A DNA stretch of 52,720 nucleotides from Chthonomonadia bacterium (GTDB lineage: Bacteria > Armatimonadota > HRBIN16). The notes beneath the pieces were generated by a model, which saw nothing but the letters and a program-made list of their open reading frames with translations, was not told where the DNA came from and ran no database searches. Where the stretch lies: NCBI GenBank assembly GCA_013314755.1, contig JABUFA010000025.1, forward strand, positions 1 through 52,720. Direction: 5' to 3'. Shown piece after piece: positions 1 to 52,720 of the stretch (its first letter is position 1; each line of letters opens with the position of its first letter). Made by a program: the position numbers and the translations under genes.

Positions 1-450
1 GTTGGAACAGCCAATGTAGCGCACCTTGCCCTGACGCACCAGGTCGTTCAGGGTACTCAGCGTCTCCTCTAAGGGGGTGTTTTCGTCCCATGCGTGTACC
101 TGGTAGAGGTCAATCACGTCGGTGTTCAGGCGGCGCAGGCTGGCTTCCACCTGTTGCTGGATGTGGTAGCGCGATAGCCCTTCGCCGTTCGGTCCCTCTG
201 CCACGCGGGCGCGCACCTTCGTGGCGATGACCACGCGGTCGCGATAGGGCTTCAGCGCCTTGCCGAGTATCTCTTCCGAGCGGCCGCCGGTGTATACGTT
301 TGCGGTATCAAAGAAGTTGATTCCCGCCTCCAGGCACCGCTCCACCATGGCGATGGAGGTGGCTTCATCCGCCTCCCCGCCGAAGGTCATACAGCCCATA
401 CACAGTTCAGAGACCCACAGACCGGTTTTGCCAAGACGTTTGTAGAGCAT
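1..450 (-). CDS. Aldo/keto reductase, C-terminus outside window
   Basis: This is the N-terminal 150 residues of an aldo/keto reductase, an NAD(P)H-dependent cytosolic oxidoreductase with a TIM barrel. The start is the ATG at 450, preceded by a strong AAAGGAGGA ribosome site. The catalytic tetrad of the family is readable: Asp48 and Tyr53 (DTANVY), Lys78 (IATKV) and His119 (YQVHAWD). The reading frame runs open to base 1 and ends in the conserved [10 protein letters not shown], so about half the usual 310-330 residues lie outside. The sequence resembles the YajO/Tas-like subgroup, but the substrate cannot be told. It is the last visible gene of a minus-strand run after the lipoate-ligase-family gene, 88 bases away. 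Confidence 0.93.
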
Positions 451-538
451 GATGGCGGCTCCTCCTTTGCAGGCAGTGTCACCTGGTGTTACATTCGCTT
501 CGCCTGACAGCAGTCGGTCTCCTGCTGTTAGCACCGCG

Positions 539-1324
539 CTATCTGCGAGAGTTCATGAGGGTCTCACCTGCCGTTTCCCCGTACCCCTCCACGAAACGGT
601 TAGCAAGGGCGAGTTCGTTCGCGCTGAGGGGGGCGGGGTTCCACTCCACGCCGAACTGTCGGGCTATTCCCGCGCAAAGCGCCTGGATCAGGGCATCCTC
701 TGCAACGCCTATCAGCGGCGAGGGGGCAGGCTCTTTCCACCCCTGCAAACAGCCTCGCAGGGCGTCGGGCAGCGGCTGGAAGGGGATGCTTATCTGTTCC
801 AGCACCACGTCCCCGCGACGATACTGTGCGCCGCCAGCCAGCTTCACCCCGTCGGGAGTGGTCAGGTCGCCGGGCAGGGCGTGGTCAAAGCAGTTGGCAG
901 AAGAGGCATGCAGGTCGCGACGGTCGGTGCGAGAGACGGGGCGAGTGTCAATACCCAGCAGGCGAAATCCCTCCGCCAGGGCGTGCACGATGCGCAGATG
1001 TACCTCCACCACGCGATGCGCTGGCATAAAAGAATGCAGGGGAGCCACCACGCTCAACGTCAGGTCATGCCCGTGTAATACCGCCTTGCCACCGGTCAGC
1101 CGCCCCACCACCTGCACGCCTCGCTCCCGGCACAGGGCGAGATTCAACGCCTTCTCCGCCTTCTGAAACCTGCCAAGCGAGACTGACGGGCTTCGCCAGC
1201 GATAGAACCGCACAGTGGGCGGCTGTTCTCCCGCCAGCACCGCCTCCAGAATGGCTTCGTCTACCGCCATGTTCCACGCGGCATCTCCTGCCTCGCTCCG
1301 CACGAGCCGCCACAGGTTCGCCAT
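539..1324 (-). CDS. Lipoate-protein ligase A / octanoyltransferase LipM family
   Basis: A 261-residue member of the biotin/lipoate A/B ligase family, which attaches lipoate or octanoate to lipoyl domains such as GcvH. Visible motifs are [16 protein letters not shown] (residues 74-89), where the family has RRxTGGxxVxH, and [14 protein letters not shown] with Cys145, matching the position of the catalytic cysteine of LipM-type octanoyltransferases. [10 protein letters not shown] follows with Lys161. Cys145 plus Lys161 favours a LipM/LplA-like transferase, but ligase and transferase cannot be separated here. It starts 6 bases after the gcvPB stop, so the two are probably cotranscribed, which fits a role in lipoylating the glycine cleavage H protein. 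Confidence 0.85.
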
Positions 1325-1330
1325 CAGGCG

Positions 1331-2782
1331 TCAGCCTCTCCAGCAGACACACAGCTCCTTTGCCGCTTTCGCCTCGTCCAGCCGGCGTACCGGGGTATGA
1401 TGTGGAGCCTCGTGAAGCAGCTCCGGGTGCTCGCGGGCTTCCTCGGCAATCCGGTGTAGTGCCTCAATGAAGGCGTCCAGCGTCTCCACGCTTTCGGTTT
1501 CGGTCGGCTCAATCATCAGCGCTTCGGGCACAATCAGCGGGAAGTACATGGTGGGCGGATGGAAGCCGTAATCAATCAGTCGCTTGGCGATGTCCAGGGC
1601 GCGCACGCCGTATTCGGTTTTGAAGCGCTGCGCCGTCAGCACGCACTCGTGCATGCACATCCGGTCGTAGGCGGCGGGCAAGATGTCCTGCAGTTTCACG
1701 CGCAGGTAGTTGGCGTTCAGCACCGCGTGTTCGGCGACCGCGCGAAGCCCTTCCGCGCCCAGCGTGCGAATATAGGCATACGCCCGGACGGCGTTCAAGA
1801 AGTTGCCATAAAACGAGTGGATGCGCCCGATGCTCTGAGGGCGGTCGGTCTCCAGCGCGAAACTGCCATCGGGTCGGCGGACGAGCACCGGCACGGGCAG
1901 GTATGGCTCCAGGAAGGCTTTCACGGCGATGGCGCCCGCTCCCGGTCCGCCCCCTCCGTGCGGGGTGGAGAAGGTCTTGTGCAGATTGAAGTGCACGGCG
2001 TCAAAGCCCATATCGCCCGGGCGAGCAATGCCCAGCAGGGCGTTCATGTTCGCTCCGTCGCAGTATACCAGCCCTCCGGCAGCGTGCACCACCTCGCACA
2101 CCTCGCGCACGTGCGTTTCAAACAAGCCCAGCGTGTTCGGGTTGGTCAGCATCAAGCCGACCGTGTCCGCTCCGACTGCTTCCTGTAACGCATGCAGGTC
2201 GATACAGCCGCGCTCGTCGGAGGGGAGGGTACGCACCGTAAAACCGCACGACGCAGCGGAGGCAGGGTTCGTACCATGCGCCGAATCGGGCACAAGCACC
2301 ACCTTGCGCCGGTCGGCTTCGCCGCGGCTGGCGTGGTATGCCTTGAAAATCATCAGGCTGAGGATTTCGCCGTGTGCGCCCGCTGCGGGTTGGAGGGTAA
2401 CCGCGTCCATGCCCGCGATTTCGCCCAGATACTGCTGAAGTTCCCACAATAGCTGAAGCGCGCCCTGCACGGTAGATTCGGGTTGCAGGGGATGCAGGTG
2501 GGCGAAACCGGGCAGTGCGGCGACCTTCTCATGGACGCGGGGGTTATACTTCATCGTGCAGGAACCGAGCGGATAAAAGCCGATTTCTATCCCGTAATTA
2601 CGCTGAGAGAGGCGTACGTAGTGACGCATTACCTCCAGTTCGCTCACTTCCGGCAGGGGCAGGTCCTCTCGCAGGTTCTCTGCGCCCAGCAGGTCTTCTA
2701 TCAGGCGCTCCGGAACATCGCACTCTGGCAGGTTCGCCCCACACCTGCCGGGCGAGGACATCTCATAAATCAACGGTTCCAT
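1331..2782 (-). CDS. gcvPB: Glycine dehydrogenase (decarboxylating) subunit 2
   Basis: This is the PLP-bearing half of the split P protein of the glycine cleavage system. With GcvPA it decarboxylates glycine and passes aminomethyl to lipoylated GcvH. From the ATG at 2782 it is 483 residues, the normal size. The PLP lysine is Lys269 in [25 protein letters not shown] (73-81) and [10 protein letters not shown] (166-175) are also family hallmarks. A longer frame goes up to 2848, but 2782 has a GGAG ribosome site 8-9 bases upstream and the earlier ATG at 2797 has none. gcvPA, gcvT and gcvH are not in this window. The gene stands first in its unit after a 390-base repeat-rich gap, with the lipoate-ligase-family gene downstream. 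Confidence 0.95.
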
Positions 2783-2898
2783 ACTCAATAACTCCATTTT
2801 CAACGGTCTGCTATCTGTATGATAACATATCCTCCCTTGAAGAGACAATTGGTAGAGATAACCCTGCGGATGGAGGTTGCGGGCTACTTTGGACCCTT

Positions 2899-2916
2899 AA
2901 CCTGCTTGAGCAGGTT
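2899..2916. repeat. Short perfect inverted repeat
   Basis: AACCTGCT and AGCAGGTT form an 8-bp stem around a 2-base loop. It lies in the 390-base gap between gcvPB and the small membrane protein gene and is part of the cluster of hairpin-forming repeats there. No T tract follows, so it is not a convincing terminator. Confidence 0.5.
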
Positions 2917-2925
2917 TGGTCAAGA

Positions 2926-2948
2926 GTAGCCTGCGATTTCCAATCGCA
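2926..2948 (-). repeat. Dispersed hairpin repeat, copy 1
   Basis: On the minus strand this reads GCGATT-GGA-AATCGC followed by AGGCTAC. A 6-bp stem closes a 3-base loop and is followed by a conserved 7-base tail. The same layout recurs at 2978-2999, 3075-3096 and 22042-22063 with compensating stem changes. Confidence 0.7.
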
Positions 2949-2977
2949 AGGTTGGGGTAAAGGGGAAATGTGTCCCA

Positions 2978-2999
2978 GCAACTGGAAGTTGCGGGCTAC
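2978..2999 (+). repeat. Dispersed hairpin repeat, copy 2
   Basis: This reads GCAACT-GGA-AGTTGC followed by GGGCTAC. Compared with the copy at 2926-2948, two stem positions changed on both sides so that pairing is kept. A degraded, poorly paired copy may sit just upstream around 2868-2886, where only GGTTGCGGGCTAC is clear. Confidence 0.7.
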
Positions 3000-3008
3000 C
3001 CATGACAA

Positions 3009-3025
3009 AGCCCCCTGCGGGGGCT
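3009..3025. repeat. GC-rich perfect hairpin
   Basis: AGCCCCC and GGGGGCT pair perfectly around a TGC loop. On the minus strand the stem is followed by TTTGTC, a weak T tract. It may act as a terminator for transcripts approaching gcvPB or simply be part of the repeat cluster. Confidence 0.5.
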
Positions 3026-3030
3026 GAATT

Positions 3031-3055
3031 GCTGAAGCATGGCTTCAGCACTCCA
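3031..3055 (+). repeat. GCTGAAGC palindromic repeat, copy 1
   Basis: GCTGAAGC-ATG-GCTTCAGC is a perfect 8-bp stem with a 3-base loop, followed by ACTCCA. The same element with the same ACTCCA flank occurs twice at 22071-22142, about 19 kb away, so it is a dispersed element and not a gene-specific site. Confidence 0.7.
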
Positions 3056-3074
3056 TAAGCAGGTTTTGTTCTGT

Positions 3075-3096
3075 GTAGCCTGCGATTTCCAATCGT
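3075..3096 (-). repeat. Dispersed hairpin repeat, copy 3
   Basis: This is nearly identical to the copy at 2926-2948 and in the same orientation. GTAGCC is followed by TGCGATT-TCC-AATCGT, the last pair being a G-T wobble. It lies 75 bases upstream of the small membrane protein gene. Confidence 0.7.
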
Positions 3097-3173
3097 AAGG
3101 GGGAAGCGTTCTTGCGAACCTGCCTGTTTTTTTGCTAACATATACCCGTTGAAAATACCGGACAGGGATTGGG

Positions 3174-3503
3174 ATGAAGATAAGAGGAGACTGGATAGGT
3201 CGTCTGCTGGGTATCGCGGTGTTTCTGCTGGGCGTTGGTGTGCTGTGGATTGTCTTTCGTGAGGCACACCAGATGTTTACCGAACCCCTTCCCTCCGCCG
3301 AGAAGTCTCTGCCGAAACTGGGGCAAATCGGGATAGACGTGCTGAAGAAGCTGGGCGTGCTGGTGGTGATGACTGTTGCGGGCTCGCTGATTGCGAATAA
3401 AGGGGTGCAGATGTATTTCGCCGCGTTAGGGGTTGCCCCTGCCAAATCACTGGAAAAGGTCGCTGCCGAATCGGGTTCCTCTTCTGAGCAGAAGGGTGAG
3501 TAG
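3174..3503 (+). CDS. Small membrane protein, function unknown
   Basis: I do not recognise this 109-residue protein. Residues 9-28 (GRLLGIAVFLLGVGVLWIVF) form a clear membrane segment and residues 59-70 (KLGVLVVMTVAG) a second, shorter hydrophobic stretch. The tail (SLEKVAAESGSSSEQKGE) is polar. A hairpin over both segments in the inner membrane is likely. The ATG at 3174 has only a weak GGGA site upstream. The gene is isolated between the repeat cluster and the convergent PEP-CTERM gene, with a 13-bp hairpin directly after its stop. Composition matches the neighbours. Confidence 0.65.
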   Translation: MKIRGDWIGRLLGIAVFLLGVGVLWIVFREAHQMFTEPLPSAEKSLPKLGQIGIDVLKKLGVLVVMTVAGSLIANKGVQMYFAALGVAPAKSLEKVAAESGSSSEQKGE

Positions 3504-3533
3504 AGGTCTGGGGTACTGGCGTACCCCAGACCT
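3504..3533. terminator. Bidirectional hairpin between convergent genes
   Basis: AGGTCTGGGGTAC and its exact complement form a 13-bp stem around TGGC. It lies between two converging stop codons (3503 and 3542). The long GC-rich stem suggests a shared terminator, although no T tract follows on either strand. Confidence 0.65.
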
Positions 3534-3541
3534 GAGCAGTG

Positions 3542-4264
3542 CTAAGCAGTTCTCCGCCGTCGCCACAGGATGCCTGCTACCCCGATTGCCAGCGCGGTAA
3601 TCGAGGCGGGTTCGGGCACGGGCACAAGGTCCAGCGTCAGGGTCGGTCCCGCCAAACTGCTGTGTGAGTAGCCGGCATAGGTTGCTGCCACGGCATCATC
3701 GGCGGGTGAGACCACTATACGGATAGTGCCACCGCTGTTCAGCTGGCTGATCAGGTAGCTCTTCGCTTCTGGAGTCAACGACAGGGTGTGCTCGAAGATG
3801 GTTCCATCCGCCGTTGGCGTGTAGATTCCCGAACCCAGGTAGTAGCGGGGTTGCAGTTGCGCCCCCAGTCCGTTGGGCAGGTCGGTTGCGTTCCATTTCA
3901 GCGGCGGGGGAGTGCCAGGGTCAATGCTGGTGGTTGTGTCCTTCGTCAGCCAGATGTTGATACCGCCCGCCGCGCTGAACGCAGCACGGTCTTCGGTAAG
4001 TATCAGACGGATGCCTGTGATGTCCGCCACAGGCAGGGTCAACCCGAAGTTACTGGCGTTGAAATCTGCCACACCGAAGCTGGCGAACTGTCCGTTGTTG
4101 TTGCCTTCGATGTTGAAGAAGTTTTTGCCTGCACTGCCTGTGCGCGGTCCGGCAGGCTGTACTGTGGCGTTGTTTACTGCCTCTGCGCTCACCGTTAACT
4201 GCGCATGTGCCCCGGCAACAAGGGCGAGCAACAGCGAAACGGCAAGCACGATGCGAACTCGCAT
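3542..4264 (-). CDS. PEP-CTERM sorting-domain protein
   Basis: A secreted protein of 240 residues. The N-terminus (MRVRIVLAVSLLLALVAGAHA) is a signal peptide with an AHA-Q cleavage site. The C-terminus has PVPEPASITALAIGVAGI followed by WRRRRTA, the proline-glutamate-proline motif, membrane helix and basic tail that exosortase recognises in the PEP-CTERM system. The middle is a beta-rich region without a recognised domain. The ATG at 4264 is chosen because AAAGGAGGA lies 8 bases upstream, while an in-frame codon at 4303 has no such site. No exosortase gene is in the window. It stands alone on its strand and has its own extended -10 promoter. Confidence 0.88.
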   Translation of the reverse strand: MRVRIVLAVSLLLALVAGAHAQLTVSAEAVNNATVQPAGPRTGSAGKNFFNIEGNNNGQFASFGVADFNASNFGLTLPVADITGIRLILTEDRAAFSAAGGINIWLTKDTTTSIDPGTPPPLKWNATDLPNGLGAQLQPRYYLGSGIYTPTADGTIFEHTLSLTPEAKSYLISQLNSGGTIRIVVSPADDAVAATYAGYSHSSLAGPTLTLDLVPVPEPASITALAIGVAGILWRRRRTA

Positions 4265-4301
4265 CCCAGCGTCCTCCTTTCCCGAATGGATTGACACCGC
4301 C

Positions 4302-4307
4302 ATTATA
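4302..4307 (-). promoter_or_regulatory. Extended -10 promoter for the PEP-CTERM gene
   Basis: On the minus strand the sequence reads TGGTATAAT, a perfect TATAAT with an upstream TGn extension, 38 bases before the ATG at 4264. The -35 region is weak (TTACTT at a 16-base spacing), as is common for extended -10 promoters. Confidence 0.6.
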
Positions 4308-4519
4308 CCACTGCCCTCGTTAAAAGTAATTATGGAGGTGCGATGCCAAATCCTGCTGTATCACTGCCCCGCTGGCTGGCATCCAAATCGGTTACCAATG
4401 GCAACTACTGGCAAATTGGGGTACACTGAATACGGTACCAGCGACCGGGCTCGGCGCAAATGGGAGCAACTGCAGGCACGGTTGCTGCGTCTTACATGGT
4501 GAAGGAGGGCGGTTCGTCG

Positions 4520-4801
4520 ATGCCTGTGGAAGAAAAAGAGGCGGTAGAGACCATCCGCGTCCAGCTCAACTTTCCTCTGGAGCGGGTGAAAGAACCCATC
4601 GTATACCGGCTGGTCAAGGACTTTGACCTGATACCCAACATCCGCCGGGCGAACATCGACCCGCACATCGGCGGCTTCGTGTTCCTGGAGCTCACCGGCT
4701 CGTCGGCACAACTGCATCGTGCCATCGAGTTTCTGAAAGAACAGGGCATTACAGTCAGCACCATCGGGGTCAACGGCGCCGAAGAGTGGGTGGTAGGATG
4801 A
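4520..4801 (+). CDS. NIL-domain protein
   Basis: A 93-residue cytosolic protein made almost entirely of a NIL domain, the ferredoxin-like fold found at the C-terminus of methionine ABC ATPases (MetN) and in homocysteine-synthesis proteins, where it senses or binds sulfur amino acids. The sequence VQLNFPLERVKEPIVYRLV, IGGFVFLELTGS and FLKEQGITV follows the domain pattern. The start at 4520 is preferred because AAGGAGGG lies 10 bases upstream. Its stop overlaps the metX start (ATGA), so it is translationally coupled to a methionine-pathway gene. That supports a regulatory or carrier role in methionine synthesis, though this is inference. Confidence 0.82.
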   Translation: MPVEEKEAVETIRVQLNFPLERVKEPIVYRLVKDFDLIPNIRRANIDPHIGGFVFLELTGSSAQLHRAIEFLKEQGITVSTIGVNGAEEWVVG

Positions 4802-5994
4802 GCACCGAGTCCGCAGCGTACCTGTTGCCGGTGGAGGAGGATGAAGCGGTTGCCTCGGTGGGCGAAAACATTGTGAAGCACTTCTTCACCTTCGCTTCAC
4901 CCGAGGAGCCGTTCATTCTGGAAAACCGCCAGACCCTGCCGCGCGTGGACGTAGCCTACGAGGTGTACGGCGAGCTGAACGCCGCGCGCGACAACGCGAT
5001 TCTGGTGCTTCATGGGCTAACGGGCAGCTCGCACGCAGCGGGCAAATACGCTCCCTACAACCGCACGGTCGGCTACTGGGACGGGCTTATCGGTCCGGGC
5101 AAGGTGTTCGACACCGAGAAGTACTGCGTCATCGCGCCGAACGTGCTGGGAAGCTGTCGGGGGAGCACCGGTCCGGCGTCCATCGACCCGCGCACGGGCA
5201 AGCCCTACGGTCTGCGCTTTCCGATAGTGACCATCCGCGACATGGTGCGCGTGCAGAAGGTGTTGCTGGACCATCTGGGCGTGCGTCGGCTCAAACTGGT
5301 GACCGGCGGCTCGATGGGCGGGATGCAAGCGCTGGAGTGGGCGGTGATGTATCCTGATTTCATGGACGCGGTGGCGCCTATCGCCTGCAGCGCGCGTCTG
5401 TCGGCTCAGGCTATCGCCTTCAACGAGGTGGGCAGGCGAGCGATTATGCTCGACCCCAACTGGCGCAAGGGGGAGTATTACGAGGATGGGCAGTCCCCGC
5501 GTCAGGGGCTTGCGCTCGCGCGGATGATAGGAACCATCACCTATCTTTCCGACGAGATTATGCAGCAAGTGTTCGGGCGCAAGCCTGCCAGCGAGGAGAG
5601 CGCGCTGGAGCATGACTTACATGCCCGCTTTGACGTAGAGCGCTACCTGCACGAGGAGGGGGAGAAGCTGCTCAAGCGCGATTTCGACGCGAACAGCTAT
5701 CTCTACCTGACCAAGGCGATGGACCTGCACGACATCAGCCGCGGCTATGCCAGTCTGGAGGAGGCTCTCAGCCGCATTCAGGCGCGTGTTCTGCTCATCT
5801 CGATACGCTCCGACATTCTGTTCCCGCCCTATGTGATGCGCGAAATCCACGAGATGTTGAAACGATTGGGCAAGCGTTCGGAGTATTTCGAGATGGATTC
5901 CGCCTACGGGCACGATGCGTTTCTGGTGGAGTATCGCAAAATGATACCGCCCCTTCGCCATCTTATGCAGCAACTGGAGGAAGAGTGCGAATGA
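4798..5994 (+). CDS. metX: Homoserine O-acetyltransferase
   Basis: A 398-residue alpha/beta-hydrolase of the MetX family, which acylates homoserine in the first committed step of methionine synthesis. The catalytic triad is visible: Ser172 in [11 protein letters not shown], Asp339 in [10 protein letters not shown] and His372 in YGHDAFLVE. The oxyanion region [12 protein letters not shown] (71-82) and [12 protein letters not shown] (115-126) are typical. Some MetX proteins use succinyl-CoA, and sequence reading alone does not settle the acyl donor. The start at 4798 overlaps the NIL gene stop and the stop overlaps the ABC ATPase start, so the three genes form one coupled unit. Confidence 0.93.
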
Positions 5995-6755
5995 CACCGG
6001 TTATTGAGGTTCAAGACGTACACAAGACGTACATTCTGGGCAAGACCCACGTGCACGCTCTGCGCGGGGTGTCCCTGAAGGTCTACCCGGGCGAGTTCGT
6101 GGCGATTATGGGACCGTCGGGGTCGGGTAAGTCCACCTTTATGAACATCATCGGATGTCTGGACCGCCCGACGCACGGTTCGTATCGTCTGGACGGCATT
6201 GAGGTTGCCCGGCTCAACGACAACCAGCTGGCGGAGATACGCAACCGCAAAATTGGGTTCGTGTTCCAACAGTTCAACCTGTTGCCACGGACCACCGCCC
6301 TGCGCAATGTGGAACTGCCCCTGCTGTATAATGGGCGGTTTCGCGACCGCCACGAACGCGCCAAACAGGCGCTGGAGGCGGTTGGGCTGGGGCATCGTAT
6401 CAACTCGCGCCCGAACGAACTGTCGGGTGGCGAGCAACAGCGTGTGGCGATTGCCCGTGCGCTGGTGAATGACCCGGCGGTCATCCTGGCAGACGAGCCA
6501 ACAGGCAACCTGGACAGCCGCCGCGGCGAAGAGATTATGGCCATTTTCCAGAAGCTGAACGATGAGGGCAAGGTGATTGTGCTGGTCACGCACGAGTGGG
6601 ACATTGCTCGCCATGCGAAGCGTATCGTGCGCTTCCGCGACGGCAAAATCGTGGGCGACGAGCCGGTGACCGAGCGGCTGATCGCCGAGGAGATTCTGAA
6701 GACGCTCCCGGCGGCAACCGACGAAGACGAAGAGGAGGAGATGGTGACGGCATAA
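5991..6755 (+). CDS. ABC transporter ATP-binding protein, MacB/LolD-like
   Basis: A 254-residue ATPase with Walker [10 protein letters not shown] (41-49), Q-loop [10 protein letters not shown] (90-99), signature LSGGEQQR (144-151), Walker B VILADEP with Glu169, and the switch histidine in VTHEWD. The sequence is of the MacB/LolD/FtsE type, which works with two FtsX-like permeases in lipoprotein release or macrolide and peptide export. No permease gene lies next to it: the ATGA-coupled upstream gene is metX and the next gene is a NYN protein. The acidic tail (DEDEEEEM) is unusual. Its partner must be encoded elsewhere. Its link to methionine genes may be a matter of position only. Confidence 0.9.
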
Positions 6756-6894
6756 TGGGGCATGGTATGTGAACGGTGAAGACATTTCTGGAGGCAAGCG
6801 AGCTGTCCGTCCGCACGAGAAAGGCACGAGCGGACTGGTGCACGCCTGGAGGCGTGCAGAGCGAGTCGTTTCCGGGCGAGAGGAGGTGCGCCCT

Positions 6895-7413
6895 GTGGAG
6901 AGAATTGCGATATTCATTGACGGTCCCAACCTGACCTACACCATGCAGCAGCTGGGCTGGGATGTGGATTTCGGGAAACTGTTGCGTTACTTCTCGCGAG
7001 GCGGCAGGTTACTGCGCGCATTCTACTATGCGTCGCGTCGGGAAGGCGAGTTCGACCCGATGCTGAGCTTTTTGGACTACCTGGATTACAACGGCTACAC
7101 GGTGGTTACCAAACCGCAGAAGCGGTACTATAATCCCGCCACCGCGCAGTACGAGATTAAAGGCAATATGGATATCGAACTCGCCATTGATATGCTCCTG
7201 CTGGCGGACTATATCGACCGTGCGGTGCTGTTCAGCGGGGATGGCGACTTCCGGCGGCTGGTGGAAGCGGTACAGATGAAAGGCGTGCGCGTGGTGGTGG
7301 TCAGCACTATCCGCACGCTCTCACCGATGATTGCCGATGAACTGCGCCGGCAGGCGGACGAGTTTGTCGACCTCGCGGACGAAGAAGTGAAACGCGAAAT
7401 CATTCGCGCTTGA
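6895..7413 (+). CDS. NYN domain (LabA/DUF88-type) protein
   Basis: A 172-residue protein of the NYN family, a PIN-like fold with predicted metal-dependent RNase activity. Conserved acidic residues sit where the family has them: Asp9 in IFIDGPNL, Asp93 and Asp99 in GNMDIELAIDML, and Asp116 and Asp118 in LFSGDGDF. The GTG at 6895 is chosen as start because AGGAGGT lies 7 bases upstream. An in-frame ATG at 6769 would add a 42-residue extension without homology-like features. It is followed after 8 bases by a small membrane protein gene. The RNA target is unknown. Confidence 0.88.
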   Translation: MERIAIFIDGPNLTYTMQQLGWDVDFGKLLRYFSRGGRLLRAFYYASRREGEFDPMLSFLDYLDYNGYTVVTKPQKRYYNPATAQYEIKGNMDIELAIDMLLLADYIDRAVLFSGDGDFRRLVEAVQMKGVRVVVVSTIRTLSPMIADELRRQADEFVDLADEEVKREIIRA

Positions 7414-7421
7414 GGTAATCC

Positions 7422-7625
7422 ATGACCCGTACAGGGCGCTGGCGTTATCTGATGCGAGGCGTTGTGTGGACCCTCGTCATAGGGGGGATTTTGCTGTATA
7501 TCCCCCTGCCCCTGTTGCCTGCCAGCGTTCTGGGTTACCGACAGGCTCTGGTGACGTTTGGTATCGTGGTGGCGCTGGGTAAACTGCTCTACGATACGCT
7601 GTTCTACGACCACTACTGGCCCTGA
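7422..7625 (+). CDS. Small membrane protein, function unknown
   Basis: I do not recognise this 67-residue protein. It has two hydrophobic segments, around residues 14-33 (VVWTLVIGGILLYIPLPLLP) and 42-59, with basic residues at the N-terminus (TRTGRWRYLMR), giving a probable two-helix inner-membrane protein with both ends in the cytosol. A TGAGGT ribosome site lies just before the ATG and overlaps the stop of the NYN gene upstream, so the pair is probably coexpressed. Confidence 0.6.
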   Translation: MTRTGRWRYLMRGVVWTLVIGGILLYIPLPLLPASVLGYRQALVTFGIVVALGKLLYDTLFYDHYWP

Positions 7626-7708
7626 AAAGCCCTGCTGGACAACGGGAGAGGGGTCGGCTCACCGGGAGGTTCGTCCTCCATCCTTGCCCAAAGTATCCGC
7701 AAAATACA

Positions 7709-7737
7709 TTGACCCCTGCGCCAATTGCGAGTAAACT
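7709..7737 (+). promoter_or_regulatory. Sigma-70-type promoter of the asd-lon operon
   Basis: TTGACC and TAAACT are separated by 17 bases, 37 bases upstream of the asd start. This is the only good promoter seen before the close-packed run asd-dapA-rnj-TPR-hsp20-lon. Confidence 0.55.
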
Positions 7738-7773
7738 ATAAGAAAATATCCCGCGTTTGAGGTAGAGCAGTCT

Positions 7774-8793
7774 ATGGGTTCAGGATATCATGTCGCTATC
7801 GCAGGGGCGACCGGTGCAGTAGGCACGGAGTTCCTGCGCGTTCTGGAAGCACACGCTTTTCCGATAGCCTCTCTGCGCCTGCTGGCAAGCGAGCGTTCCG
7901 AAGGCAAAAAGCTGCGCTTCCGCGGTGAGGAGATAACCGTTCAGCGATTGACGGAGGATTCGTTTGAGGGCGTGCAGATTGCCTTCTTCTCGGCGGGAGC
8001 GTCGCGCAGTCGGCAGTTTGCTCCGGCGGCGGTGAAAGCGGGCGCGGTAGTGATTGACAACTCCTCTGCCTTCCGTATGGACCCGCAGGTGCCGCTGGTG
8101 GTGCCTGAGATTAACCTGGAGGACGCCCGCGAGCACAGGGGCATCATCGCCAATCCGAACTGTTCCACCATCATCATGCTGATGGCGGTGGCGCCTTTGC
8201 ATCGGCTGAGCAGGGTGCGGCGCATCGTGGTCAGCACCTATCAGTCCGCCAGCGGTGCGGGCGCACAGGCGATGCAGGAGCTGATTGACCAGACGGCGGC
8301 GGTGCTGGAGGGCAAAGAGGTCACGCCGCGCGTGCTTCCTCACCAGATTGCCTTCAACCTCTTCAGCCACAACTCGGCGATTAACGAGTGGGGCTACAAC
8401 GAAGAGGAGTGGAAGATGATACACGAAAGCCGAAAAATCCTGCACGAGCCGGAGCTGGCGATAACTGCGACCTGCGTGCGCGTGCCGGTGTTGCGGGCAC
8501 ACTCCGAGAGCATCAATATTGAGTTTGCCGAGCGTCGCCCCAGCGTGGAGGAGGCGCGACAGGCTCTGCAGGCGTTTCCGGGTGTGCGGGTGGTGGACGA
8601 CCGCGAGCGCAACCACTTCCCGATGCCCATCGAGGCGAGCGAGCGCGAGGAAGTGCTGGTGGGGCGCATCCGCGAGGATGTGTCCAATCCGATGGCGCTG
8701 GACCTGTTCGTCAGCGGGGACCAGCTGCTGAAAGGCGCCGCGCTAAACGCCGTGCAAATCGCAGAGGGGATGATTCAGAGAGGCTGGCTGTGA
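7774..8793 (+). CDS. asd: Aspartate-semialdehyde dehydrogenase
   Basis: This 339-residue enzyme reduces aspartyl phosphate to aspartate semialdehyde with NADPH, the branch point to lysine/diaminopimelate, threonine and methionine. The nucleotide-binding GATGAVGTEF (11-20), catalytic Cys130 in NPNCST and catalytic His243 in RAHSES are present. Length and motifs are typical of the Gram-positive/archaeal-like bacterial type. dapA follows after 51 bases, placing the first two steps of diaminopimelate synthesis together. It also supplies the homoserine branch used by metX upstream. Confidence 0.96.
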   Translation: MGSGYHVAIAGATGAVGTEFLRVLEAHAFPIASLRLLASERSEGKKLRFRGEEITVQRLTEDSFEGVQIAFFSAGASRSRQFAPAAVKAGAVVIDNSSAFRMDPQVPLVVPEINLEDAREHRGIIANPNCSTIIMLMAVAPLHRLSRVRRIVVSTYQSASGAGAQAMQELIDQTAAVLEGKEVTPRVLPHQIAFNLFSHNSAINEWGYNEEEWKMIHESRKILHEPELAITATCVRVPVLRAHSESINIEFAERRPSVEEARQALQAFPGVRVVDDRERNHFPMPIEASEREEVLVGRIREDVSNPMALDLFVSGDQLLKGAALNAVQIAEGMIQRGWL

Positions 8794-8844
8794 AATCCCA
8801 ACCCTCCTGAGCGAGGGATGAACTGGATATGAATGGAGGTAGCG

Positions 8845-9732
8845 ATGCAGGTGAACTGGGGACCGGTGGTGACCGCGATGGTCACACCGTTCAATGAGAA
8901 TCTGGAGGTGAACTACGACGCTGCGCAGGCGCTGGCGGAACTGCTGGTGCAGACAGGTTCCACCGGGCTGGTGGTCAGCGGCACCACGGGCGAGTCGCCC
9001 ACACTCACGCACGAAGAGAAGGTGACGCTGTTCCGCGAGGTCAAAAACGCCGTTGGCAATCGGGCGGCGGTGCTGGCGGGCACGAGCACCTACGATACCG
9101 CCGAGTCGGTGAAGCTGAGCCAGGAGGCGGAGCGTGCGGGAGTGGACGGCTTACTGCTGGTCGCGCCGTACTACAATCGCCCGTCCCAGGAGGGACTGTA
9201 TCAGCATTTTAAGACCATCGCTCATGCGGTGGACCTGCCCGTGATGATTTACAACATTCCGGGGCGCACCGGGGTGAACGTGGAGCCTGCCACCCTTCTG
9301 CGGCTGGCGGAGATCAACAACATTGTGGCGGTAAAGGAAGCCAGCGGCAACCTCAACCAGATGTCCGAAATCTGCGCGGGCGCACCGGAAGGCTTTCTGG
9401 TGTATAGCGGAGATGATTCGCTGACCCTGCCACTGCTGGCGGTTGGCGGCGTGGGCGTGGTGAGCGTGGCTTCGCATCTGGTGGGGCGCGACATTCGCCG
9501 GATGTGCGAGGCGTTCTTCGCGGGACAGGTGCAGGAAGCCGCCAAACTGCACCACCGTATGCTTCCGCTATTCAAAGCGCTGTTCTGCACCACGAATCCC
9601 GTGCCGGTGAAGGCCGCGCTGAACATGCTGGGAGCGAACGTGGGCGGTGTGCGCCTGCCGCTGGTGGAGGCGAACGACAGAGAGAAGGAAATCATTCGTA
9701 AAGCGCTGAGAGATTACGGGTTACTGCAGTGA
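8845..9732 (+). CDS. dapA: 4-hydroxy-tetrahydrodipicolinate synthase
   Basis: This 295-residue TIM-barrel enzyme condenses pyruvate with aspartate semialdehyde. Schiff-base Lys164 lies in VAVKEASGN, Tyr136 in YNIPGRTG, and the TTGE pair at Thr47-Thr48. The ATG at 8845 is chosen: GGAGGT lies 6 bases upstream, and this site itself falls inside an alternative in-frame ATG at 8833. The stop overlaps the GTG start of rnj, so dapA and rnj are translationally coupled, linking cell-wall precursor synthesis with RNA turnover in one transcript. Confidence 0.96.
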   Translation: MQVNWGPVVTAMVTPFNENLEVNYDAAQALAELLVQTGSTGLVVSGTTGESPTLTHEEKVTLFREVKNAVGNRAAVLAGTSTYDTAESVKLSQEAERAGVDGLLLVAPYYNRPSQEGLYQHFKTIAHAVDLPVMIYNIPGRTGVNVEPATLLRLAEINNIVAVKEASGNLNQMSEICAGAPEGFLVYSGDDSLTLPLLAVGGVGVVSVASHLVGRDIRRMCEAFFAGQVQEAAKLHHRMLPLFKALFCTTNPVPVKAALNMLGANVGGVRLPLVEANDREKEIIRKALRDYGLLQ

Positions 9733-11411
9733 ACGAGGAGACATTTCCTGTAGAAGAGAGCATTGCGCTGATTCCGCTGGGCGGCACCGGCGAAATCGGC
9801 AAGAACCTCACCGTGGTGCAGTTCGGTGGGGAGATACTGGTGGTGGATTGCGGGCTGGCGTTTCCGTTCGACGACGTGTACGGCGTGGATATCGTCATTC
9901 CCGACATCACCTACCTGCGCCAGAACGCCGACCGCGTACGCGGAATTGTGCTCACGCACGGACACGAGGACCATGTGGGCGCACTGCCTTACGTGCTATC
10001 CGAAATCAACGTGCCGGTGTGGGGCACGCGCCTGACAATGGGGCTGGTGCGCGCCAAACTGAGCGAACGTCTGCCCCTGTCACAGCTGGACCTGCGCGAG
10101 TATGCGCCGGGCGACCGCATTCCGATAGGTCCCTTCTATGTGGAGCCGGTACGCGTCACGCACAGCATCCCCGAAACCGTTGCGCTGAACATTGAAACGC
10201 CCATCGGGCGCGTGGTGTTCGTGAGCGACTTCAAGATAGACCATACACCGATAGACGAGTGGCGGTTCGATGCGGCGCGGTTCGGGCAGCTGGGCGAGGA
10301 GGGCGTGCTTGCGCTGGTGTCGGACAGCACGAACGCTGAGAAGCCCGGCGTCACGCCTTCCGAGCGAGTGGTAGGCGCGGCGTATGACCGCATCTTCAGC
10401 GAGGCGCCCGGGCGCATCATCGTCACCATGTTCGCCTCCAATATCCACCGGATGCAGCAGGTGCTGGATACCGCCGCCCGCTACGGCAAGAAGGTGGCGG
10501 TGCTGGGGCGCAGTATGCAGCAGAACCTGGAGATTGCCATCCAGCTGGGCTACGTGTGGCTTCCGCCCGATACGTTAATTCGCACCGACCAGATAGGGCA
10601 GTACGAAGGGCGCGAACTGGTGATACTGGCGACGGGGGCGCAGGGCGAGCCTCTGTCTGCACTGACCCGCATCTCACGCGACGAGTACAAGGCGGTGCAG
10701 ATAGAGCCCGGGGATACCGTTATCCTCTCCGCTACGCCCATCCCGGGCAACGAGAGCCTGGTATGGCGTACCGTTAACCGACTGATACGCAAGGGAGCAC
10801 ACGTTATCTACCCGCCGATGCAACCCGTGCACGTATCCGGGCACGCCTGTCAGGAAGAGCTGAAGATGATGCTGGCGCTGGTGCGCCCGAAGTATGTTAT
10901 CCCCATGCACGGTGAGCCGCGAATGGCGGTACAATATGCACGGATGGCACGGGAGATGAACATCCCCGCCGAGAATATCTTCCTGATGGACCTGGGAGAT
11001 ACCCTTTATCTGCACCCGAATGGCGCGAAGTTCGGTGAGAAGGTTCCGGTGGGCAGGGTGCTGGTGGATAGTGGGGGCAACAGCGGCATCAGCGACGTGG
11101 TTCTGCGCGACCGCAGGCACCTGGCGCAGGATGGGCTGGTGCTTGTGGTGGTCAGCATTGACAAAGAGACAGGCGAGATACTGGCGGGTCCTGATGTGAC
11201 CATTCGCGGGCTGGCGGTCAGCGAGGAGGAGGAACCGCAGTTTGCCGAGTATCTGCGCCAGCAGGTGCTTGCGGAGCTGGAGGAGCTGGATATATCCGAA
11301 GTGACCGACTGGGACGCGGTGCGTGCAGATGTGCGCAGTGCAGTCACCCGGGCGGTGAAACAGCGTTTGAAACGCCGTCCGGTGGTTATTCCTGTAGTAA
11401 TGGAGATTTAG
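9729..11411 (+). CDS. rnj: Ribonuclease J
   Basis: A 560-residue RNase J, a metallo-beta-lactamase/beta-CASP enzyme with 5'-3' exo- and endonuclease activity in mRNA decay and rRNA maturation. The zinc motif THGHEDH (76-82; His77, His79, Asp81, His82) and the opening PLGGTGEIGKN (16-26) are diagnostic. SDSTNAEKPGVTPSE in the middle and PMHGEPRM, with its conserved histidine, are beta-CASP motifs. The start is GTG at 9729 inside the dapA stop (GTGA), so translation is likely coupled. The dapA-rnj order is also known in other bacteria. Confidence 0.95.
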   Translation: MNEETFPVEESIALIPLGGTGEIGKNLTVVQFGGEILVVDCGLAFPFDDVYGVDIVIPDITYLRQNADRVRGIVLTHGHEDHVGALPYVLSEINVPVWGTRLTMGLVRAKLSERLPLSQLDLREYAPGDRIPIGPFYVEPVRVTHSIPETVALNIETPIGRVVFVSDFKIDHTPIDEWRFDAARFGQLGEEGVLALVSDSTNAEKPGVTPSERVVGAAYDRIFSEAPGRIIVTMFASNIHRMQQVLDTAARYGKKVAVLGRSMQQNLEIAIQLGYVWLPPDTLIRTDQIGQYEGRELVILATGAQGEPLSALTRISRDEYKAVQIEPGDTVILSATPIPGNESLVWRTVNRLIRKGAHVIYPPMQPVHVSGHACQEELKMMLALVRPKYVIPMHGEPRMAVQYARMAREMNIPAENIFLMDLGDTLYLHPNGAKFGEKVPVGRVLVDSGGNSGISDVVLRDRRHLAQDGLVLVVVSIDKETGEILAGPDVTIRGLAVSEEEEPQFAEYLRQQVLAELEELDISEVTDWDAVRADVRSAVTRAVKQRLKRRPVVIPVVMEI

Positions 11412-11453
11412 CAGCGCGCCTCCAGTCAGCCGGGAAGGGAGGGCTACGAGGAA

Positions 11454-12053
11454 ATGGATAGCGCCAGGAGGCGTGTTTGGTTCATCGCACTGCTGGGGCT
11501 TGTGGTTGTCGGTGGAGCGTGGTGGCTTCGGGATGCAGGTTTTCTCCGCAGTGCGAAGGCGCGTGCCGACAGCGAGTTCGCCCTGAGCGAGCGGGCACAC
11601 CATGAGGGGGATTTCGAAGGCGCGATGCGGCACATGCGGAACGCGGTGAAGTACGACCCCCATTTTGTGGAGGCGCGCGAGGGGCTGGCGGCGATGTATG
11701 AACAGCATAGAGGACTGGACGCCGCCATCGCAGAGTATAAGCGGGGTATTGAGGAAGACCCGCAGAATGAGGCGCGTTACTGCTATCGGATTGCCGAGGT
11801 TTACTTTGTGAACCGGCAGTGGGAATCCGCGCTGGACTGGCTGAAGCGGTCGGAAAAGCTTCAGCCGGATGATTTTCATATCCAGCGAATGATAGGCTTC
11901 TGCCTGGAACGACTGGACAGGTGGGAAGAGGCGGAACAGCACTGGAAACAGATGCTGACGAAAAATGCGAACAGTCCTGACGTTCAACGCAGTCTGGAAC
12001 GGGTTCGTCGTCACCTGAATCAGGCGAAACAACACAGCGGTAAGGGAGGATAG
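11454..12053 (+). CDS. Membrane-anchored TPR protein
   Basis: A 199-residue protein with an N-terminal membrane segment (residues 7-21, WFIALLGLVVVGGAW) followed by tetratricopeptide repeats. SEFALSERAHHEGDFEGAM, FVEAREGLAAMYEQH and the following 34-residue units (ARYCYRIAEVYFVNRQWESA, FHIQRMIGFCLERLDRWEEA) have the TPR spacing. The repeats should face the periplasm or outer surface and mediate protein contacts. No more precise family is recognised. It lies 42 bases after rnj and 3 bases before hsp20, in the same operon as lon, so a protein-quality role is possible but unproven. Confidence 0.78.
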   Translation: MDSARRRVWFIALLGLVVVGGAWWLRDAGFLRSAKARADSEFALSERAHHEGDFEGAMRHMRNAVKYDPHFVEAREGLAAMYEQHRGLDAAIAEYKRGIEEDPQNEARYCYRIAEVYFVNRQWESALDWLKRSEKLQPDDFHIQRMIGFCLERLDRWEEAEQHWKQMLTKNANSPDVQRSLERVRRHLNQAKQHSGKGG

Positions 12054-12056
12054 GCG

Positions 12057-12536
12057 GTGTTTCGGAACTATCGCGATATCTTGCGACAGATGGAGATGGA
12101 AATGCAAAGGCTATCGGATGAGGCACTGCTCAGCGTGTTCGGTCCGCTGGGCTCGACAGAGCGGTTCTGGCAGCCCCCTGTCGACGTGTGCGAGACCGAA
12201 CAGGCGCTGGTGGTGAAAGCGGAAATCGCGGGCGTGCAGCCCGAAAAAATCAACGTCTCCCTATCGGCGGACGACAGGATACTGGTGATTTCAGGGGTTC
12301 GCGCCGAGGACGAGGAGGAACGACGTGCCCGCGTCCGCTGTTACCAGCTGGAAATCTACTACGGTCCGTTTGAACGTCACGTTGCACTGCCGCCGGACAT
12401 CGCTATCGACCGCGACAACATCTCTGCGACCTATCGCAACGGGGTGTTAACGGTGCGCATTCCCAAACGGGTGCAGGAAGAGGCTCCCGTCACGCGGCGC
12501 ATCCCTATTGTGGAGGATGAGGCTGAGAGCAAATAG
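12057..12536 (+). CDS. Small heat shock protein, Hsp20 family
   Basis: A 159-residue alpha-crystallin-type chaperone that holds unfolding proteins in oligomers. The core domain covers about residues 40-145, from PPVDVCETEQALVVKAEIAG to SATYRNGVLTVRIPK, which contains the A-x-x-x-N-G-V-L signature. The N-terminus (MFRNYRDILRQMEMEMQRL) is the usual variable arm. The start is GTG at 12057, with GGGAGGA upstream that overlaps the TPR gene stop. It sits between a TPR protein and lon, a natural pairing of holding chaperone and protease. Confidence 0.93.
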   Translation: MFRNYRDILRQMEMEMQRLSDEALLSVFGPLGSTERFWQPPVDVCETEQALVVKAEIAGVQPEKINVSLSADDRILVISGVRAEDEEERRARVRCYQLEIYYGPFERHVALPPDIAIDRDNISATYRNGVLTVRIPKRVQEEAPVTRRIPIVEDEAESK

Positions 12537-12557
12537 CGAGAGCGAGGAGGTACCTCG

Positions 12558-15125
<2,568 letters not shown>

Positions 15126-15129
15126 GAAG

Positions 15130-15210
15130 CCCTCACCCCCAGCCCCTCTCCCACAGGGCGAGGGGAGTCTCCCCTTCTCCTCGTGGGAGAAGGGGACGGG
15201 GGATGAGGGC
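15130..15210. repeat. Long imperfect hairpin repeat after lon
   Basis: An 81-base sequence folds on itself. GCCCTCACCCCC pairs with GGGGGATGAGGGC, GCCCCTCTCCCAC with GTGGGAGAAGGGG, and the inner GAGGGGA with TCCCCTTC. It resembles the CCCTCACCC-type dispersed palindromes seen in many GC-rich genomes. It lies directly after the lon stop and may also terminate transcription. Confidence 0.65.
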
Positions 15211-15250
15211 TAGAAATGCTGGGCGTTAGTACTGCGTAGAATGAATAACG

Positions 15251-15658
15251 ATGTCTGTTCACCGAATCGAGACTACCTGTTATCACGGCATGGACGCGGA
15301 AAATCGCCCTGTCTGGCGGTTGCCGGATTATATCCTGCAGTTATGCAGAGACTTTCGCCACCAGCCTACGCCTGCTGAGCAGTTCCTCTGGGAATGTTTG
15401 CGGGCGCGTCGTTTGAACGGTCTGAAGTTCCGACGCCAGCACGCTATTGGACGCTATATTGTGGATTTTTATTGCCACGAACGTCGTTTGATTGTGGAAC
15501 TGGAGGGCGATGTGCATTCCACCTCCGAACAACAGGTATACGATGCTATGCGGTTTGCTGACCTGGAAGCGCAGGGATACCGGGTGTTGCGGTTTCGCAA
15601 CGAGGATCTGCTAAGAAACCCGGAGGCGGTACTGGCGTGTATAGCAGAGGCTTGGTAA
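15251..15658 (+). CDS. DUF559 domain protein, endonuclease-like
   Basis: A 135-residue protein of the DUF559 family, whose fold is related to very-short-patch-repair and restriction-type endonucleases. The family pattern is clear: PTPAEQFLWECLRARRLNG (residues 38-56), KFRRQHAIGRYIVDFYC, the acidic RLIVELEGDVH (82-92) and YRVLRFRNEDLL. Asp71 and Glu85 would be metal ligands. The start is uncertain: the ATG at 15251 and the ATG at 15290 both lack a good ribosome site. It stands alone between the lon hairpin and a convergent gene. Such proteins are often scattered and mobile, and its cellular role is unknown. Confidence 0.8.
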   Translation: MSVHRIETTCYHGMDAENRPVWRLPDYILQLCRDFRHQPTPAEQFLWECLRARRLNGLKFRRQHAIGRYIVDFYCHERRLIVELEGDVHSTSEQQVYDAMRFADLEAQGYRVLRFRNEDLLRNPEAVLACIAEAW

Positions 15659-15668
15659 ACGACCCCCC

Positions 15669-16196
15669 TCACCGCTTGTCGAGAATCTTCTCCGCCTCCT
15701 CCCTCTGTCGTGCGGATAGCACAGAAACCGCTCTTTCCCAGGCGATGGTGCGTGCCTGCGCGTAGGCTTGCGATAGCTCCGAATACCTCTGCAGGCTCTG
15801 GCGCAGGGCGGTGTAGGGAACCGCTTCTCCCTTTCGGGAGCCCATCTGGCTTTCCACGCGCTGTTGCTCCTCGCGCAACTGCTGAAGCCACTCTGCCTGT
15901 TCCTGCTCCCAGTCGGCTGAGATGCGCTCAATCTGGGTGCGCTGTGGCGGGGTTAACTGCAGGACATCCGCAAACTGCAGAAGGAGGCGTGGCTCCTTTG
16001 CCGTCGGTGGGGTGGGCAGGGGAGAGGGGGAGGGTTCGATTCGGCGCAGTTTGCCGGTGCTGTCGGCTTCGTACACCACGCGCAGGTCGGTAGCGGGCTG
16101 GGGCGGTCTCAGTGCGCCGCTCCACCACAGCAGACCAGCTGCTATCAGCGCAATCAGTGTGCCGTATCCAAAGCGAGGTTTGAATCGTGTCCACAT
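15669..16196 (-). CDS. LTxxQ-type periplasmic protein, CpxP/Spy/CnrX-like
   Basis: A 175-residue protein with one N-terminal membrane segment (residues 12-26, GTLIALIAAGLLWWS), a proline-rich linker (PSPSPLPTPPT) and an all-helical outer part. The segment LQLTPPQRTQIERISADWEQ matches the LTxxQ motif of the Spy/CpxP and metal-sensor family, and a second copy-like LSARQREEAEKIL lies near the end. Such proteins bind metals or misfolded envelope proteins. It is the last gene of the RND efflux operon, 3 bases after the pump stop, which supports a metal or envelope-stress role. The exact family is an inference. Confidence 0.7.
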   Translation of the reverse strand: MWTRFKPRFGYGTLIALIAAGLLWWSGALRPPQPATDLRVVYEADSTGKLRRIEPSPSPLPTPPTAKEPRLLLQFADVLQLTPPQRTQIERISADWEQEQAEWLQQLREEQQRVESQMGSRKGEAVPYTALRQSLQRYSELSQAYAQARTIAWERAVSVLSARQREEAEKILDKR

Positions 16197-16199
16197 TTT

Positions 16200-19100
16200 T
16201 CACTCCACCGGGGGCAGGGTAGCCGGGTCGCGGCGCAACACCTTGACCTGCCACCAGCGCACCACATCGTCTACCAGCGTGTGCATGATGGGTATATCCA
16301 GCAGGCTCAGCACCGTGCCCACTATCAACCCTCCGATAACCACTGTGCCCAGCGGCTGATAGGCGTCCATACCGGTGCGCGGGAAGAAGGCGACAGGCGT
16401 CATGGCAACGATGGTGGTGATAGAGGTCATCAGGATGGGGCGCAGTCGCTGGGGACATGCCTCTATCACCGCCTGATTGCGCGGCACGCCCTGTTCGCGG
16501 TAGCGCATGATGAGGTCAATCAGCAGAATGGCGGTGGTGATGTCCATACCGGTCAACACGATGACCGCCATGATGGAGACCGTGCTGAACGCCTGCCCAG
16601 CCAGCCACAGCGCGATGAACACACCTGATAGCTCCAGAGGCAGGGAGAAAATCATCTGTGCGGGCTGAATGAACCCGCGGAACTGCGCCACCAGCACCAG
16701 AAAGATGAAGATGACCGCGAACTGCAATCCCTGCAGGAGCCTTCGGAAGCTGTCCATCATCTGTGTCATGTCGCCGCGCACTTCGATGCCGTAGCCGGGC
16801 GGCCAGTTCAACTGCATCTGCGCCCGCATCATCACGTCCATCGCCACGTCCATAGAGGGACGGTTAGGCTGGTGCGGCTCATCGGGCGATTTCCATGGCG
16901 GTCGGTAGTCTGCCTTGCGGTAGTAGCCCATGACGCTGACCACGCGCCGGAAGTTGTCGTGCTCAATCAGGGTGGGGGACTCGCGGTATTCTATCCGCGC
17001 CACCGACTTGAGGGGAACCTGTTTGCCGTCCGGCGTGGTCAGCGTTAACAGCCCGATGTCTTCGGGGCTGAGGCGGTCGGTCTGCTCGTAACGCACCAGG
17101 ATGGTGGACTGTCGTCGGTTCTCCATGCGGAAGAACTCGTTGGTGTAACCGCCCTTGAGCGCATAGTAAGCCTGGTCGGCGATTTCGGCAGGGGTCAAGC
17201 CCAGTTCGCGGGCACGACGGGTATCTATCTTCAGCTCATAGGTGGGTTTGGACATTGACCACGAGGTCGCCACCTGATAGATGTCGGGGACCTGGGTGCG
17301 TGCAATCTCGGCGACCTGTTCGGCAAGCATGGAGACAATCTTGAGGTCGGGTCCATACACCAGCAGCTGGATGGGCGCGGCAGAGGATGCCATCACGTCG
17401 GAACCCATCTCCTTAATCTGCAGTCGGCGGATGCCGGGTATCGTTGCCGTTGCTTCCGCCACGATACCGTCCATGATGGTCCACACATCGCGCTTGCGGG
17501 TATCTTTATCGGTGAAGGTAAGCATCGCCATGGCGCCGTTGGTGAAGCTCATGTTGTAGCCGGTATAGTAGGCGCCAGAGGTATAGCCCGGTCCGCCCTC
17601 GGAGCCAATCTCAATAGAAGCGTGCTGGATTTCAGGGTATTTCGCCATGATGGCTTCTATCTGGCGAACGGCGCGTTCGGTGGCAGCATAAGAGGCGTCT
17701 GGTTCCATCTCCAGAACAAGGTATGCCTGTCCTACATCCGCCAGGGGCATCATCTCGGAGCCGATGAAGTAGTAGAAGCCGAAACCGATGATAATCGTGG
17801 AGAAGATACGCGCCATGTTGGCGAAGCGGTTCTTCAGCATCCAGCGAATCAGGCGGGCATAACCGTCTTCCATTCGGTCCAGTCCGCGCTGGAAGGGCGC
17901 CAGCGCTATCCGATAGAACCAGCTGTTGCGCTCGCGCACGGAGGCGGGGTCATCGTGTGGTTTGAGCAGGTGCGCCGCCATGAGCGCGGTCAGGGTCAGT
18001 GATACCAGGAACGAAGCCAGCAGTCCGAAGATGATGGGCCACACCAGCCCCACAAACATCAGCTCCACGATGCCGCCGCAAAATAGCAGAGGACTGAGCG
18101 CCAGCACCAGCATCAGGGTAGACGCCGCGACTGCCAGACGCACTTCGGTAATGCCGTCCACCGCGGCGGTTTTGGGGTCCTTGCCCATGCGCAGGTGACG
18201 CTCTACCGCGTGCACGTCAATGATGGCGTCGTCCACCAGTCGCCCGATGGATAGCAGGAGTCCGATAAGCGTGCTGGAGTTGAGGGTCATGCCCATGGGG
18301 ATAAGCGCTAAGATCGCCATTGCCATGGAGATGGGGATAGCCGTCATGGCAATCAGCGTCCCACGCCAGTTCCCCAGAAAGAGGAGCACCACGATACCGG
18401 TGAGCAAGATTGCCAGCCCCAGCTCGGTAAACATGTTGCGCATGAGGATGCCGACAAACGCGCTGTTGTCGTAGGCGACGCGGAACTTAATGCCGGGGTA
18501 ATCGCGCTCCAATCGCCTGACCTCTTCCATCACTGCCCGGATAACGCGCGGCGAGGAGGCTTCAGGACTCTGCAGGACGCTGATTTCAATCGCTTCGTCT
18601 ACTCGGACTTCGTTTCCCTCACGGTAATAATGGTGGTAGCCGCTGCGCGGCTCGTAATAGGTGTCCTCGACGCGGGCGACGTCCTTAACATAAACGATTC
18701 GTCCATTCACGCTGCCGATGGGATAGTTCGCGATGGTTTCAGCATCGCGCCCCAGCGTGTCCACACGCACAATCTCTTCGTTATCACCCGCGGTCAGCAC
18801 GCCTGCCGGTTTGGCGACGTTGTTCTTATCAATAGCATCCCGAATGTCCAGGATAGACAGCCCATATGCGGCGAGCTTCTGTCGGTCTACAATCACCTGA
18901 ATCTGTCGGCGGTATCCGCCAAACGGCTGAACGGTGAAGATATCGGGACTGACGGCTTTTAGCCTGTTGGAGATTTCGTTGTCTGCCAGTTCGCGCAGGC
19001 GTTTCATGTCCCAGCGCTGGTCGCCAGTCAGCGCCAGCGAAAGCACGGGCAGGTTCAGCGGGTCTATCTTCAGCACCCAGGACGGCTTCAGGTTGGCACC

Positions 19101-19532
19101 CGTCATGGGCAGGTCTGCCTGAATGACGTTCAGCAGCGCCTGCACCTCTACCAGTTTTTTGTCCATGTTGGTGCCGTACGGAAACTCTAACGAGACGATG
19201 CTAAATCCCTCCTGTGAGGTGGAACGGATGTAACGCACGCCCGGGATGTTGATCAAGCGCTCCTCTATCGGCTTGGAGATGTAGGTCTCCATCTCTTCCG
19301 CGCTGAGTCCGGGCATCATGGAGACGATGCCAATCATCGGGCTTTCCACGTAGGGCATGAACCGGCGCGGCATGTAGAAGCCGATTGCCACCACCGCCAG
19401 TATCACCATCGCGGTGTAAAAGGCGATGATAAGGTAAGGATGGTCCACAGACCATTGCGAGATGTTGAACCCGCCTCCAGCAACACGCCCTATAAGACGC
19501 GGACGGTTGGTTTGCTCCTCACCTTCTGGCAT
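16200..19532 (-). CDS. RND-family efflux pump, probably metal/cation (CusA-like)
   Basis: This 1110-residue inner-membrane proton-driven pump has the two-fold RND layout: a membrane segment near residue 35, a large periplasmic loop, about six segments in the middle, a second loop and six more. Recognisable stretches are FMPYVESPMIGIVSMMPG, LLSIGRLVDDAIIDVHAVE in TM4 and GMDITTAILLIDLI in the second half. TM4 reads GRLVDDAII instead of the usual GIVVDDAIV, so the subgroup is unusual. The metal assignment rests on neighbours: an adaptor with two heavy-metal-binding domains upstream (start overlapping its stop by one base) and a YHS protein. No outer-membrane channel gene is present. Confidence 0.88.
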   Translation of the reverse strand: MPEGEEQTNRPRLIGRVAGGGFNISQWSVDHPYLIIAFYTAMVILAVVAIGFYMPRRFMPYVESPMIGIVSMMPGLSAEEMETYISKPIEERLINIPGVRYIRSTSQEGFSIVSLEFPYGTNMDKKLVEVQALLNVIQADLPMTGANLKPSWVLKIDPLNLPVLSLALTGDQRWDMKRLRELADNEISNRLKAVSPDIFTVQPFGGYRRQIQVIVDRQKLAAYGLSILDIRDAIDKNNVAKPAGVLTAGDNEEIVRVDTLGRDAETIANYPIGSVNGRIVYVKDVARVEDTYYEPRSGYHHYYREGNEVRVDEAIEISVLQSPEASSPRVIRAVMEEVRRLERDYPGIKFRVAYDNSAFVGILMRNMFTELGLAILLTGIVVLLFLGNWRGTLIAMTAIPISMAMAILALIPMGMTLNSSTLIGLLLSIGRLVDDAIIDVHAVERHLRMGKDPKTAAVDGITEVRLAVAASTLMLVLALSPLLFCGGIVELMFVGLVWPIIFGLLASFLVSLTLTALMAAHLLKPHDDPASVRERNSWFYRIALAPFQRGLDRMEDGYARLIRWMLKNRFANMARIFSTIIIGFGFYYFIGSEMMPLADVGQAYLVLEMEPDASYAATERAVRQIEAIMAKYPEIQHASIEIGSEGGPGYTSGAYYTGYNMSFTNGAMAMLTFTDKDTRKRDVWTIMDGIVAEATATIPGIRRLQIKEMGSDVMASSAAPIQLLVYGPDLKIVSMLAEQVAEIARTQVPDIYQVATSWSMSKPTYELKIDTRRARELGLTPAEIADQAYYALKGGYTNEFFRMENRRQSTILVRYEQTDRLSPEDIGLLTLTTPDGKQVPLKSVARIEYRESPTLIEHDNFRRVVSVMGYYRKADYRPPWKSPDEPHQPNRPSMDVAMDVMMRAQMQLNWPPGYGIEVRGDMTQMMDSFRRLLQGLQFAVIFIFLVLVAQFRGFIQPAQMIFSLPLELSGVFIALWLAGQAFSTVSIMAVIVLTGMDITTAILLIDLIMRYREQGVPRNQAVIEACPQRLRPILMTSITTIVAMTPVAFFPRTGMDAYQPLGTVVIGGLIVGTVLSLLDIPIMHTLVDDVVRWWQVKVLRRDPATLPPVE

Positions 19533-21427
19533 CAGTGCTGGTGCCCTCCCTCAGCCTTTTCCAGCTTCATACCGCACTCGGGACAGTCGCCCGGTTTATC
19601 CGAACGCACCTCGGGGTGCATCGGGCAGGTATACACCGCCTTGTCCGCTGGCGTATCGGTATGCTCTTCGTGCTGGTGTGTATCGGATGGTGCAGGTTGG
19701 GTATGAGTTCCATGTTCCATGCCGGGCATTGAAGGCATCTCGCCCGAGGGTTGAGGCAGTTCCTTCGGTCCAGCGATGCCCCATTCCACCGGCGCCACCG
19801 GGTCGCCCTCCTTCAGGTACTCGTTGCCGCGCACGATAACCTCATCGCCCTCGCGCAGTCCTGAGCGCACCTCCACACGGCGCCCGTCGCTGTCGCCCAG
19901 CGTCACGTCCATCCGATGTGCCACCTGCTTGCCCCCTCGCTGTTTGGGAACCAGGTCCATTCCACATTTGGGGCACTTACCGGGTTTGTCGGATTGTACT
20001 TCGGGGTGCATCACGCAGGTGTAGATGGTTTTGCCCTGCTGTTGACCTGCCACTACCACCCACACGAACGGCTTGCCCTCCACGTCGCGCCGAATGGCGG
20101 AGAGAGGCACGGTGATGGCTTGCCTCGGTGTGCCTTTCGCTATCTCCATCACCACGTACTGCCCGGGAAGCAGCTCCCCGTGATGGTTGTTCACCACCGC
20201 CTCCACCGTGACCGTTCGGGTTTGAGGGTCCGCTGAGTAGAAGATGGAGGTCACCCGGGCATTTATCTTGAGGTTCGCATTGCCTGCGACCGTTACCGTG
20301 ACCGGGTTTCCTTCGCGAATGCCCTGCATGTCTGCTTCAGCGACGTTTGCCTGCAGGCGCAGACGGTCGATGGTGCGCAGTTTGAATAGCACCGTACCCG
20401 GCATCACCAGTGTGCCCGGGCTGACGAGACGCTCGGTAATCACACCCGACACAGGCGCGGTAATCTGCGTGTAACTGGTCACGATGGCTTCGGCGCGGCG
20501 CGAGGCTTCTGCCTGTTCCTGCATTGCCGTCGCGCGGCGAAGCTTTGCCTGCGCCGATTGCAGGGCAGAGGATGCCCGCCGGACACCCGCCTGCATCGCC
20601 TGTGCCTCGCGCTCCGCCTGAGCGAGCTGTGCCTCCGCTGCGCCAACCATTGCCTGCGTCTGCTTCACCCGGGCTTCCGCTTTGGCAAGGCGGATTCGCG
20701 CCTGGTTCAGCTCCGCAAGTGCTCTGGCGGCTTCGGCTTGCGTGCGCTGGCGCTCCTCCCTGGAGATAGCCCCTGCCTTCAGCAGGTTTTCGGCGCGGGC
20801 GTCTTCAGCCTGCCAGTATTCAGCGTTCGCCTGCGCGGCGGAGATGTCTGCCTGCACCTCCTCGCGTTCCGCACGTGCCATCTCCAGCTCCTGCCTGGCG
20901 GAGTCCAGCTCGCGGTGTGCGCGTTGGACCATCGCCTGTGCGGAATCGCGCTTGCTCTGCATCTCCTCCAGCTCGGCTCGCATTTGGTCGATTTCCCGAA
21001 GCACGGCTTCACGGTCATAGCGTGCCGCCGCGGCGCCTGCCTGCGCCTCCTGCAGACGGGCGGAACGCTCGCGCGTGTCCAGACGCGCCAGCAGCTGACC
21101 CTGCTGTACCCTGTCGCCCGGATACACCGGCATATCCACCACCCAGCCCTCCACACGTGCCACGATGTCGGTGTCGTTATACGCCACCACCGAGCCTGTG
21201 TAGGTGACGGTGGGCACGAACCGCTGGAGAGAGACCTTCTCGGTGGCAACGGGTGCTGCGCCCACCGGGGTGCCCGTCTGGCTCATGTCCATCGCCTGCG
21301 CTTCAATAACGGTCATCGCGCCGGGCGGTCGCTTTGTGCGTACGATGTAGCTGGTGCCTGCAAACAGCAGGGCAATAAACAGCAGGGTCAACCAGTGTGC
21401 CCGAATGAACTGCGCGAGCGTTCGCAT
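19532..21427 (-). CDS. RND adaptor (CusB/HlyD-like) with two heavy-metal-binding domains
   Basis: A 631-residue periplasmic membrane-fusion protein. It has an N-terminal anchor (LTLLFIALLFAGTSYIV), a barrel-sandwich half (DTDIVARVEGWVVDMPVYPG), a very long coiled-coil hairpin rich in Ala/Glu/Gln/Arg (about residues 110-300), the second lipoyl half and the beta-barrel/MP domains. Two CxMHPEV...CPxCGM domains, known to bind copper, zinc or similar metals, are present. One lies at about 467-494, inserted between the VWVV and VTLG strands of the MP domain. The other forms the C-terminus (about 598-631, ending HQH). In CusB-type adaptors such a domain is usually N-terminal. It is cotranscribed with the pump. 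Confidence 0.9.
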   Translation of the reverse strand: MRTLAQFIRAHWLTLLFIALLFAGTSYIVRTKRPPGAMTVIEAQAMDMSQTGTPVGAAPVATEKVSLQRFVPTVTYTGSVVAYNDTDIVARVEGWVVDMPVYPGDRVQQGQLLARLDTRERSARLQEAQAGAAAARYDREAVLREIDQMRAELEEMQSKRDSAQAMVQRAHRELDSARQELEMARAEREEVQADISAAQANAEYWQAEDARAENLLKAGAISREERQRTQAEAARALAELNQARIRLAKAEARVKQTQAMVGAAEAQLAQAEREAQAMQAGVRRASSALQSAQAKLRRATAMQEQAEASRRAEAIVTSYTQITAPVSGVITERLVSPGTLVMPGTVLFKLRTIDRLRLQANVAEADMQGIREGNPVTVTVAGNANLKINARVTSIFYSADPQTRTVTVEAVVNNHHGELLPGQYVVMEIAKGTPRQAITVPLSAIRRDVEGKPFVWVVVAGQQQGKTIYTCVMHPEVQSDKPGKCPKCGMDLVPKQRGGKQVAHRMDVTLGDSDGRRVEVRSGLREGDEVIVRGNEYLKEGDPVAPVEWGIAGPKELPQPSGEMPSMPGMEHGTHTQPAPSDTHQHEEHTDTPADKAVYTCPMHPEVRSDKPGDCPECGMKLEKAEGGHQH

Positions 21428-21440
21428 CGCATGTCACTCC

Positions 21441-21878
21441 TCAGTGAGAATGGGAATGGTTGTGTTCTTCGTGCTGGTTGCTGGTAGGCGTTTCCTCCTG
21501 CTTCGCGAACTTCGCCGGTTCTTTGTCGAACTGCGGCTTGCACTTTGCACAGCAGAAGTAGTACACCTTGCCCTGATACACGGAGGTCTGCGCTTTGCCC
21601 GGGTCCTTGACTACTTCTCCGGAGACCGGACAACGCACCATCTGCTTGGGCGCGTATTTGGCGGGGTTGCTCTTGAATTCGCCCACGCACTTCTTGCAAC
21701 AGAAGTAGATGGTGCGCCCCTCGTACTGCACGCTCGGTGCTTTCTTGAGGTCTTTGATTGCCTCACCGGAAACGGGACAGGTCAGCCCCTTCGGTGCGGC
21801 GGGCTTCTTCGGCTGCGCCACGACCGTTACGGCAAACAGCGCAACCATCACGAACAGAGCGATAGCAGTGGTTTTCAT
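21441..21878 (-). CDS. Periplasmic double-YHS-type metal-binding protein
   Basis: A 145-residue exported protein with a signal peptide (MKTTAIALFVMVALFAVTVVA-Q), two tandem cysteine modules and a His-rich tail (HEEHNHSHSH). Each module reads TCPVSGEAIKD...YFCCKKC or RCPVSGEVVKD...YFCCAKC, the YHS/TRASH-like pattern in which cysteines coordinate metal. The strong AAGGAGGA site fixes the start at 21878. It is first in the efflux operon, 13 bases before the adaptor, and probably acts as a periplasmic metal chaperone or buffer feeding the pump. Copper is the most likely ligand by analogy, but the sequence does not prove it. Confidence 0.85.
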   Translation of the reverse strand: MKTTAIALFVMVALFAVTVVAQPKKPAAPKGLTCPVSGEAIKDLKKAPSVQYEGRTIYFCCKKCVGEFKSNPAKYAPKQMVRCPVSGEVVKDPGKAQTSVYQGKVYYFCCAKCKPQFDKEPAKFAKQEETPTSNQHEEHNHSHSH

Positions 21879-21968
21879 GGGTTCCTCCTTATATTTGAAC
21901 TCGCCTGTTTTCTACTGGCTATAGTATTTTACGAACGGCGAGCGATAGCGTGTTCCCTCTATGCAAGC

Positions 21969-21997
21969 ATTTTACTACAGACAATAGAAAAATGCAA
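21969..21997 (-). promoter_or_regulatory. Sigma-70-type promoter of the metal-efflux operon
   Basis: On the minus strand TTGCAT and TAAAAT are 17 bases apart. They lie about 90 bases upstream of the YHS-protein start. I see no clear operator palindrome for a metal-responsive repressor in the leader. Confidence 0.5.
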
Positions 21998-22041
21998 CTG
22001 TGGTGGGACAATCGTTTTCCGACGGCGGCGATTCTGCCCTT

Positions 22042-22063
22042 GCGACTGAAAGTCGCAGGTTAC
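22042..22063 (+). repeat. Dispersed hairpin repeat, copy 4
   Basis: This reads GCGACT-GAA-AGTCGC followed by AGGTTAC. It has the same stem-loop and tail layout as the three copies near 2900-3100 with another compensated stem variant. It lies in the 284-base gap between the metal operon and the lipid kinase gene, which otherwise holds only the promoter and the palindromes next to it. Confidence 0.7.
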
Positions 22064-22070
22064 ACAGATA

Positions 22071-22142
22071 TGGAGTGCTGAAGCCGTGCTTCAGTGGTCT
22101 AAGGTCACAGGTGTAGATGCTGAAGCAAGCTTCAGCACTCCA
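22071..22142. repeat. GCTGAAGC palindromic repeats, copies 2 and 3
   Basis: TGGAGTGCTGAAGC-CGT-GCTTCAG (22071-22095) and GCTGAAGC-AA-GCTTCAGCACTCC (about 22119-22141) are two head-to-head copies of the element at 3031-3055. The TGGAGT/ACTCCA flank is kept on the outer side of each copy, so the pair itself forms a larger inverted repeat. Confidence 0.7.
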
Positions 22143-22162
22143 AAATGGATGTTCGGGTTGGA

Positions 22163-23062
22163 CTATTTGGCAGGCAGAATGACCTGTAACGCAGAGGGAT
22201 GTACGGTAAACTCAATGGGGGTAGTGCCCTGCACGTCGCCGTCCACGAGCACGGGCACAGGTGGATTGCTTTCTACCTGTATCCGCCGTGCCTTCAGCAT
22301 CACGAAGCAGGGATGCGTGATGTGTATTCCGGTGAAGACTCGGGGGAAGACGCGTACAAACTCCACTTTACTGACCGCTTTGACAATACACACGTCCAGC
22401 CATCCATCATCTATCTGTGCCATCGGGGCGATTCGCATTCCGCCGCCATACGATTGGCTGTTTGCCACCGTGCAGAGCATTGTTCGCTCCGAAATCACCT
22501 CATCGTCCACAGTGATGTGCATCTGCATCGGTTTGAAGGTCATCAGCGTTTGATAGACCGCGGCGACGTAGGCGGCGGTACCGTGCAGGAATCGGAAGCC
22601 CCTGTTGACCCGCTGTGCCACCGCCGCATCGAAACCACACCCTGCCACATTGATAAAGTATCTATCGCCCACGCGCCCGAGGTCAACCGGGTGCGCTTTG
22701 CCCGTGAAGAGATTATCCACCGCTACCGAGAGATTTTCGCTGATTCCCACGCAGCGGGCGAAGTCGTTGCCTGTGCCCAGCGGCAGGATGCCCAGTTTCG
22801 CAGGGGTGCCGACCAGTCCGTTAGCCACTTCGCCAAGCGTGCCATCGCCGCCCGCAGCGACCACTACCGGTATACCATCATGAGCAGCCTGACGTGCAAG
22901 GGTAGCGGCTTCGCCCTGCCTGGTGGTCTCCACTATCTGCCAGCTGCATCCGACCTGCAGCGCGACATAGTTTAGCAGATGGCACAGCGCAGCCTGCTGG
23001 CGGCGTGCCCGCCCTCTCCCTGCTGCCGGATTGAGGATAACCAGCATGTCGGTATACTTCAT
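22163..23062 (-). CDS. Diacylglycerol kinase-family lipid kinase (YegS/DgkB-like)
   Basis: A 299-residue cytosolic or membrane-associated lipid kinase. The N-terminal phosphate-binding segment VILNPAAGRGRARR (8-21), the family signature VVAAGGDGTLGEVANGL (about 67-83) and LPLGTGNDFAR (about 95-105) are all present, matching the DAGK catalytic domain used by YegS, DgkB and sphingosine kinases. The substrate is probably diacylglycerol or a related lipid recycled into phospholipid synthesis. The start at 23062 lacks a strong ribosome site. It is divergent from the MBL-fold gene and separated from the metal operon by repeats, so it is probably a single-gene unit. Confidence 0.9.
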   Translation of the reverse strand: MKYTDMLVILNPAAGRGRARRQQAALCHLLNYVALQVGCSWQIVETTRQGEAATLARQAAHDGIPVVVAAGGDGTLGEVANGLVGTPAKLGILPLGTGNDFARCVGISENLSVAVDNLFTGKAHPVDLGRVGDRYFINVAGCGFDAAVAQRVNRGFRFLHGTAAYVAAVYQTLMTFKPMQMHITVDDEVISERTMLCTVANSQSYGGGMRIAPMAQIDDGWLDVCIVKAVSKVEFVRVFPRVFTGIHITHPCFVMLKARRIQVESNPPVPVLVDGDVQGTTPIEFTVHPSALQVILPAK

Positions 23063-23186
23063 ATCGATAAATTACTGATGCGCACACAGGAACTCCTGCC
23101 CAGTACCGTCAAAACCGCAATATCTGCAGGAATACGTCTCCTGCGTGTTGAATCGGCGAAAAAACGGGAGTGAGGTTGAGCAGAGG

Positions 23187-23999
23187 CAGGTGAAAGTACT
23201 CTTCTTAGGCACAGCGGCGGCGGAGGGCGTGCCGGGGCTGTTCTGCGGTTGTGAAGTGTGTCGCATCGCGCGACAGCGCGGTGGCAAGAACCTGCGCACA
23301 CGCAGCTCCATCTTCATCGATAACACACTCAAAATCGACCTGCCACCGGATACCCTGCATCATGTGCTGAGTTACGGGCTGGACCTTTCCCGCCTGCAGC
23401 ATCTGCTGATTACCCACACCCACGAAGACCACCTTGCACTCCATGAGCTGGGCTATCTGGTGCCCGGCTTTGCGTATCGCGAGCAGCCCCTGACAGCATA
23501 CGGCAGTGAAGATTTCGCGCGCACGCTGGGCGAAATATCCGAGCAGATGCGCCAGTGGCTTCAGGTGAAGGTATTACAGCCCTTCGCGCCGTATGAGATA
23601 GACAATTATACGGTAATACCGGTGCTGGCTTACCATCGGGCAGATGAGCGGTGCTACAACTACATCGTTTCCGATGGAAGCAGGACCCTGCTGTACATGT
23701 GCGATACGGGCTGGTATCGCGAGGCGACGTGGCGCTACCTGGCGGGGGTGAGGCTGGACGCGGTGATAGCCGAATGCACCAAAGCCTTCTTGGAAGCGCC
23801 CTATGATACGCATCTGGGGCTGAGCGATGTGCTGAAGTTAAAAGAGCGTCTGCTGGCGATGGGCACAGCTCATGCCGACACGCGCTGGGCAGTGACCCAC
23901 TTTTCGCACAACGGCCGCCCCTTGCAGGAGGAGCTGGAAGCCTTCTGTCATCCGCACGGGATAGAAGTCGCGTATGATGGATGGGAGATGGCACTTTAG
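23187..23999 (+). CDS. Metallo-beta-lactamase-fold hydrolase, PhnP-like
   Basis: About 270 residues of a metal-dependent hydrolase. The metal motif THTHEDH (75-81) gives His76, His78, Asp80 and His81. FCGCEVC near the N-terminus (18-24) matches the structural-metal cysteines of PhnP-type phosphoribosyl 1,2-cyclic phosphodiesterases, and VTHFSHNG near the C-terminus carries further histidines. No phn genes are adjacent, so the substrate is open: a cyclic phosphodiester is the best guess. The GTG at 23187 (KVLFLGTAAAEG) is preferred because the family starts there. An in-frame TTG at 23145 would add 14 unlikely residues. Confidence 0.82.
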   Translation, partial: QVKVLFLGTAAAEGVPGLFCGCEVCRIARQRGGKNLRTRSSIFIDNTLKIDLPPDTLHHVLSYGLDLSRLQHLLITHTHEDHLALHELGYLVPGFAYREQPLTAYGSEDFARTLGEISEQMRQWLQVKVLQPFAPYEIDNYTVIPVLAYHRADERCYNYIVSDGSRTLLYMCDTGWYREATWRYLAGVRLDAVIAECTKAFLEAPYDTHLGLSDVLKLKERLLAMGTAHADTRWAVTHFSHNGRPLQEELEAFCHPHGIEVAYDGWEMAL

Positions 24000-24183
24000 A
24001 GGCGGCGAACACGTAAAAATATCTTGCCGATTTGCCGATGAGAAAGCAGGAGACTGGCGTGTCATGATGTAACGAAAAGAACAGTGTGTGCGTCTAAACA
24101 GCGCGCAAGCAGGAGAGGACGCCACAGAGGGTGAAAAAAGGAAAAAGGTGCGACCCTGTCGCATTTTATCAAGGGAGAAACCG

Positions 24184-24212
24184 TTGACAGCCCCCTGCAG
24201 ACCTGTTACAAT
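24184..24212 (+). promoter_or_regulatory. Strong sigma-70 promoter of the type IV pilus operon
   Basis: TTGACA and TACAAT are separated by exactly 17 bases, 30 bases before the pilM start. This is the best housekeeping-type promoter in the window. In the rest of the 243-base gap before it (24000-24183) I see no gene. Confidence 0.75.
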
Positions 24213-24242
24213 AGGGTCAACAGGGGAGGAGGAGATTCAGGA

Positions 24243-25571
24243 ATGGCACGTGCCCGAAAAGCGACTGGACCCGTTGTGGGGTTGGATGTAGGCACTACCC
24301 TGATGAAGGTGGCGGAGGTACGCCCCAGCAAAGAGGGTGTTCAGATTAGCGCGGTTGGCGTGGCTCCGACACCAGAGGGCGTTATTGACGAGAGCGGTTA
24401 TATCCAGGACCCGCAGGCTCTCGGTCAGGCGATACGGCAGCTGCTCACGCAGGCGGGCATCTCTACCAAGCAGGTAGTCACTTCTATCCCGGGGCAGAGT
24501 GCACTGGTAGTGCGCGTGATCGAGATGCCCAAGATGAGCCCGTCGGAGCTGGACAAATCGATGGCGTGGGAGGTGGAGCGTCACATCCCGTTCGCGGCGC
24601 AGGGGGATGTGGTAACGGACTACGCCGTGATCGAGCGTCCTGATGCCGACCCCAATGACCCCAACATGGAGGTTTTGCTGGCGGCTGCGCAGCAGGACGT
24701 GGTGGACGCCGTGGTGAAAGCGCTGTTCGCGGCGCAGCTGGATCCTGTAGCTATCGACGTGCAGGTGTTAGCCACCGCGCGCACGGTTATCGGTCTTCAG
24801 CCCGAAAAGTATCGCGACAAGACGGTGGTTCTGCTGAACATCGGCGCGACCGCCACCGATATGGGCGTGTTCTCGGGCGGTGTACTTCGCCTGCCTCGCA
24901 CCGTTCCCATCGCGGGTAACCACTTCACGCAGGCGATTGTGGACTCGCTGGCGTATCGCGTGGAGGGCACCGACCCTCGCGAGCGGTTTGCACACGCCGA
25001 AAAGCTGAAGCGAGAGTACGCCGCGGTGCTTCTGGAACGGCTCGGTCCGTCGGGGGCGGCTCCAACTTATGGCACCGAATTTGGTGCGCCGACAGGGCTG
25101 ATCGATTTCTCCCAGCCTTCCGCGCCGGGCATGGTGGATTTCTCGGCGGGCTATGAAGAGCCGACTTTCGACGTGGAAGAGGAGCAGCCGGGTACGCCCG
25201 AACAGCCCGCAGAGCCTGCACCTCCAGCACCTGTGGAGCAGGAGGAGACGGATCCCCTGCGCATCGAAGTATTTGATGCCATCGCGCCCGTTCTGGGAGA
25301 CTTTCTGGCAGAAGTGCGCCGTTCGCTGGAGTTCTACCGTGGGCGAGTGCAGGGTGCTCGTATCGATGAGATTGTGCTGTGCGGCGGCACGGCAAGGATG
25401 AAGAACCTGGATAAGTTCCTCTCGCAGGAACTGGGGATACCGGTCAGCACGGCTGACCCGCTGACCCACCAGGAGGCGCTGGTACGCCGGTACAGTATGC
25501 CCTATCTGCAGGAGGTGGCGCCGCTGATGACGGTAGCCATCGGCCTGGCAATCCGGGACATGATTGATTAG
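24243..25571 (+). CDS. pilM: Type IV pilus assembly protein PilM
   Basis: A 442-residue actin-like ATPase of the cytosolic side of the type IV pilus alignment complex, which binds the N-terminus of PilN. The nucleotide-binding start GPVVGLDVGTTLMKVAEV (9-26), KSMAWEVERHIPF, NIGATATDMGVFSGG and the C-terminal VLCGGTARMKNLDKFL are typical. It is longer than the usual ~350 residues because of a Pro/Glu/Ala-rich insert at about residues 270-345 (EEEQPGTPEQPAEPAPPAP). It is first of the operon, with pilN 21 bases downstream. Confidence 0.94.
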   Translation: MARARKATGPVVGLDVGTTLMKVAEVRPSKEGVQISAVGVAPTPEGVIDESGYIQDPQALGQAIRQLLTQAGISTKQVVTSIPGQSALVVRVIEMPKMSPSELDKSMAWEVERHIPFAAQGDVVTDYAVIERPDADPNDPNMEVLLAAAQQDVVDAVVKALFAAQLDPVAIDVQVLATARTVIGLQPEKYRDKTVVLLNIGATATDMGVFSGGVLRLPRTVPIAGNHFTQAIVDSLAYRVEGTDPRERFAHAEKLKREYAAVLLERLGPSGAAPTYGTEFGAPTGLIDFSQPSAPGMVDFSAGYEEPTFDVEEEQPGTPEQPAEPAPPAPVEQEETDPLRIEVFDAIAPVLGDFLAEVRRSLEFYRGRVQGARIDEIVLCGGTARMKNLDKFLSQELGIPVSTADPLTHQEALVRRYSMPYLQEVAPLMTVAIGLAIRDMID

Positions 25572-25592
25572 GCATCCGGAGGGGAGTAAACC

Positions 25593-26570
25593 ATGCTGAA
25601 ACTCAACCTGTTGCCACCCAATATTTACGAACCGCGCAAAAAACGGGCGTGGTTCGCCGTGTTTGTGGTGGTGTGGATTGCGCTGGCAGGGGGACTGATT
25701 GCCTGGCAGCTGAGCCTGGTGAACCTGAAGTCGCAAAAGGCAGAAGAGCTGCAGCAGCAGGAAGCCATTGTCCGACAGGTGGAACAGACGGAGCAGGAAG
25801 CGCAAAATACGAAGGCAATGGTCGCCCCGCTGCTGACCCGTGCGCAGCTCGCGGACGAGATCTTCCGCTATAACAGGCAATATCCGAAGCTGTATCGCGA
25901 GGTGCGTCGGTGGACCATTGATACCGTGCGCTATGGAAACATGGGCGTGGCGCAGGGCATGACCCTGCAGGCGCAAGCGGTAACTCGCGATCTGGACGAG
26001 ATGGCGCGCTATCTGCAGATTATGCTTCAGTGTCCTCTGTTCACCGGTGTCAGTATCTCCTGGAGCCCTGCTGGCGGCACCACAGCGGCCAGCACGGGTG
26101 GTGGCTTTGGTGCACCGACATCCCCCTACGGAGCGTACGGAGCACCGGGTGCTTATGGTGCACCGGCGGGATTGCCCGGTATGCCCGGAGCTGCCGGAAC
26201 GCTGGGGGGTAGAACCCAGCAGCAGAATCAGGGTATCGTATTCAGTGTGGTGGCTACCCTGCGTGAGCCGTTGATGAATCAGGTGCAGCAGCTGGTACAG
26301 CAGTTGATGGCTTCTCTGGGCGGCACCGGCATGACGGGAATGACCGGCATGGGCGGTATGGGCGCCGGCATGAGGCTACCCGGTGCGCCAATGATGGGTG
26401 CGCCGATGATGGGTGCACCCGGCATGGGTGGTCCCGGAATGCCCGGTCCGATGATGGGACCGCCGATGTCAGCTCCGCCGTCCGGTATGGGTGGCGGAAT
26501 GGCGGGACCGATGGGTGCTCCGGGTGGCGCAGGCGGACCTCTTGGCGGACGAGGCGCTGTAGCGGAATAA
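25593..26570 (+). CDS. pilN: Type IV pilus assembly protein PilN with Gly/Met/Pro-rich tail
   Basis: The first 40 residues are diagnostic: LKLNLLPPNIYEPRKKRAW, the INLLP-type motif that docks into PilM, then a membrane segment (FAVFVVVWIALAGGLIAW) and a periplasmic coiled coil. The rest carries the ferredoxin-like fold. The protein is 325 residues against the usual ~200. The extra length is low-complexity: GAYGAPGAYGAPAGLPGMPG around 180 and MGAPMMGAPGMGGPGMPGPM near the end. The same MGAP units occur in the next two proteins. The ribosome site GGAGGGGAG precedes the ATG at 25593. Confidence 0.9.
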   Translation: MLKLNLLPPNIYEPRKKRAWFAVFVVVWIALAGGLIAWQLSLVNLKSQKAEELQQQEAIVRQVEQTEQEAQNTKAMVAPLLTRAQLADEIFRYNRQYPKLYREVRRWTIDTVRYGNMGVAQGMTLQAQAVTRDLDEMARYLQIMLQCPLFTGVSISWSPAGGTTAASTGGGFGAPTSPYGAYGAPGAYGAPAGLPGMPGAAGTLGGRTQQQNQGIVFSVVATLREPLMNQVQQLVQQLMASLGGTGMTGMTGMGGMGAGMRLPGAPMMGAPMMGAPGMGGPGMPGPMMGPPMSAPPSGMGGGMAGPMGAPGGAGGPLGGRGAVAE

Positions 26571-26586
26571 AAGGAGGGGCGTCAGA

Positions 26587-27513
26587 ATGCTTTCGAAATT
26601 GACCTTGCAAAATGTCATCGTCATCGGGATTGTGGTGGCGGCGGTGATTGCGTCGGGCATCTTCTTCGTGCTGATTCGCCCCACGCAGGCTGAAATCAAG
26701 AACCTGGACACCCAGATAGAAGCCGCCAGCCAGCGCGCAGCGCAGCTGCCTCAGGCGAAGAAGCAGCTGGAAGATGCGAAAAAAGAGGTGGAACAGGCAC
26801 GCATCAAGTGGGCACGTTATGAACGCTCCAAGATGCCGAACATTGATATGACCGACCGCTTGAAGGCGGCGCTGGCGTACTGGAAGGAGCCAGAGCGAAC
26901 CGCCAAACTGCTGCAGGATTTTGTCTCCAAGTCGCAGGATGTTATCTTCCTGGGCGGTTTCGCGATTGGCATTCCTACCACCGACCCGAACCAGCTTCCC
27001 TGGCCGGTGTGGATTGTGCCGCTGGGAACCTTCCAGGTACAGGGAGACTTTGAGAGTATTCTGCGCCATGTGGAACGGTGGAACAACGCGCCTCGCCTGG
27101 TGCTGGTAGATGGTTTGCAGTTAAGCGGTGTCAGCCCGCAGCTTATCGGGCAGTATACGGCGACGCTGTTTATCCTGCCGCGTGCGAAGGACGACCGTCC
27201 AGGCGAGATGCTTCCCTCGGCGGGTGGTGCGCCCGGAATGGGTGGCATGGCGGGCATGGGCAGGTTTGGCGGTGGTATGCCCGGTCCGATGATGGGTGCG
27301 CCGATGATGGGTGCTCCAACGATGGGTGCGCCGATGATGGGTGCTCCGACAATGGGTGCACCAAGAGTGCCGGGTGTTCCGACGATGGGTGCGCCGATGA
27401 TGCCCGGTGCGCCGATGGGTGGCTCGCGTCCTCCTATGGGTGGAGCGGGCGCTGGAGTAACGGGGCCGGCGCTTGGCGGTGGCGCAGGTGTGCCCGGAGT
27501 AGAGGAATACTAA
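26587..27513 (+). CDS. pilO: Type IV pilus assembly protein PilO with MGAP-repeat tail
   Basis: A 308-residue inner-membrane protein with one N-terminal helix (VIVIGIVVAAVIASGIFFVL), a coiled coil (TQAEIKNLDTQIEAASQRAA to EQARIKWARYE) and a periplasmic ferredoxin-like domain, the usual PilO plan for pairing with PilN. From about residue 235 the tail consists of tandem MGAPMMGAPTMGAP units encoded by 12-15-base repeats (27290-27420). The gene starts 16 bases after pilN with AAGGAGGGG upstream. Assignment rests on position, size and topology, since PilO sequence is poorly conserved. Confidence 0.85.
   Translation: MLSKLTLQNVIVIGIVVAAVIASGIFFVLIRPTQAEIKNLDTQIEAASQRAAQLPQAKKQLEDAKKEVEQARIKWARYERSKMPNIDMTDRLKAALAYWKEPERTAKLLQDFVSKSQDVIFLGGFAIGIPTTDPNQLPWPVWIVPLGTFQVQGDFESILRHVERWNNAPRLVLVDGLQLSGVSPQLIGQYTATLFILPRAKDDRPGEMLPSAGGAPGMGGMAGMGRFGGGMPGPMMGAPMMGAPTMGAPMMGAPTMGAPRVPGVPTMGAPMMPGAPMGGSRPPMGGAGAGVTGPALGGGAGVPGVEEY
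27290..27420 (+). repeat. Tandem repeats coding for MGAP units in pilO
   Basis: Degenerate tandem units of ATGATGGGTGCGCCG and ACGATGGGTGCTCC type are repeated about eight times in the reading frame of pilO. Shorter runs of the same units occur in pilN (26389-26465) and in the next gene (27742-27810). Confidence 0.8.
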
Positions 27514-27530
27514 AGGAGGCTGGAGAGGCG

Positions 27531-28343
27531 ATGCAACAGTGGCTGAATGACCCCAAGAACAGGCCGATTGTTATCGGTGGTGCAGTAGCGGTCATCCTGG
27601 TTGTGGCGCTTGCGCTCTTCATGTTCATGGGCGGAGGCGGGCAACAGCAACCCAGCCCGGGCGCAACTGCTACGGCGCCGACGGGCGGCGCTCCCGGCGG
27701 ATTGCCTGAGGACCAGCCAACAGCAACCGGACCTGCGCCAACGATGGGTGCTCCCGGTATCGGTGGTCCCGGCATGCCCGGTCCAGCAATGGGGGGACCC
27801 ACGATGGGTGGTACCTCGGGCTTCGGCGCTGGTCAGCAGGTTGCGCAGGCACAGCCAGAAGGCAAGCCGCCTTCGAAGTATCGGGTAGACCCGTTCAAGC
27901 CGCTGCCATGGGAAGCAGATGTCAGCAAGCCTCCAATCTTATCGGTGGTGCCATCGGTACGCCTCCAGCCTGTTCCAACCTATAAGCCCGCAGAAGGTGA
28001 AGAAGAGGATATTCTTCCTCCTCAGCCCTATCGTCGGGTAGCGGGTATCATGTGGGGGCAGAGCGTGGCAGCGATTATCGAAACGCAGGGCGACCTGCCT
28101 CGCGTGGTCAAGCCGGGAGATACCCTGGACGGAATGCGCGTGGCACGGATCGAACCCAATCAGGTCGTGCTCTCCACGCTGGGTAAGAAGCCCCGGGAGA
28201 TTACGGTTAAATTAGGTGCTCCTATCACCCCGGTACAGCGCACTGTGCCTGGCGCCGGCGTGCCTGGTTATCCGGGAATGCCCGGGATGCCTCCTACAGG
28301 TGGCGGTGCACCCGGTGGTGCAGGACTTTTGGAAGAATACTAA
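27531..28343 (+). CDS. pilP: PilP-like type IV pilus protein
   Basis: A 270-residue protein with an N-terminal membrane segment (IVIGGAVAVILVVALALFMFM) and, after a Gly/Pro/Met-rich linker, a small beta domain. That domain, YRRVAGIMWGQSVAAIIETQ, VVKPGDTLDGMRVARIEPNQ and VVLSTLGKKP, fits the PilP HR domain that contacts the secretin. Typical PilP is a lipoprotein of ~175 residues, whereas this one has a transmembrane anchor and no lipobox, so it could also be a GspC-like protein. The start at 27531 has AAAGGAGG upstream. The open frame extends further back only as an out-of-frame image of pilO. Confidence 0.8.
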   Translation: MQQWLNDPKNRPIVIGGAVAVILVVALALFMFMGGGGQQQPSPGATATAPTGGAPGGLPEDQPTATGPAPTMGAPGIGGPGMPGPAMGGPTMGGTSGFGAGQQVAQAQPEGKPPSKYRVDPFKPLPWEADVSKPPILSVVPSVRLQPVPTYKPAEGEEEDILPPQPYRRVAGIMWGQSVAAIIETQGDLPRVVKPGDTLDGMRVARIEPNQVVLSTLGKKPREITVKLGAPITPVQRTVPGAGVPGYPGMPGMPPTGGGAPGGAGLLEEY

Positions 28344-28367
28344 CCAGAGTCAACCTTTTTGTGACCC

Positions 28368-28386
28368 CACTTTTTGCAAAAAAGTG
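28368..28386 (+). repeat. A/T-rich hairpin between pilP and the STN gene
   Basis: CACTTTTT and AAAAAGTG form an 8-bp stem around GCA in the 101-base gap. It could attenuate or stabilise the pilus transcript. There is no T tract after it on the plus strand. Confidence 0.45.
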
Positions 28387-28444
28387 AGTGGAGCAGAAGG
28401 GATTCCGAAATGACAAGCGAAACAATTTGAGGAGGTCTATCTTC

Positions 28445-29245
28445 ATGCATCGAGCTTTGCGAATCGCAGCGTGTTTGGTGGTGCTTCTGGGCGCCGCTGT
28501 GTCCGTGGTGGCACAGGATTCTGGCGGCAGCCCGAAGGTAACGCTTAACCTGGAAAGCGCCAGCATCGCTGACGCGCTGAAGTTGCTCTTCCGGGCAACC
28601 GGCTACAACTACACGCTGGACGAGTCTGTGGTTCAGGGCTACGTCACGGTATCGCTGAAGGACGTCACCTTTGAAACCGCCCTGCGAACCGTTCTGCGTG
28701 CCGCGAATCCCCCGCTGACCTACCGGGTGGACGGCGGGGTGTACATCATCTCGCCCAAGGTGGAGACCTACGATACCACCACCGTCGAGACCCCGGTTGA
28801 GGAACCTTCTCAGCCGCAGGTGCGGACAGAGAAAATCACCCTCCAGCATCTGGACTCTCTGGCGATTGCCCAGGTGCTGGGTGGCGGAGCCGTTTCGCTG
28901 AACCAGTCTGGCTGGACGTATAGCAGCGGTGGCTACGGTGGCTATGGTGGCTTCGGTGGCGGCTACGGTGGTTTCGGCGGTGGCTACGGAGGCTTCGGTG
29001 GCGGCTACGGTGGTTTCGGCGGCGGCTATGGAGGCTTCGGCGGTGGCTACGGTGGTTTTGGCGGCGGCTTCGGTGGCTACGGCGGCTTCGGCGGTGGCGG
29101 CTGGGGCGGCGGCAACTGGGGTGGCGGCTTCAACCGAGGCGGTTTTGGCGGCGGCTTCGGCGGTGGCGGCTTCAACCGAGGCGGTTGGGGCGGCGGCTTC
29201 GGTGGCGGGGGCGGCGGCTTCGGTGGCGGGCGCGGCGGTTTCTAA
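28445..29245 (+). CDS. Exported STN-domain protein with Gly/Tyr/Phe repeat tail
   Basis: A 266-residue protein with a signal peptide (LRIAACLVVLLGAAVSVVA-Q), then one STN/secretin N0-type domain (residues 29-100: VTLNLESASIADALKLLFR, VTVSLKDVTFETALRTVL, YRVDGGVYIISPK). Then comes QVRTEKITLQHLDSLAIAQV, as at the start of a secretin N1 domain, but no secretin barrel follows. Instead residues 160-266 are almost pure GGYGGFGG repeats ending in GGGRGGF. I know no named family with this plan. Lying between pilP and pilQ it may be an accessory partner of the secretin. The start at 28445 has GAGGAGGT upstream. Confidence 0.75.
   Translation: MHRALRIAACLVVLLGAAVSVVAQDSGGSPKVTLNLESASIADALKLLFRATGYNYTLDESVVQGYVTVSLKDVTFETALRTVLRAANPPLTYRVDGGVYIISPKVETYDTTTVETPVEEPSQPQVRTEKITLQHLDSLAIAQVLGGGAVSLNQSGWTYSSGGYGGYGGFGGGYGGFGGGYGGFGGGYGGFGGGYGGFGGGYGGFGGGFGGYGGFGGGGWGGGNWGGGFNRGGFGGGFGGGGFNRGGWGGGFGGGGGGFGGGRGGF
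28927..29240 (+). repeat. In-frame tandem repeat coding for GGYGGF units
   Basis: Units of about 24 bases (GGTGGCTACGGTGGTTTCGG type) are repeated head to tail with third-position changes. In the second half, Trp- and Asn-containing variants (GGWGGGNWGGGFNRGG) appear. The repeats keep the reading frame throughout. Confidence 0.85.
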
Positions 29246-29255
29246 GCGTCCTGCC

Positions 29256-29271
29256 GCCGGCTTCCGCCGGC
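29256..29271 (+). terminator. Weak GC hairpin after the STN gene
   Basis: GCCGGC-TTCC-GCCGGC follows the stop by 10 bases and ACCGGCTTT comes after it. It may cause partial termination between the STN gene and pilQ. Confidence 0.4.
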
Positions 29272-29323
29272 ACCGGCTTTACAACCAAACGATCTGTAAC
29301 GAGTAAAAGGAGGACAGAGGTTC

Positions 29324-31027
29324 ATGACACTCCGTAAATGGCGGAACGTCGTATTGCCCTTCGTCGTGACATGTGCTGTGTGGAGTGGATGGGGTTCGCT
29401 TCCCGCGGCAGGGGCACCGCGCGCACAGGGAGAGATGCCGCTGGTGAGCCTGACCCTGGTAGAAGCGGAGTTTCGTGATGCGGTGAACATGCTGATGCAG
29501 CGCAGTGGTGCCAGCATTGTGCTGGAGCCAAGCGACAAGCCGTATCCGCGTGTGAACGTGAACCTGGTGGATATGCCGCTGGATAAAGCGCTGGAGTATT
29601 TGGCGCGGTCGGCAGGCGCGAGGGTGCGGCGCACAGAGGATGGTGTTTTTGTGGTCGGTCCTCAGGGCAAGGAGCCTGAACCCGCTCCGGTAGTTCAGAC
29701 GCCAGAGCCTGCTCCTGCGCCGGCGCCGCGGGTGCGCACCGAAAAGATGAAACTGCAGTACATCAACCCCAGCGAGTTTCTGATGCAGCTGCGGGCAGAC
29801 CCTGAAATCATCGGGGCAGACTGGGCAGCGCGAAACAGCGGCGCCCTGCTGGAGCACCTGATGGACATGACGCGCCCTGGGATGCGTCCTCTGACCCAGC
29901 CTCAGCCCATCCTGCCAACCCCGCAGCAGACGCCTACGGCTCCAACGACCACGAACAATTCGAGCACTGCCGAACACACCCCCACCCCGAATACCGGCTT
30001 TGACCAGCGCGGCGCTATTGGCGGCGGACTGGGCTATGGTATGGGTGGACAGGTTGGCGGCTACCGCGGAGGTGTTGGCGGTCTGGGTCAGCCCGGTGCC
30101 GGTGGCTTCGGCGGTGTCGGTGGCTTCGGTCAGCCCGGTGCCGGTGGCATCGGCGGTCTCGGCGCAGCGGGCGGACAGCTGGTGCAGCTGAGTGACCAGG
30201 CTCGCATCATCGCGGTGGATGTGGATAACTCCCTCATCGTGGTCGGCACGGATGAGGACATTGAGAACATCCGTCGCTTCATCCGCCTGCTGGATGTGGC
30301 TCCCAAACAGGTTGAGATTAAGGCGGAGTTCGTGACCGTCAAGGTCAGCGAGGTCAAGCAGTTTGGCATCGACTGGCTGGTTCAGCAGTTGAACACACAG
30401 GCGGGCAACGTTCCGGGAACCTTCGCGACGGGTGGTAACATCTTCATCCGCTACAGCGCGGGCAACCTGGCAGCCGAACTGCGCACGGCGATGTCCAACG
30501 CACGCGGTCGCGTCATCCAGGCACCGGTCATCACTACGCTGAATAACACTCCCGGCTCTATCTACGTGCAGACCCAGGTGCCGTTTGTCACTACGGTCTT
30601 CACCACGCCGGGTCAGGGACAGGTTATCCAGGGAAGCCAGGTGAACTACGTGCCTGTGGTATCGGGAATGACGGTCACGCCGCGCATCAACGGGGATGGC
30701 ACCATCACGCTGTTCATCCCCCTGCGGTTGTCGGACATCACTGGTTCGGTGCGTGCGCCTGACGGCAGCTCCTTCCCGATTGTGAACAGCCAGGCGGTCT
30801 TCACCACGCGGCGCGTGCCGAGCGGACAGACGGTGGTGCTCGGTGGCTTCATCCGACGCAGTGAGGATAACTCGGTGGCGAAGTTCCCCATTCTGGGCGA
30901 CCTGCCGTGGATTGGGCATCTGTTCCGCTCCACCAACCTGTCACAGGACGATACCGAACTGCTCATCTTCCTGACCCCTCGCATTCTGGAGGAGGCAGGA
31001 GCACCGACGGTGGGCGTAACGCCTTAG
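29324..31027 (+). CDS. pilQ: Type IV pilus secretin PilQ
   Basis: A 567-residue outer-membrane secretin, the exit channel of the type IV pilus. Signal peptide up to about residue 32; STN/N0 domain at 40-110 (VSLTLVEAEFRDAVNMLMQ, VNLVDMPLDKALEYLA); a Gly-rich linker at about 230-285 (GGVGGLGQPGAGGFGGVGG); N1 domain (VDNSLIVVGTDEDIENIRRF); and the secretin barrel, with VPVVSGMTVTPRINGDGTI, FIPLRLSDITG and VPSGQTVVLGGFIRR and the last strand TELLIFLTPRILEEA. It is smaller than proteobacterial PilQ because there is only one N1 domain and no AMIN domains. A GC hairpin follows at 31056. Confidence 0.93.
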   Translation: MTLRKWRNVVLPFVVTCAVWSGWGSLPAAGAPRAQGEMPLVSLTLVEAEFRDAVNMLMQRSGASIVLEPSDKPYPRVNVNLVDMPLDKALEYLARSAGARVRRTEDGVFVVGPQGKEPEPAPVVQTPEPAPAPAPRVRTEKMKLQYINPSEFLMQLRADPEIIGADWAARNSGALLEHLMDMTRPGMRPLTQPQPILPTPQQTPTAPTTTNNSSTAEHTPTPNTGFDQRGAIGGGLGYGMGGQVGGYRGGVGGLGQPGAGGFGGVGGFGQPGAGGIGGLGAAGGQLVQLSDQARIIAVDVDNSLIVVGTDEDIENIRRFIRLLDVAPKQVEIKAEFVTVKVSEVKQFGIDWLVQQLNTQAGNVPGTFATGGNIFIRYSAGNLAAELRTAMSNARGRVIQAPVITTLNNTPGSIYVQTQVPFVTTVFTTPGQGQVIQGSQVNYVPVVSGMTVTPRINGDGTITLFIPLRLSDITGSVRAPDGSSFPIVNSQAVFTTRRVPSGQTVVLGGFIRRSEDNSVAKFPILGDLPWIGHLFRSTNLSQDDTELLIFLTPRILEEAGAPTVGVTP

Positions 31028-31055
31028 GGTGACGATTATCGCTCGTTACAGGTCG

Positions 31056-31079
31056 GCGCGGGGGTGCTTGCCCCCGCGC
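31056..31079 (+). terminator. GC-rich hairpin after pilQ
   Basis: GCGCGGGGG-TGCTTG-CCCCCGCGC is a 9-bp perfect stem followed by TTCTCAT. It probably ends part of the pilus transcript just before aroK. Confidence 0.6.
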
Positions 31080-31092
31080 TTCTCATCTGCCA

Positions 31093-31635
31093 ATGCAAGA
31101 CGACACGCTTCCGAACGTGGCGCTCATCGGGTTCATGGGCACGGGCAAAAGCCTGCTGGGGCGAATGCTGGCTCAGCGGTGGGGCTGGCGGTTTGTTGAC
31201 ACCGATACGCTGGTGGAACAGGAAGTGGGCTGCAGTGTTGCCCGCATTTTTGAACGGTTCGGCGAAGAGTACTTTCGCCAGCGGGAAACAGAGATTCTGC
31301 GCGGTCTGGAGAGCCTTCGCCATCTGGTCATCGCTACCGGCGGAGGTGTGCCTACTCGTTCCGAGAACGTAAGCTCTTTGCGCCGACATGCGGTTATCGT
31401 GTTGTTGACGGCGAAACCCGACGTGATTCTGCAACGTGTCCAGCCGGTAGCAACACGCCCCAAGCTGGCATCTGCATCCGACCCTCTGGCGGAGATTCGC
31501 CGATTGCTGAAAGAACGTGAGGAGGCTTATGCGTGTGCCGACCTGCGCCTGGATACCTCAAATCTCTCGCCGACAGAGGCAGTGCAGTGTATTGAGAATC
31601 TGGTGAAAACATGGAAACCAACACGTCCCTTCTGA
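31093..31635 (+). CDS. aroK: Shikimate kinase
   Basis: This 180-residue enzyme phosphorylates shikimate at O3 in the chorismate pathway. Walker A is GFMGTGKS (13-20), the shikimate-binding Asp is in DTDTL (36-40) and the GGG loop in ATGGGVP. It follows pilQ and overlaps aroB by 25 bases. The order pilMNOPQ-aroK-aroB is the same as in many proteobacteria, so this linkage is old or has been kept. Confidence 0.94.
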   Translation: MQDDTLPNVALIGFMGTGKSLLGRMLAQRWGWRFVDTDTLVEQEVGCSVARIFERFGEEYFRQRETEILRGLESLRHLVIATGGGVPTRSENVSSLRRHAVIVLLTAKPDVILQRVQPVATRPKLASASDPLAEIRRLLKEREEAYACADLRLDTSNLSPTEAVQCIENLVKTWKPTRPF

Positions 31636-32735
31636 GACTGGATGTTGACCTGGGGGAGCGCGGCTACCCGATACTGATTGGTGCAGGTGTGCTGAGGGAG
31701 ATAGAAAAGCACCTGAGCCCGCTTCAACCGTCGCAGATAGTTATCATCTCACATCCTCTGCTGTCGGCATGGTGGGGTCAATCTCTGAGCCACATGCTGA
31801 ACCAGGCGGGTTTTACGGTGCATCTGCTGACTGTTCCGCCCGGAGAGCGCACCAAACGCTGGGAGGTTGCCGGGCGTCTGCTTCGGCAGATGGCTCAGCT
31901 CGCTCTGGACAGGCGATGCGTGGTGGTGGCGCTGGGCGGGGGCGTGATTGGTGACCTCGCCGGGTTCGTGTCCGCGTGCTACCTGCGCGGCGTGCGCTAC
32001 GTGCAGGTTCCGACCACTCTGCTGGCGCAGGTGGACTCGAGCGTGGGCGGCAAAACGGGTGTGAACCTTCCCGAGGGCAAGAATCTGGTCGGCGCGTTCC
32101 ACCAGCCGGTTCTGGTGCTGATAGATACCAACACCCTGAGCACGCTTCCCGTGCGTCAGTTCCGAGCGGGTTTGGCGGAGGTGCTGAAGTACGGTATAAT
32201 CGCAGACGAGGCGCTGTGGCAGACAGTGAATGAGTATGCAAACCTCCTCCGACGGGGACGCAGCCCAAATCTTGACCAGATTGTCTACCGCTGCTGCCAG
32301 ATTAAAGCGCACATCGTCTCACAGGACGAGACGGAACAAGGTATCCGGGCGATATTGAACTTTGGGCACACGGTAGGGCATGCGCTGGAGGCGGTGTCGA
32401 GATACGGGCGTCTTCTGCACGGCGAGGCGGTTGCGATTGGCATGGTGTCGGCGACTCTGCTGGGCGAGCTGCGTGGGGTAACTCCAGCAGGCACGGCGGA
32501 ACAGGTTGCCAACGCCCTGCGTGCACTGGGCTTGCCGGTGGCTCTGCCTCGTGACGTGCAATTTGAAGACCTGCTTGCGGTGATGGCGCGAGACAAGAAG
32601 GCGCGTGATGGGCAGGTGCGTTTCGTGCTGATCGAGCGCATTGGGCAGGCACAATTGCCGGTAGCGGTGAATGAAGAAGAGGTGCTTCACGCGCTGAACG
32701 TGCATCGCCAGAGGTTTGGTAGGAGCATGTCATAA
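31611..32735 (+). CDS. aroB: 3-Dehydroquinate synthase
   Basis: This 374-residue NAD- and metal-dependent enzyme makes dehydroquinate from DAHP, the second step of the shikimate pathway. GGGVIGDLAGFVSACYLRG, VPTTLLAQVDSSVGGKTG, the metal-site LNFGHTVGHALE and HGEAVAIGM are the family motifs. The ATG at 31611 lies inside aroK, so the two are translationally coupled. A 21-base gap leads to a small membrane protein gene. Confidence 0.95.
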   Translation: METNTSLLRLDVDLGERGYPILIGAGVLREIEKHLSPLQPSQIVIISHPLLSAWWGQSLSHMLNQAGFTVHLLTVPPGERTKRWEVAGRLLRQMAQLALDRRCVVVALGGGVIGDLAGFVSACYLRGVRYVQVPTTLLAQVDSSVGGKTGVNLPEGKNLVGAFHQPVLVLIDTNTLSTLPVRQFRAGLAEVLKYGIIADEALWQTVNEYANLLRRGRSPNLDQIVYRCCQIKAHIVSQDETEQGIRAILNFGHTVGHALEAVSRYGRLLHGEAVAIGMVSATLLGELRGVTPAGTAEQVANALRALGLPVALPRDVQFEDLLAVMARDKKARDGQVRFVLIERIGQAQLPVAVNEEEVLHALNVHRQRFGRSMS

Positions 32736-32756
32736 GAGGGAGGTGTCCGGCTGAGC

Positions 32757-32957
32757 ATGACGGTGGACATCGGGGGAGCGTTGTGGATTATAGCGGTAGT
32801 TGTGGTGTTTCTGGGGGTATCGTTTGGGCTGCCAGAGGCGAGCGTGGCAGTTCTGGAGAAGGTATACGCCCTGTGCTTGATGGCTGGGCTAGTGTGGCTG
32901 GCTCGTGGTGCAGCTTCCACCTCGGAGGGGGCGAAGGGAGCGAGGAGGCGTGATTAG
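32757..32957 (+). CDS. Small membrane protein, function unknown
   Basis: A 66-residue protein that I do not recognise. Two hydrophobic stretches (residues 8-22, ALWIIAVVVVFLGVS, and 35-50, VYALCLMAGLVWLARG) suggest a two-helix membrane protein with a basic tail (GAKGARRRD). The ATG at 32757 is 13 bases from a GGGAGGTG site, so an unusual start is possible. Its 3' end overlaps the kinase start by 8 bases, which suggests coexpression with the membrane-bound kinase. Confidence 0.5.
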   Translation: MTVDIGGALWIIAVVVVFLGVSFGLPEASVAVLEKVYALCLMAGLVWLARGAASTSEGAKGARRRD

Positions 32958-34629
32958 TCGGGTGCTGGCTGGGCGATATGAACTGATAGAGAAGCTGGGG
33001 GAAGGCAGCTTCTTTGCCGCCTATCGCGCCAGAGACCACGAGACCAATGCGCTGGTAACCGTTAAACTGCTTCTGCCTGCCTTTGCGGATGACCCTGCGC
33101 TGGTCAGCACCCTGCGCCGATGTTTTACCGATACTTCTGTTCTGAACCACCCCCGTATTACCCGCATCCTGCAGGTTGTCGAGCATGAGGGGCAGCTGGT
33201 GCTGGTTACCGAGTTTGTGCGGGGGATTAACCTGAAGGAGCGGATACGCCGGGTGGCTCCGTTCACGCTGTCGGTGGCGGTGGACATCGCGCTGGCGGTG
33301 GCGGAGGGACTGGAAACTGCTCATCGTGCCGGCATTGTGCATGGCGACCTGCGCCCGCATAACATTATCGTCTCTCAGGAAGGTCTCATCAAGATTACCG
33401 ATTTCGGGCTGCTTCCTGCTTTTCAGGCGTCACCGATGGCACAGACGGCATGGCTCACGCGGGCGGCGCCCTATCTGCCGCCGGAGGTTTCGGAAGGCTG
33501 GCAGGTGGGTCCGGCGGCGGACATCTATGCGCTGGGAGTTATTCTGTTCGAGATGATTACGGGCGGTGTGCCCTTCCCCGCGGATACGCCCGTTGCCATC
33601 GCCCTGCGTCACGCTAAAGATCCACCGCCCAGCCCCCGCGCCATTAACCCGGGCGTTCCCCGGGCGGTGGAAGGCATCGTGCTGAAGGCGATGCAGAAAC
33701 TGCCCGAGAACCGCTACCCGGACATGGCGTCCATGCTTCAGGACCTGCGAGCGGTGCACGATGCATTGCGTTTTGGGAAACCCTTATCGTGGTCACCGCT
33801 GGAGCGCGAGCCTGCAAGCCGCACGGACGTTCACGCGCCGGGAACGCGCCAGTCGGAACCAGAGGACACCGAGCTGCGCATCCTGAAGTATCTGGCTCGC
33901 GTGCTGGCGGTTCTGGCGGGGCTGGTGATTATTGCGGTGGCAGCGGTGGGCTTCTGGGTCACACGTCCGACGAAGGAAGTGCCTGTACCTGACCTGCAGG
34001 GTAAACCGCTGGTAGAGGCGCGTCGTCTGGCGAAGGAAGCGGGACTGAATCTGGTGATTCGGCAGGAGGATTACAACGAGCAGTTTCCCGAAGGGACGAT
34101 ATACCTGGTTCAGCCCGAGCCGGGTTCCAGCGTGAAGGTTGGCGGAGTCGTGCAGGTGTGGGTAAGCAAGGGGGCGCGCACAGTGGAAGTGCCTGACGTG
34201 CAGGGGCTGAGTGAAGCGGATGCGCGTCAGCGGCTGGTGCAGGCGGGTTTGCAGGTGGGCAAGGTGGAAGAGAAGCCTCATCCAACCGCGCCGGCGGGCA
34301 CGGTTATCGCACAATCTCCTGCACCAAAACAGAAAGCAAATCGGGATGCACCAGTGGACCTGGTTCTCAGCAGTGGTCCACCCGCACCTGCCTTGCCCGA
34401 AGAGGGGGCGGAGCGTGGCTTTGAACTGGTGATACCCGTCACGGGTGCGCCCGGGGCGACGGTACAGGTGCGTCTGGAGGTGCAGGATGCTCTGGGCGTT
34501 TACACCGTTCTGGACGAACCGCATCAGAGCGGCGAACGGCTGATTGTGCCTGTGCGTGCGCGTGGGCGCAACATTACGTTTCGTATCTACTTTGATGACC
34601 AGCTGGTGCACGAGGAGGTGCGCCCATGA
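32950..34629 (+). CDS. Membrane Ser/Thr protein kinase with two PASTA domains
   Basis: A 559-residue PknB/PrkC-like receptor kinase. The cytosolic kinase domain (1-275) has the glycine loop LGEGSFFAAY (16-25), Lys39, the catalytic HGDLRPHN with Asp133 (HGD in place of HRD) and DFG at 151-153. A membrane segment lies at about 314-336. Outside are two PASTA repeats (about 342-408 and 411-477), which bind muropeptides or beta-lactams in homologues, then a beta-rich tail (478-559). GTG at 32950 is chosen, with AGGGAG 9 bases upstream. A GTG at 32905 is possible. The rpe gene follows with an ATGA overlap. It probably senses cell-wall state. Confidence 0.93.
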   Translation: MISRVLAGRYELIEKLGEGSFFAAYRARDHETNALVTVKLLLPAFADDPALVSTLRRCFTDTSVLNHPRITRILQVVEHEGQLVLVTEFVRGINLKERIRRVAPFTLSVAVDIALAVAEGLETAHRAGIVHGDLRPHNIIVSQEGLIKITDFGLLPAFQASPMAQTAWLTRAAPYLPPEVSEGWQVGPAADIYALGVILFEMITGGVPFPADTPVAIALRHAKDPPPSPRAINPGVPRAVEGIVLKAMQKLPENRYPDMASMLQDLRAVHDALRFGKPLSWSPLEREPASRTDVHAPGTRQSEPEDTELRILKYLARVLAVLAGLVIIAVAAVGFWVTRPTKEVPVPDLQGKPLVEARRLAKEAGLNLVIRQEDYNEQFPEGTIYLVQPEPGSSVKVGGVVQVWVSKGARTVEVPDVQGLSEADARQRLVQAGLQVGKVEEKPHPTAPAGTVIAQSPAPKQKANRDAPVDLVLSSGPPAPALPEEGAERGFELVIPVTGAPGATVQVRLEVQDALGVYTVLDEPHQSGERLIVPVRARGRNITFRIYFDDQLVHEEVRP

Positions 34630-35315
34630 GCGCAGTGCCCCGCGTATGGATAGCGCCTTCGCTCCTGTCCGCCGATTTCGCGAACTTTGCCCAGGCGGCG
34701 CGCGCTGCTCGCGAGGCAGGCGCGGAGTTTCTGCATTTTGACGTGATGGACGGTGTGTTCGTGCCAAACATTACTTTTGGTCCCCAAACGGTACAGGCTC
34801 TGCGTCACCATTCGGACGCCGTCTTCGACGTGCACCTGATGATTGTCCAGCCCGAGCGTTACATCGAGCAGTTTGCGCAGGCGGGAGCGGACATCATCAC
34901 CGTGCATGCAGAGGCGTGCGTGCATCTCCAGCGCACTCTGACGCAGATTCGCGAGTGCGGGGTGCGGGCGGGCGTGGCATTGAACCCGGCGACGCCGCTT
35001 AGCGCGATTGAGTATGTCATTCCCGATATCGACCTTCTACTGGTGATGACGGTAAACTCCGGCTTCGGCGGTCAGCAGTTCATCCCCGAGATGCTGAAGA
35101 AAATCGCCCGTGCCCGTGCGATGCTGGACGAGGCGGGCAGTGAAGCGTGGCTGGAGGTGGATGGCGGCATCAACGGTGTTACCACGCCCATGGTGGTGCG
35201 CGCTGGGGCGCGGGTGCTGGTGGCGGGGTCTTCCGTGTTCGGTCACCCGGAGGGAGTACGAGCGGGCATCGAGGAGCTGCGTCAGGCGGTGTGGGAGGTC
35301 GGGGAAAGGGTGTGA
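34626..35315 (+). CDS. rpe: Ribulose-phosphate 3-epimerase
   Basis: This 229-residue TIM-barrel enzyme interconverts ribulose 5-phosphate and xylulose 5-phosphate. IAPSLLSADFANF, the metal/catalytic HFDVMDGVFVPNITFG, DVHLMI, VNSGFGGQQFI (usually NPGFGGQ) and VDGGIN are the signature stretches. Its start overlaps the kinase stop. In many bacteria rpe also follows a PrkC-type kinase, so the order is conserved. It supplies pentose phosphate near the riboflavin genes downstream. Confidence 0.96.
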   Translation: MSAVPRVWIAPSLLSADFANFAQAARAAREAGAEFLHFDVMDGVFVPNITFGPQTVQALRHHSDAVFDVHLMIVQPERYIEQFAQAGADIITVHAEACVHLQRTLTQIRECGVRAGVALNPATPLSAIEYVIPDIDLLLVMTVNSGFGGQQFIPEMLKKIARARAMLDEAGSEAWLEVDGGINGVTTPMVVRAGARVLVAGSSVFGHPEGVRAGIEELRQAVWEVGERV

Positions 35316-35321
35316 AGTGGC

Positions 35322-35720
35322 GTGTGGTGGACGCTGGTGGTGGCTGGGGTTTCGGTGGTGTTTCTGTGGCGGGAGGTTCAGGCGGTTCGCCGTGGCGCCT
35401 CGTCCCGTCGCCAGCTGGTATTGCGTGCGATTGGCTGTGTGCTGTTGCTAATGCTGGCGCTGGTGCTTCAGTTCCGGGAGGCGATTCTTCCTGGGGCAGG
35501 TGAAACCAGCAGCGGGGCGCGTCTCCTGCGTTTGACGCAGTTTCTGGTGGGTGTGTTTGTTCTGGTGATGGCGCTGGTGCTGGTGGCTTTGCTGGATGCT
35601 CGTGAGACGCTTCGTCGCTATGTGCAGGAGCGCAGGCGCATGGTGGACGACCTGGTAGCCGGGTTGAACCAAGCCCCTCCACCTTCTTCTGATGGCAAAC
35701 GCGATGAAAACACCCTTTGA
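35322..35720 (+). CDS. Membrane protein, function unknown
   Basis: A 132-residue protein not recognised as a family. It has three hydrophobic stretches (residues 3-15, about 34-48 LRAIGCVLLLMLALV, and 70-90 FLVGVFVLVMALVLVALLDAR) followed by a charged segment (ETLRRYVQERRRMVDDLVAG) that may form a coil in the cytosol. The start is GTG at 35322, 6 bases after rpe. ribD follows after 10 bases. Operon position suggests coexpression only. Confidence 0.6.
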   Translation: MWWTLVVAGVSVVFLWREVQAVRRGASSRRQLVLRAIGCVLLLMLALVLQFREAILPGAGETSSGARLLRLTQFLVGVFVLVMALVLVALLDARETLRRYVQERRRMVDDLVAGLNQAPPPSSDGKRDENTL

Positions 35721-35730
35721 GGAGATATTT

Positions 35731-36834
35731 ATGCGTCGGGCACTGGCTCTGGCGCGGCGGGGGTATACTGCTCCCAATCCGATGGTCGGAGCGGTGCTGG
35801 TGAAGGATGGGCGCATTGTGGGTGAGGGGTATCATCGCCGGGCGGGATTGCCTCATGCGGAGGTGGAAGCCCTGCGCCGGGCGGGTGAGAACGCACGCGG
35901 CGCGACCCTGTATGTCACGCTGGAGCCATGCGGTCACTGGGGGCGCACTCCCCCCTGCGCCGACGCGCTGATTGAGGCTGGAGTTCGCTGTGTGTACGCG
36001 GCGATGCAGGACCCCAATCCGCGGGTGTCGGGCAAAGGCTTTGCGAAGCTGCGCGAGGCAGGCGTAGAGGTGTACGAAGGCATACTGGAAGGGCAGGCAC
36101 GCCAGCTGAACGAGATTTTCGTGAAATACCATACCACGGGAATGCCCTTCGTCACGGTGAAGGCGGCGATGTCGCTGGACGGCAAGATTGCCACGCGCAC
36201 GGGCGACAGCAAATGGATTACCGATGAGCCGGCGCGACGCCTGGTGCATCGCCTTCGGGCGCGATACGATGCGATTATGGTCGGTATTGGCACGGTGCTG
36301 GAAGATGACCCCCTGCTGACCGTTCGTCTGCCCGGACTCAAGGGGATTCACCGACTGCGAGTGGTGGTGGACAGCCGATTGCGCTGTCCCGATGGGGCAC
36401 AGATATTGAACGTAGAGGAGTCGCCCACGCTGATTGCCACGACCGACCTCGCACCGACGCACAGGGTTCAGAGCCTGCGCGAACGGGGAGTGGAGGTGGA
36501 GGTGCTTCCCGCCGATGCGGATGGGCATGTCGATCTGGATGCGCTGATGCGTTCGCTGGCGAAGCGCGGCGTTACTGGTGTGCTGTGCGAGGGCGGCGGC
36601 ACGTTGATTGCCAGCCTGCTGGCGAGGCGACTGGTGGACAAGGTGCTCTTTTTTTATGCGCCGTGCCTTATCGGTGGACACGACGCCCCAACCGCTGTGG
36701 AGGGCGAGGGGTTCGCACGGGTTGGCGAATCCCTGCGGTTAGATAGGGTACACTGGAGAAGAGTTGGGCGCGACATGATGGTGCAGGGGTATCCGGTCTG
36801 GGAGGAGGGGAGCGAGTGTTCACCGGCATTGTGA
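35731..36834 (+). CDS. ribD: Bifunctional riboflavin deaminase/reductase
   Basis: This enzyme catalyses two riboflavin steps: deamination of the pyrimidine from GTP cyclohydrolase II and reduction of its ribose. The deaminase zinc site is His42 with Glu44 (HAEVEAL), and Cys67 and Cys76 in EPCGHWGRTPPC. The reductase half begins near VTVKAAMSLDGKIATRTGDS. From ATG 35731 it is 367 residues. I chose this start because GAGGAG lies 7 bases upstream. Upstream in-frame ATGs at 35704 and 35692 would complete the first helix but have no ribosome site. Its stop overlaps ribE by 19 bases. ribBA and ribH are not in view. Confidence 0.93.
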   Translation: MRRALALARRGYTAPNPMVGAVLVKDGRIVGEGYHRRAGLPHAEVEALRRAGENARGATLYVTLEPCGHWGRTPPCADALIEAGVRCVYAAMQDPNPRVSGKGFAKLREAGVEVYEGILEGQARQLNEIFVKYHTTGMPFVTVKAAMSLDGKIATRTGDSKWITDEPARRLVHRLRARYDAIMVGIGTVLEDDPLLTVRLPGLKGIHRLRVVVDSRLRCPDGAQILNVEESPTLIATTDLAPTHRVQSLRERGVEVEVLPADADGHVDLDALMRSLAKRGVTGVLCEGGGTLIASLLARRLVDKVLFFYAPCLIGGHDAPTAVEGEGFARVGESLRLDRVHWRRVGRDMMVQGYPVWEEGSECSPAL

Positions 36835-37457
36835 GAGAACTGGGCGTGGTCGAGCGGATAGACACGGGCGCGGAGGGGGCGCGGCTCTCCATCGCGGCGC
36901 CGCACACGGCGGCCAGGGTACAGGTGGGCGACAGCGTAGCGATTAACGGCGTCTGTCTGACCGTGGTGCGGAAAGAGGGGGAACGTCTGGAGTTTGACGC
37001 TGTGCTGGAGACCCTGCGCCGGAGCAATCTGGGCGAATTGAAGCGCGGCGACCAGGTGAATCTGGAGGACTCTCTGCGTGCCGGCGAGGCAATGGGCGGG
37101 CACTTCGTGCAGGGGCATGTGGATACGACGGGTGTGGTGCAGGGGTTGAACCCGCAGGGCAACGCGGTGGTCATGGTGGTGGGTGTTCCCGAAGAGTGGA
37201 TGCGGTATGTGGTGCCGAAAGGGTCTGTGGCGGTGGATGGTGTGAGCCTGACAGTGGTGGATGTGGGCAGGAGCGATTTCAGCGTATGGCTGATTCCGCA
37301 CACGCGGGCGGTAACCACGCTGGGACTGCGCCGGATTGGCGACCGGGTAAACGTGGAATTCGACGTGCTGGCGAAATACATTGAGCGGTTGCTGAAGGCG
37401 CGACGGGGCGGCGGCGTGGATATGGAACTGTTGAAGCGGACGGGGTTTGTGGAGTAG
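36816..37457 (+). CDS. ribE: Riboflavin synthase, alpha subunit
   Basis: This 213-residue enzyme dismutates two lumazines to riboflavin. It has the expected internal duplication: MFTGIVRELG with SVAINGVCLTVV in the first half, and GHFVQGHVDTTG with SVAVDGVSLTVV in the second. The start is GTG at 36816 within ribD, so the two are translationally coupled; GGAGGGGAG lies before it. dapF follows after 3 bases. Confidence 0.95.
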   Translation: MFTGIVRELGVVERIDTGAEGARLSIAAPHTAARVQVGDSVAINGVCLTVVRKEGERLEFDAVLETLRRSNLGELKRGDQVNLEDSLRAGEAMGGHFVQGHVDTTGVVQGLNPQGNAVVMVVGVPEEWMRYVVPKGSVAVDGVSLTVVDVGRSDFSVWLIPHTRAVTTLGLRRIGDRVNVEFDVLAKYIERLLKARRGGGVDMELLKRTGFVE

Positions 37458-37460
37458 GGA

Positions 37461-38303
37461 ATGGCAGGTCTTGCTTTCTCCAAGATGCACGGCGCAGGCA
37501 ACGATTTCGTGGTGGTGGCGGAGGAGGCAGTGCGGTCATTCTCCCTGCCGGAGCTGGCACGGCGATTGTGCCAGAGGCGGTTTGCCATTGGCGCGGATGG
37601 ACTGCTTGTGGTGGGGCGTGGGGAGCGGCATCCGGTGAAGATGCGCATGTTCAATCCCGACGGCACGGAGGATATGTGCGGGAACGGCTTGCGATGTGTG
37701 GCGAAATGGGCGGTGATGCGTGGTCTGGCGGCGGACAGCCGTTTTGTGGTGGAGACGATAGACGGAGAAAAAGGGGTGGAGCTACTGCCCGATGGGACGG
37801 TCCGGGTGGAGCTGGGCGAGCCGCGCTTCGAGCCGGAGCGGGTTCCCGTGCTGGCAGAGATGAATCCTGTGGTGGACCTGCCGCTGGACCTGCCCGATGG
37901 CAGGGTGAAGATTACCGCGGTATTCACCGGTTCCACGCATGGGGTGGTGTTTGTGGACCGTCTGCCCGAGGATGAACGCTTCCTGCGCGATAGTCCCCTG
38001 ATTGAGAACCATCCGCTGTTTCCCCAGCGTACCAGCGTGCTGTGGACGGTGGTAGAAAGCCCTTCGCGGTTGATGATGCGAATCTGGGAGCGTGGCGCGG
38101 GCGAGACGCTGGCATGTGGCACGGGAGCCTGTGCCGCGGCGGTAGCAGGGCAATTGCATGGATTGGTGGGCGAAGAGGTGGAGGTTCATTCCGCGGGCGG
38201 AGTGCTTCGCGTGTGGTGGCGACCGGGTTCGCCGGTGTTCCTGACGGGTGCTGCCGAGCTGGTTTACGAAGGTTTCTACCTGCTGGACGAGGTGAAGGCA
38301 TGA
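37461..38303 (+). CDS. dapF: Diaminopimelate epimerase
   Basis: This 280-residue cofactor-free epimerase converts LL- to meso-diaminopimelate for peptidoglycan and lysine. The two catalytic cysteines are Cys73 (DMCGNGLRC) and Cys219 (LACGTGACAAAV), and KMHGAGNDF (8-16) opens the fold. It supports a meso-DAP wall, with asd and dapA elsewhere in the window. The next gene, an M15 peptidase, starts inside its stop (ATGA). Confidence 0.96.
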   Translation: MAGLAFSKMHGAGNDFVVVAEEAVRSFSLPELARRLCQRRFAIGADGLLVVGRGERHPVKMRMFNPDGTEDMCGNGLRCVAKWAVMRGLAADSRFVVETIDGEKGVELLPDGTVRVELGEPRFEPERVPVLAEMNPVVDLPLDLPDGRVKITAVFTGSTHGVVFVDRLPEDERFLRDSPLIENHPLFPQRTSVLWTVVESPSRLMMRIWERGAGETLACGTGACAAAVAGQLHGLVGEEVEVHSAGGVLRVWWRPGSPVFLTGAAELVYEGFYLLDEVKA

Positions 38304-38971
38304 GCGACTGGCGCAAGAAGGGCGCACCCGAACCGATTGCCGCGCTGAACCGGGTGCCGCTGTACGAGTGCAGTGAACCGTTGGTGGATATTCGCAAAGC
38401 CTGCCCGAAGGTGCGGGTGGCGCGAAAGTGTATTCCCTTCCTGCGTGCGACGGTGGCGCAGATGCTGAATCGGGCGCAGGACCTCCTGCCGCCGGGCTAT
38501 CAGCTGCGCGTGACAACCGCCTACCGCACGCTGGAGATGCAGAGGGAGCATTACGAGAACTATTTCAATCAGCTGCGCGAGAAGCATCCCGAATGGAGCT
38601 ATGCGACTCTGCGTCGGATGACCAACCGTTTCTTTGCGCCGGTGGACCAGAAGGCGCCGCCCGGTCACTGCACAGGGGGCGCGGTGGATGTGCAGTTGCT
38701 GTTGCCAGGCGGGAAGCCTGCAGATGTGACCTCGCCTTTTAGCGGCTGGCAGGCAGCGCCGACGTGGATTGAAGGCTTGACGCCGGAGGCGCACCGCAAC
38801 CGCATGATTCTGGTGCAAGCCATGCTGGACGCGGGTTTCAGCAACTGCCGGGACGAGTTCTGGCACTATTCGTATGGCGATGCCGCATGGGCGGTGCGCG
38901 TGGGAGCACCGTACTGCATTTACGGTTTGATCCATCTGCCACCGGAGTGGCAAAAGCGTGTGCGCAAATAA
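38300..38971 (+). CDS. M15-family peptidase, D-Ala-D-Ala dipeptidase-like
   Basis: A 223-residue zinc peptidase related to VanX/DdpX. The zinc ligands and base are in place: His123 in GHCTGGAVD, Asp130, Glu186 and His189 in DEFWHYSYGD; Arg76 in TAYRT corresponds to the substrate arginine. No signal peptide is visible, so it would act in the cytosol on D-Ala-D-Ala or other wall fragments. The ATG at 38300 overlaps dapF, linking it with cell-wall precursor synthesis. An open frame reaching back to 38042 is only an image of dapF. A vancomycin-resistance role is not implied because vanHA-like genes are absent. Confidence 0.88.
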   Translation: MSDWRKKGAPEPIAALNRVPLYECSEPLVDIRKACPKVRVARKCIPFLRATVAQMLNRAQDLLPPGYQLRVTTAYRTLEMQREHYENYFNQLREKHPEWSYATLRRMTNRFFAPVDQKAPPGHCTGGAVDVQLLLPGGKPADVTSPFSGWQAAPTWIEGLTPEAHRNRMILVQAMLDAGFSNCRDEFWHYSYGDAAWAVRVGAPYCIYGLIHLPPEWQKRVRK

Positions 38972-38992
38972 CCGATAAAGGAGGTGCATGTG

Positions 38993-39484
38993 ATGCCAAC
39001 ACGAACTGCCGGAGACGCCGTAGTGGACTTCACCTTCAAAGGGGTGGACGGGAAGACATACTCCACTGCTGAGACACGCAAGAACGGGTTGCTGATGCTG
39101 GTTTTCTACAAGGTCACCTGTCCCGTGTGCCAGTTTAACAACCCATACATGGAGAAGTTTCGGGCGTACGAGGGAAAGGGTTTCCAGATATGGGGTGTGT
39201 CGCAGGATGATGCCCAGAAGACGGTGGAGTACGCCCGCACCTATGGCAATGTGACCTTCCCGCAGGTGCTGGATGAGGAGCTGAAGGCGACGGTAGCGTA
39301 TGACCTGGTGTCTGTGCCCACGCTGTATCTGCTCGACTCGGGCGACACCATCCTGTGGCAGACGATGGGCTGGAACCGCGACGAGCTGAACAAGGTTTCA
39401 CAGATGATTGCTGAACGGTTAGGCGTGCCTGCGGTGAAGATTGTGGAGGATGATGACCCTGCGCCCGTTTTCCGCCCCGGTTGA
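38993..39484 (+). CDS. Thioredoxin-fold peroxiredoxin/TlpA-like protein
   Basis: A 163-residue AhpC/TSA-family protein. The active-site stretch is FYKVTCPVCQFNNPYMEKF, with a CPVC pair as in TlpA/ResA-type thiol reductases instead of the PxxxT/SxxC of peroxiredoxins. VSQDDAQKTVEYARTYG and the cis-proline loop VSVPTLYLLD follow. No signal peptide is visible, so it should be cytosolic. The ATG at 38993 has AAGGAGGT 7 bases upstream. An in-frame GTG at 38984 overlaps that site and is unlikely. It is the last gene of the long plus-strand run before a terminator. Confidence 0.85.
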   Translation: MPTRTAGDAVVDFTFKGVDGKTYSTAETRKNGLLMLVFYKVTCPVCQFNNPYMEKFRAYEGKGFQIWGVSQDDAQKTVEYARTYGNVTFPQVLDEELKATVAYDLVSVPTLYLLDSGDTILWQTMGWNRDELNKVSQMIAERLGVPAVKIVEDDDPAPVFRPG

Positions 39485-39500
39485 GGTTCCAAACGTCCAT

Positions 39501-39517
39501 CCGCTTAGGTTAAGCGG
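39501..39517. terminator. Small hairpin after the thioredoxin-fold gene
   Basis: CCGCTTA-GGT-TAAGCGG forms a 7-bp stem 17 bases after the stop codon. It precedes the stronger hairpin at 39534. Confidence 0.45.
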
Positions 39518-39533
39518 AGCTTCACCAAATAAG

Positions 39534-39561
39534 AAGCCCAAAGCCGCATGGCTTTGGGCTT
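39534..39561. terminator. Bidirectional terminator
   Basis: AAGCCCAAAGCC-GCAT-GGCTTTGGGCTT is a perfect 12-bp stem between convergent stops (39484 and 39580). On the minus strand it is followed by a T-rich CTTATTTGG, so it should serve both genes. Confidence 0.75.
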
Positions 39562-39579
39562 GAACCTGTTGTTGTTCAC

Positions 39580-39783
39580 CTAAGACGAAGTGGCTTTCTG
39601 GGGAAGCACCAGTCCCAATCGCTCACCGATTTGCAGTGCCTGTTCCGCATCGCGCTCGTATAAGGATAACCATAATTGCATGTTACGCTCCTTGACGTAA
39701 TCCACAGCGCTTGCCGGAACATACACTGACACCAGCTGCCAGCTTCGCGGGAACAACAACGACACCCGGCGCTCTGTTTCCAT
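39580..39783 (-). CDS. Short protein, function unknown
   Basis: A 67-residue soluble protein, not recognised. The start is secure: AAAGGAGGTG lies 5 bases upstream of the ATG at 39783, and a TATAAT box lies about 110 bases upstream. The sequence METERRVSLLFPRSWQLVSV then a mixed alpha/beta pattern (AVDYVKERNMQLWLSLYERD, ALQIGERLGLVLPQ) has no membrane segment. It ends at a bidirectional terminator. It could be a small regulator or chaperone-like protein, but nothing in the sequence decides this. Confidence 0.65.
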   Translation of the reverse strand: METERRVSLLFPRSWQLVSVYVPASAVDYVKERNMQLWLSLYERDAEQALQIGERLGLVLPQKATSS

Positions 39784-39891
39784 ACTGCACCTCCTTTCCC
39801 GCGAGTTCAGCGCCGATACCGTCTGTTTAGACGCCTGTCAAGTTGCCAATGTTCCCGAAGAATTGGGGAATCGTACGGGTTTTTCATCTCC

Positions 39892-39897
39892 ATTATA
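39892..39897 (-). promoter_or_regulatory. -10 box for the 67-residue protein gene
   Basis: The minus strand reads TTGTATAATGG with a perfect TATAAT. The -35 region 17 bases upstream (TGGCAT) is poor. It lies downstream of the terminator at 39929-39956, so this gene has its own transcription start. Confidence 0.5.
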
Positions 39898-39928
39898 CAA
39901 CACTGCGGTTAAAAATGCCAGCGAAATG

Positions 39929-39956
39929 AAAAAAACGCCCCGACACCGCCGGGGCG
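39929..39956 (-). terminator. Intrinsic terminator of the candidate small RNA
   Basis: On the minus strand CGCCCCG-GCGGTGT-CGGGGCG is followed directly by seven T residues. No recognised gene on this strand ends here, so it marks the end of a non-coding transcript. Confidence 0.8.
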
Positions 39957-40044
39957 AAACGCAGGAATGAAGGAGTGAGTGTCTGAACGGAAAAGACCTC
40001 CTGCTGTCGGTGTCCAGCTCTTTTCGTGCACACACTCCTGCACA
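39929..40044 (-). ncRNA. Candidate sigma-54-dependent small RNA
   Basis: About 116 nt between a predicted sigma-54 start (near 40044) and an intrinsic terminator. The transcript would begin GUGCAGGAGUGUGUGCACG and fold into one long imperfect hairpin: GGAGUG with CACUCC, CGAAAAGA with UCUUUUCCG (one bulge), and GCUG with CAGC at the tip, exposing an AGGAGG near the apex. No start codon follows that AGGAGG at a usable distance. It does not resemble SRP RNA, tmRNA or a riboswitch that I know. A 6S-like regulator is possible but unproven. Confidence 0.5.
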
Positions 40045-40054
40045 TCACCTATAG

Positions 40055-40070
40055 TGCAAGATTCGTACCA
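40055..40070 (-). promoter_or_regulatory. Sigma-54 (-24/-12) promoter of the candidate small RNA
   Basis: The minus strand reads TGGTACGAATCTTGCA. GG and GC are exactly 10 bases apart, as sigma-54 requires. It differs at one base from the element at 41401-41416. The rest of the 457-base gap (40071-40240) shows no gene and no clear sigma-70 promoter for the PEP-CTERM gene after it. Confidence 0.65.
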
Positions 40071-40240
40071 TTCGCGGGGTAAACCAGAAAACAGGCGGTT
40101 TTTACAGGGGGGAGGTTGTAAGAGTGATCTCAAGGCGCATGAGAGATTGGGAACAAGAAACGAACGCAATGGTTGAAAAAGTATTTCCTGCCAGCAATTT
40201 TACTATGGATAGGGAGTAACAAGAAAGGAGGATATTCCCG

Positions 40241-41281
40241 ATGCGGTGGATGAGATGGCTTCCGACGGTGCTTATCGCGTTTAGCCTGCAGCTTGGCGTT
40301 GTGCTCTCTGCTAGCGCACAGGTCGGACTTGTGCAGTATCACAAGCAGCAGAACTTCTTCCTGCAGCCCGGTGGGAACGTACCGCCTTTGGTCAACTGGG
40401 AGTGGGACGTATTCGCGCTTGCTGTTGGACCTCCACCCGCAGTACAAGCTGGCAACCCAGGTATTCTCAGAGATATTAACGTTGGCTTTCAGAGAAGGGA
40501 CGCTCAAAGGGAGAAACCTTGGGCAAAGGCTAGTGCCACAAGTTGGGTCAATCTAACCGCGAAAGCCCCCCAGGCTGTGACAGGCCAAATTGGTGTATCC
40601 GGCTGGGCATGGGTAGGGCCGCCGCAGGGTCAAAACGCAAGGGCAGAGAGTAGGTCTAAGTCTAAGATTACAGCAACAGCACGGACAGATAACGGTAAGG
40701 GAATAATCACTCTAGGTAACTCTGTGAGTGCAAGTCTCAGCGGGTCTGTGAATGTGGCGCAAAACGTGAACGTGAAAGACCCTATGTACATTGAAATCAT
40801 CGACCTTGATTTGAACCTGCTGGACCGACTGAAGATACTGGATATCGAGCTGAACATGCGCAGCCCTGGCGACGCAAACGAGAGCACCGTTGAGTGGGAC
40901 GATATCACCAACTACCTGTACTTCAATGTGGTGCATGATGCCGACCTCATCATCGATATCCCTGGCGACTACACTGATCTGGAAGGCAAAGTAAAACTTT
41001 CTATACGCGGAGGCACAATCACGGGGTCCGAAGATAGCGGCATCTTCGATGGGCTGTTCCCTGATGTCGGTGAATTGGGGATATTTAGTGTAAACATGCC
41101 TGTTCTAGAGATGGAATACGACGTGAGCAGCTATTTCGGCGACCCGAACAACCCCGAGGAAAGATATCTGGGTTTCATACTCGAAGGTGCGGGAGAGGCT
41201 CAGGCTGTCATTCCTGAACCAGCTACCCTGCTGCTGTTCTCCGTTGGTATGTTGCCGCTTATTCGCAGGTTCAGGAAATAG
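40241..41281 (+). CDS. PEP-CTERM sorting-domain protein
   Basis: A 346-residue exported protein. It has a signal peptide (WLPTVLIAFSLQLGVVLSASA-Q) and a C-terminal sorting signal, IPEPATLLLFSVGMLPLIRR followed by FRK. The body is rich in Asn, Val and Thr in beta-strand patterns with no recognised domain: a region with alternating charges near residues 140-160 (ARAESRSKSKITATART) and a Leu/Asp segment (IIDLDLNLLDRLKILDIEL). It has few cysteines. The ATG at 40241 has AAAGGAGG upstream. A terminator follows 24 bases after its stop, so it is a single-gene unit. Surface or extracellular-matrix anchoring is likely through exosortase. Confidence 0.88.
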   Translation: MRWMRWLPTVLIAFSLQLGVVLSASAQVGLVQYHKQQNFFLQPGGNVPPLVNWEWDVFALAVGPPPAVQAGNPGILRDINVGFQRRDAQREKPWAKASATSWVNLTAKAPQAVTGQIGVSGWAWVGPPQGQNARAESRSKSKITATARTDNGKGIITLGNSVSASLSGSVNVAQNVNVKDPMYIEIIDLDLNLLDRLKILDIELNMRSPGDANESTVEWDDITNYLYFNVVHDADLIIDIPGDYTDLEGKVKLSIRGGTITGSEDSGIFDGLFPDVGELGIFSVNMPVLEMEYDVSSYFGDPNNPEERYLGFILEGAGEAQAVIPEPATLLLFSVGMLPLIRRFRK

Positions 41282-41305
41282 TATCCGTTGTTCGGACTGC
41301 AAGCG

Positions 41306-41334
41306 TCCCCTGCTAAGAAGCAGGGGATTTTCTT
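41306..41334 (+). terminator. Intrinsic terminator after the PEP-CTERM gene
   Basis: CCCCTGCT-AAGA-AGCAGGGG (8 bp, extended by one T-A pair) is followed by ATTTTCTTG. After it comes an A/T-rich stretch and then the sigma-54 element at 41401. Confidence 0.75.
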
Positions 41335-41400
41335 GTGGCGGTCTATTTATCTTAACTAATTATATAATTTTTTTCACAAAACCTCTTCTACCCCCGTTTT

Positions 41401-41416
41401 TGGCACGAATCTTGCA
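41401..41416 (+). promoter_or_regulatory. Sigma-54 (-24/-12) promoter of the sigma-like gene
   Basis: TGGCACGAATCTTGCA matches the sigma-54 consensus TGGCACG-N4-TTGCA exactly, with GG and GC 10 bases apart. The predicted start is near 41427, 63 bases before the ATG at 41490. The A/T-rich 41341-41375 upstream could bind an activator or IHF-like protein. Confidence 0.75.
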
Positions 41417-41489
41417 GTATATTTGGGTGGAAAGCTGGCGCAGGGGAGAGCGAGCGCGTTGATGTGTTGGGCAGGCTCCCTGCTACCGC

Positions 41490-42044
41490 ATGGTCTCTGT
41501 GGCAGGCATTCCCAGCCGGCTGGTAAGATGGGCAGACGATATTCTGCCCGACTGGAGGTGTGTGGAAGTGCCTGCCGAGACGGATTGGCAGTGTGCGGTA
41601 CGGTGTGCCCTGCGCCGGGTTGCCACCTGGAGGACGCCCCCCAACTGGTCGCGCCGGGACTGGATGGAGGAGATGCACGCGGAGGCAGAAGCAGGTGGCT
41701 GGAAAGCCTTCTGTGAGTACGATTCCAGCACCGGGTGCACTCTCTTCCAGTTCGTCTATCGTCATACCGTGAACACCTGCCTTCAGCGTTACCGCCAGGA
41801 GTGGCGTTATGCCCTGCACTGCCACCCGATAGAGGATTACCATCCCTTCCACGAAGAACCTTCGCCAGAACTGGGCGTGGCGATGGCGCATCTGCCTCTA
41901 CGTGACCGCGAACTGCTTTACGCCCTTTTCTGGGAAGGACGCAGTGAGACCGACGTCGCCCGCGAGCAGGGGATAAGCGTGCAGGCGGTCAGTCAGCATA
42001 AGCGTCGGGCGCTGCGGAGGCTGAGGGGGTTTTTGTGGGGATAG
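41490..42044 (+). CDS. Sigma-70-family (ECF-like) regulator
   Basis: A 184-residue protein whose C-terminal third is a sigma region 4 helix-turn-helix: LPLRDRELLYALFWEGRSET then DVAREQGISVQAVSQHKRRALRRL. The middle (FCEYDSSTGCTLFQFVYRHT, CLQRYRQEW) looks like region 2 of short ECF factors, although weak. The N-terminus is Trp- and Cys-rich. It has no ribosome site near the ATG at 41490, so expression may be low or the start slightly off. It lies after a sigma-54 promoter and 49 bases before a PEP-CTERM peptidase-like gene, suggesting a regulatory cascade. An anti-sigma gene is not seen. Confidence 0.75.
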   Translation: MVSVAGIPSRLVRWADDILPDWRCVEVPAETDWQCAVRCALRRVATWRTPPNWSRRDWMEEMHAEAEAGGWKAFCEYDSSTGCTLFQFVYRHTVNTCLQRYRQEWRYALHCHPIEDYHPFHEEPSPELGVAMAHLPLRDRELLYALFWEGRSETDVAREQGISVQAVSQHKRRALRRLRGFLWG

Positions 42045-42093
42045 GAATGACGTGGTGTCCTACCAACCCCAGGGGGAAGACGAGGTGAATCCG

Positions 42094-42972
42094 ATGAAAC
42101 ACAAATCTCTGGTTACCAGTCTCGGTATCATGTTCTCGCTCTTGCTGTTGCTGATCGGTTCAGCACCAGTGTGGGCACAAACAATCCTGCCTCAAAACGA
42201 TGACGACCCTATTGATTACGGTTACGAGTCTGAAAATGTGTGTTGCGTCGACGTAGCCGCCGTGAACATGCTCCACCGCCTGAGCAAGCAATCGGGAAAT
42301 CAAGGTCTGATTCCAACAGGCAAGAGCATCAAGGAACAGCAGGAGGACTTTCATAAGAAATATGATCCAAATTTTAGCAAGAAGATGGGGTCTTTAAATG
42401 ACGCCGTAACCGGATTTAAAGAGGTTCTTGCCGAACGAAAATTTACTGGCACAGTCCAACCATTTTATACGAAAGACCTTTCGTATCAGAAGCTGGTGGA
42501 AGAGTTCCAAAAGAACGGAACGATTATGCTTACTTGTCACAGCGATAAAGTCGGTGGACACGCGCTGTTTCTTTGGGGGCTGGAAACCGACCCCACTAAA
42601 CCGCCAAAGCTAACCATTATCGATCCGAACGTTCATCCCAACACCGAACACAAGATCGACGGTAAAAATACCAATTCCAAAGGGACCTCGACAGAGGTTG
42701 CGCTCACTATTGGCACTGATGAGAAAGGGTTTCCGAAATGGACGATTACTTACACCGCACCTGAATATACCTACCAGTACACCTACCGAAGAGAAGATGG
42801 TAGCCAGGAAACCATTGAGGAGACTTTCCCGGCGGTAACATACACCTATCGCATAACAGCCTTTCTCAGCGTTTCCGCGGTGAAGCCCATCCCCGAACCC
42901 ACCACCCTGCTCCTATTTGGCACGGGGTTGAGTGTGGTGCTCGGTTTCACGCGGGGGCGTCGCCGGACGTAG
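42094..42972 (+). CDS. PEP-CTERM protein with C39-like cysteine peptidase domain
   Basis: A 292-residue exported protein. Signal peptide (SLGIMFSLLLLLIGSAPVWA-Q). The body fits the papain-like C39 fold: Cys50/Cys51 at the start of a helix (ENVCCVDVAAVNMLHRL), His156 in KVGGHALFLWGLE and Asp177 in LTIIDPNVHPN, the order and spacing of a Cys-His-Asp triad. The C-terminus carries IPEPTTLLLFGTGLSVVLG then FTRGRRRT for exosortase sorting. The start at 42094 has GAGGTGA upstream. Whether it cleaves a leader or a surface protein is unknown, and the triad assignment is by reading only. A strong terminator follows. Confidence 0.8.
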   Translation: MKHKSLVTSLGIMFSLLLLLIGSAPVWAQTILPQNDDDPIDYGYESENVCCVDVAAVNMLHRLSKQSGNQGLIPTGKSIKEQQEDFHKKYDPNFSKKMGSLNDAVTGFKEVLAERKFTGTVQPFYTKDLSYQKLVEEFQKNGTIMLTCHSDKVGGHALFLWGLETDPTKPPKLTIIDPNVHPNTEHKIDGKNTNSKGTSTEVALTIGTDEKGFPKWTITYTAPEYTYQYTYRREDGSQETIEETFPAVTYTYRITAFLSVSAVKPIPEPTTLLLFGTGLSVVLGFTRGRRRT

Positions 42973-43000
42973 GGCAGTAACCGTCTCTCGTAAGCCACTG

Positions 43001-43032
43001 CCGGGCAGGCATTGCCTGCCCGGTTTGTTTTG
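43001..43032 (+). terminator. Intrinsic terminator after the C39-like gene
   Basis: CCGGGCAGGC-ATT-GCCTGCCCGG, a perfect 10-bp stem, is followed by TTTGTTTTG. It separates the PEP-CTERM unit from the glycosidase gene and rules out the earlier in-frame start at 43012. Confidence 0.85.
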
Positions 43033-43074
43033 TACAGCCCAGCAGGTTTCGCACAGGCTATCGCGAAAGGTAAA

Positions 43075-43108
43075 CGGGACAGGTTGTCGTACCTGTTCCG
43101 TGTTTTTT
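43075..43108 (+). promoter_or_regulatory. Hairpin/operator just upstream of the GH13 gene
   Basis: CGGGACAGGT-TGTCGT-ACCTGTTCCG is a 10-bp inverted repeat with one G-T pair, followed by TGTTTTTT, ending 15 bases before the ATG at 43123. It could be an attenuating terminator or a repressor operator. The only promoter-like pair before it is weak (TTTCGC-18-TAAACG at 43048-43077). Confidence 0.5.
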
Positions 43109-43122
43109 CAGGGGGAAAACCG

Positions 43123-46100
43123 ATGAACCTCAGACTCTCCTTTGACATGCAGACTGGAGTATGGACCGGCTTGCTGGCGGGTGCTCGGCAGGTGGCGGTC
43201 GCGCCGGCGGTGGATGTGCAGGTGAACACGTCGCCTCAGCGGTTTCCCTCCCCTGCCGAATGGCGACTTCGCTCTGTGCGGCGCGAGGGGACAACAACCG
43301 AGGTGGTGCGGGTCGCTGGCGACTGGCAGGTGCGACAGGTTTTTGTGGTGGACGGGGGGCGGATACAGCGCGATGTGTATGTTCGCTGGAACGGGACGGA
43401 ACCTGTGAAGATTGCCGGGGTCTATCTGCGCACGCCTGTCCTGCGCCTTTCGCCGTCGCCACAGGATTACTGGCTGATTCCGGGCGATTTTCCCATCCGG
43501 CGGGCGCGCTTTGCGCATCTGAGAGACGGCAGGGTGAGCGAGGAGGCGGGCTGGACTCGCGGCGAGTATGGCGTCGCCGTAATACATTCGCCCACGCAGA
43601 AGCTGTCCTTGCTTGCCGGTTATATCTTCCGATATGACCAGGCGCGCGTCGGTGTGGAGGAACGGGAGCAAGGCGTGGTGTTGCGACACGGGTTTGAGAC
43701 GCTGGCGAGGCTTCAGCCGGGCGTGGAGGTATCCATCGGTACGCAGATTATCGAAGTGGTGACCGGCGATGAACTCCGTCTGCTTCAGGCTCTGTCGCGC
43801 TTTTCCGATAGCCTGCAAAACGGTCCCCCGGCGGATGTTCCTGCCCACCTGAAAAGTGGCGTGCTTTACGAGGTGCACCCCTGGGGCAGACTGGAGAGCT
43901 GGTGGACGGGAGACAGGGGCAATCGCCTCTCGCGGCTGACGGCGCAGCTGCCCTTCCTGCGCAGTCTGGGGGTAAGCGTGCTCTGGCTGTTGCCTCCCGG
44001 GTATCCGCCCCCGTGGGTATACACTACGCCCGGTTTCAACCGTGTGGCTCCCGAAAACGGCACTCCTGAGGAGCTGAAGCAGTTCGTTCGACAGGCGCAT
44101 CGGCTGGGAATGAAGGTGGCGATAGATCTGGTGGTCTACGGTGTGCACCCCGACAGCGAGGAGGTCAGCCGGATGCCAGACGATGTGTGGTGTTACGACG
44201 AAGCGGGCAATCGGCAGAAGGTATGGGGCGGTACCGTTCTGGCAGCGGATGTGTCGCATCCGGCGTGGCAGGCGCGCATCCGCGAGGTGGTCACTCGCTG
44301 GGCGAAGGAGTTCGGTTTCGACGGGGCGAGGCTGGATGTGGCGGGCTGGGGACAGACAGCGAACTGGCGCAACCCCGTGCGTGCCAATGCGTCGGTCGCC
44401 TGGGGCGGATTGCGGTTGAACAGAGTGGTTCGGGAGGCGTTTCGCGCCGTGAGTCGGGACGGTTTCATCCTGCCGGAAGCCGGCAAGCCGCTGGCGTTTC
44501 GCCATGCGGATATGCTGTTTGACTACCCCTGGTACATGGTCATGCGTGACATCACCCTTCAGCCCGACCTTGCCCGATGGGTTCAGGAGGCGCGGGAATG
44601 GCTGGAGTGGGAGCGTGTGTGCTATCCGCGCCGTGCGCTGAACGGGCTGGTACGCTTCCTGGAGAACCACGATACCGTCTCTGCGCCACAGTACTTCGGC
44701 GTGGGCGTTTCGCAGGCGTTGATGGCGATATGTGCGTTCATGCAGGGGATACCGCTGGTGTATCAGGAGCAAGAAATCGGCTTCTCGGACGAGCTGGCGA
44801 GGTGGCTTCGCCTGCGGCGAAAGGAAAGATGCCTGGCGGAGGGAGAGGCGGAGTATCTGTCGGTGCGGTGTTCGCACCCGCACGTGTTCACGTTCCTGCG
44901 CCGGGCGGAGGACGGAGCAGCGGTGGTGGCGGTAAACCTGACGGGTTCGCCGGTGCGATGCAGGCTTTCGTGGCAGGGGGCGCTTTCTCAGCGGTTTCCC
45001 GTGTGCGTGGATGCGCTGAGCGGAGAGATACTGCGCCCCGCAGCGGGCAGTGCTGAGGTGCAGATTGCTCCCTATCGCCCTGTGGTGCTACTGCTCAAGC
45101 CTCGGGGATGGCGTGCCGTGCCGGAGCGCGCACCAGACCGGCAGTCTTCGCAAGCCTCTGCCGCGCGCTGGCAGGTTCTGGATGATGGCACGGTCTGCGC
45201 TTTCGGGGCGCAGAGGTGGTTTGTGCACACGCCGGAGGGCAGGCTTGAGGATGCCTTTCGCGATTACCATGTGCGCGTGAAGCCGGGCGAGGCTCTGGTG
45301 GACGGGTTGCCCGTGTTAAAACGCGCATGGCATCCGCTGGAGGAGGGCTTGCTGGACGGTTCCGACACTGCCAGCATGGGCGTGCGTTGGGCGGATGGGC
45401 AGGAGCTTCATCTGCGAATCGATACCGCGCGTGCAGAGGAGGTGTGTCTGAAAGATGAACGACTGGACGGCAGGCGGGTATATCTGGTGGTAAAACCGCG
45501 AGAGGCGTATACCGTCGGAGGGGCGGTCGCCGTCGCACCGGTGGAGCGGGGAAGGGCGGAAGTCACACCGTTGTTTGTGCATCTGCACAGCGAGCACAGC
45601 ATTCTGAGCCTCTCGCGCAGGCACGGCGGCTTGCCGATAGCGTGGCGGACGAGGGACGGGAAGGAGCTCGTCTTTGCTGGCGGCGATGCCTACACCGACT
45701 GGGGGCTGGTGGAGGGTGGTTACGCCTCTGCTGATGGCGAGACCAATCCCCGCCTGAGCATTCAACAGGAGGGCAAGCAGACCTCGGTTCGGTTCACCGG
45801 ATGGCTTCGCCATCGCGCGTGGAACGGGGTGCAGTCCTGTCCAGTTGCCTCGCCGGGCACGCGCTACCGGTTGAGTTATACGGTGGACGGTCAGGACAGG
45901 GTAAAGATTGGGCTGGGTATCGTGCCACCTGTGGACAGAGGCGAGGTTCGGGCGTTCTTTGCCCTGCGTTTGCCGCTGCGCGGGTTCACCGGCTGGCGAC
46001 GCGGGGCTGAGGGTGGACGGTCAGGAGAGCGTACGGGGGTGCGTCTCGGCGAAAACAAAGGAGACGCAAGTGTTCCGCTGGTAATCCAGACGGAGCAGGG

Positions 46101-46272
46101 AACGCTCCGGGTGTTCGATTCGCAGAACCTGCAGAACATCTTCCTGATAGATAGCGGCGGTGGTGAGGCGGTACTGTTTCTGGCGTTACTGGACGGGCAG
46201 GTGGTGCCTCTGCGTGCAGGCGTTGAATGGTCTGCAGAGGCGTGGCTGGGCTGGGAAACCGGGCAAATATAG
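43123..46272 (+). CDS. GH13 family glycoside hydrolase, large multidomain
   Basis: A 1049-residue alpha-amylase-superfamily protein. An N-terminal beta domain (about 1-240) precedes the catalytic barrel (VLYEVHPWGRLESWWTGDRG). The catalytic residues are Asp405 in GARLDVAG, Glu452 in ILPEAGKP and Asp517 in FLENHD; DLVVYGVH is region I. After the barrel come a beta domain and about 340 further residues of beta-rich modules (FAGGDAYTDWGLVEGGYASA, LRLPLRGFTGWRRG) of unknown type. No signal peptide is seen, so it is probably cytosolic. Substrate (maltodextrin, trehalose or other alpha-glucan) cannot be told. The ATG at 43123 has AGGGGGA before it and lies after a terminator. Confidence 0.85.
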   Translation: MNLRLSFDMQTGVWTGLLAGARQVAVAPAVDVQVNTSPQRFPSPAEWRLRSVRREGTTTEVVRVAGDWQVRQVFVVDGGRIQRDVYVRWNGTEPVKIAGVYLRTPVLRLSPSPQDYWLIPGDFPIRRARFAHLRDGRVSEEAGWTRGEYGVAVIHSPTQKLSLLAGYIFRYDQARVGVEEREQGVVLRHGFETLARLQPGVEVSIGTQIIEVVTGDELRLLQALSRFSDSLQNGPPADVPAHLKSGVLYEVHPWGRLESWWTGDRGNRLSRLTAQLPFLRSLGVSVLWLLPPGYPPPWVYTTPGFNRVAPENGTPEELKQFVRQAHRLGMKVAIDLVVYGVHPDSEEVSRMPDDVWCYDEAGNRQKVWGGTVLAADVSHPAWQARIREVVTRWAKEFGFDGARLDVAGWGQTANWRNPVRANASVAWGGLRLNRVVREAFRAVSRDGFILPEAGKPLAFRHADMLFDYPWYMVMRDITLQPDLARWVQEAREWLEWERVCYPRRALNGLVRFLENHDTVSAPQYFGVGVSQALMAICAFMQGIPLVYQEQEIGFSDELARWLRLRRKERCLAEGEAEYLSVRCSHPHVFTFLRRAEDGAAVVAVNLTGSPVRCRLSWQGALSQRFPVCVDALSGEILRPAAGSAEVQIAPYRPVVLLLKPRGWRAVPERAPDRQSSQASAARWQVLDDGTVCAFGAQRWFVHTPEGRLEDAFRDYHVRVKPGEALVDGLPVLKRAWHPLEEGLLDGSDTASMGVRWADGQELHLRIDTARAEEVCLKDERLDGRRVYLVVKPREAYTVGGAVAVAPVERGRAEVTPLFVHLHSEHSILSLSRRHGGLPIAWRTRDGKELVFAGGDAYTDWGLVEGGYASADGETNPRLSIQQEGKQTSVRFTGWLRHRAWNGVQSCPVASPGTRYRLSYTVDGQDRVKIGLGIVPPVDRGEVRAFFALRLPLRGFTGWRRGAEGGRSGERTGVRLGENKGDASVPLVIQTEQGTLRVFDSQNLQNIFLIDSGGGEAVLFLALLDGQVVPLRAGVEWSAEAWLGWETGQI

Positions 46273-46295
46273 CGCAAACAGGTGTCAGAATCTGC

Positions 46296-46301
46296 TATAA
46301 T
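46296..46301 (+). promoter_or_regulatory. Extended -10 promoter of the Uma2-family gene
   Basis: TGCTATAAT is a perfect TATAAT with the TGn extension, 17 bases upstream of the ATG at 46319. The implied leader is only about ten bases. The -35 region is weak. Confidence 0.5.
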
Positions 46302-46318
46302 AGGCTGGGTGATGTGAA

Positions 46319-47029
46319 ATGGCGGTACAGCAACTACCAAAGAAAATCGTGTACCCGGAGTCCGATGGCAAGCCCATGGCGGATAATACCAAGCAGCTGG
46401 AGTACATGGTTTACCTCTACGACAACCTGTCCGCGCTTTTTGCCGACCGTGAAGATGTGTTCGTCGCCGCGGACTTGCTGTGGTATCCGGTGGAGGGGCA
46501 TCCTGAAATCTGCGTCGCGCCGGATGTATTTGTCGCGCTGGGGCGCCCGAAGGGGCATCGCGGACGCTATCTGCAGTGGGAAGAGGGCAATACGCCACCG
46601 CAGGTGGTGTTCGAGATACTGTCCCCCAGCAACCGCTACGCGGCGATGATAGAGAAGTTCCGCTTTTATGAGGAGTACGGCGTGCAGGAATACTATCTGT
46701 ACGACCCGGACACGGGAGTATTGAACGGCTGGGTTCGTCAGGGTGAAAGATTAACGCCGGTGGAGCAGATGGAGGGCTGGGTCAGCCCTCTGCTGGGCAT
46801 TCGCTTTACGCTGGAGGAAGGTGCGCTGGTGGTGTACCGTCCTGACGGCGAGCGGTTTGTGCCCTATGTGGAACTGCACCGCCGACTGGAGCAGGCGAGG
46901 CACGAGGCGGAACAGGCACGACGCGAGGCAGAGCAGGCACATCGCGAGGCGGAACAGGAGCGATTGCGGGCAGAGAAGCTGGCACAGCGGTTGCGCGAGC
47001 TCGGCATTAACCCGGAAGAGGTTGCCTGA
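46319..47029 (+). CDS. Uma2 (DUF820) family endonuclease-like protein
   Basis: A 236-residue protein of the Uma2/DUF820 family, which has a PD-(D/E)xK nuclease-like fold. Typical stretches are YDNLSALFADREDVFVAADL, EICVAPDVFVALGRPKGHRG, QVVFEILSPSNRYAAMIEKF and YGVQEYYLYDPDTGVLNGWV; Asp62, Glu91 and Glu97 are candidate metal ligands. The C-terminal 45 residues form a charged coiled coil (RHEAEQARREAEQAHREAEQ). Such genes occur in many copies in some bacteria and their function is unknown. It has its own promoter and 24 bases later hemH follows. Confidence 0.85.
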   Translation: MAVQQLPKKIVYPESDGKPMADNTKQLEYMVYLYDNLSALFADREDVFVAADLLWYPVEGHPEICVAPDVFVALGRPKGHRGRYLQWEEGNTPPQVVFEILSPSNRYAAMIEKFRFYEEYGVQEYYLYDPDTGVLNGWVRQGERLTPVEQMEGWVSPLLGIRFTLEEGALVVYRPDGERFVPYVELHRRLEQARHEAEQARREAEQAHREAEQERLRAEKLAQRLRELGINPEEVA

Positions 47030-47053
47030 TACTTCGCACACAGGAGAATAACG

Positions 47054-47968
47054 GTGGCAGAGAACTGGGATGTGTTGTTGATGGCGTACGGCACGCCGCG
47101 TACCCTGGAAGAGGTGGAGCCGTACTATACCCACATCCGCCGCGGCAAACCTCCTTCGCCAGAGCAACTTCAGGATCTGATAAGGCGATACGAGGCTATT
47201 GGCGGGGTATCTCCGTTGAACGAGATTACCGCACGGCAGGTAGAGGCGATAGAACGTGAAATGCGCCGGCGCGGCTGGAATGGCAGGGTGTACGTGGGGA
47301 TGAAGCACTGGCATCCCTTCATCGCGGAAGCCGTAGAACAGATGGCGAAGGACGGTGTGCAGAGGGCGGTGGGTGTGGTGCTGGCACCCCATTACTCCCG
47401 CATCAGTATCGGTGGATATATCGACTATGCCGTGCGGGCGCGGGATGAGATGGCTCCGGGTATGGAACTGCGATTTGTGGAGCGATGGGGCAATCATCCA
47501 CGATTCATCGAGGCGGTCGCCGGCAAAGTTCAGCAGGCGATGTCGGGATGGCGAGCTGAAGAGACGATGGTCATTTTCAGCGCACACAGCCTGCCCCAGC
47601 GTATTCACCAGTGGGGCGACCCGTATGAGCGCGAACTGATGGACAGTGCGCAGCTCGTGGCGCAAAGGCTTGGTCTGCCTTACTGGACGTTCGCCTACCA
47701 GAGTGCCAGCGCAACCGGAGAACCCTGGCTGGGACCGGATATTCTGGAGAGGATTGAGGAGATAGCCAGTGATAGCTCGCAACGGCAGGTACTCTGCTGT
47801 GCCATCGGTTTCGTTGCCGACCATCTGGAGGTGTTGTACGACCTGGACATCGAGGCACGTCAGAAGTGCGAATCGCTGGGGCTGAGTTACCGCCGCGCGC
47901 CTTTGCTGAATGACGACCATCTGCTGGCGGAGGCGGTAGCGGATGTTACCCTGGCGGTGATGGGATGA
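47054..47968 (+). CDS. hemH: Ferrochelatase
   Basis: This 304-residue enzyme inserts ferrous iron into a porphyrin, the last or next-to-last step of haem synthesis. His113 in VVLAPHYSRISIGGYID and Glu259 in IGFVADHLEVLYD are the conserved metal-handling residues, and IFSAHSLPQRI is typical. The short soluble form resembles the B. subtilis type, which acts on coproporphyrin III, but the substrate (coproporphyrin or protoporphyrin) is not decided by sequence reading. The start is GTG at 47054 with GGAG 9 bases before it. No other haem genes are near. Confidence 0.93.
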   Translation: MAENWDVLLMAYGTPRTLEEVEPYYTHIRRGKPPSPEQLQDLIRRYEAIGGVSPLNEITARQVEAIEREMRRRGWNGRVYVGMKHWHPFIAEAVEQMAKDGVQRAVGVVLAPHYSRISIGGYIDYAVRARDEMAPGMELRFVERWGNHPRFIEAVAGKVQQAMSGWRAEETMVIFSAHSLPQRIHQWGDPYERELMDSAQLVAQRLGLPYWTFAYQSASATGEPWLGPDILERIEEIASDSSQRQVLCCAIGFVADHLEVLYDLDIEARQKCESLGLSYRRAPLLNDDHLLAEAVADVTLAVMG

Positions 47969-47976
47969 AAGGGGAG

Positions 47977-47998
47977 AAGCCGGGCTCACGCCCGGCTT
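47977..47998 (+). terminator. Hairpin after hemH
   Basis: AAGCCGGGC-TCAC-GCCCGGCTT is a 9-bp perfect stem 8 bases after the hemH stop. The T tract is missing (TTGAAAG). Confidence 0.6.
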
Positions 47999-48066
47999 GA
48001 AAGTCGGCTGGCGAGCCTGGGGCGGCTGTTCATAACCCCCCTGCTAAAACGGTTCGCCACACCGTT

Positions 48067-48123
48067 CATGGCAGACCGGGCTAAAACAGCCTAGCCCTCA
48101 GAATCACCTCGTTGATCTGCCAT
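48067..48123. other. Structured intergenic element
   Basis: ATGGCAGA (48067-48074) pairs with TCTGCCAT (48116-48123), 8 bp without mismatch. Inside it GGGCTA-AAACAGCC-TAGCCC forms a second stem. A third hairpin (AACGGT-TCGCCAC-ACCGTT) lies just before, near 48050-48068. The 205-base gap between hemH and the DUF255 gene thus holds three nested or adjacent hairpins and a short minus-strand ORF. Confidence 0.5.
48091..48123 (-). CDS. Possible 10-codon peptide
   Basis: On the minus strand AAAGGAGGT lies 8 bases before an ATG that opens MADQRGDSEG and a TAG stop. The ribosome site is as good as any in the window, yet the frame is very short and its start lies inside a hairpin stem. It follows the DUF255 gene by 50 bases on the same strand. 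It may be a regulatory mini-ORF, the remnant of a broken gene, or chance. Past the TAG the frame stays open for another 34 codons. Confidence 0.25.
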   Translation of the reverse strand: MADQRGDSEG

Positions 48124-48173
48124 AGGGCACCACCTCCTTTCGGAAGCAGTATCCCATATTTTGGGCGGCGATG

Positions 48174-50429
48174 TCAACTGCGCGTCTGCAGGCGCACCTG
48201 CTCCACCAGCTCCACCGTCTGAGGCAGGGCACACTCCGTGTCGGTGCACGGCTGGCAGGTCACCCGGGCGCGAATTTCGCCGGTGTCTTCGGTTACCTCG
48301 CCGATACCGATAACTGGAACCACCACACGCAGTTCGCCGCGATAGATGGGTATCGCCTGAGCGGTGTCGTCTGTCTGCAGAGTATCGGGCGGCGGGAACA
48401 GGGGGTCACCGAACACCAGCGGCAGGGTGCTGGATACCTCAATGCGCGTGGGGACCAGGTCCTCGGGAACGTCCTCTGCGCCGTTGATGTGCCAGCCGCG
48501 CTCTATCAGGAAGCGTATCAGCACGCCGCCTTCCATGATGTGCATTTCCACGTTGACCGGCACCCCAGAGGCTTGCGGTGCGGGTTGAGGCTCTTCCACC
48601 TCTGGAACCTCTTCCAGCGTGTCACCTGCAACCAGCAGTAGCGCGTGGATCAGGCTGTCTGAGCCGTGCGGATACTTCTCAATGGGCGCCCACAGCGACC
48701 GAAGAGTCTGATACACGAAGTAGTCGTAGTTTCCCTCACCTGTTACCTGATAGAGCCGTGCCAGCAGACGCGCGGCGGAGCCGTTACCGCAGGGAGTGGA
48801 GCGGTCGTGTACCTCCTTCACCCGCGCGATAAGCTGCTCGTGATAGTCCGCGGTGTTCACGAAGGCGTGGTGATCCTCGTCCCAGAAGTCGGCAATCATG
48901 CGGCTGGCGAGTCGGTTGGCTTCATCGAGCCATCCTTCGTGCTCGGTGGCTTCGAACAGCGCGAGCAATCCTGCACCGAGTAGAGCATAGTCTTCCAGAT
49001 AGGCGGGGATACCAGCCTCTCCCTCACGATAGCGGCGCAGAAGGCGCCCCTCCGCGTCAACCATCTTCTCCAGAATGAACCGCGCTGCTTCCTCCGCGCC
49101 CTGCACGTAGTCTGGTCTTTCCAGCACCATCCCGGCATAGGCAAGGCTTTCAATCATCAGCCCGTTCCAGCCGGCAAGCACTTTGTCGTCGCGTAGAGGG
49201 GGCACGCGCTGAAGCCGTTTTTGCAGAAGCAGTTCCCGCGCCGTCTGCATTTTCTCCTGCAGGTCCGCTGGCGACATGCCCAGCTCTTCGGCAATCTGAG
49301 GTAGCGGGGCACGCAAGTGGGGGATATTCCTGCCCGTCATCTGCCCTGTTGCCTCTTCACGGTAGTTCCCCTCGGCACGAATGCTGTACACGTTGCAGAA
49401 CAGGTCGGCAAGGGATGGGGGAAGTGTCTGGCGTATCTCGCCGAGCGTCCACGTGTAGTATTTACCCTCTTCGCCCTCGCTGTCCGCGTCCATCGCGCTG
49501 GCGAACGCGCCGTCCTCCACGCGCATCTCACGGAGCACCCATTCGTAAATCTGCTGTGCCACCTCTTTGTAGTGTTCGTTGCCGGTCAGGCTGTAGGCTT
49601 CGGTGTATGCCCAGCCAAGTTGCGCGTTGTCGGTCAGCATCTTCTCGAAGTGGGGCAGAAGCCACTCGGCATCAGTGGAGTAGCGGTGGAAGCCTCCCCC
49701 GATATGGTCGCGAATACCGCCCAGCGCCATGGCGTCCAGCGTGCGCAAAGCCATCTGCAGGGCGTCCTCGCTTTCTAAGTTCTCGGCAAGCCAGAACAGC
49801 ACCGGGAACGCGGTGTTAGGCGGGAACTTGGGAGCGGTGCCGAAACCGCCGTGTGTGGTATCGAAGTGCTGACGCATCTGCTGGAGGTATTTGCCAATCA
49901 CGCGCGGGTCGGGCTCGCCCTCCATCTGTTCGTAGCGGGCGGCGGCTACCTGCTGGATGACGCCTGCAATCTCGCGAGCGGACTGAAACACCTCTTCACG
50001 CCGGGTCTGGTAGGCGTCGGCAAGCTGGCGGGCAATCTGGGCGAAGATTTCGGCAGGGTAGTACGTTCCCGCAAAGAACGGTTCGCCCTGCGGGGTCAGG
50101 AAAACCGACATGGGCCATCCCCCTCGCCCGGACAGCAGCTGCACCGCCGTCATGTAGATGTCGTCCACATCGGGTCGCTCTTCGCGGTCCACCTTGATGC
50201 AGATAAAGTGCCGGTTCAGAATATCGGCGATGCGAGGGTCCTCAAAGCTCTCATGCGCCATCACATGACACCAGTGACAGGACGAGTAGCCGACCGAGAG
50301 GAAAATGGGTTTGTCCTCACGGACAGCCCGTTCGAACGCCTCTTCGCTCCAGGGATACCAGTCCACCGGGTTATGCGCATGTTGTAAAAGGTATGGGCTT
50401 TTCTCATGAATGAGGCGGTTAGGTTGCAT
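48174..50429 (-). CDS. DUF255 thioredoxin-domain protein (YyaL-like) with DsbD-alpha-like tail
   Basis: A 751-residue protein of the YyaL/SSP411 family. The N-terminal thioredoxin-like part has [20 protein letters not shown] with Cys51 and Cys54, and an (alpha/alpha)6-barrel-like middle part follows ([56 protein letters not shown]). The last 130 residues (about 620-751) look like the N-terminal domain of Dsb[17 protein letters not shown] carries Cys728 and Cys733 in the expected C-x4-C-x-x-P pattern. No signal peptide is visible. The start at 50429 has AAAGGAG 12 bases away, a little far. Confidence 0.88.
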
Positions 50430-50478
50430 GGTTGAACGCTTCTCCTTTTTGCGCCTGAGCGCGGCTATCGTTAAGGTG

Positions 50479-50506
50479 ATTGTACCCGATTTTGAGAATC
50501 TGGCAA
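50479..50506 (-). promoter_or_regulatory. Promoter of the DUF255 gene
   Basis: The minus strand reads TTGCCA, 16 bases, TACAAT. It is back to back with the plus-strand promoter at 50513-50542, so the two genes may share regulation. Confidence 0.5.
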
Positions 50507-50512
50507 AATCCC

Positions 50513-50542
50513 TTGACGCGAAGCCCGCTTGCAGGTGATAAT
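50513..50542 (+). promoter_or_regulatory. Promoter of the NUDIX gene
   Basis: TTGACG and GATAAT are 18 bases apart, 30 bases before the ATG at 50573. It is divergent from the minus-strand promoter next to it. Confidence 0.55.
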
Positions 50543-50572
50543 ATCTTTGATACCGCTGGCAGAGGAGAGGTT

Positions 50573-51136
50573 ATGGCGTCTATCTTTCCAACCGCATACT
50601 GGGGCAATCTGCAGGCTACCTTCTATCCCCAGCGCGACTGGCAGGGCGTTCAGCCGCTGAGGGCTGTCCTGCTGTTCGCTTTCTTTGGGGACCGGGTGGT
50701 GCTTTGCGATATCGCAGGGCGCGGCTGGAGTGTGCCGAGCGGACATATCCAGGAGGGCGAGACTCCCGAGCAGGCGATACGACGCGAAGCGCAGGAAGAG
50801 GCAGGTATCACGCTGAACAGAGTGGAGCCTATCGGATTGTATGAACTTCAGGAAGCAGGTGGTAGCCGCTGGTACGCACCAGTTTTTGTGGGCGAGGTGA
50901 CGCACTTCTCACCGATTGCCGATAGCAGCGAATCGGGCGGTGTGCTGCTGATACCGCCTGAAGACGTTCAGGAGGTGTACCACCTGTGGGACCCACTGAT
51001 CGCGGAGGTGTTCCAGTACGCTACCAGGCGATACCGTGAGCGGTTTCTTCCGGGTGTGCCCTTACGCGAGGTGTACGAACAGTTTGCTAGGGTGCAACCC
51101 ATTTCCGAGAACAACATCAGCAATTCCGAGCCATAG
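50573..51136 (+). CDS. NUDIX hydrolase
   Basis: A 187-residue cytosolic pyrophosphohydrolase. The NUDIX box is complete: GHIQEGETPEQAIRREAQEE then AGI (residues 58-80), with the metal-binding glutamates of REAQEE. The substrate, some nucleoside diphosphate linked to another moiety, cannot be told. The start at 50573 has AGAGGAGAGG upstream. An earlier in-frame codon at 50480 would lie before the promoter. It is followed by the aminotransferase gene after 12 bases. Confidence 0.92.
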   Translation: MASIFPTAYWGNLQATFYPQRDWQGVQPLRAVLLFAFFGDRVVLCDIAGRGWSVPSGHIQEGETPEQAIRREAQEEAGITLNRVEPIGLYELQEAGGSRWYAPVFVGEVTHFSPIADSSESGGVLLIPPEDVQEVYHLWDPLIAEVFQYATRRYRERFLPGVPLREVYEQFARVQPISENNISNSEP

Positions 51137-51148
51137 AGGAGGCGATTC

Positions 51149-52342
51149 ATGTTCATTTCACAACGTGCACAACGCACCAGTCCTTCACCAACCCTTGCCA
51201 TCACCGCTAAAGCACGCAAGATGCGCGAGGAAGGTATTGACGTGCTCTCTTTCGGGGCTGGGGAACCCGACTTTGATACGCCGGAGTTCATCAAGGAGGC
51301 AGCGATTACTGCCCTGCGGGAGGGCTTTACAAAGTATACGCCTACCGCAGGTATCGAGCCACTGCGCAAAGCGATTTGCGAAAAACTCTGGCGCGAGAAC
51401 GGGCTGAAATACGAGCCGAACCAGATTATCGTCACCTGCGGAGGCAAGCACGCGCTGTATAACACTTTTCAGGTCATCTGCGACCCCGGCGATGAGGTAA
51501 TTATCCCTGCGCCCTACTGGGTGAGCTACCCGGAGATGGTCAAGCTTGCCGATGGCGTGCCGGTTTATGTGTACGCGGATGAGAGCACAAACTTCGTGCC
51601 CACCGTGGACGCCATTCGTGAGAAAATCACCCCGCGCACCCGCGCCATTGTGATTAACAGCCCGTGCAACCCAACGGGCGCAGTGTTCCCTCGCCAGACG
51701 CTCAAGGAGATTGCCTCTCTTGCCCTGAAGCACGACCTGTACATCATCTCTGACGAGATTTACGAGAAGATGGTATACGATGGGCACGAGCACTTCAGCA
51801 TTGCCAGCCTGGGCGAGGAAGTGAAGAAGCGCACCATTCTGATAAACGGCATGTCCAAGGCGTACTCGATGACCGGCTGGCGCATCGGCTACGCGGCGGC
51901 GGAGCGCGAACTGGTGGCAGCAATGACGCGCATTCAGGACCAGTCCACGTCCAACCCCACCTCCATTGCACAACGGGCGGCGCTGGCAGCCCTTCAGGCG
52001 CCTGAGGACGAGGTGAAACGAATGGTCGCAGCGTTTGCCGAGCGCAGAAGGGTGATTGTGGACGGCTTGAACAGTATTCCCGGCTTCCGTTGTGCCGAAC
52101 CGGGTGGGGCGTTTTATGCGTTCCCGAACGTATCTGCCCTGTACGGCAAACGCTGGGGCGACCGGGTGATTAACGGCTCCGACGCTTTCGCCGAGTATCT
52201 GCTGGAGGTGGCAAGGGTGGCGGTGGTTCCGGGCAGCGGCTTCGGCGCGGACGAGAACATCCGGTTGTCCTATGCCTGCTCGCTGGACACCATCCGCAAC
52301 GGCATCGCCCGCATCGTACAGGCGGTGGAGAGTCTGGCGTAA
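51149..52342 (+). CDS. Aspartate aminotransferase-type PLP enzyme
   Basis: A 397-residue class I aminotransferase of the AspC/AspB-like group. The PLP lysine is Lys237 in NGMSKAYSMTGWRIGY; SPCNPTGAVF (171-180), SDEIYEKMVYDG (201-212) and the substrate arginine in NIRLSYA near the end are in place. It probably moves amino groups between aspartate or glutamate and keto acids; some members act as prephenate or arogenate aminotransferases. The start at 51149 has AGGAGG 7 bases upstream. It is cotranscribed with the NUDIX gene. Confidence 0.93.
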   Translation: MFISQRAQRTSPSPTLAITAKARKMREEGIDVLSFGAGEPDFDTPEFIKEAAITALREGFTKYTPTAGIEPLRKAICEKLWRENGLKYEPNQIIVTCGGKHALYNTFQVICDPGDEVIIPAPYWVSYPEMVKLADGVPVYVYADESTNFVPTVDAIREKITPRTRAIVINSPCNPTGAVFPRQTLKEIASLALKHDLYIISDEIYEKMVYDGHEHFSIASLGEEVKKRTILINGMSKAYSMTGWRIGYAAAERELVAAMTRIQDQSTSNPTSIAQRAALAALQAPEDEVKRMVAAFAERRRVIVDGLNSIPGFRCAEPGGAFYAFPNVSALYGKRWGDRVINGSDAFAEYLLEVARVAVVPGSGFGADENIRLSYACSLDTIRNGIARIVQAVESLA

Positions 52343-52374
52343 ATCTGGGGGTCGGGCGCTTCGTAAAGAACGAG

Positions 52375-52620
52375 GTGCTCCGACCGCCCAGCAGTCTGGT
52401 GGAGAACAGTCCGGTGGAAAAGGTTATTGAGCTTGCGAAACACATCATTCACGAAGAGCTCGAGAGACGGGGCTTCTCCGTGCGGCAGATTATCCTGTTT
52501 GGAAGTCGCGCCCGCGGGGACTTTCGCCCGGATAGCGATTGGGATTTTTTTGTCATCGTCGACAGGGACATTTCAGACGCTGAGTACCGAACGGGTAGTC
52601 TCCCCCTTAAGAGCAGTTAG
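52375..52620 (+). pseudogene. Truncated minimal nucleotidyltransferase
   Basis: This is the N-terminal part of a MNT-type nucleotidyltransferase. IILFGSRARGDFRPDSDWDF contains the GSxxxGxxxxxSDxD catalytic motif with both aspartates, and FVIVDRDISDAEYR follows. Normal members run about 30-60 residues further. Here the frame changes character after EYR and ends at a stop in sequence that belongs to an insertion element (next feature), near base 52590. The start is uncertain (GTG at 52375, 52399 or 52411, none with a ribosome site). Such genes are usually paired with a HEPN partner as toxin-antitoxin systems. No partner is visible. Confidence 0.65.
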
Positions 52621-52720
52621 CATCTCAATGGCACCGTCGTCAGCAGTTCCCCAACAGTCCACACGTGATCCGTCACCCCAGCAACCATCGCCGGAGTGCG
52701 AACCAACCACTTGCGACCAC
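52617..52720 (-). mobile_element. C-terminal end of an insertion-sequence transposase
   Basis: On the minus strand the frame entering the window reads [20 protein letters not shown] then [13 protein letters not shown] and stops with TAA at 52619-52617. The stretch TPAMxAGxTDHVWxxxELL is typical of the C-terminus of DDE transposases of IS1-like type. About 33 residues are visible; the rest lies beyond the window. The element end would be near GGGTAGTCTCCCCC at about 52593. It interrupts the nucleotidyltransferase gene. Confidence 0.6.

Follow-up and report, generated by a model that had tools for sequence, protein, structure and literature searches.

The minus strand of a 52,720-nucleotide stretch of DNA from an Armatimonadota genome (the window and the source genome hereafter) most likely carries a trans-acting small RNA (sRNA) of the PEP-CTERM/exosortase sigma-54 regulon. 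On the strength of its sequence, this RNA would occlude ribosome binding sites (RBSs) of its own regulon and thereby act as an incoherent feed-forward brake. The promoter, the terminator, their conservation, the complementarity to targets and the sigma-54-like promoters of those targets are all seen directly in the sequence.

The features of the locus are listed in Table 1, and the minus strand upstream of and through the predicted sRNA start reads GCGAATGGTACGAATCTTGCACTATAGGTGATGTGCAGGAG. The locus is a stand-alone non-coding gene with its own promoter and Rho-independent terminator. A sigma-54-dependent non-coding RNA gene had been proposed here in a sequence-only reading, on the basis of GG and GC elements 10 bases apart, a 116-nt span and a GC stem followed by seven Ts, and each of these elements was found as described. 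The exact promoter pattern, TGGYACGAWTCTTGCA, has 12 sites in the source genome compared with 0 for the reversed pattern, and a promoter of the -24/-12 type is kept upstream of the sRNA in 9/9 genomes. A terminator scan returned a 9-bp stem (39956..39936), 8 pairs of which are G-C, followed by TTTTTTT. The TATAAT that the same reading assigned to the next minus-strand gene, downstream of the terminator, was also seen. Transcription would begin at 40044. In relatives the sRNA is 116-139 nt long, with irregular indels that do not come in threes; the gene is therefore taken to be non-coding. A covariance search against Rfam gave 0 matches at the gathering threshold. All Rfam matches at E < 10 were sub-threshold, the best reaching 19.2 bits where 50 was required and aligning mainly to the terminator.

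Table 1. Positions of the sRNA gene, its structural elements and neighbouring features in the window.
Feature	Position	Strand	Remarks
67-aa protein gene	39580..39783	-	no Pfam hit; syntenic with the sRNA
Separate -10 (TATAAT) of the 67-aa gene downstream	about 39892..39897	-	kept in most loci
sRNA gene	39929..40044	-	predicted +1 near 40044; ~116 nt including terminator, ends at T7 tail
Intrinsic terminator	39929..39956	-	9-bp stem and T7; kept in 9/9 genomes
P1 3' arm CAUUCCUGCG	39960..39969	-	consensus fold
Invariant target-pairing segment CUUUUCCGUUCAGACACUCACUCCUUCAUUC	39965..39995	-	conservation, unpaired probabilities and predicted pairing to target RBSs
P2 5' arm CUGGAC	40012..40017	-	pairs with GUUCAG at 39983..39988
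P1 5' arm GUGCAGGAGUG	40033..40043	-	consensus fold; almost invariant; pairs with 39960..39969
Sigma-54 (-24/-12) promoter TGGTACGAATCTTGCA	40055..40070	-	GG and GC exactly 10 bases apart
PEP-CTERM-like protein gene, ends VIPEPATLLLFSVGMLPLIRRFRK	40241..41281	+	adjacent; not a predicted target
Second sigma-54 promoter TGGCACGAATCTTGCA	41401..41416	+	precedes gene pair 41490..42972

The genus is represented by ten Armatimonadota genomes including the source genome, and the sRNA is present as a single copy in nine of them. Full-length homologues of a 166-bp stretch (72-77% identity) were found in 7/9 other members, with a partial-identity homologue in an eighth, whilst a DNA search covering 61 genomes revealed no convincing homologue outside the genus. 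A 34-nt 3' core, TTTCCGTTCAGACACTCACTC[CT]TTCATTCCTGCG, is found a single time in each of 9/10 genus genomes, the source included. The records that it matches are Armatimonadetes and unclassified-bacterium metagenome-assembled genomes, such as HRbin16, RSWS16, SKYG40 and SKYG83. A covariance model of the RNA (R1) scored 102-165 bits in the nine sRNA genomes and at most 28 bits elsewhere among 251 Armatimonadota genomes; the matches of 17-28 bits outside the genus are mostly short and were taken as terminator-like. Moreover, synteny is conserved: the sRNA lies beside the 67-aa gene in 8/9 loci (in 7 other genomes tblastn gave 89-94% protein identity at this place), genome G008 being the exception to this adjacency, and an AhpC-like gene or the next peptidase-like gene is also syntenic in most loci. 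The tenth genome, G009, contained no sRNA by the covariance model or by a DNA search of the whole locus, and the entire 1.8-kb neighbourhood is missing from this 98% complete draft. Either gene loss or an assembly gap would account for this, and the two are indistinguishable. G009 retains the pairing sites of the exosortase, the prepilin and the PEP-CTERM-like gene (loci L051, L061, L137-L141).

Comparative folding, proposed earlier as a check on the RNA, recovered a consensus across relatives that consists of helix P1, helix P2, a variable apical hairpin (missing from the window's copy) and the terminator. P1 closes the 5' end of the RNA against the segment directly before the terminator. P2 is retained in 8/9 sequences and its changes are one-sided only, whilst inspection by eye revealed two positions of the apical hairpin with A-U/G-C exchanges. 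As P1 and P2 barely vary, covariation neither supports nor refutes them. The sequence-only reading had described one long imperfect hairpin. The fold is indeed more stable than shuffled sequences, but only mildly so (z = -2.0, or -1.1 without the terminator), and the functional evidence for the sRNA is its conservation and pairing, not its fold energy. The centre of the invariant segment, ACACUCACUCCUUCA, forms the 3' strand between P2 and P1 and is predicted to be mostly unpaired in nearly all genomes. That it is unpaired and yet invariant suggests an intermolecular contact. The sRNA thus offers a conserved stretch, predicted to be accessible, that is complementary to mRNAs from other loci.

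The conserved functional stretch is UCACUCCUUCAUUC, and its predicted targets are found elsewhere in the genome rather than next to the sRNA. The exposed AGGAGG, previously suggested as the acting element, is present in the source genome only and was abandoned in this role. Action on the adjacent PEP-CTERM mRNAs is not supported, since pairing at the RBS of the neighbouring gene is at background (27% of control genes pair as well) and this neighbour is not conserved beside the sRNA. What survives in spirit is the idea of an anti-Shine-Dalgarno-like segment that acts on the PEP-CTERM system, with targets at other loci.

The invariant segment is complementary to the RBSs of four unlinked genes, and the stretch predicted to pair with them is ACUCACUCCUUCA. 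These predicted targets are an exosortase, matched in 9/9 genomes, the Wzz-like gene that stands third in its operon and, in 7 genomes each, a DUF1559 prepilin and a PEP-CTERM-like protein. The exosortase was identified by PF09721 (1.6e-61) and by TIGR02602 above its cut-off, and the Wzz-like gene by a weak Pfam match. The complement GAATGAAGGAGTGA has exactly two sites in the source genome, namely the sRNA antisense and the exosortase RBS, and across the 10 genomes its 13-mer matches only the sRNA and the exosortase RBS. Where exosortase leaders differ (G003, G006 and G008), the changes are A-to-G and keep G-U pairs, with one additional edge mismatch in G008; the only divergent sRNA (G004) carries a C-to-U change that also keeps pairing. 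Nearly all target-site differences are compatible with G-U pairing. The adjoining 13-mer AAGGAGTGAGTGT gave 10 exact non-self matches in ten genomes, all of them at RBSs and belonging to three families: 4 at the DUF1559/N-methylated prepilin, 5 at a secreted protein whose tail is PEP-CTERM-like and 1 at a galT-like gene. Inexact sites add 2 wobble variants and 1 single-mismatch site for the prepilin, and 2 wobble variants for the secreted protein. The RBS of the Wzz-like gene reads AAGGAGTGAGTG[AG] in seven genomes, with a shorter match in the source genome. Pairing to the prepilin mRNA takes in the start codon and reaches codons 2-5 (AAGGAGTGAGTGTC-ATGAGAACGCGAAAAG), and the coding bases in this region are identical in 6/7 genomes. 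Among the other PEP-CTERM mRNAs in the regulon, most pair at background level. Recurrent matches to AAGGAGTGGGTGT within coding DNA (L232, L234-L237) were not at an RBS and were discarded.

Two other observations concern the exosortases. The exosortase mRNA leaders (L056-L064, e.g. L060:1404-1503) contain a hairpin, ACGRGG-CGGUAGA-CCYCGU, that is conserved in 9/9 genomes; its loop hardly varies, and one of its pairs shows compensatory G-C/A-U change. A second conserved helix extends into the sRNA-binding site. The hairpin has no Rfam match and is a candidate cis-regulatory RNA. Nearly every genus genome also encodes a second exosortase paralogue (L065-L073; 26-33% identical), and no such sigma-54 promoter was found near it.

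Several controls were applied to the predicted pairing. Among non-target orthologues, 3/16 pairs have identical stretches of 12 nt or more at the RBS. RBSs in this genus are thus often conserved anyway, so site conservation alone proves little and was dropped as sole evidence. Duplex energies from single genomes were also set aside as sole evidence, being modest relative to scrambled flanks: when the flanks were scrambled and ACUCCUU was kept, 7/80 segments reached rank 1 by best energy. Pairing was therefore tested against an independent property, the presence of a sigma-54-like site within 300 nt upstream, in 1.84 Mb of the genome G005 (1,823 genes). Twelve genes in this set have such a site, whilst none has the reversed motif. 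The four targets ranked 1, 3, 4 and 6 for pairing among the 1,823 genes (the Wzz-like gene being fourth), and three of the top six pairers, the PEP-CTERM-like gene, the prepilin and the exosortase, were among the 12 sigma-54 genes (hypergeometric test, p = 4e-6). The same enrichment was seen in 0/200 flank-scrambled segments; overlapping sRNA segments caught no more than 2 of the top six, and segments from other parts of the sRNA caught none. The two G005 stretches with the exosortase, Wzz-like and prepilin genes had been chosen because these genes were already known, whilst the one with the PEP-CTERM-like gene came from an unselected run; ranks were taken against all 1,823 genes. In the source genome, the same three targets ranked 1-3 among 407 sampled genes, a sample in which the target loci were included on purpose. 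After correction for accessibility, binding to the exosortase was better than for all 400 control genes, and the other targets were in the best 1-3%.

Beyond the sRNA promoter, TGGYACGAWTCTTGCA occurs at 11 other sites. Of these, 7 lie in front of ORFs, or an operon, whose products end like PEP-CTERM proteins, and 1 precedes the EpsH-family exosortase. All four target genes have, or sit behind, sigma-54-like promoters. That of the prepilin, TGG[TC]ACGC[TA]TTTTGC[AT], is kept in seven genomes, whilst the PEP-CTERM-like target gene has a conserved -12 element, CTTGCTGTCTAA, and a more variable -24. There is one rpoN match in the source genome, and each genus genome contains an rpoN match. A single clear NtrC-like response regulator, closest to the PrsR model but below its cut-off, was found per genus genome, with the exception of the incomplete G007. 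In the source genome it is a Sigma54_activat response regulator with GAFTGA, composed of a receiver and a sigma-54 AAA+ domain. Its nearest model is PrsR (TIGR02915), at 414 bits against a cut-off of 502.6 over positions 1-375 of 445, and no Fis or HTH DNA-binding domain was detected with Pfam. In Proteobacteria, PEP-CTERM genes were inferred to be under sigma-54 with PrsK/PrsR (PMC1569441), and Aquincola pepA was shown to depend on RpoN (PMC9850573). The link between sigma-54 and PEP-CTERM, found only in Proteobacteria by Haft et al. 2006 (PMC1569441), is thus seen to exist in Armatimonadota as well, from the promoters described here.

Further observations were made on the activator and on the window. 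In the activator locus (G000:C60, L176:9717-14695, minus strand), the activator gene is flanked on one side by that of a GAF/PAS histidine kinase and on the other by that of a receiver-PilZ protein. The PilZ gene has its own sigma-54-like site, and a link to c-di-GMP is possible through this neighbour. A motif resembling TACC[GT]GTTTT / AAAACCGGTAA is common upstream of the sigma-54 sites, being found at the sRNA (~40100..40080), the exosortase, the prepilin and the PEP-CTERM-like gene. It could be the site of the activator, though the activator seems to be without a DNA-binding domain. Behind the second sigma-54 promoter of the window, the plus-strand pair consists of a gene with sigma-70 region 4 (Pfam Sigma70_r4, ECF-like) followed by a PEP-CTERM gene, placing a sigma factor within a sigma-54 operon.

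Taken together, these data suggest the following circuit. With the RpoN activator on, RNA polymerase-sigma54 would make the PEP-CTERM mRNAs, the exosortase operon, the DUF1559 prepilin mRNA and the sRNA together. With its ends closed by P1, the sRNA would display the invariant strand between the helices, which would form duplexes of 12-17 nt with the Shine-Dalgarno sequences of the exosortase, the Wzz-like gene, the prepilin and one PEP-CTERM-like protein. We infer that these duplexes form in the cell and that their effect is repressive. Pairing would block entry of the 30S subunit, with GAAUGAAGGAGUGA in the exosortase leader as the expected protected stretch, and by doing so would cap or delay a chosen subset of the sRNA's own regulon. 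The sorting enzyme, the polysaccharide chain-length protein, the prepilin and one surface protein would be limited or delayed, and most PEP-CTERM substrates would escape. We lean, with some reserve, towards an sRNA dedicated to the PEP-CTERM/exosortase system, which would throttle the exosortase, the exopolysaccharide chain-length gene and the prepilin and so set in what order and proportion substrate, sortase and polysaccharide are made. If this is true, the exosortase, the Wzz-like protein, the prepilin and the one PEP-CTERM-like protein should rise in the absence of the sRNA or of its 13-nt seed.

The pairing could instead be that of a generic CU-rich anti-Shine-Dalgarno loop, touching many mRNAs weakly or titrating ribosomes, with the four targets being chance best matches. 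Any segment with an ACUCCUU core will find some strong RBS matches, and RBSs are conserved between orthologues. However, the same orthologues come top in different genomes and sigma-54 genes are enriched in the G005 test, and the 12-17 nt runs include flanks beyond the Shine-Dalgarno sequence, reaching the first codons in the prepilin. We therefore regard a generic loop as unlikely. It is also improbable that the sRNA activates some of its targets, whether by protecting the mRNA or by remodelling an inhibitory leader, with RBS pairing released on arrival of the ribosome. The exosortase leader does have conserved structure, with one compensatory helix and another abutting the pairing site, and sRNA-mediated activation exists elsewhere, as in GlmZ-glmS (summarised in PMC7073468). 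Against this, the pairing covers the Shine-Dalgarno sequence in all four targets, and the start codon too in the prepilin, which is the classical inhibitory geometry, and no leader sequence that sequesters these Shine-Dalgarno sequences has been demonstrated.

A coding role deserves hardly any credence. The RNA would then belong to an mRNA, as its leader or 5' portion, or would encode a small peptide, and mechanical ORFs do cross it on both strands. The recurrence of a VSERK start on the plus strand is explained by the complementarity of that strand to an RBS-like sequence. However, the conserved terminator lies ahead of the next gene, for which a separate -10 is present, the length differences are not multiples of three, and the plus-strand ORFs are erratic (30-121 aa). 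A peptide on either strand is not conserved and was ruled out.

Lastly, the proposed sRNA can be set beside known systems. An exposed pyrimidine-rich strand that pairs with the Shine-Dalgarno regions of several mRNAs is familiar from RpoE-dependent sRNAs and from Staphylococcus RNAIII, whereas the phylum, promoter class, structure and targets are different here. The PEP-CTERM/EpsH regulon with PrsK/PrsR (PMC1569441; PMC9850573) resembles the present one in that -24/-12 promoters stand before PEP-CTERM genes, RpoN is single and the activator is of the NtrC type. However, that work concerned protein genes only, whilst here the promoters are also found on the exosortase operon and the sRNA. If the circuit is true, it adds a post-transcriptional layer to the exosortase system, beyond sigma-54/PrsKR. 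Desulfovibrio Dv_sRNA2 (PMC3333781) is likewise controlled by a response regulator (DVU0679), in a host where PEP-CTERM/EPS control falls to another response regulator. Its regulator is nevertheless distinct from the PEP-CTERM one, and no exosortase link exists there. Sigma-54-driven regulatory sRNAs are already known in the form of Vibrio Qrr (PMC2680268), and the Qrr sRNAs (PMC2680268, PMC10162802) are likewise sigma-54-dependent (LuxO-driven), terminator-ended and trans-acting by base pairing within a feedback-type circuit. The two are unrelated in sequence, and whilst Qrr acts on the quorum-sensing master regulator, here there is one sRNA gene per genome and the targets are structural genes of the same regulon. 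In the literature searched, no small RNA regulator was found for exosortase or PEP-CTERM, nor was any sRNA work in the phylum Armatimonadota. Given this, the lack of an Rfam family and the Qrr precedent, the RNA appears to be a new sRNA family of a known type in a new regulatory setting. The family and its likely targets were found together, in an Armatimonadota genus of hot springs, and an sRNA made by the sigma factor of its own targets provides a concrete, testable circuit.
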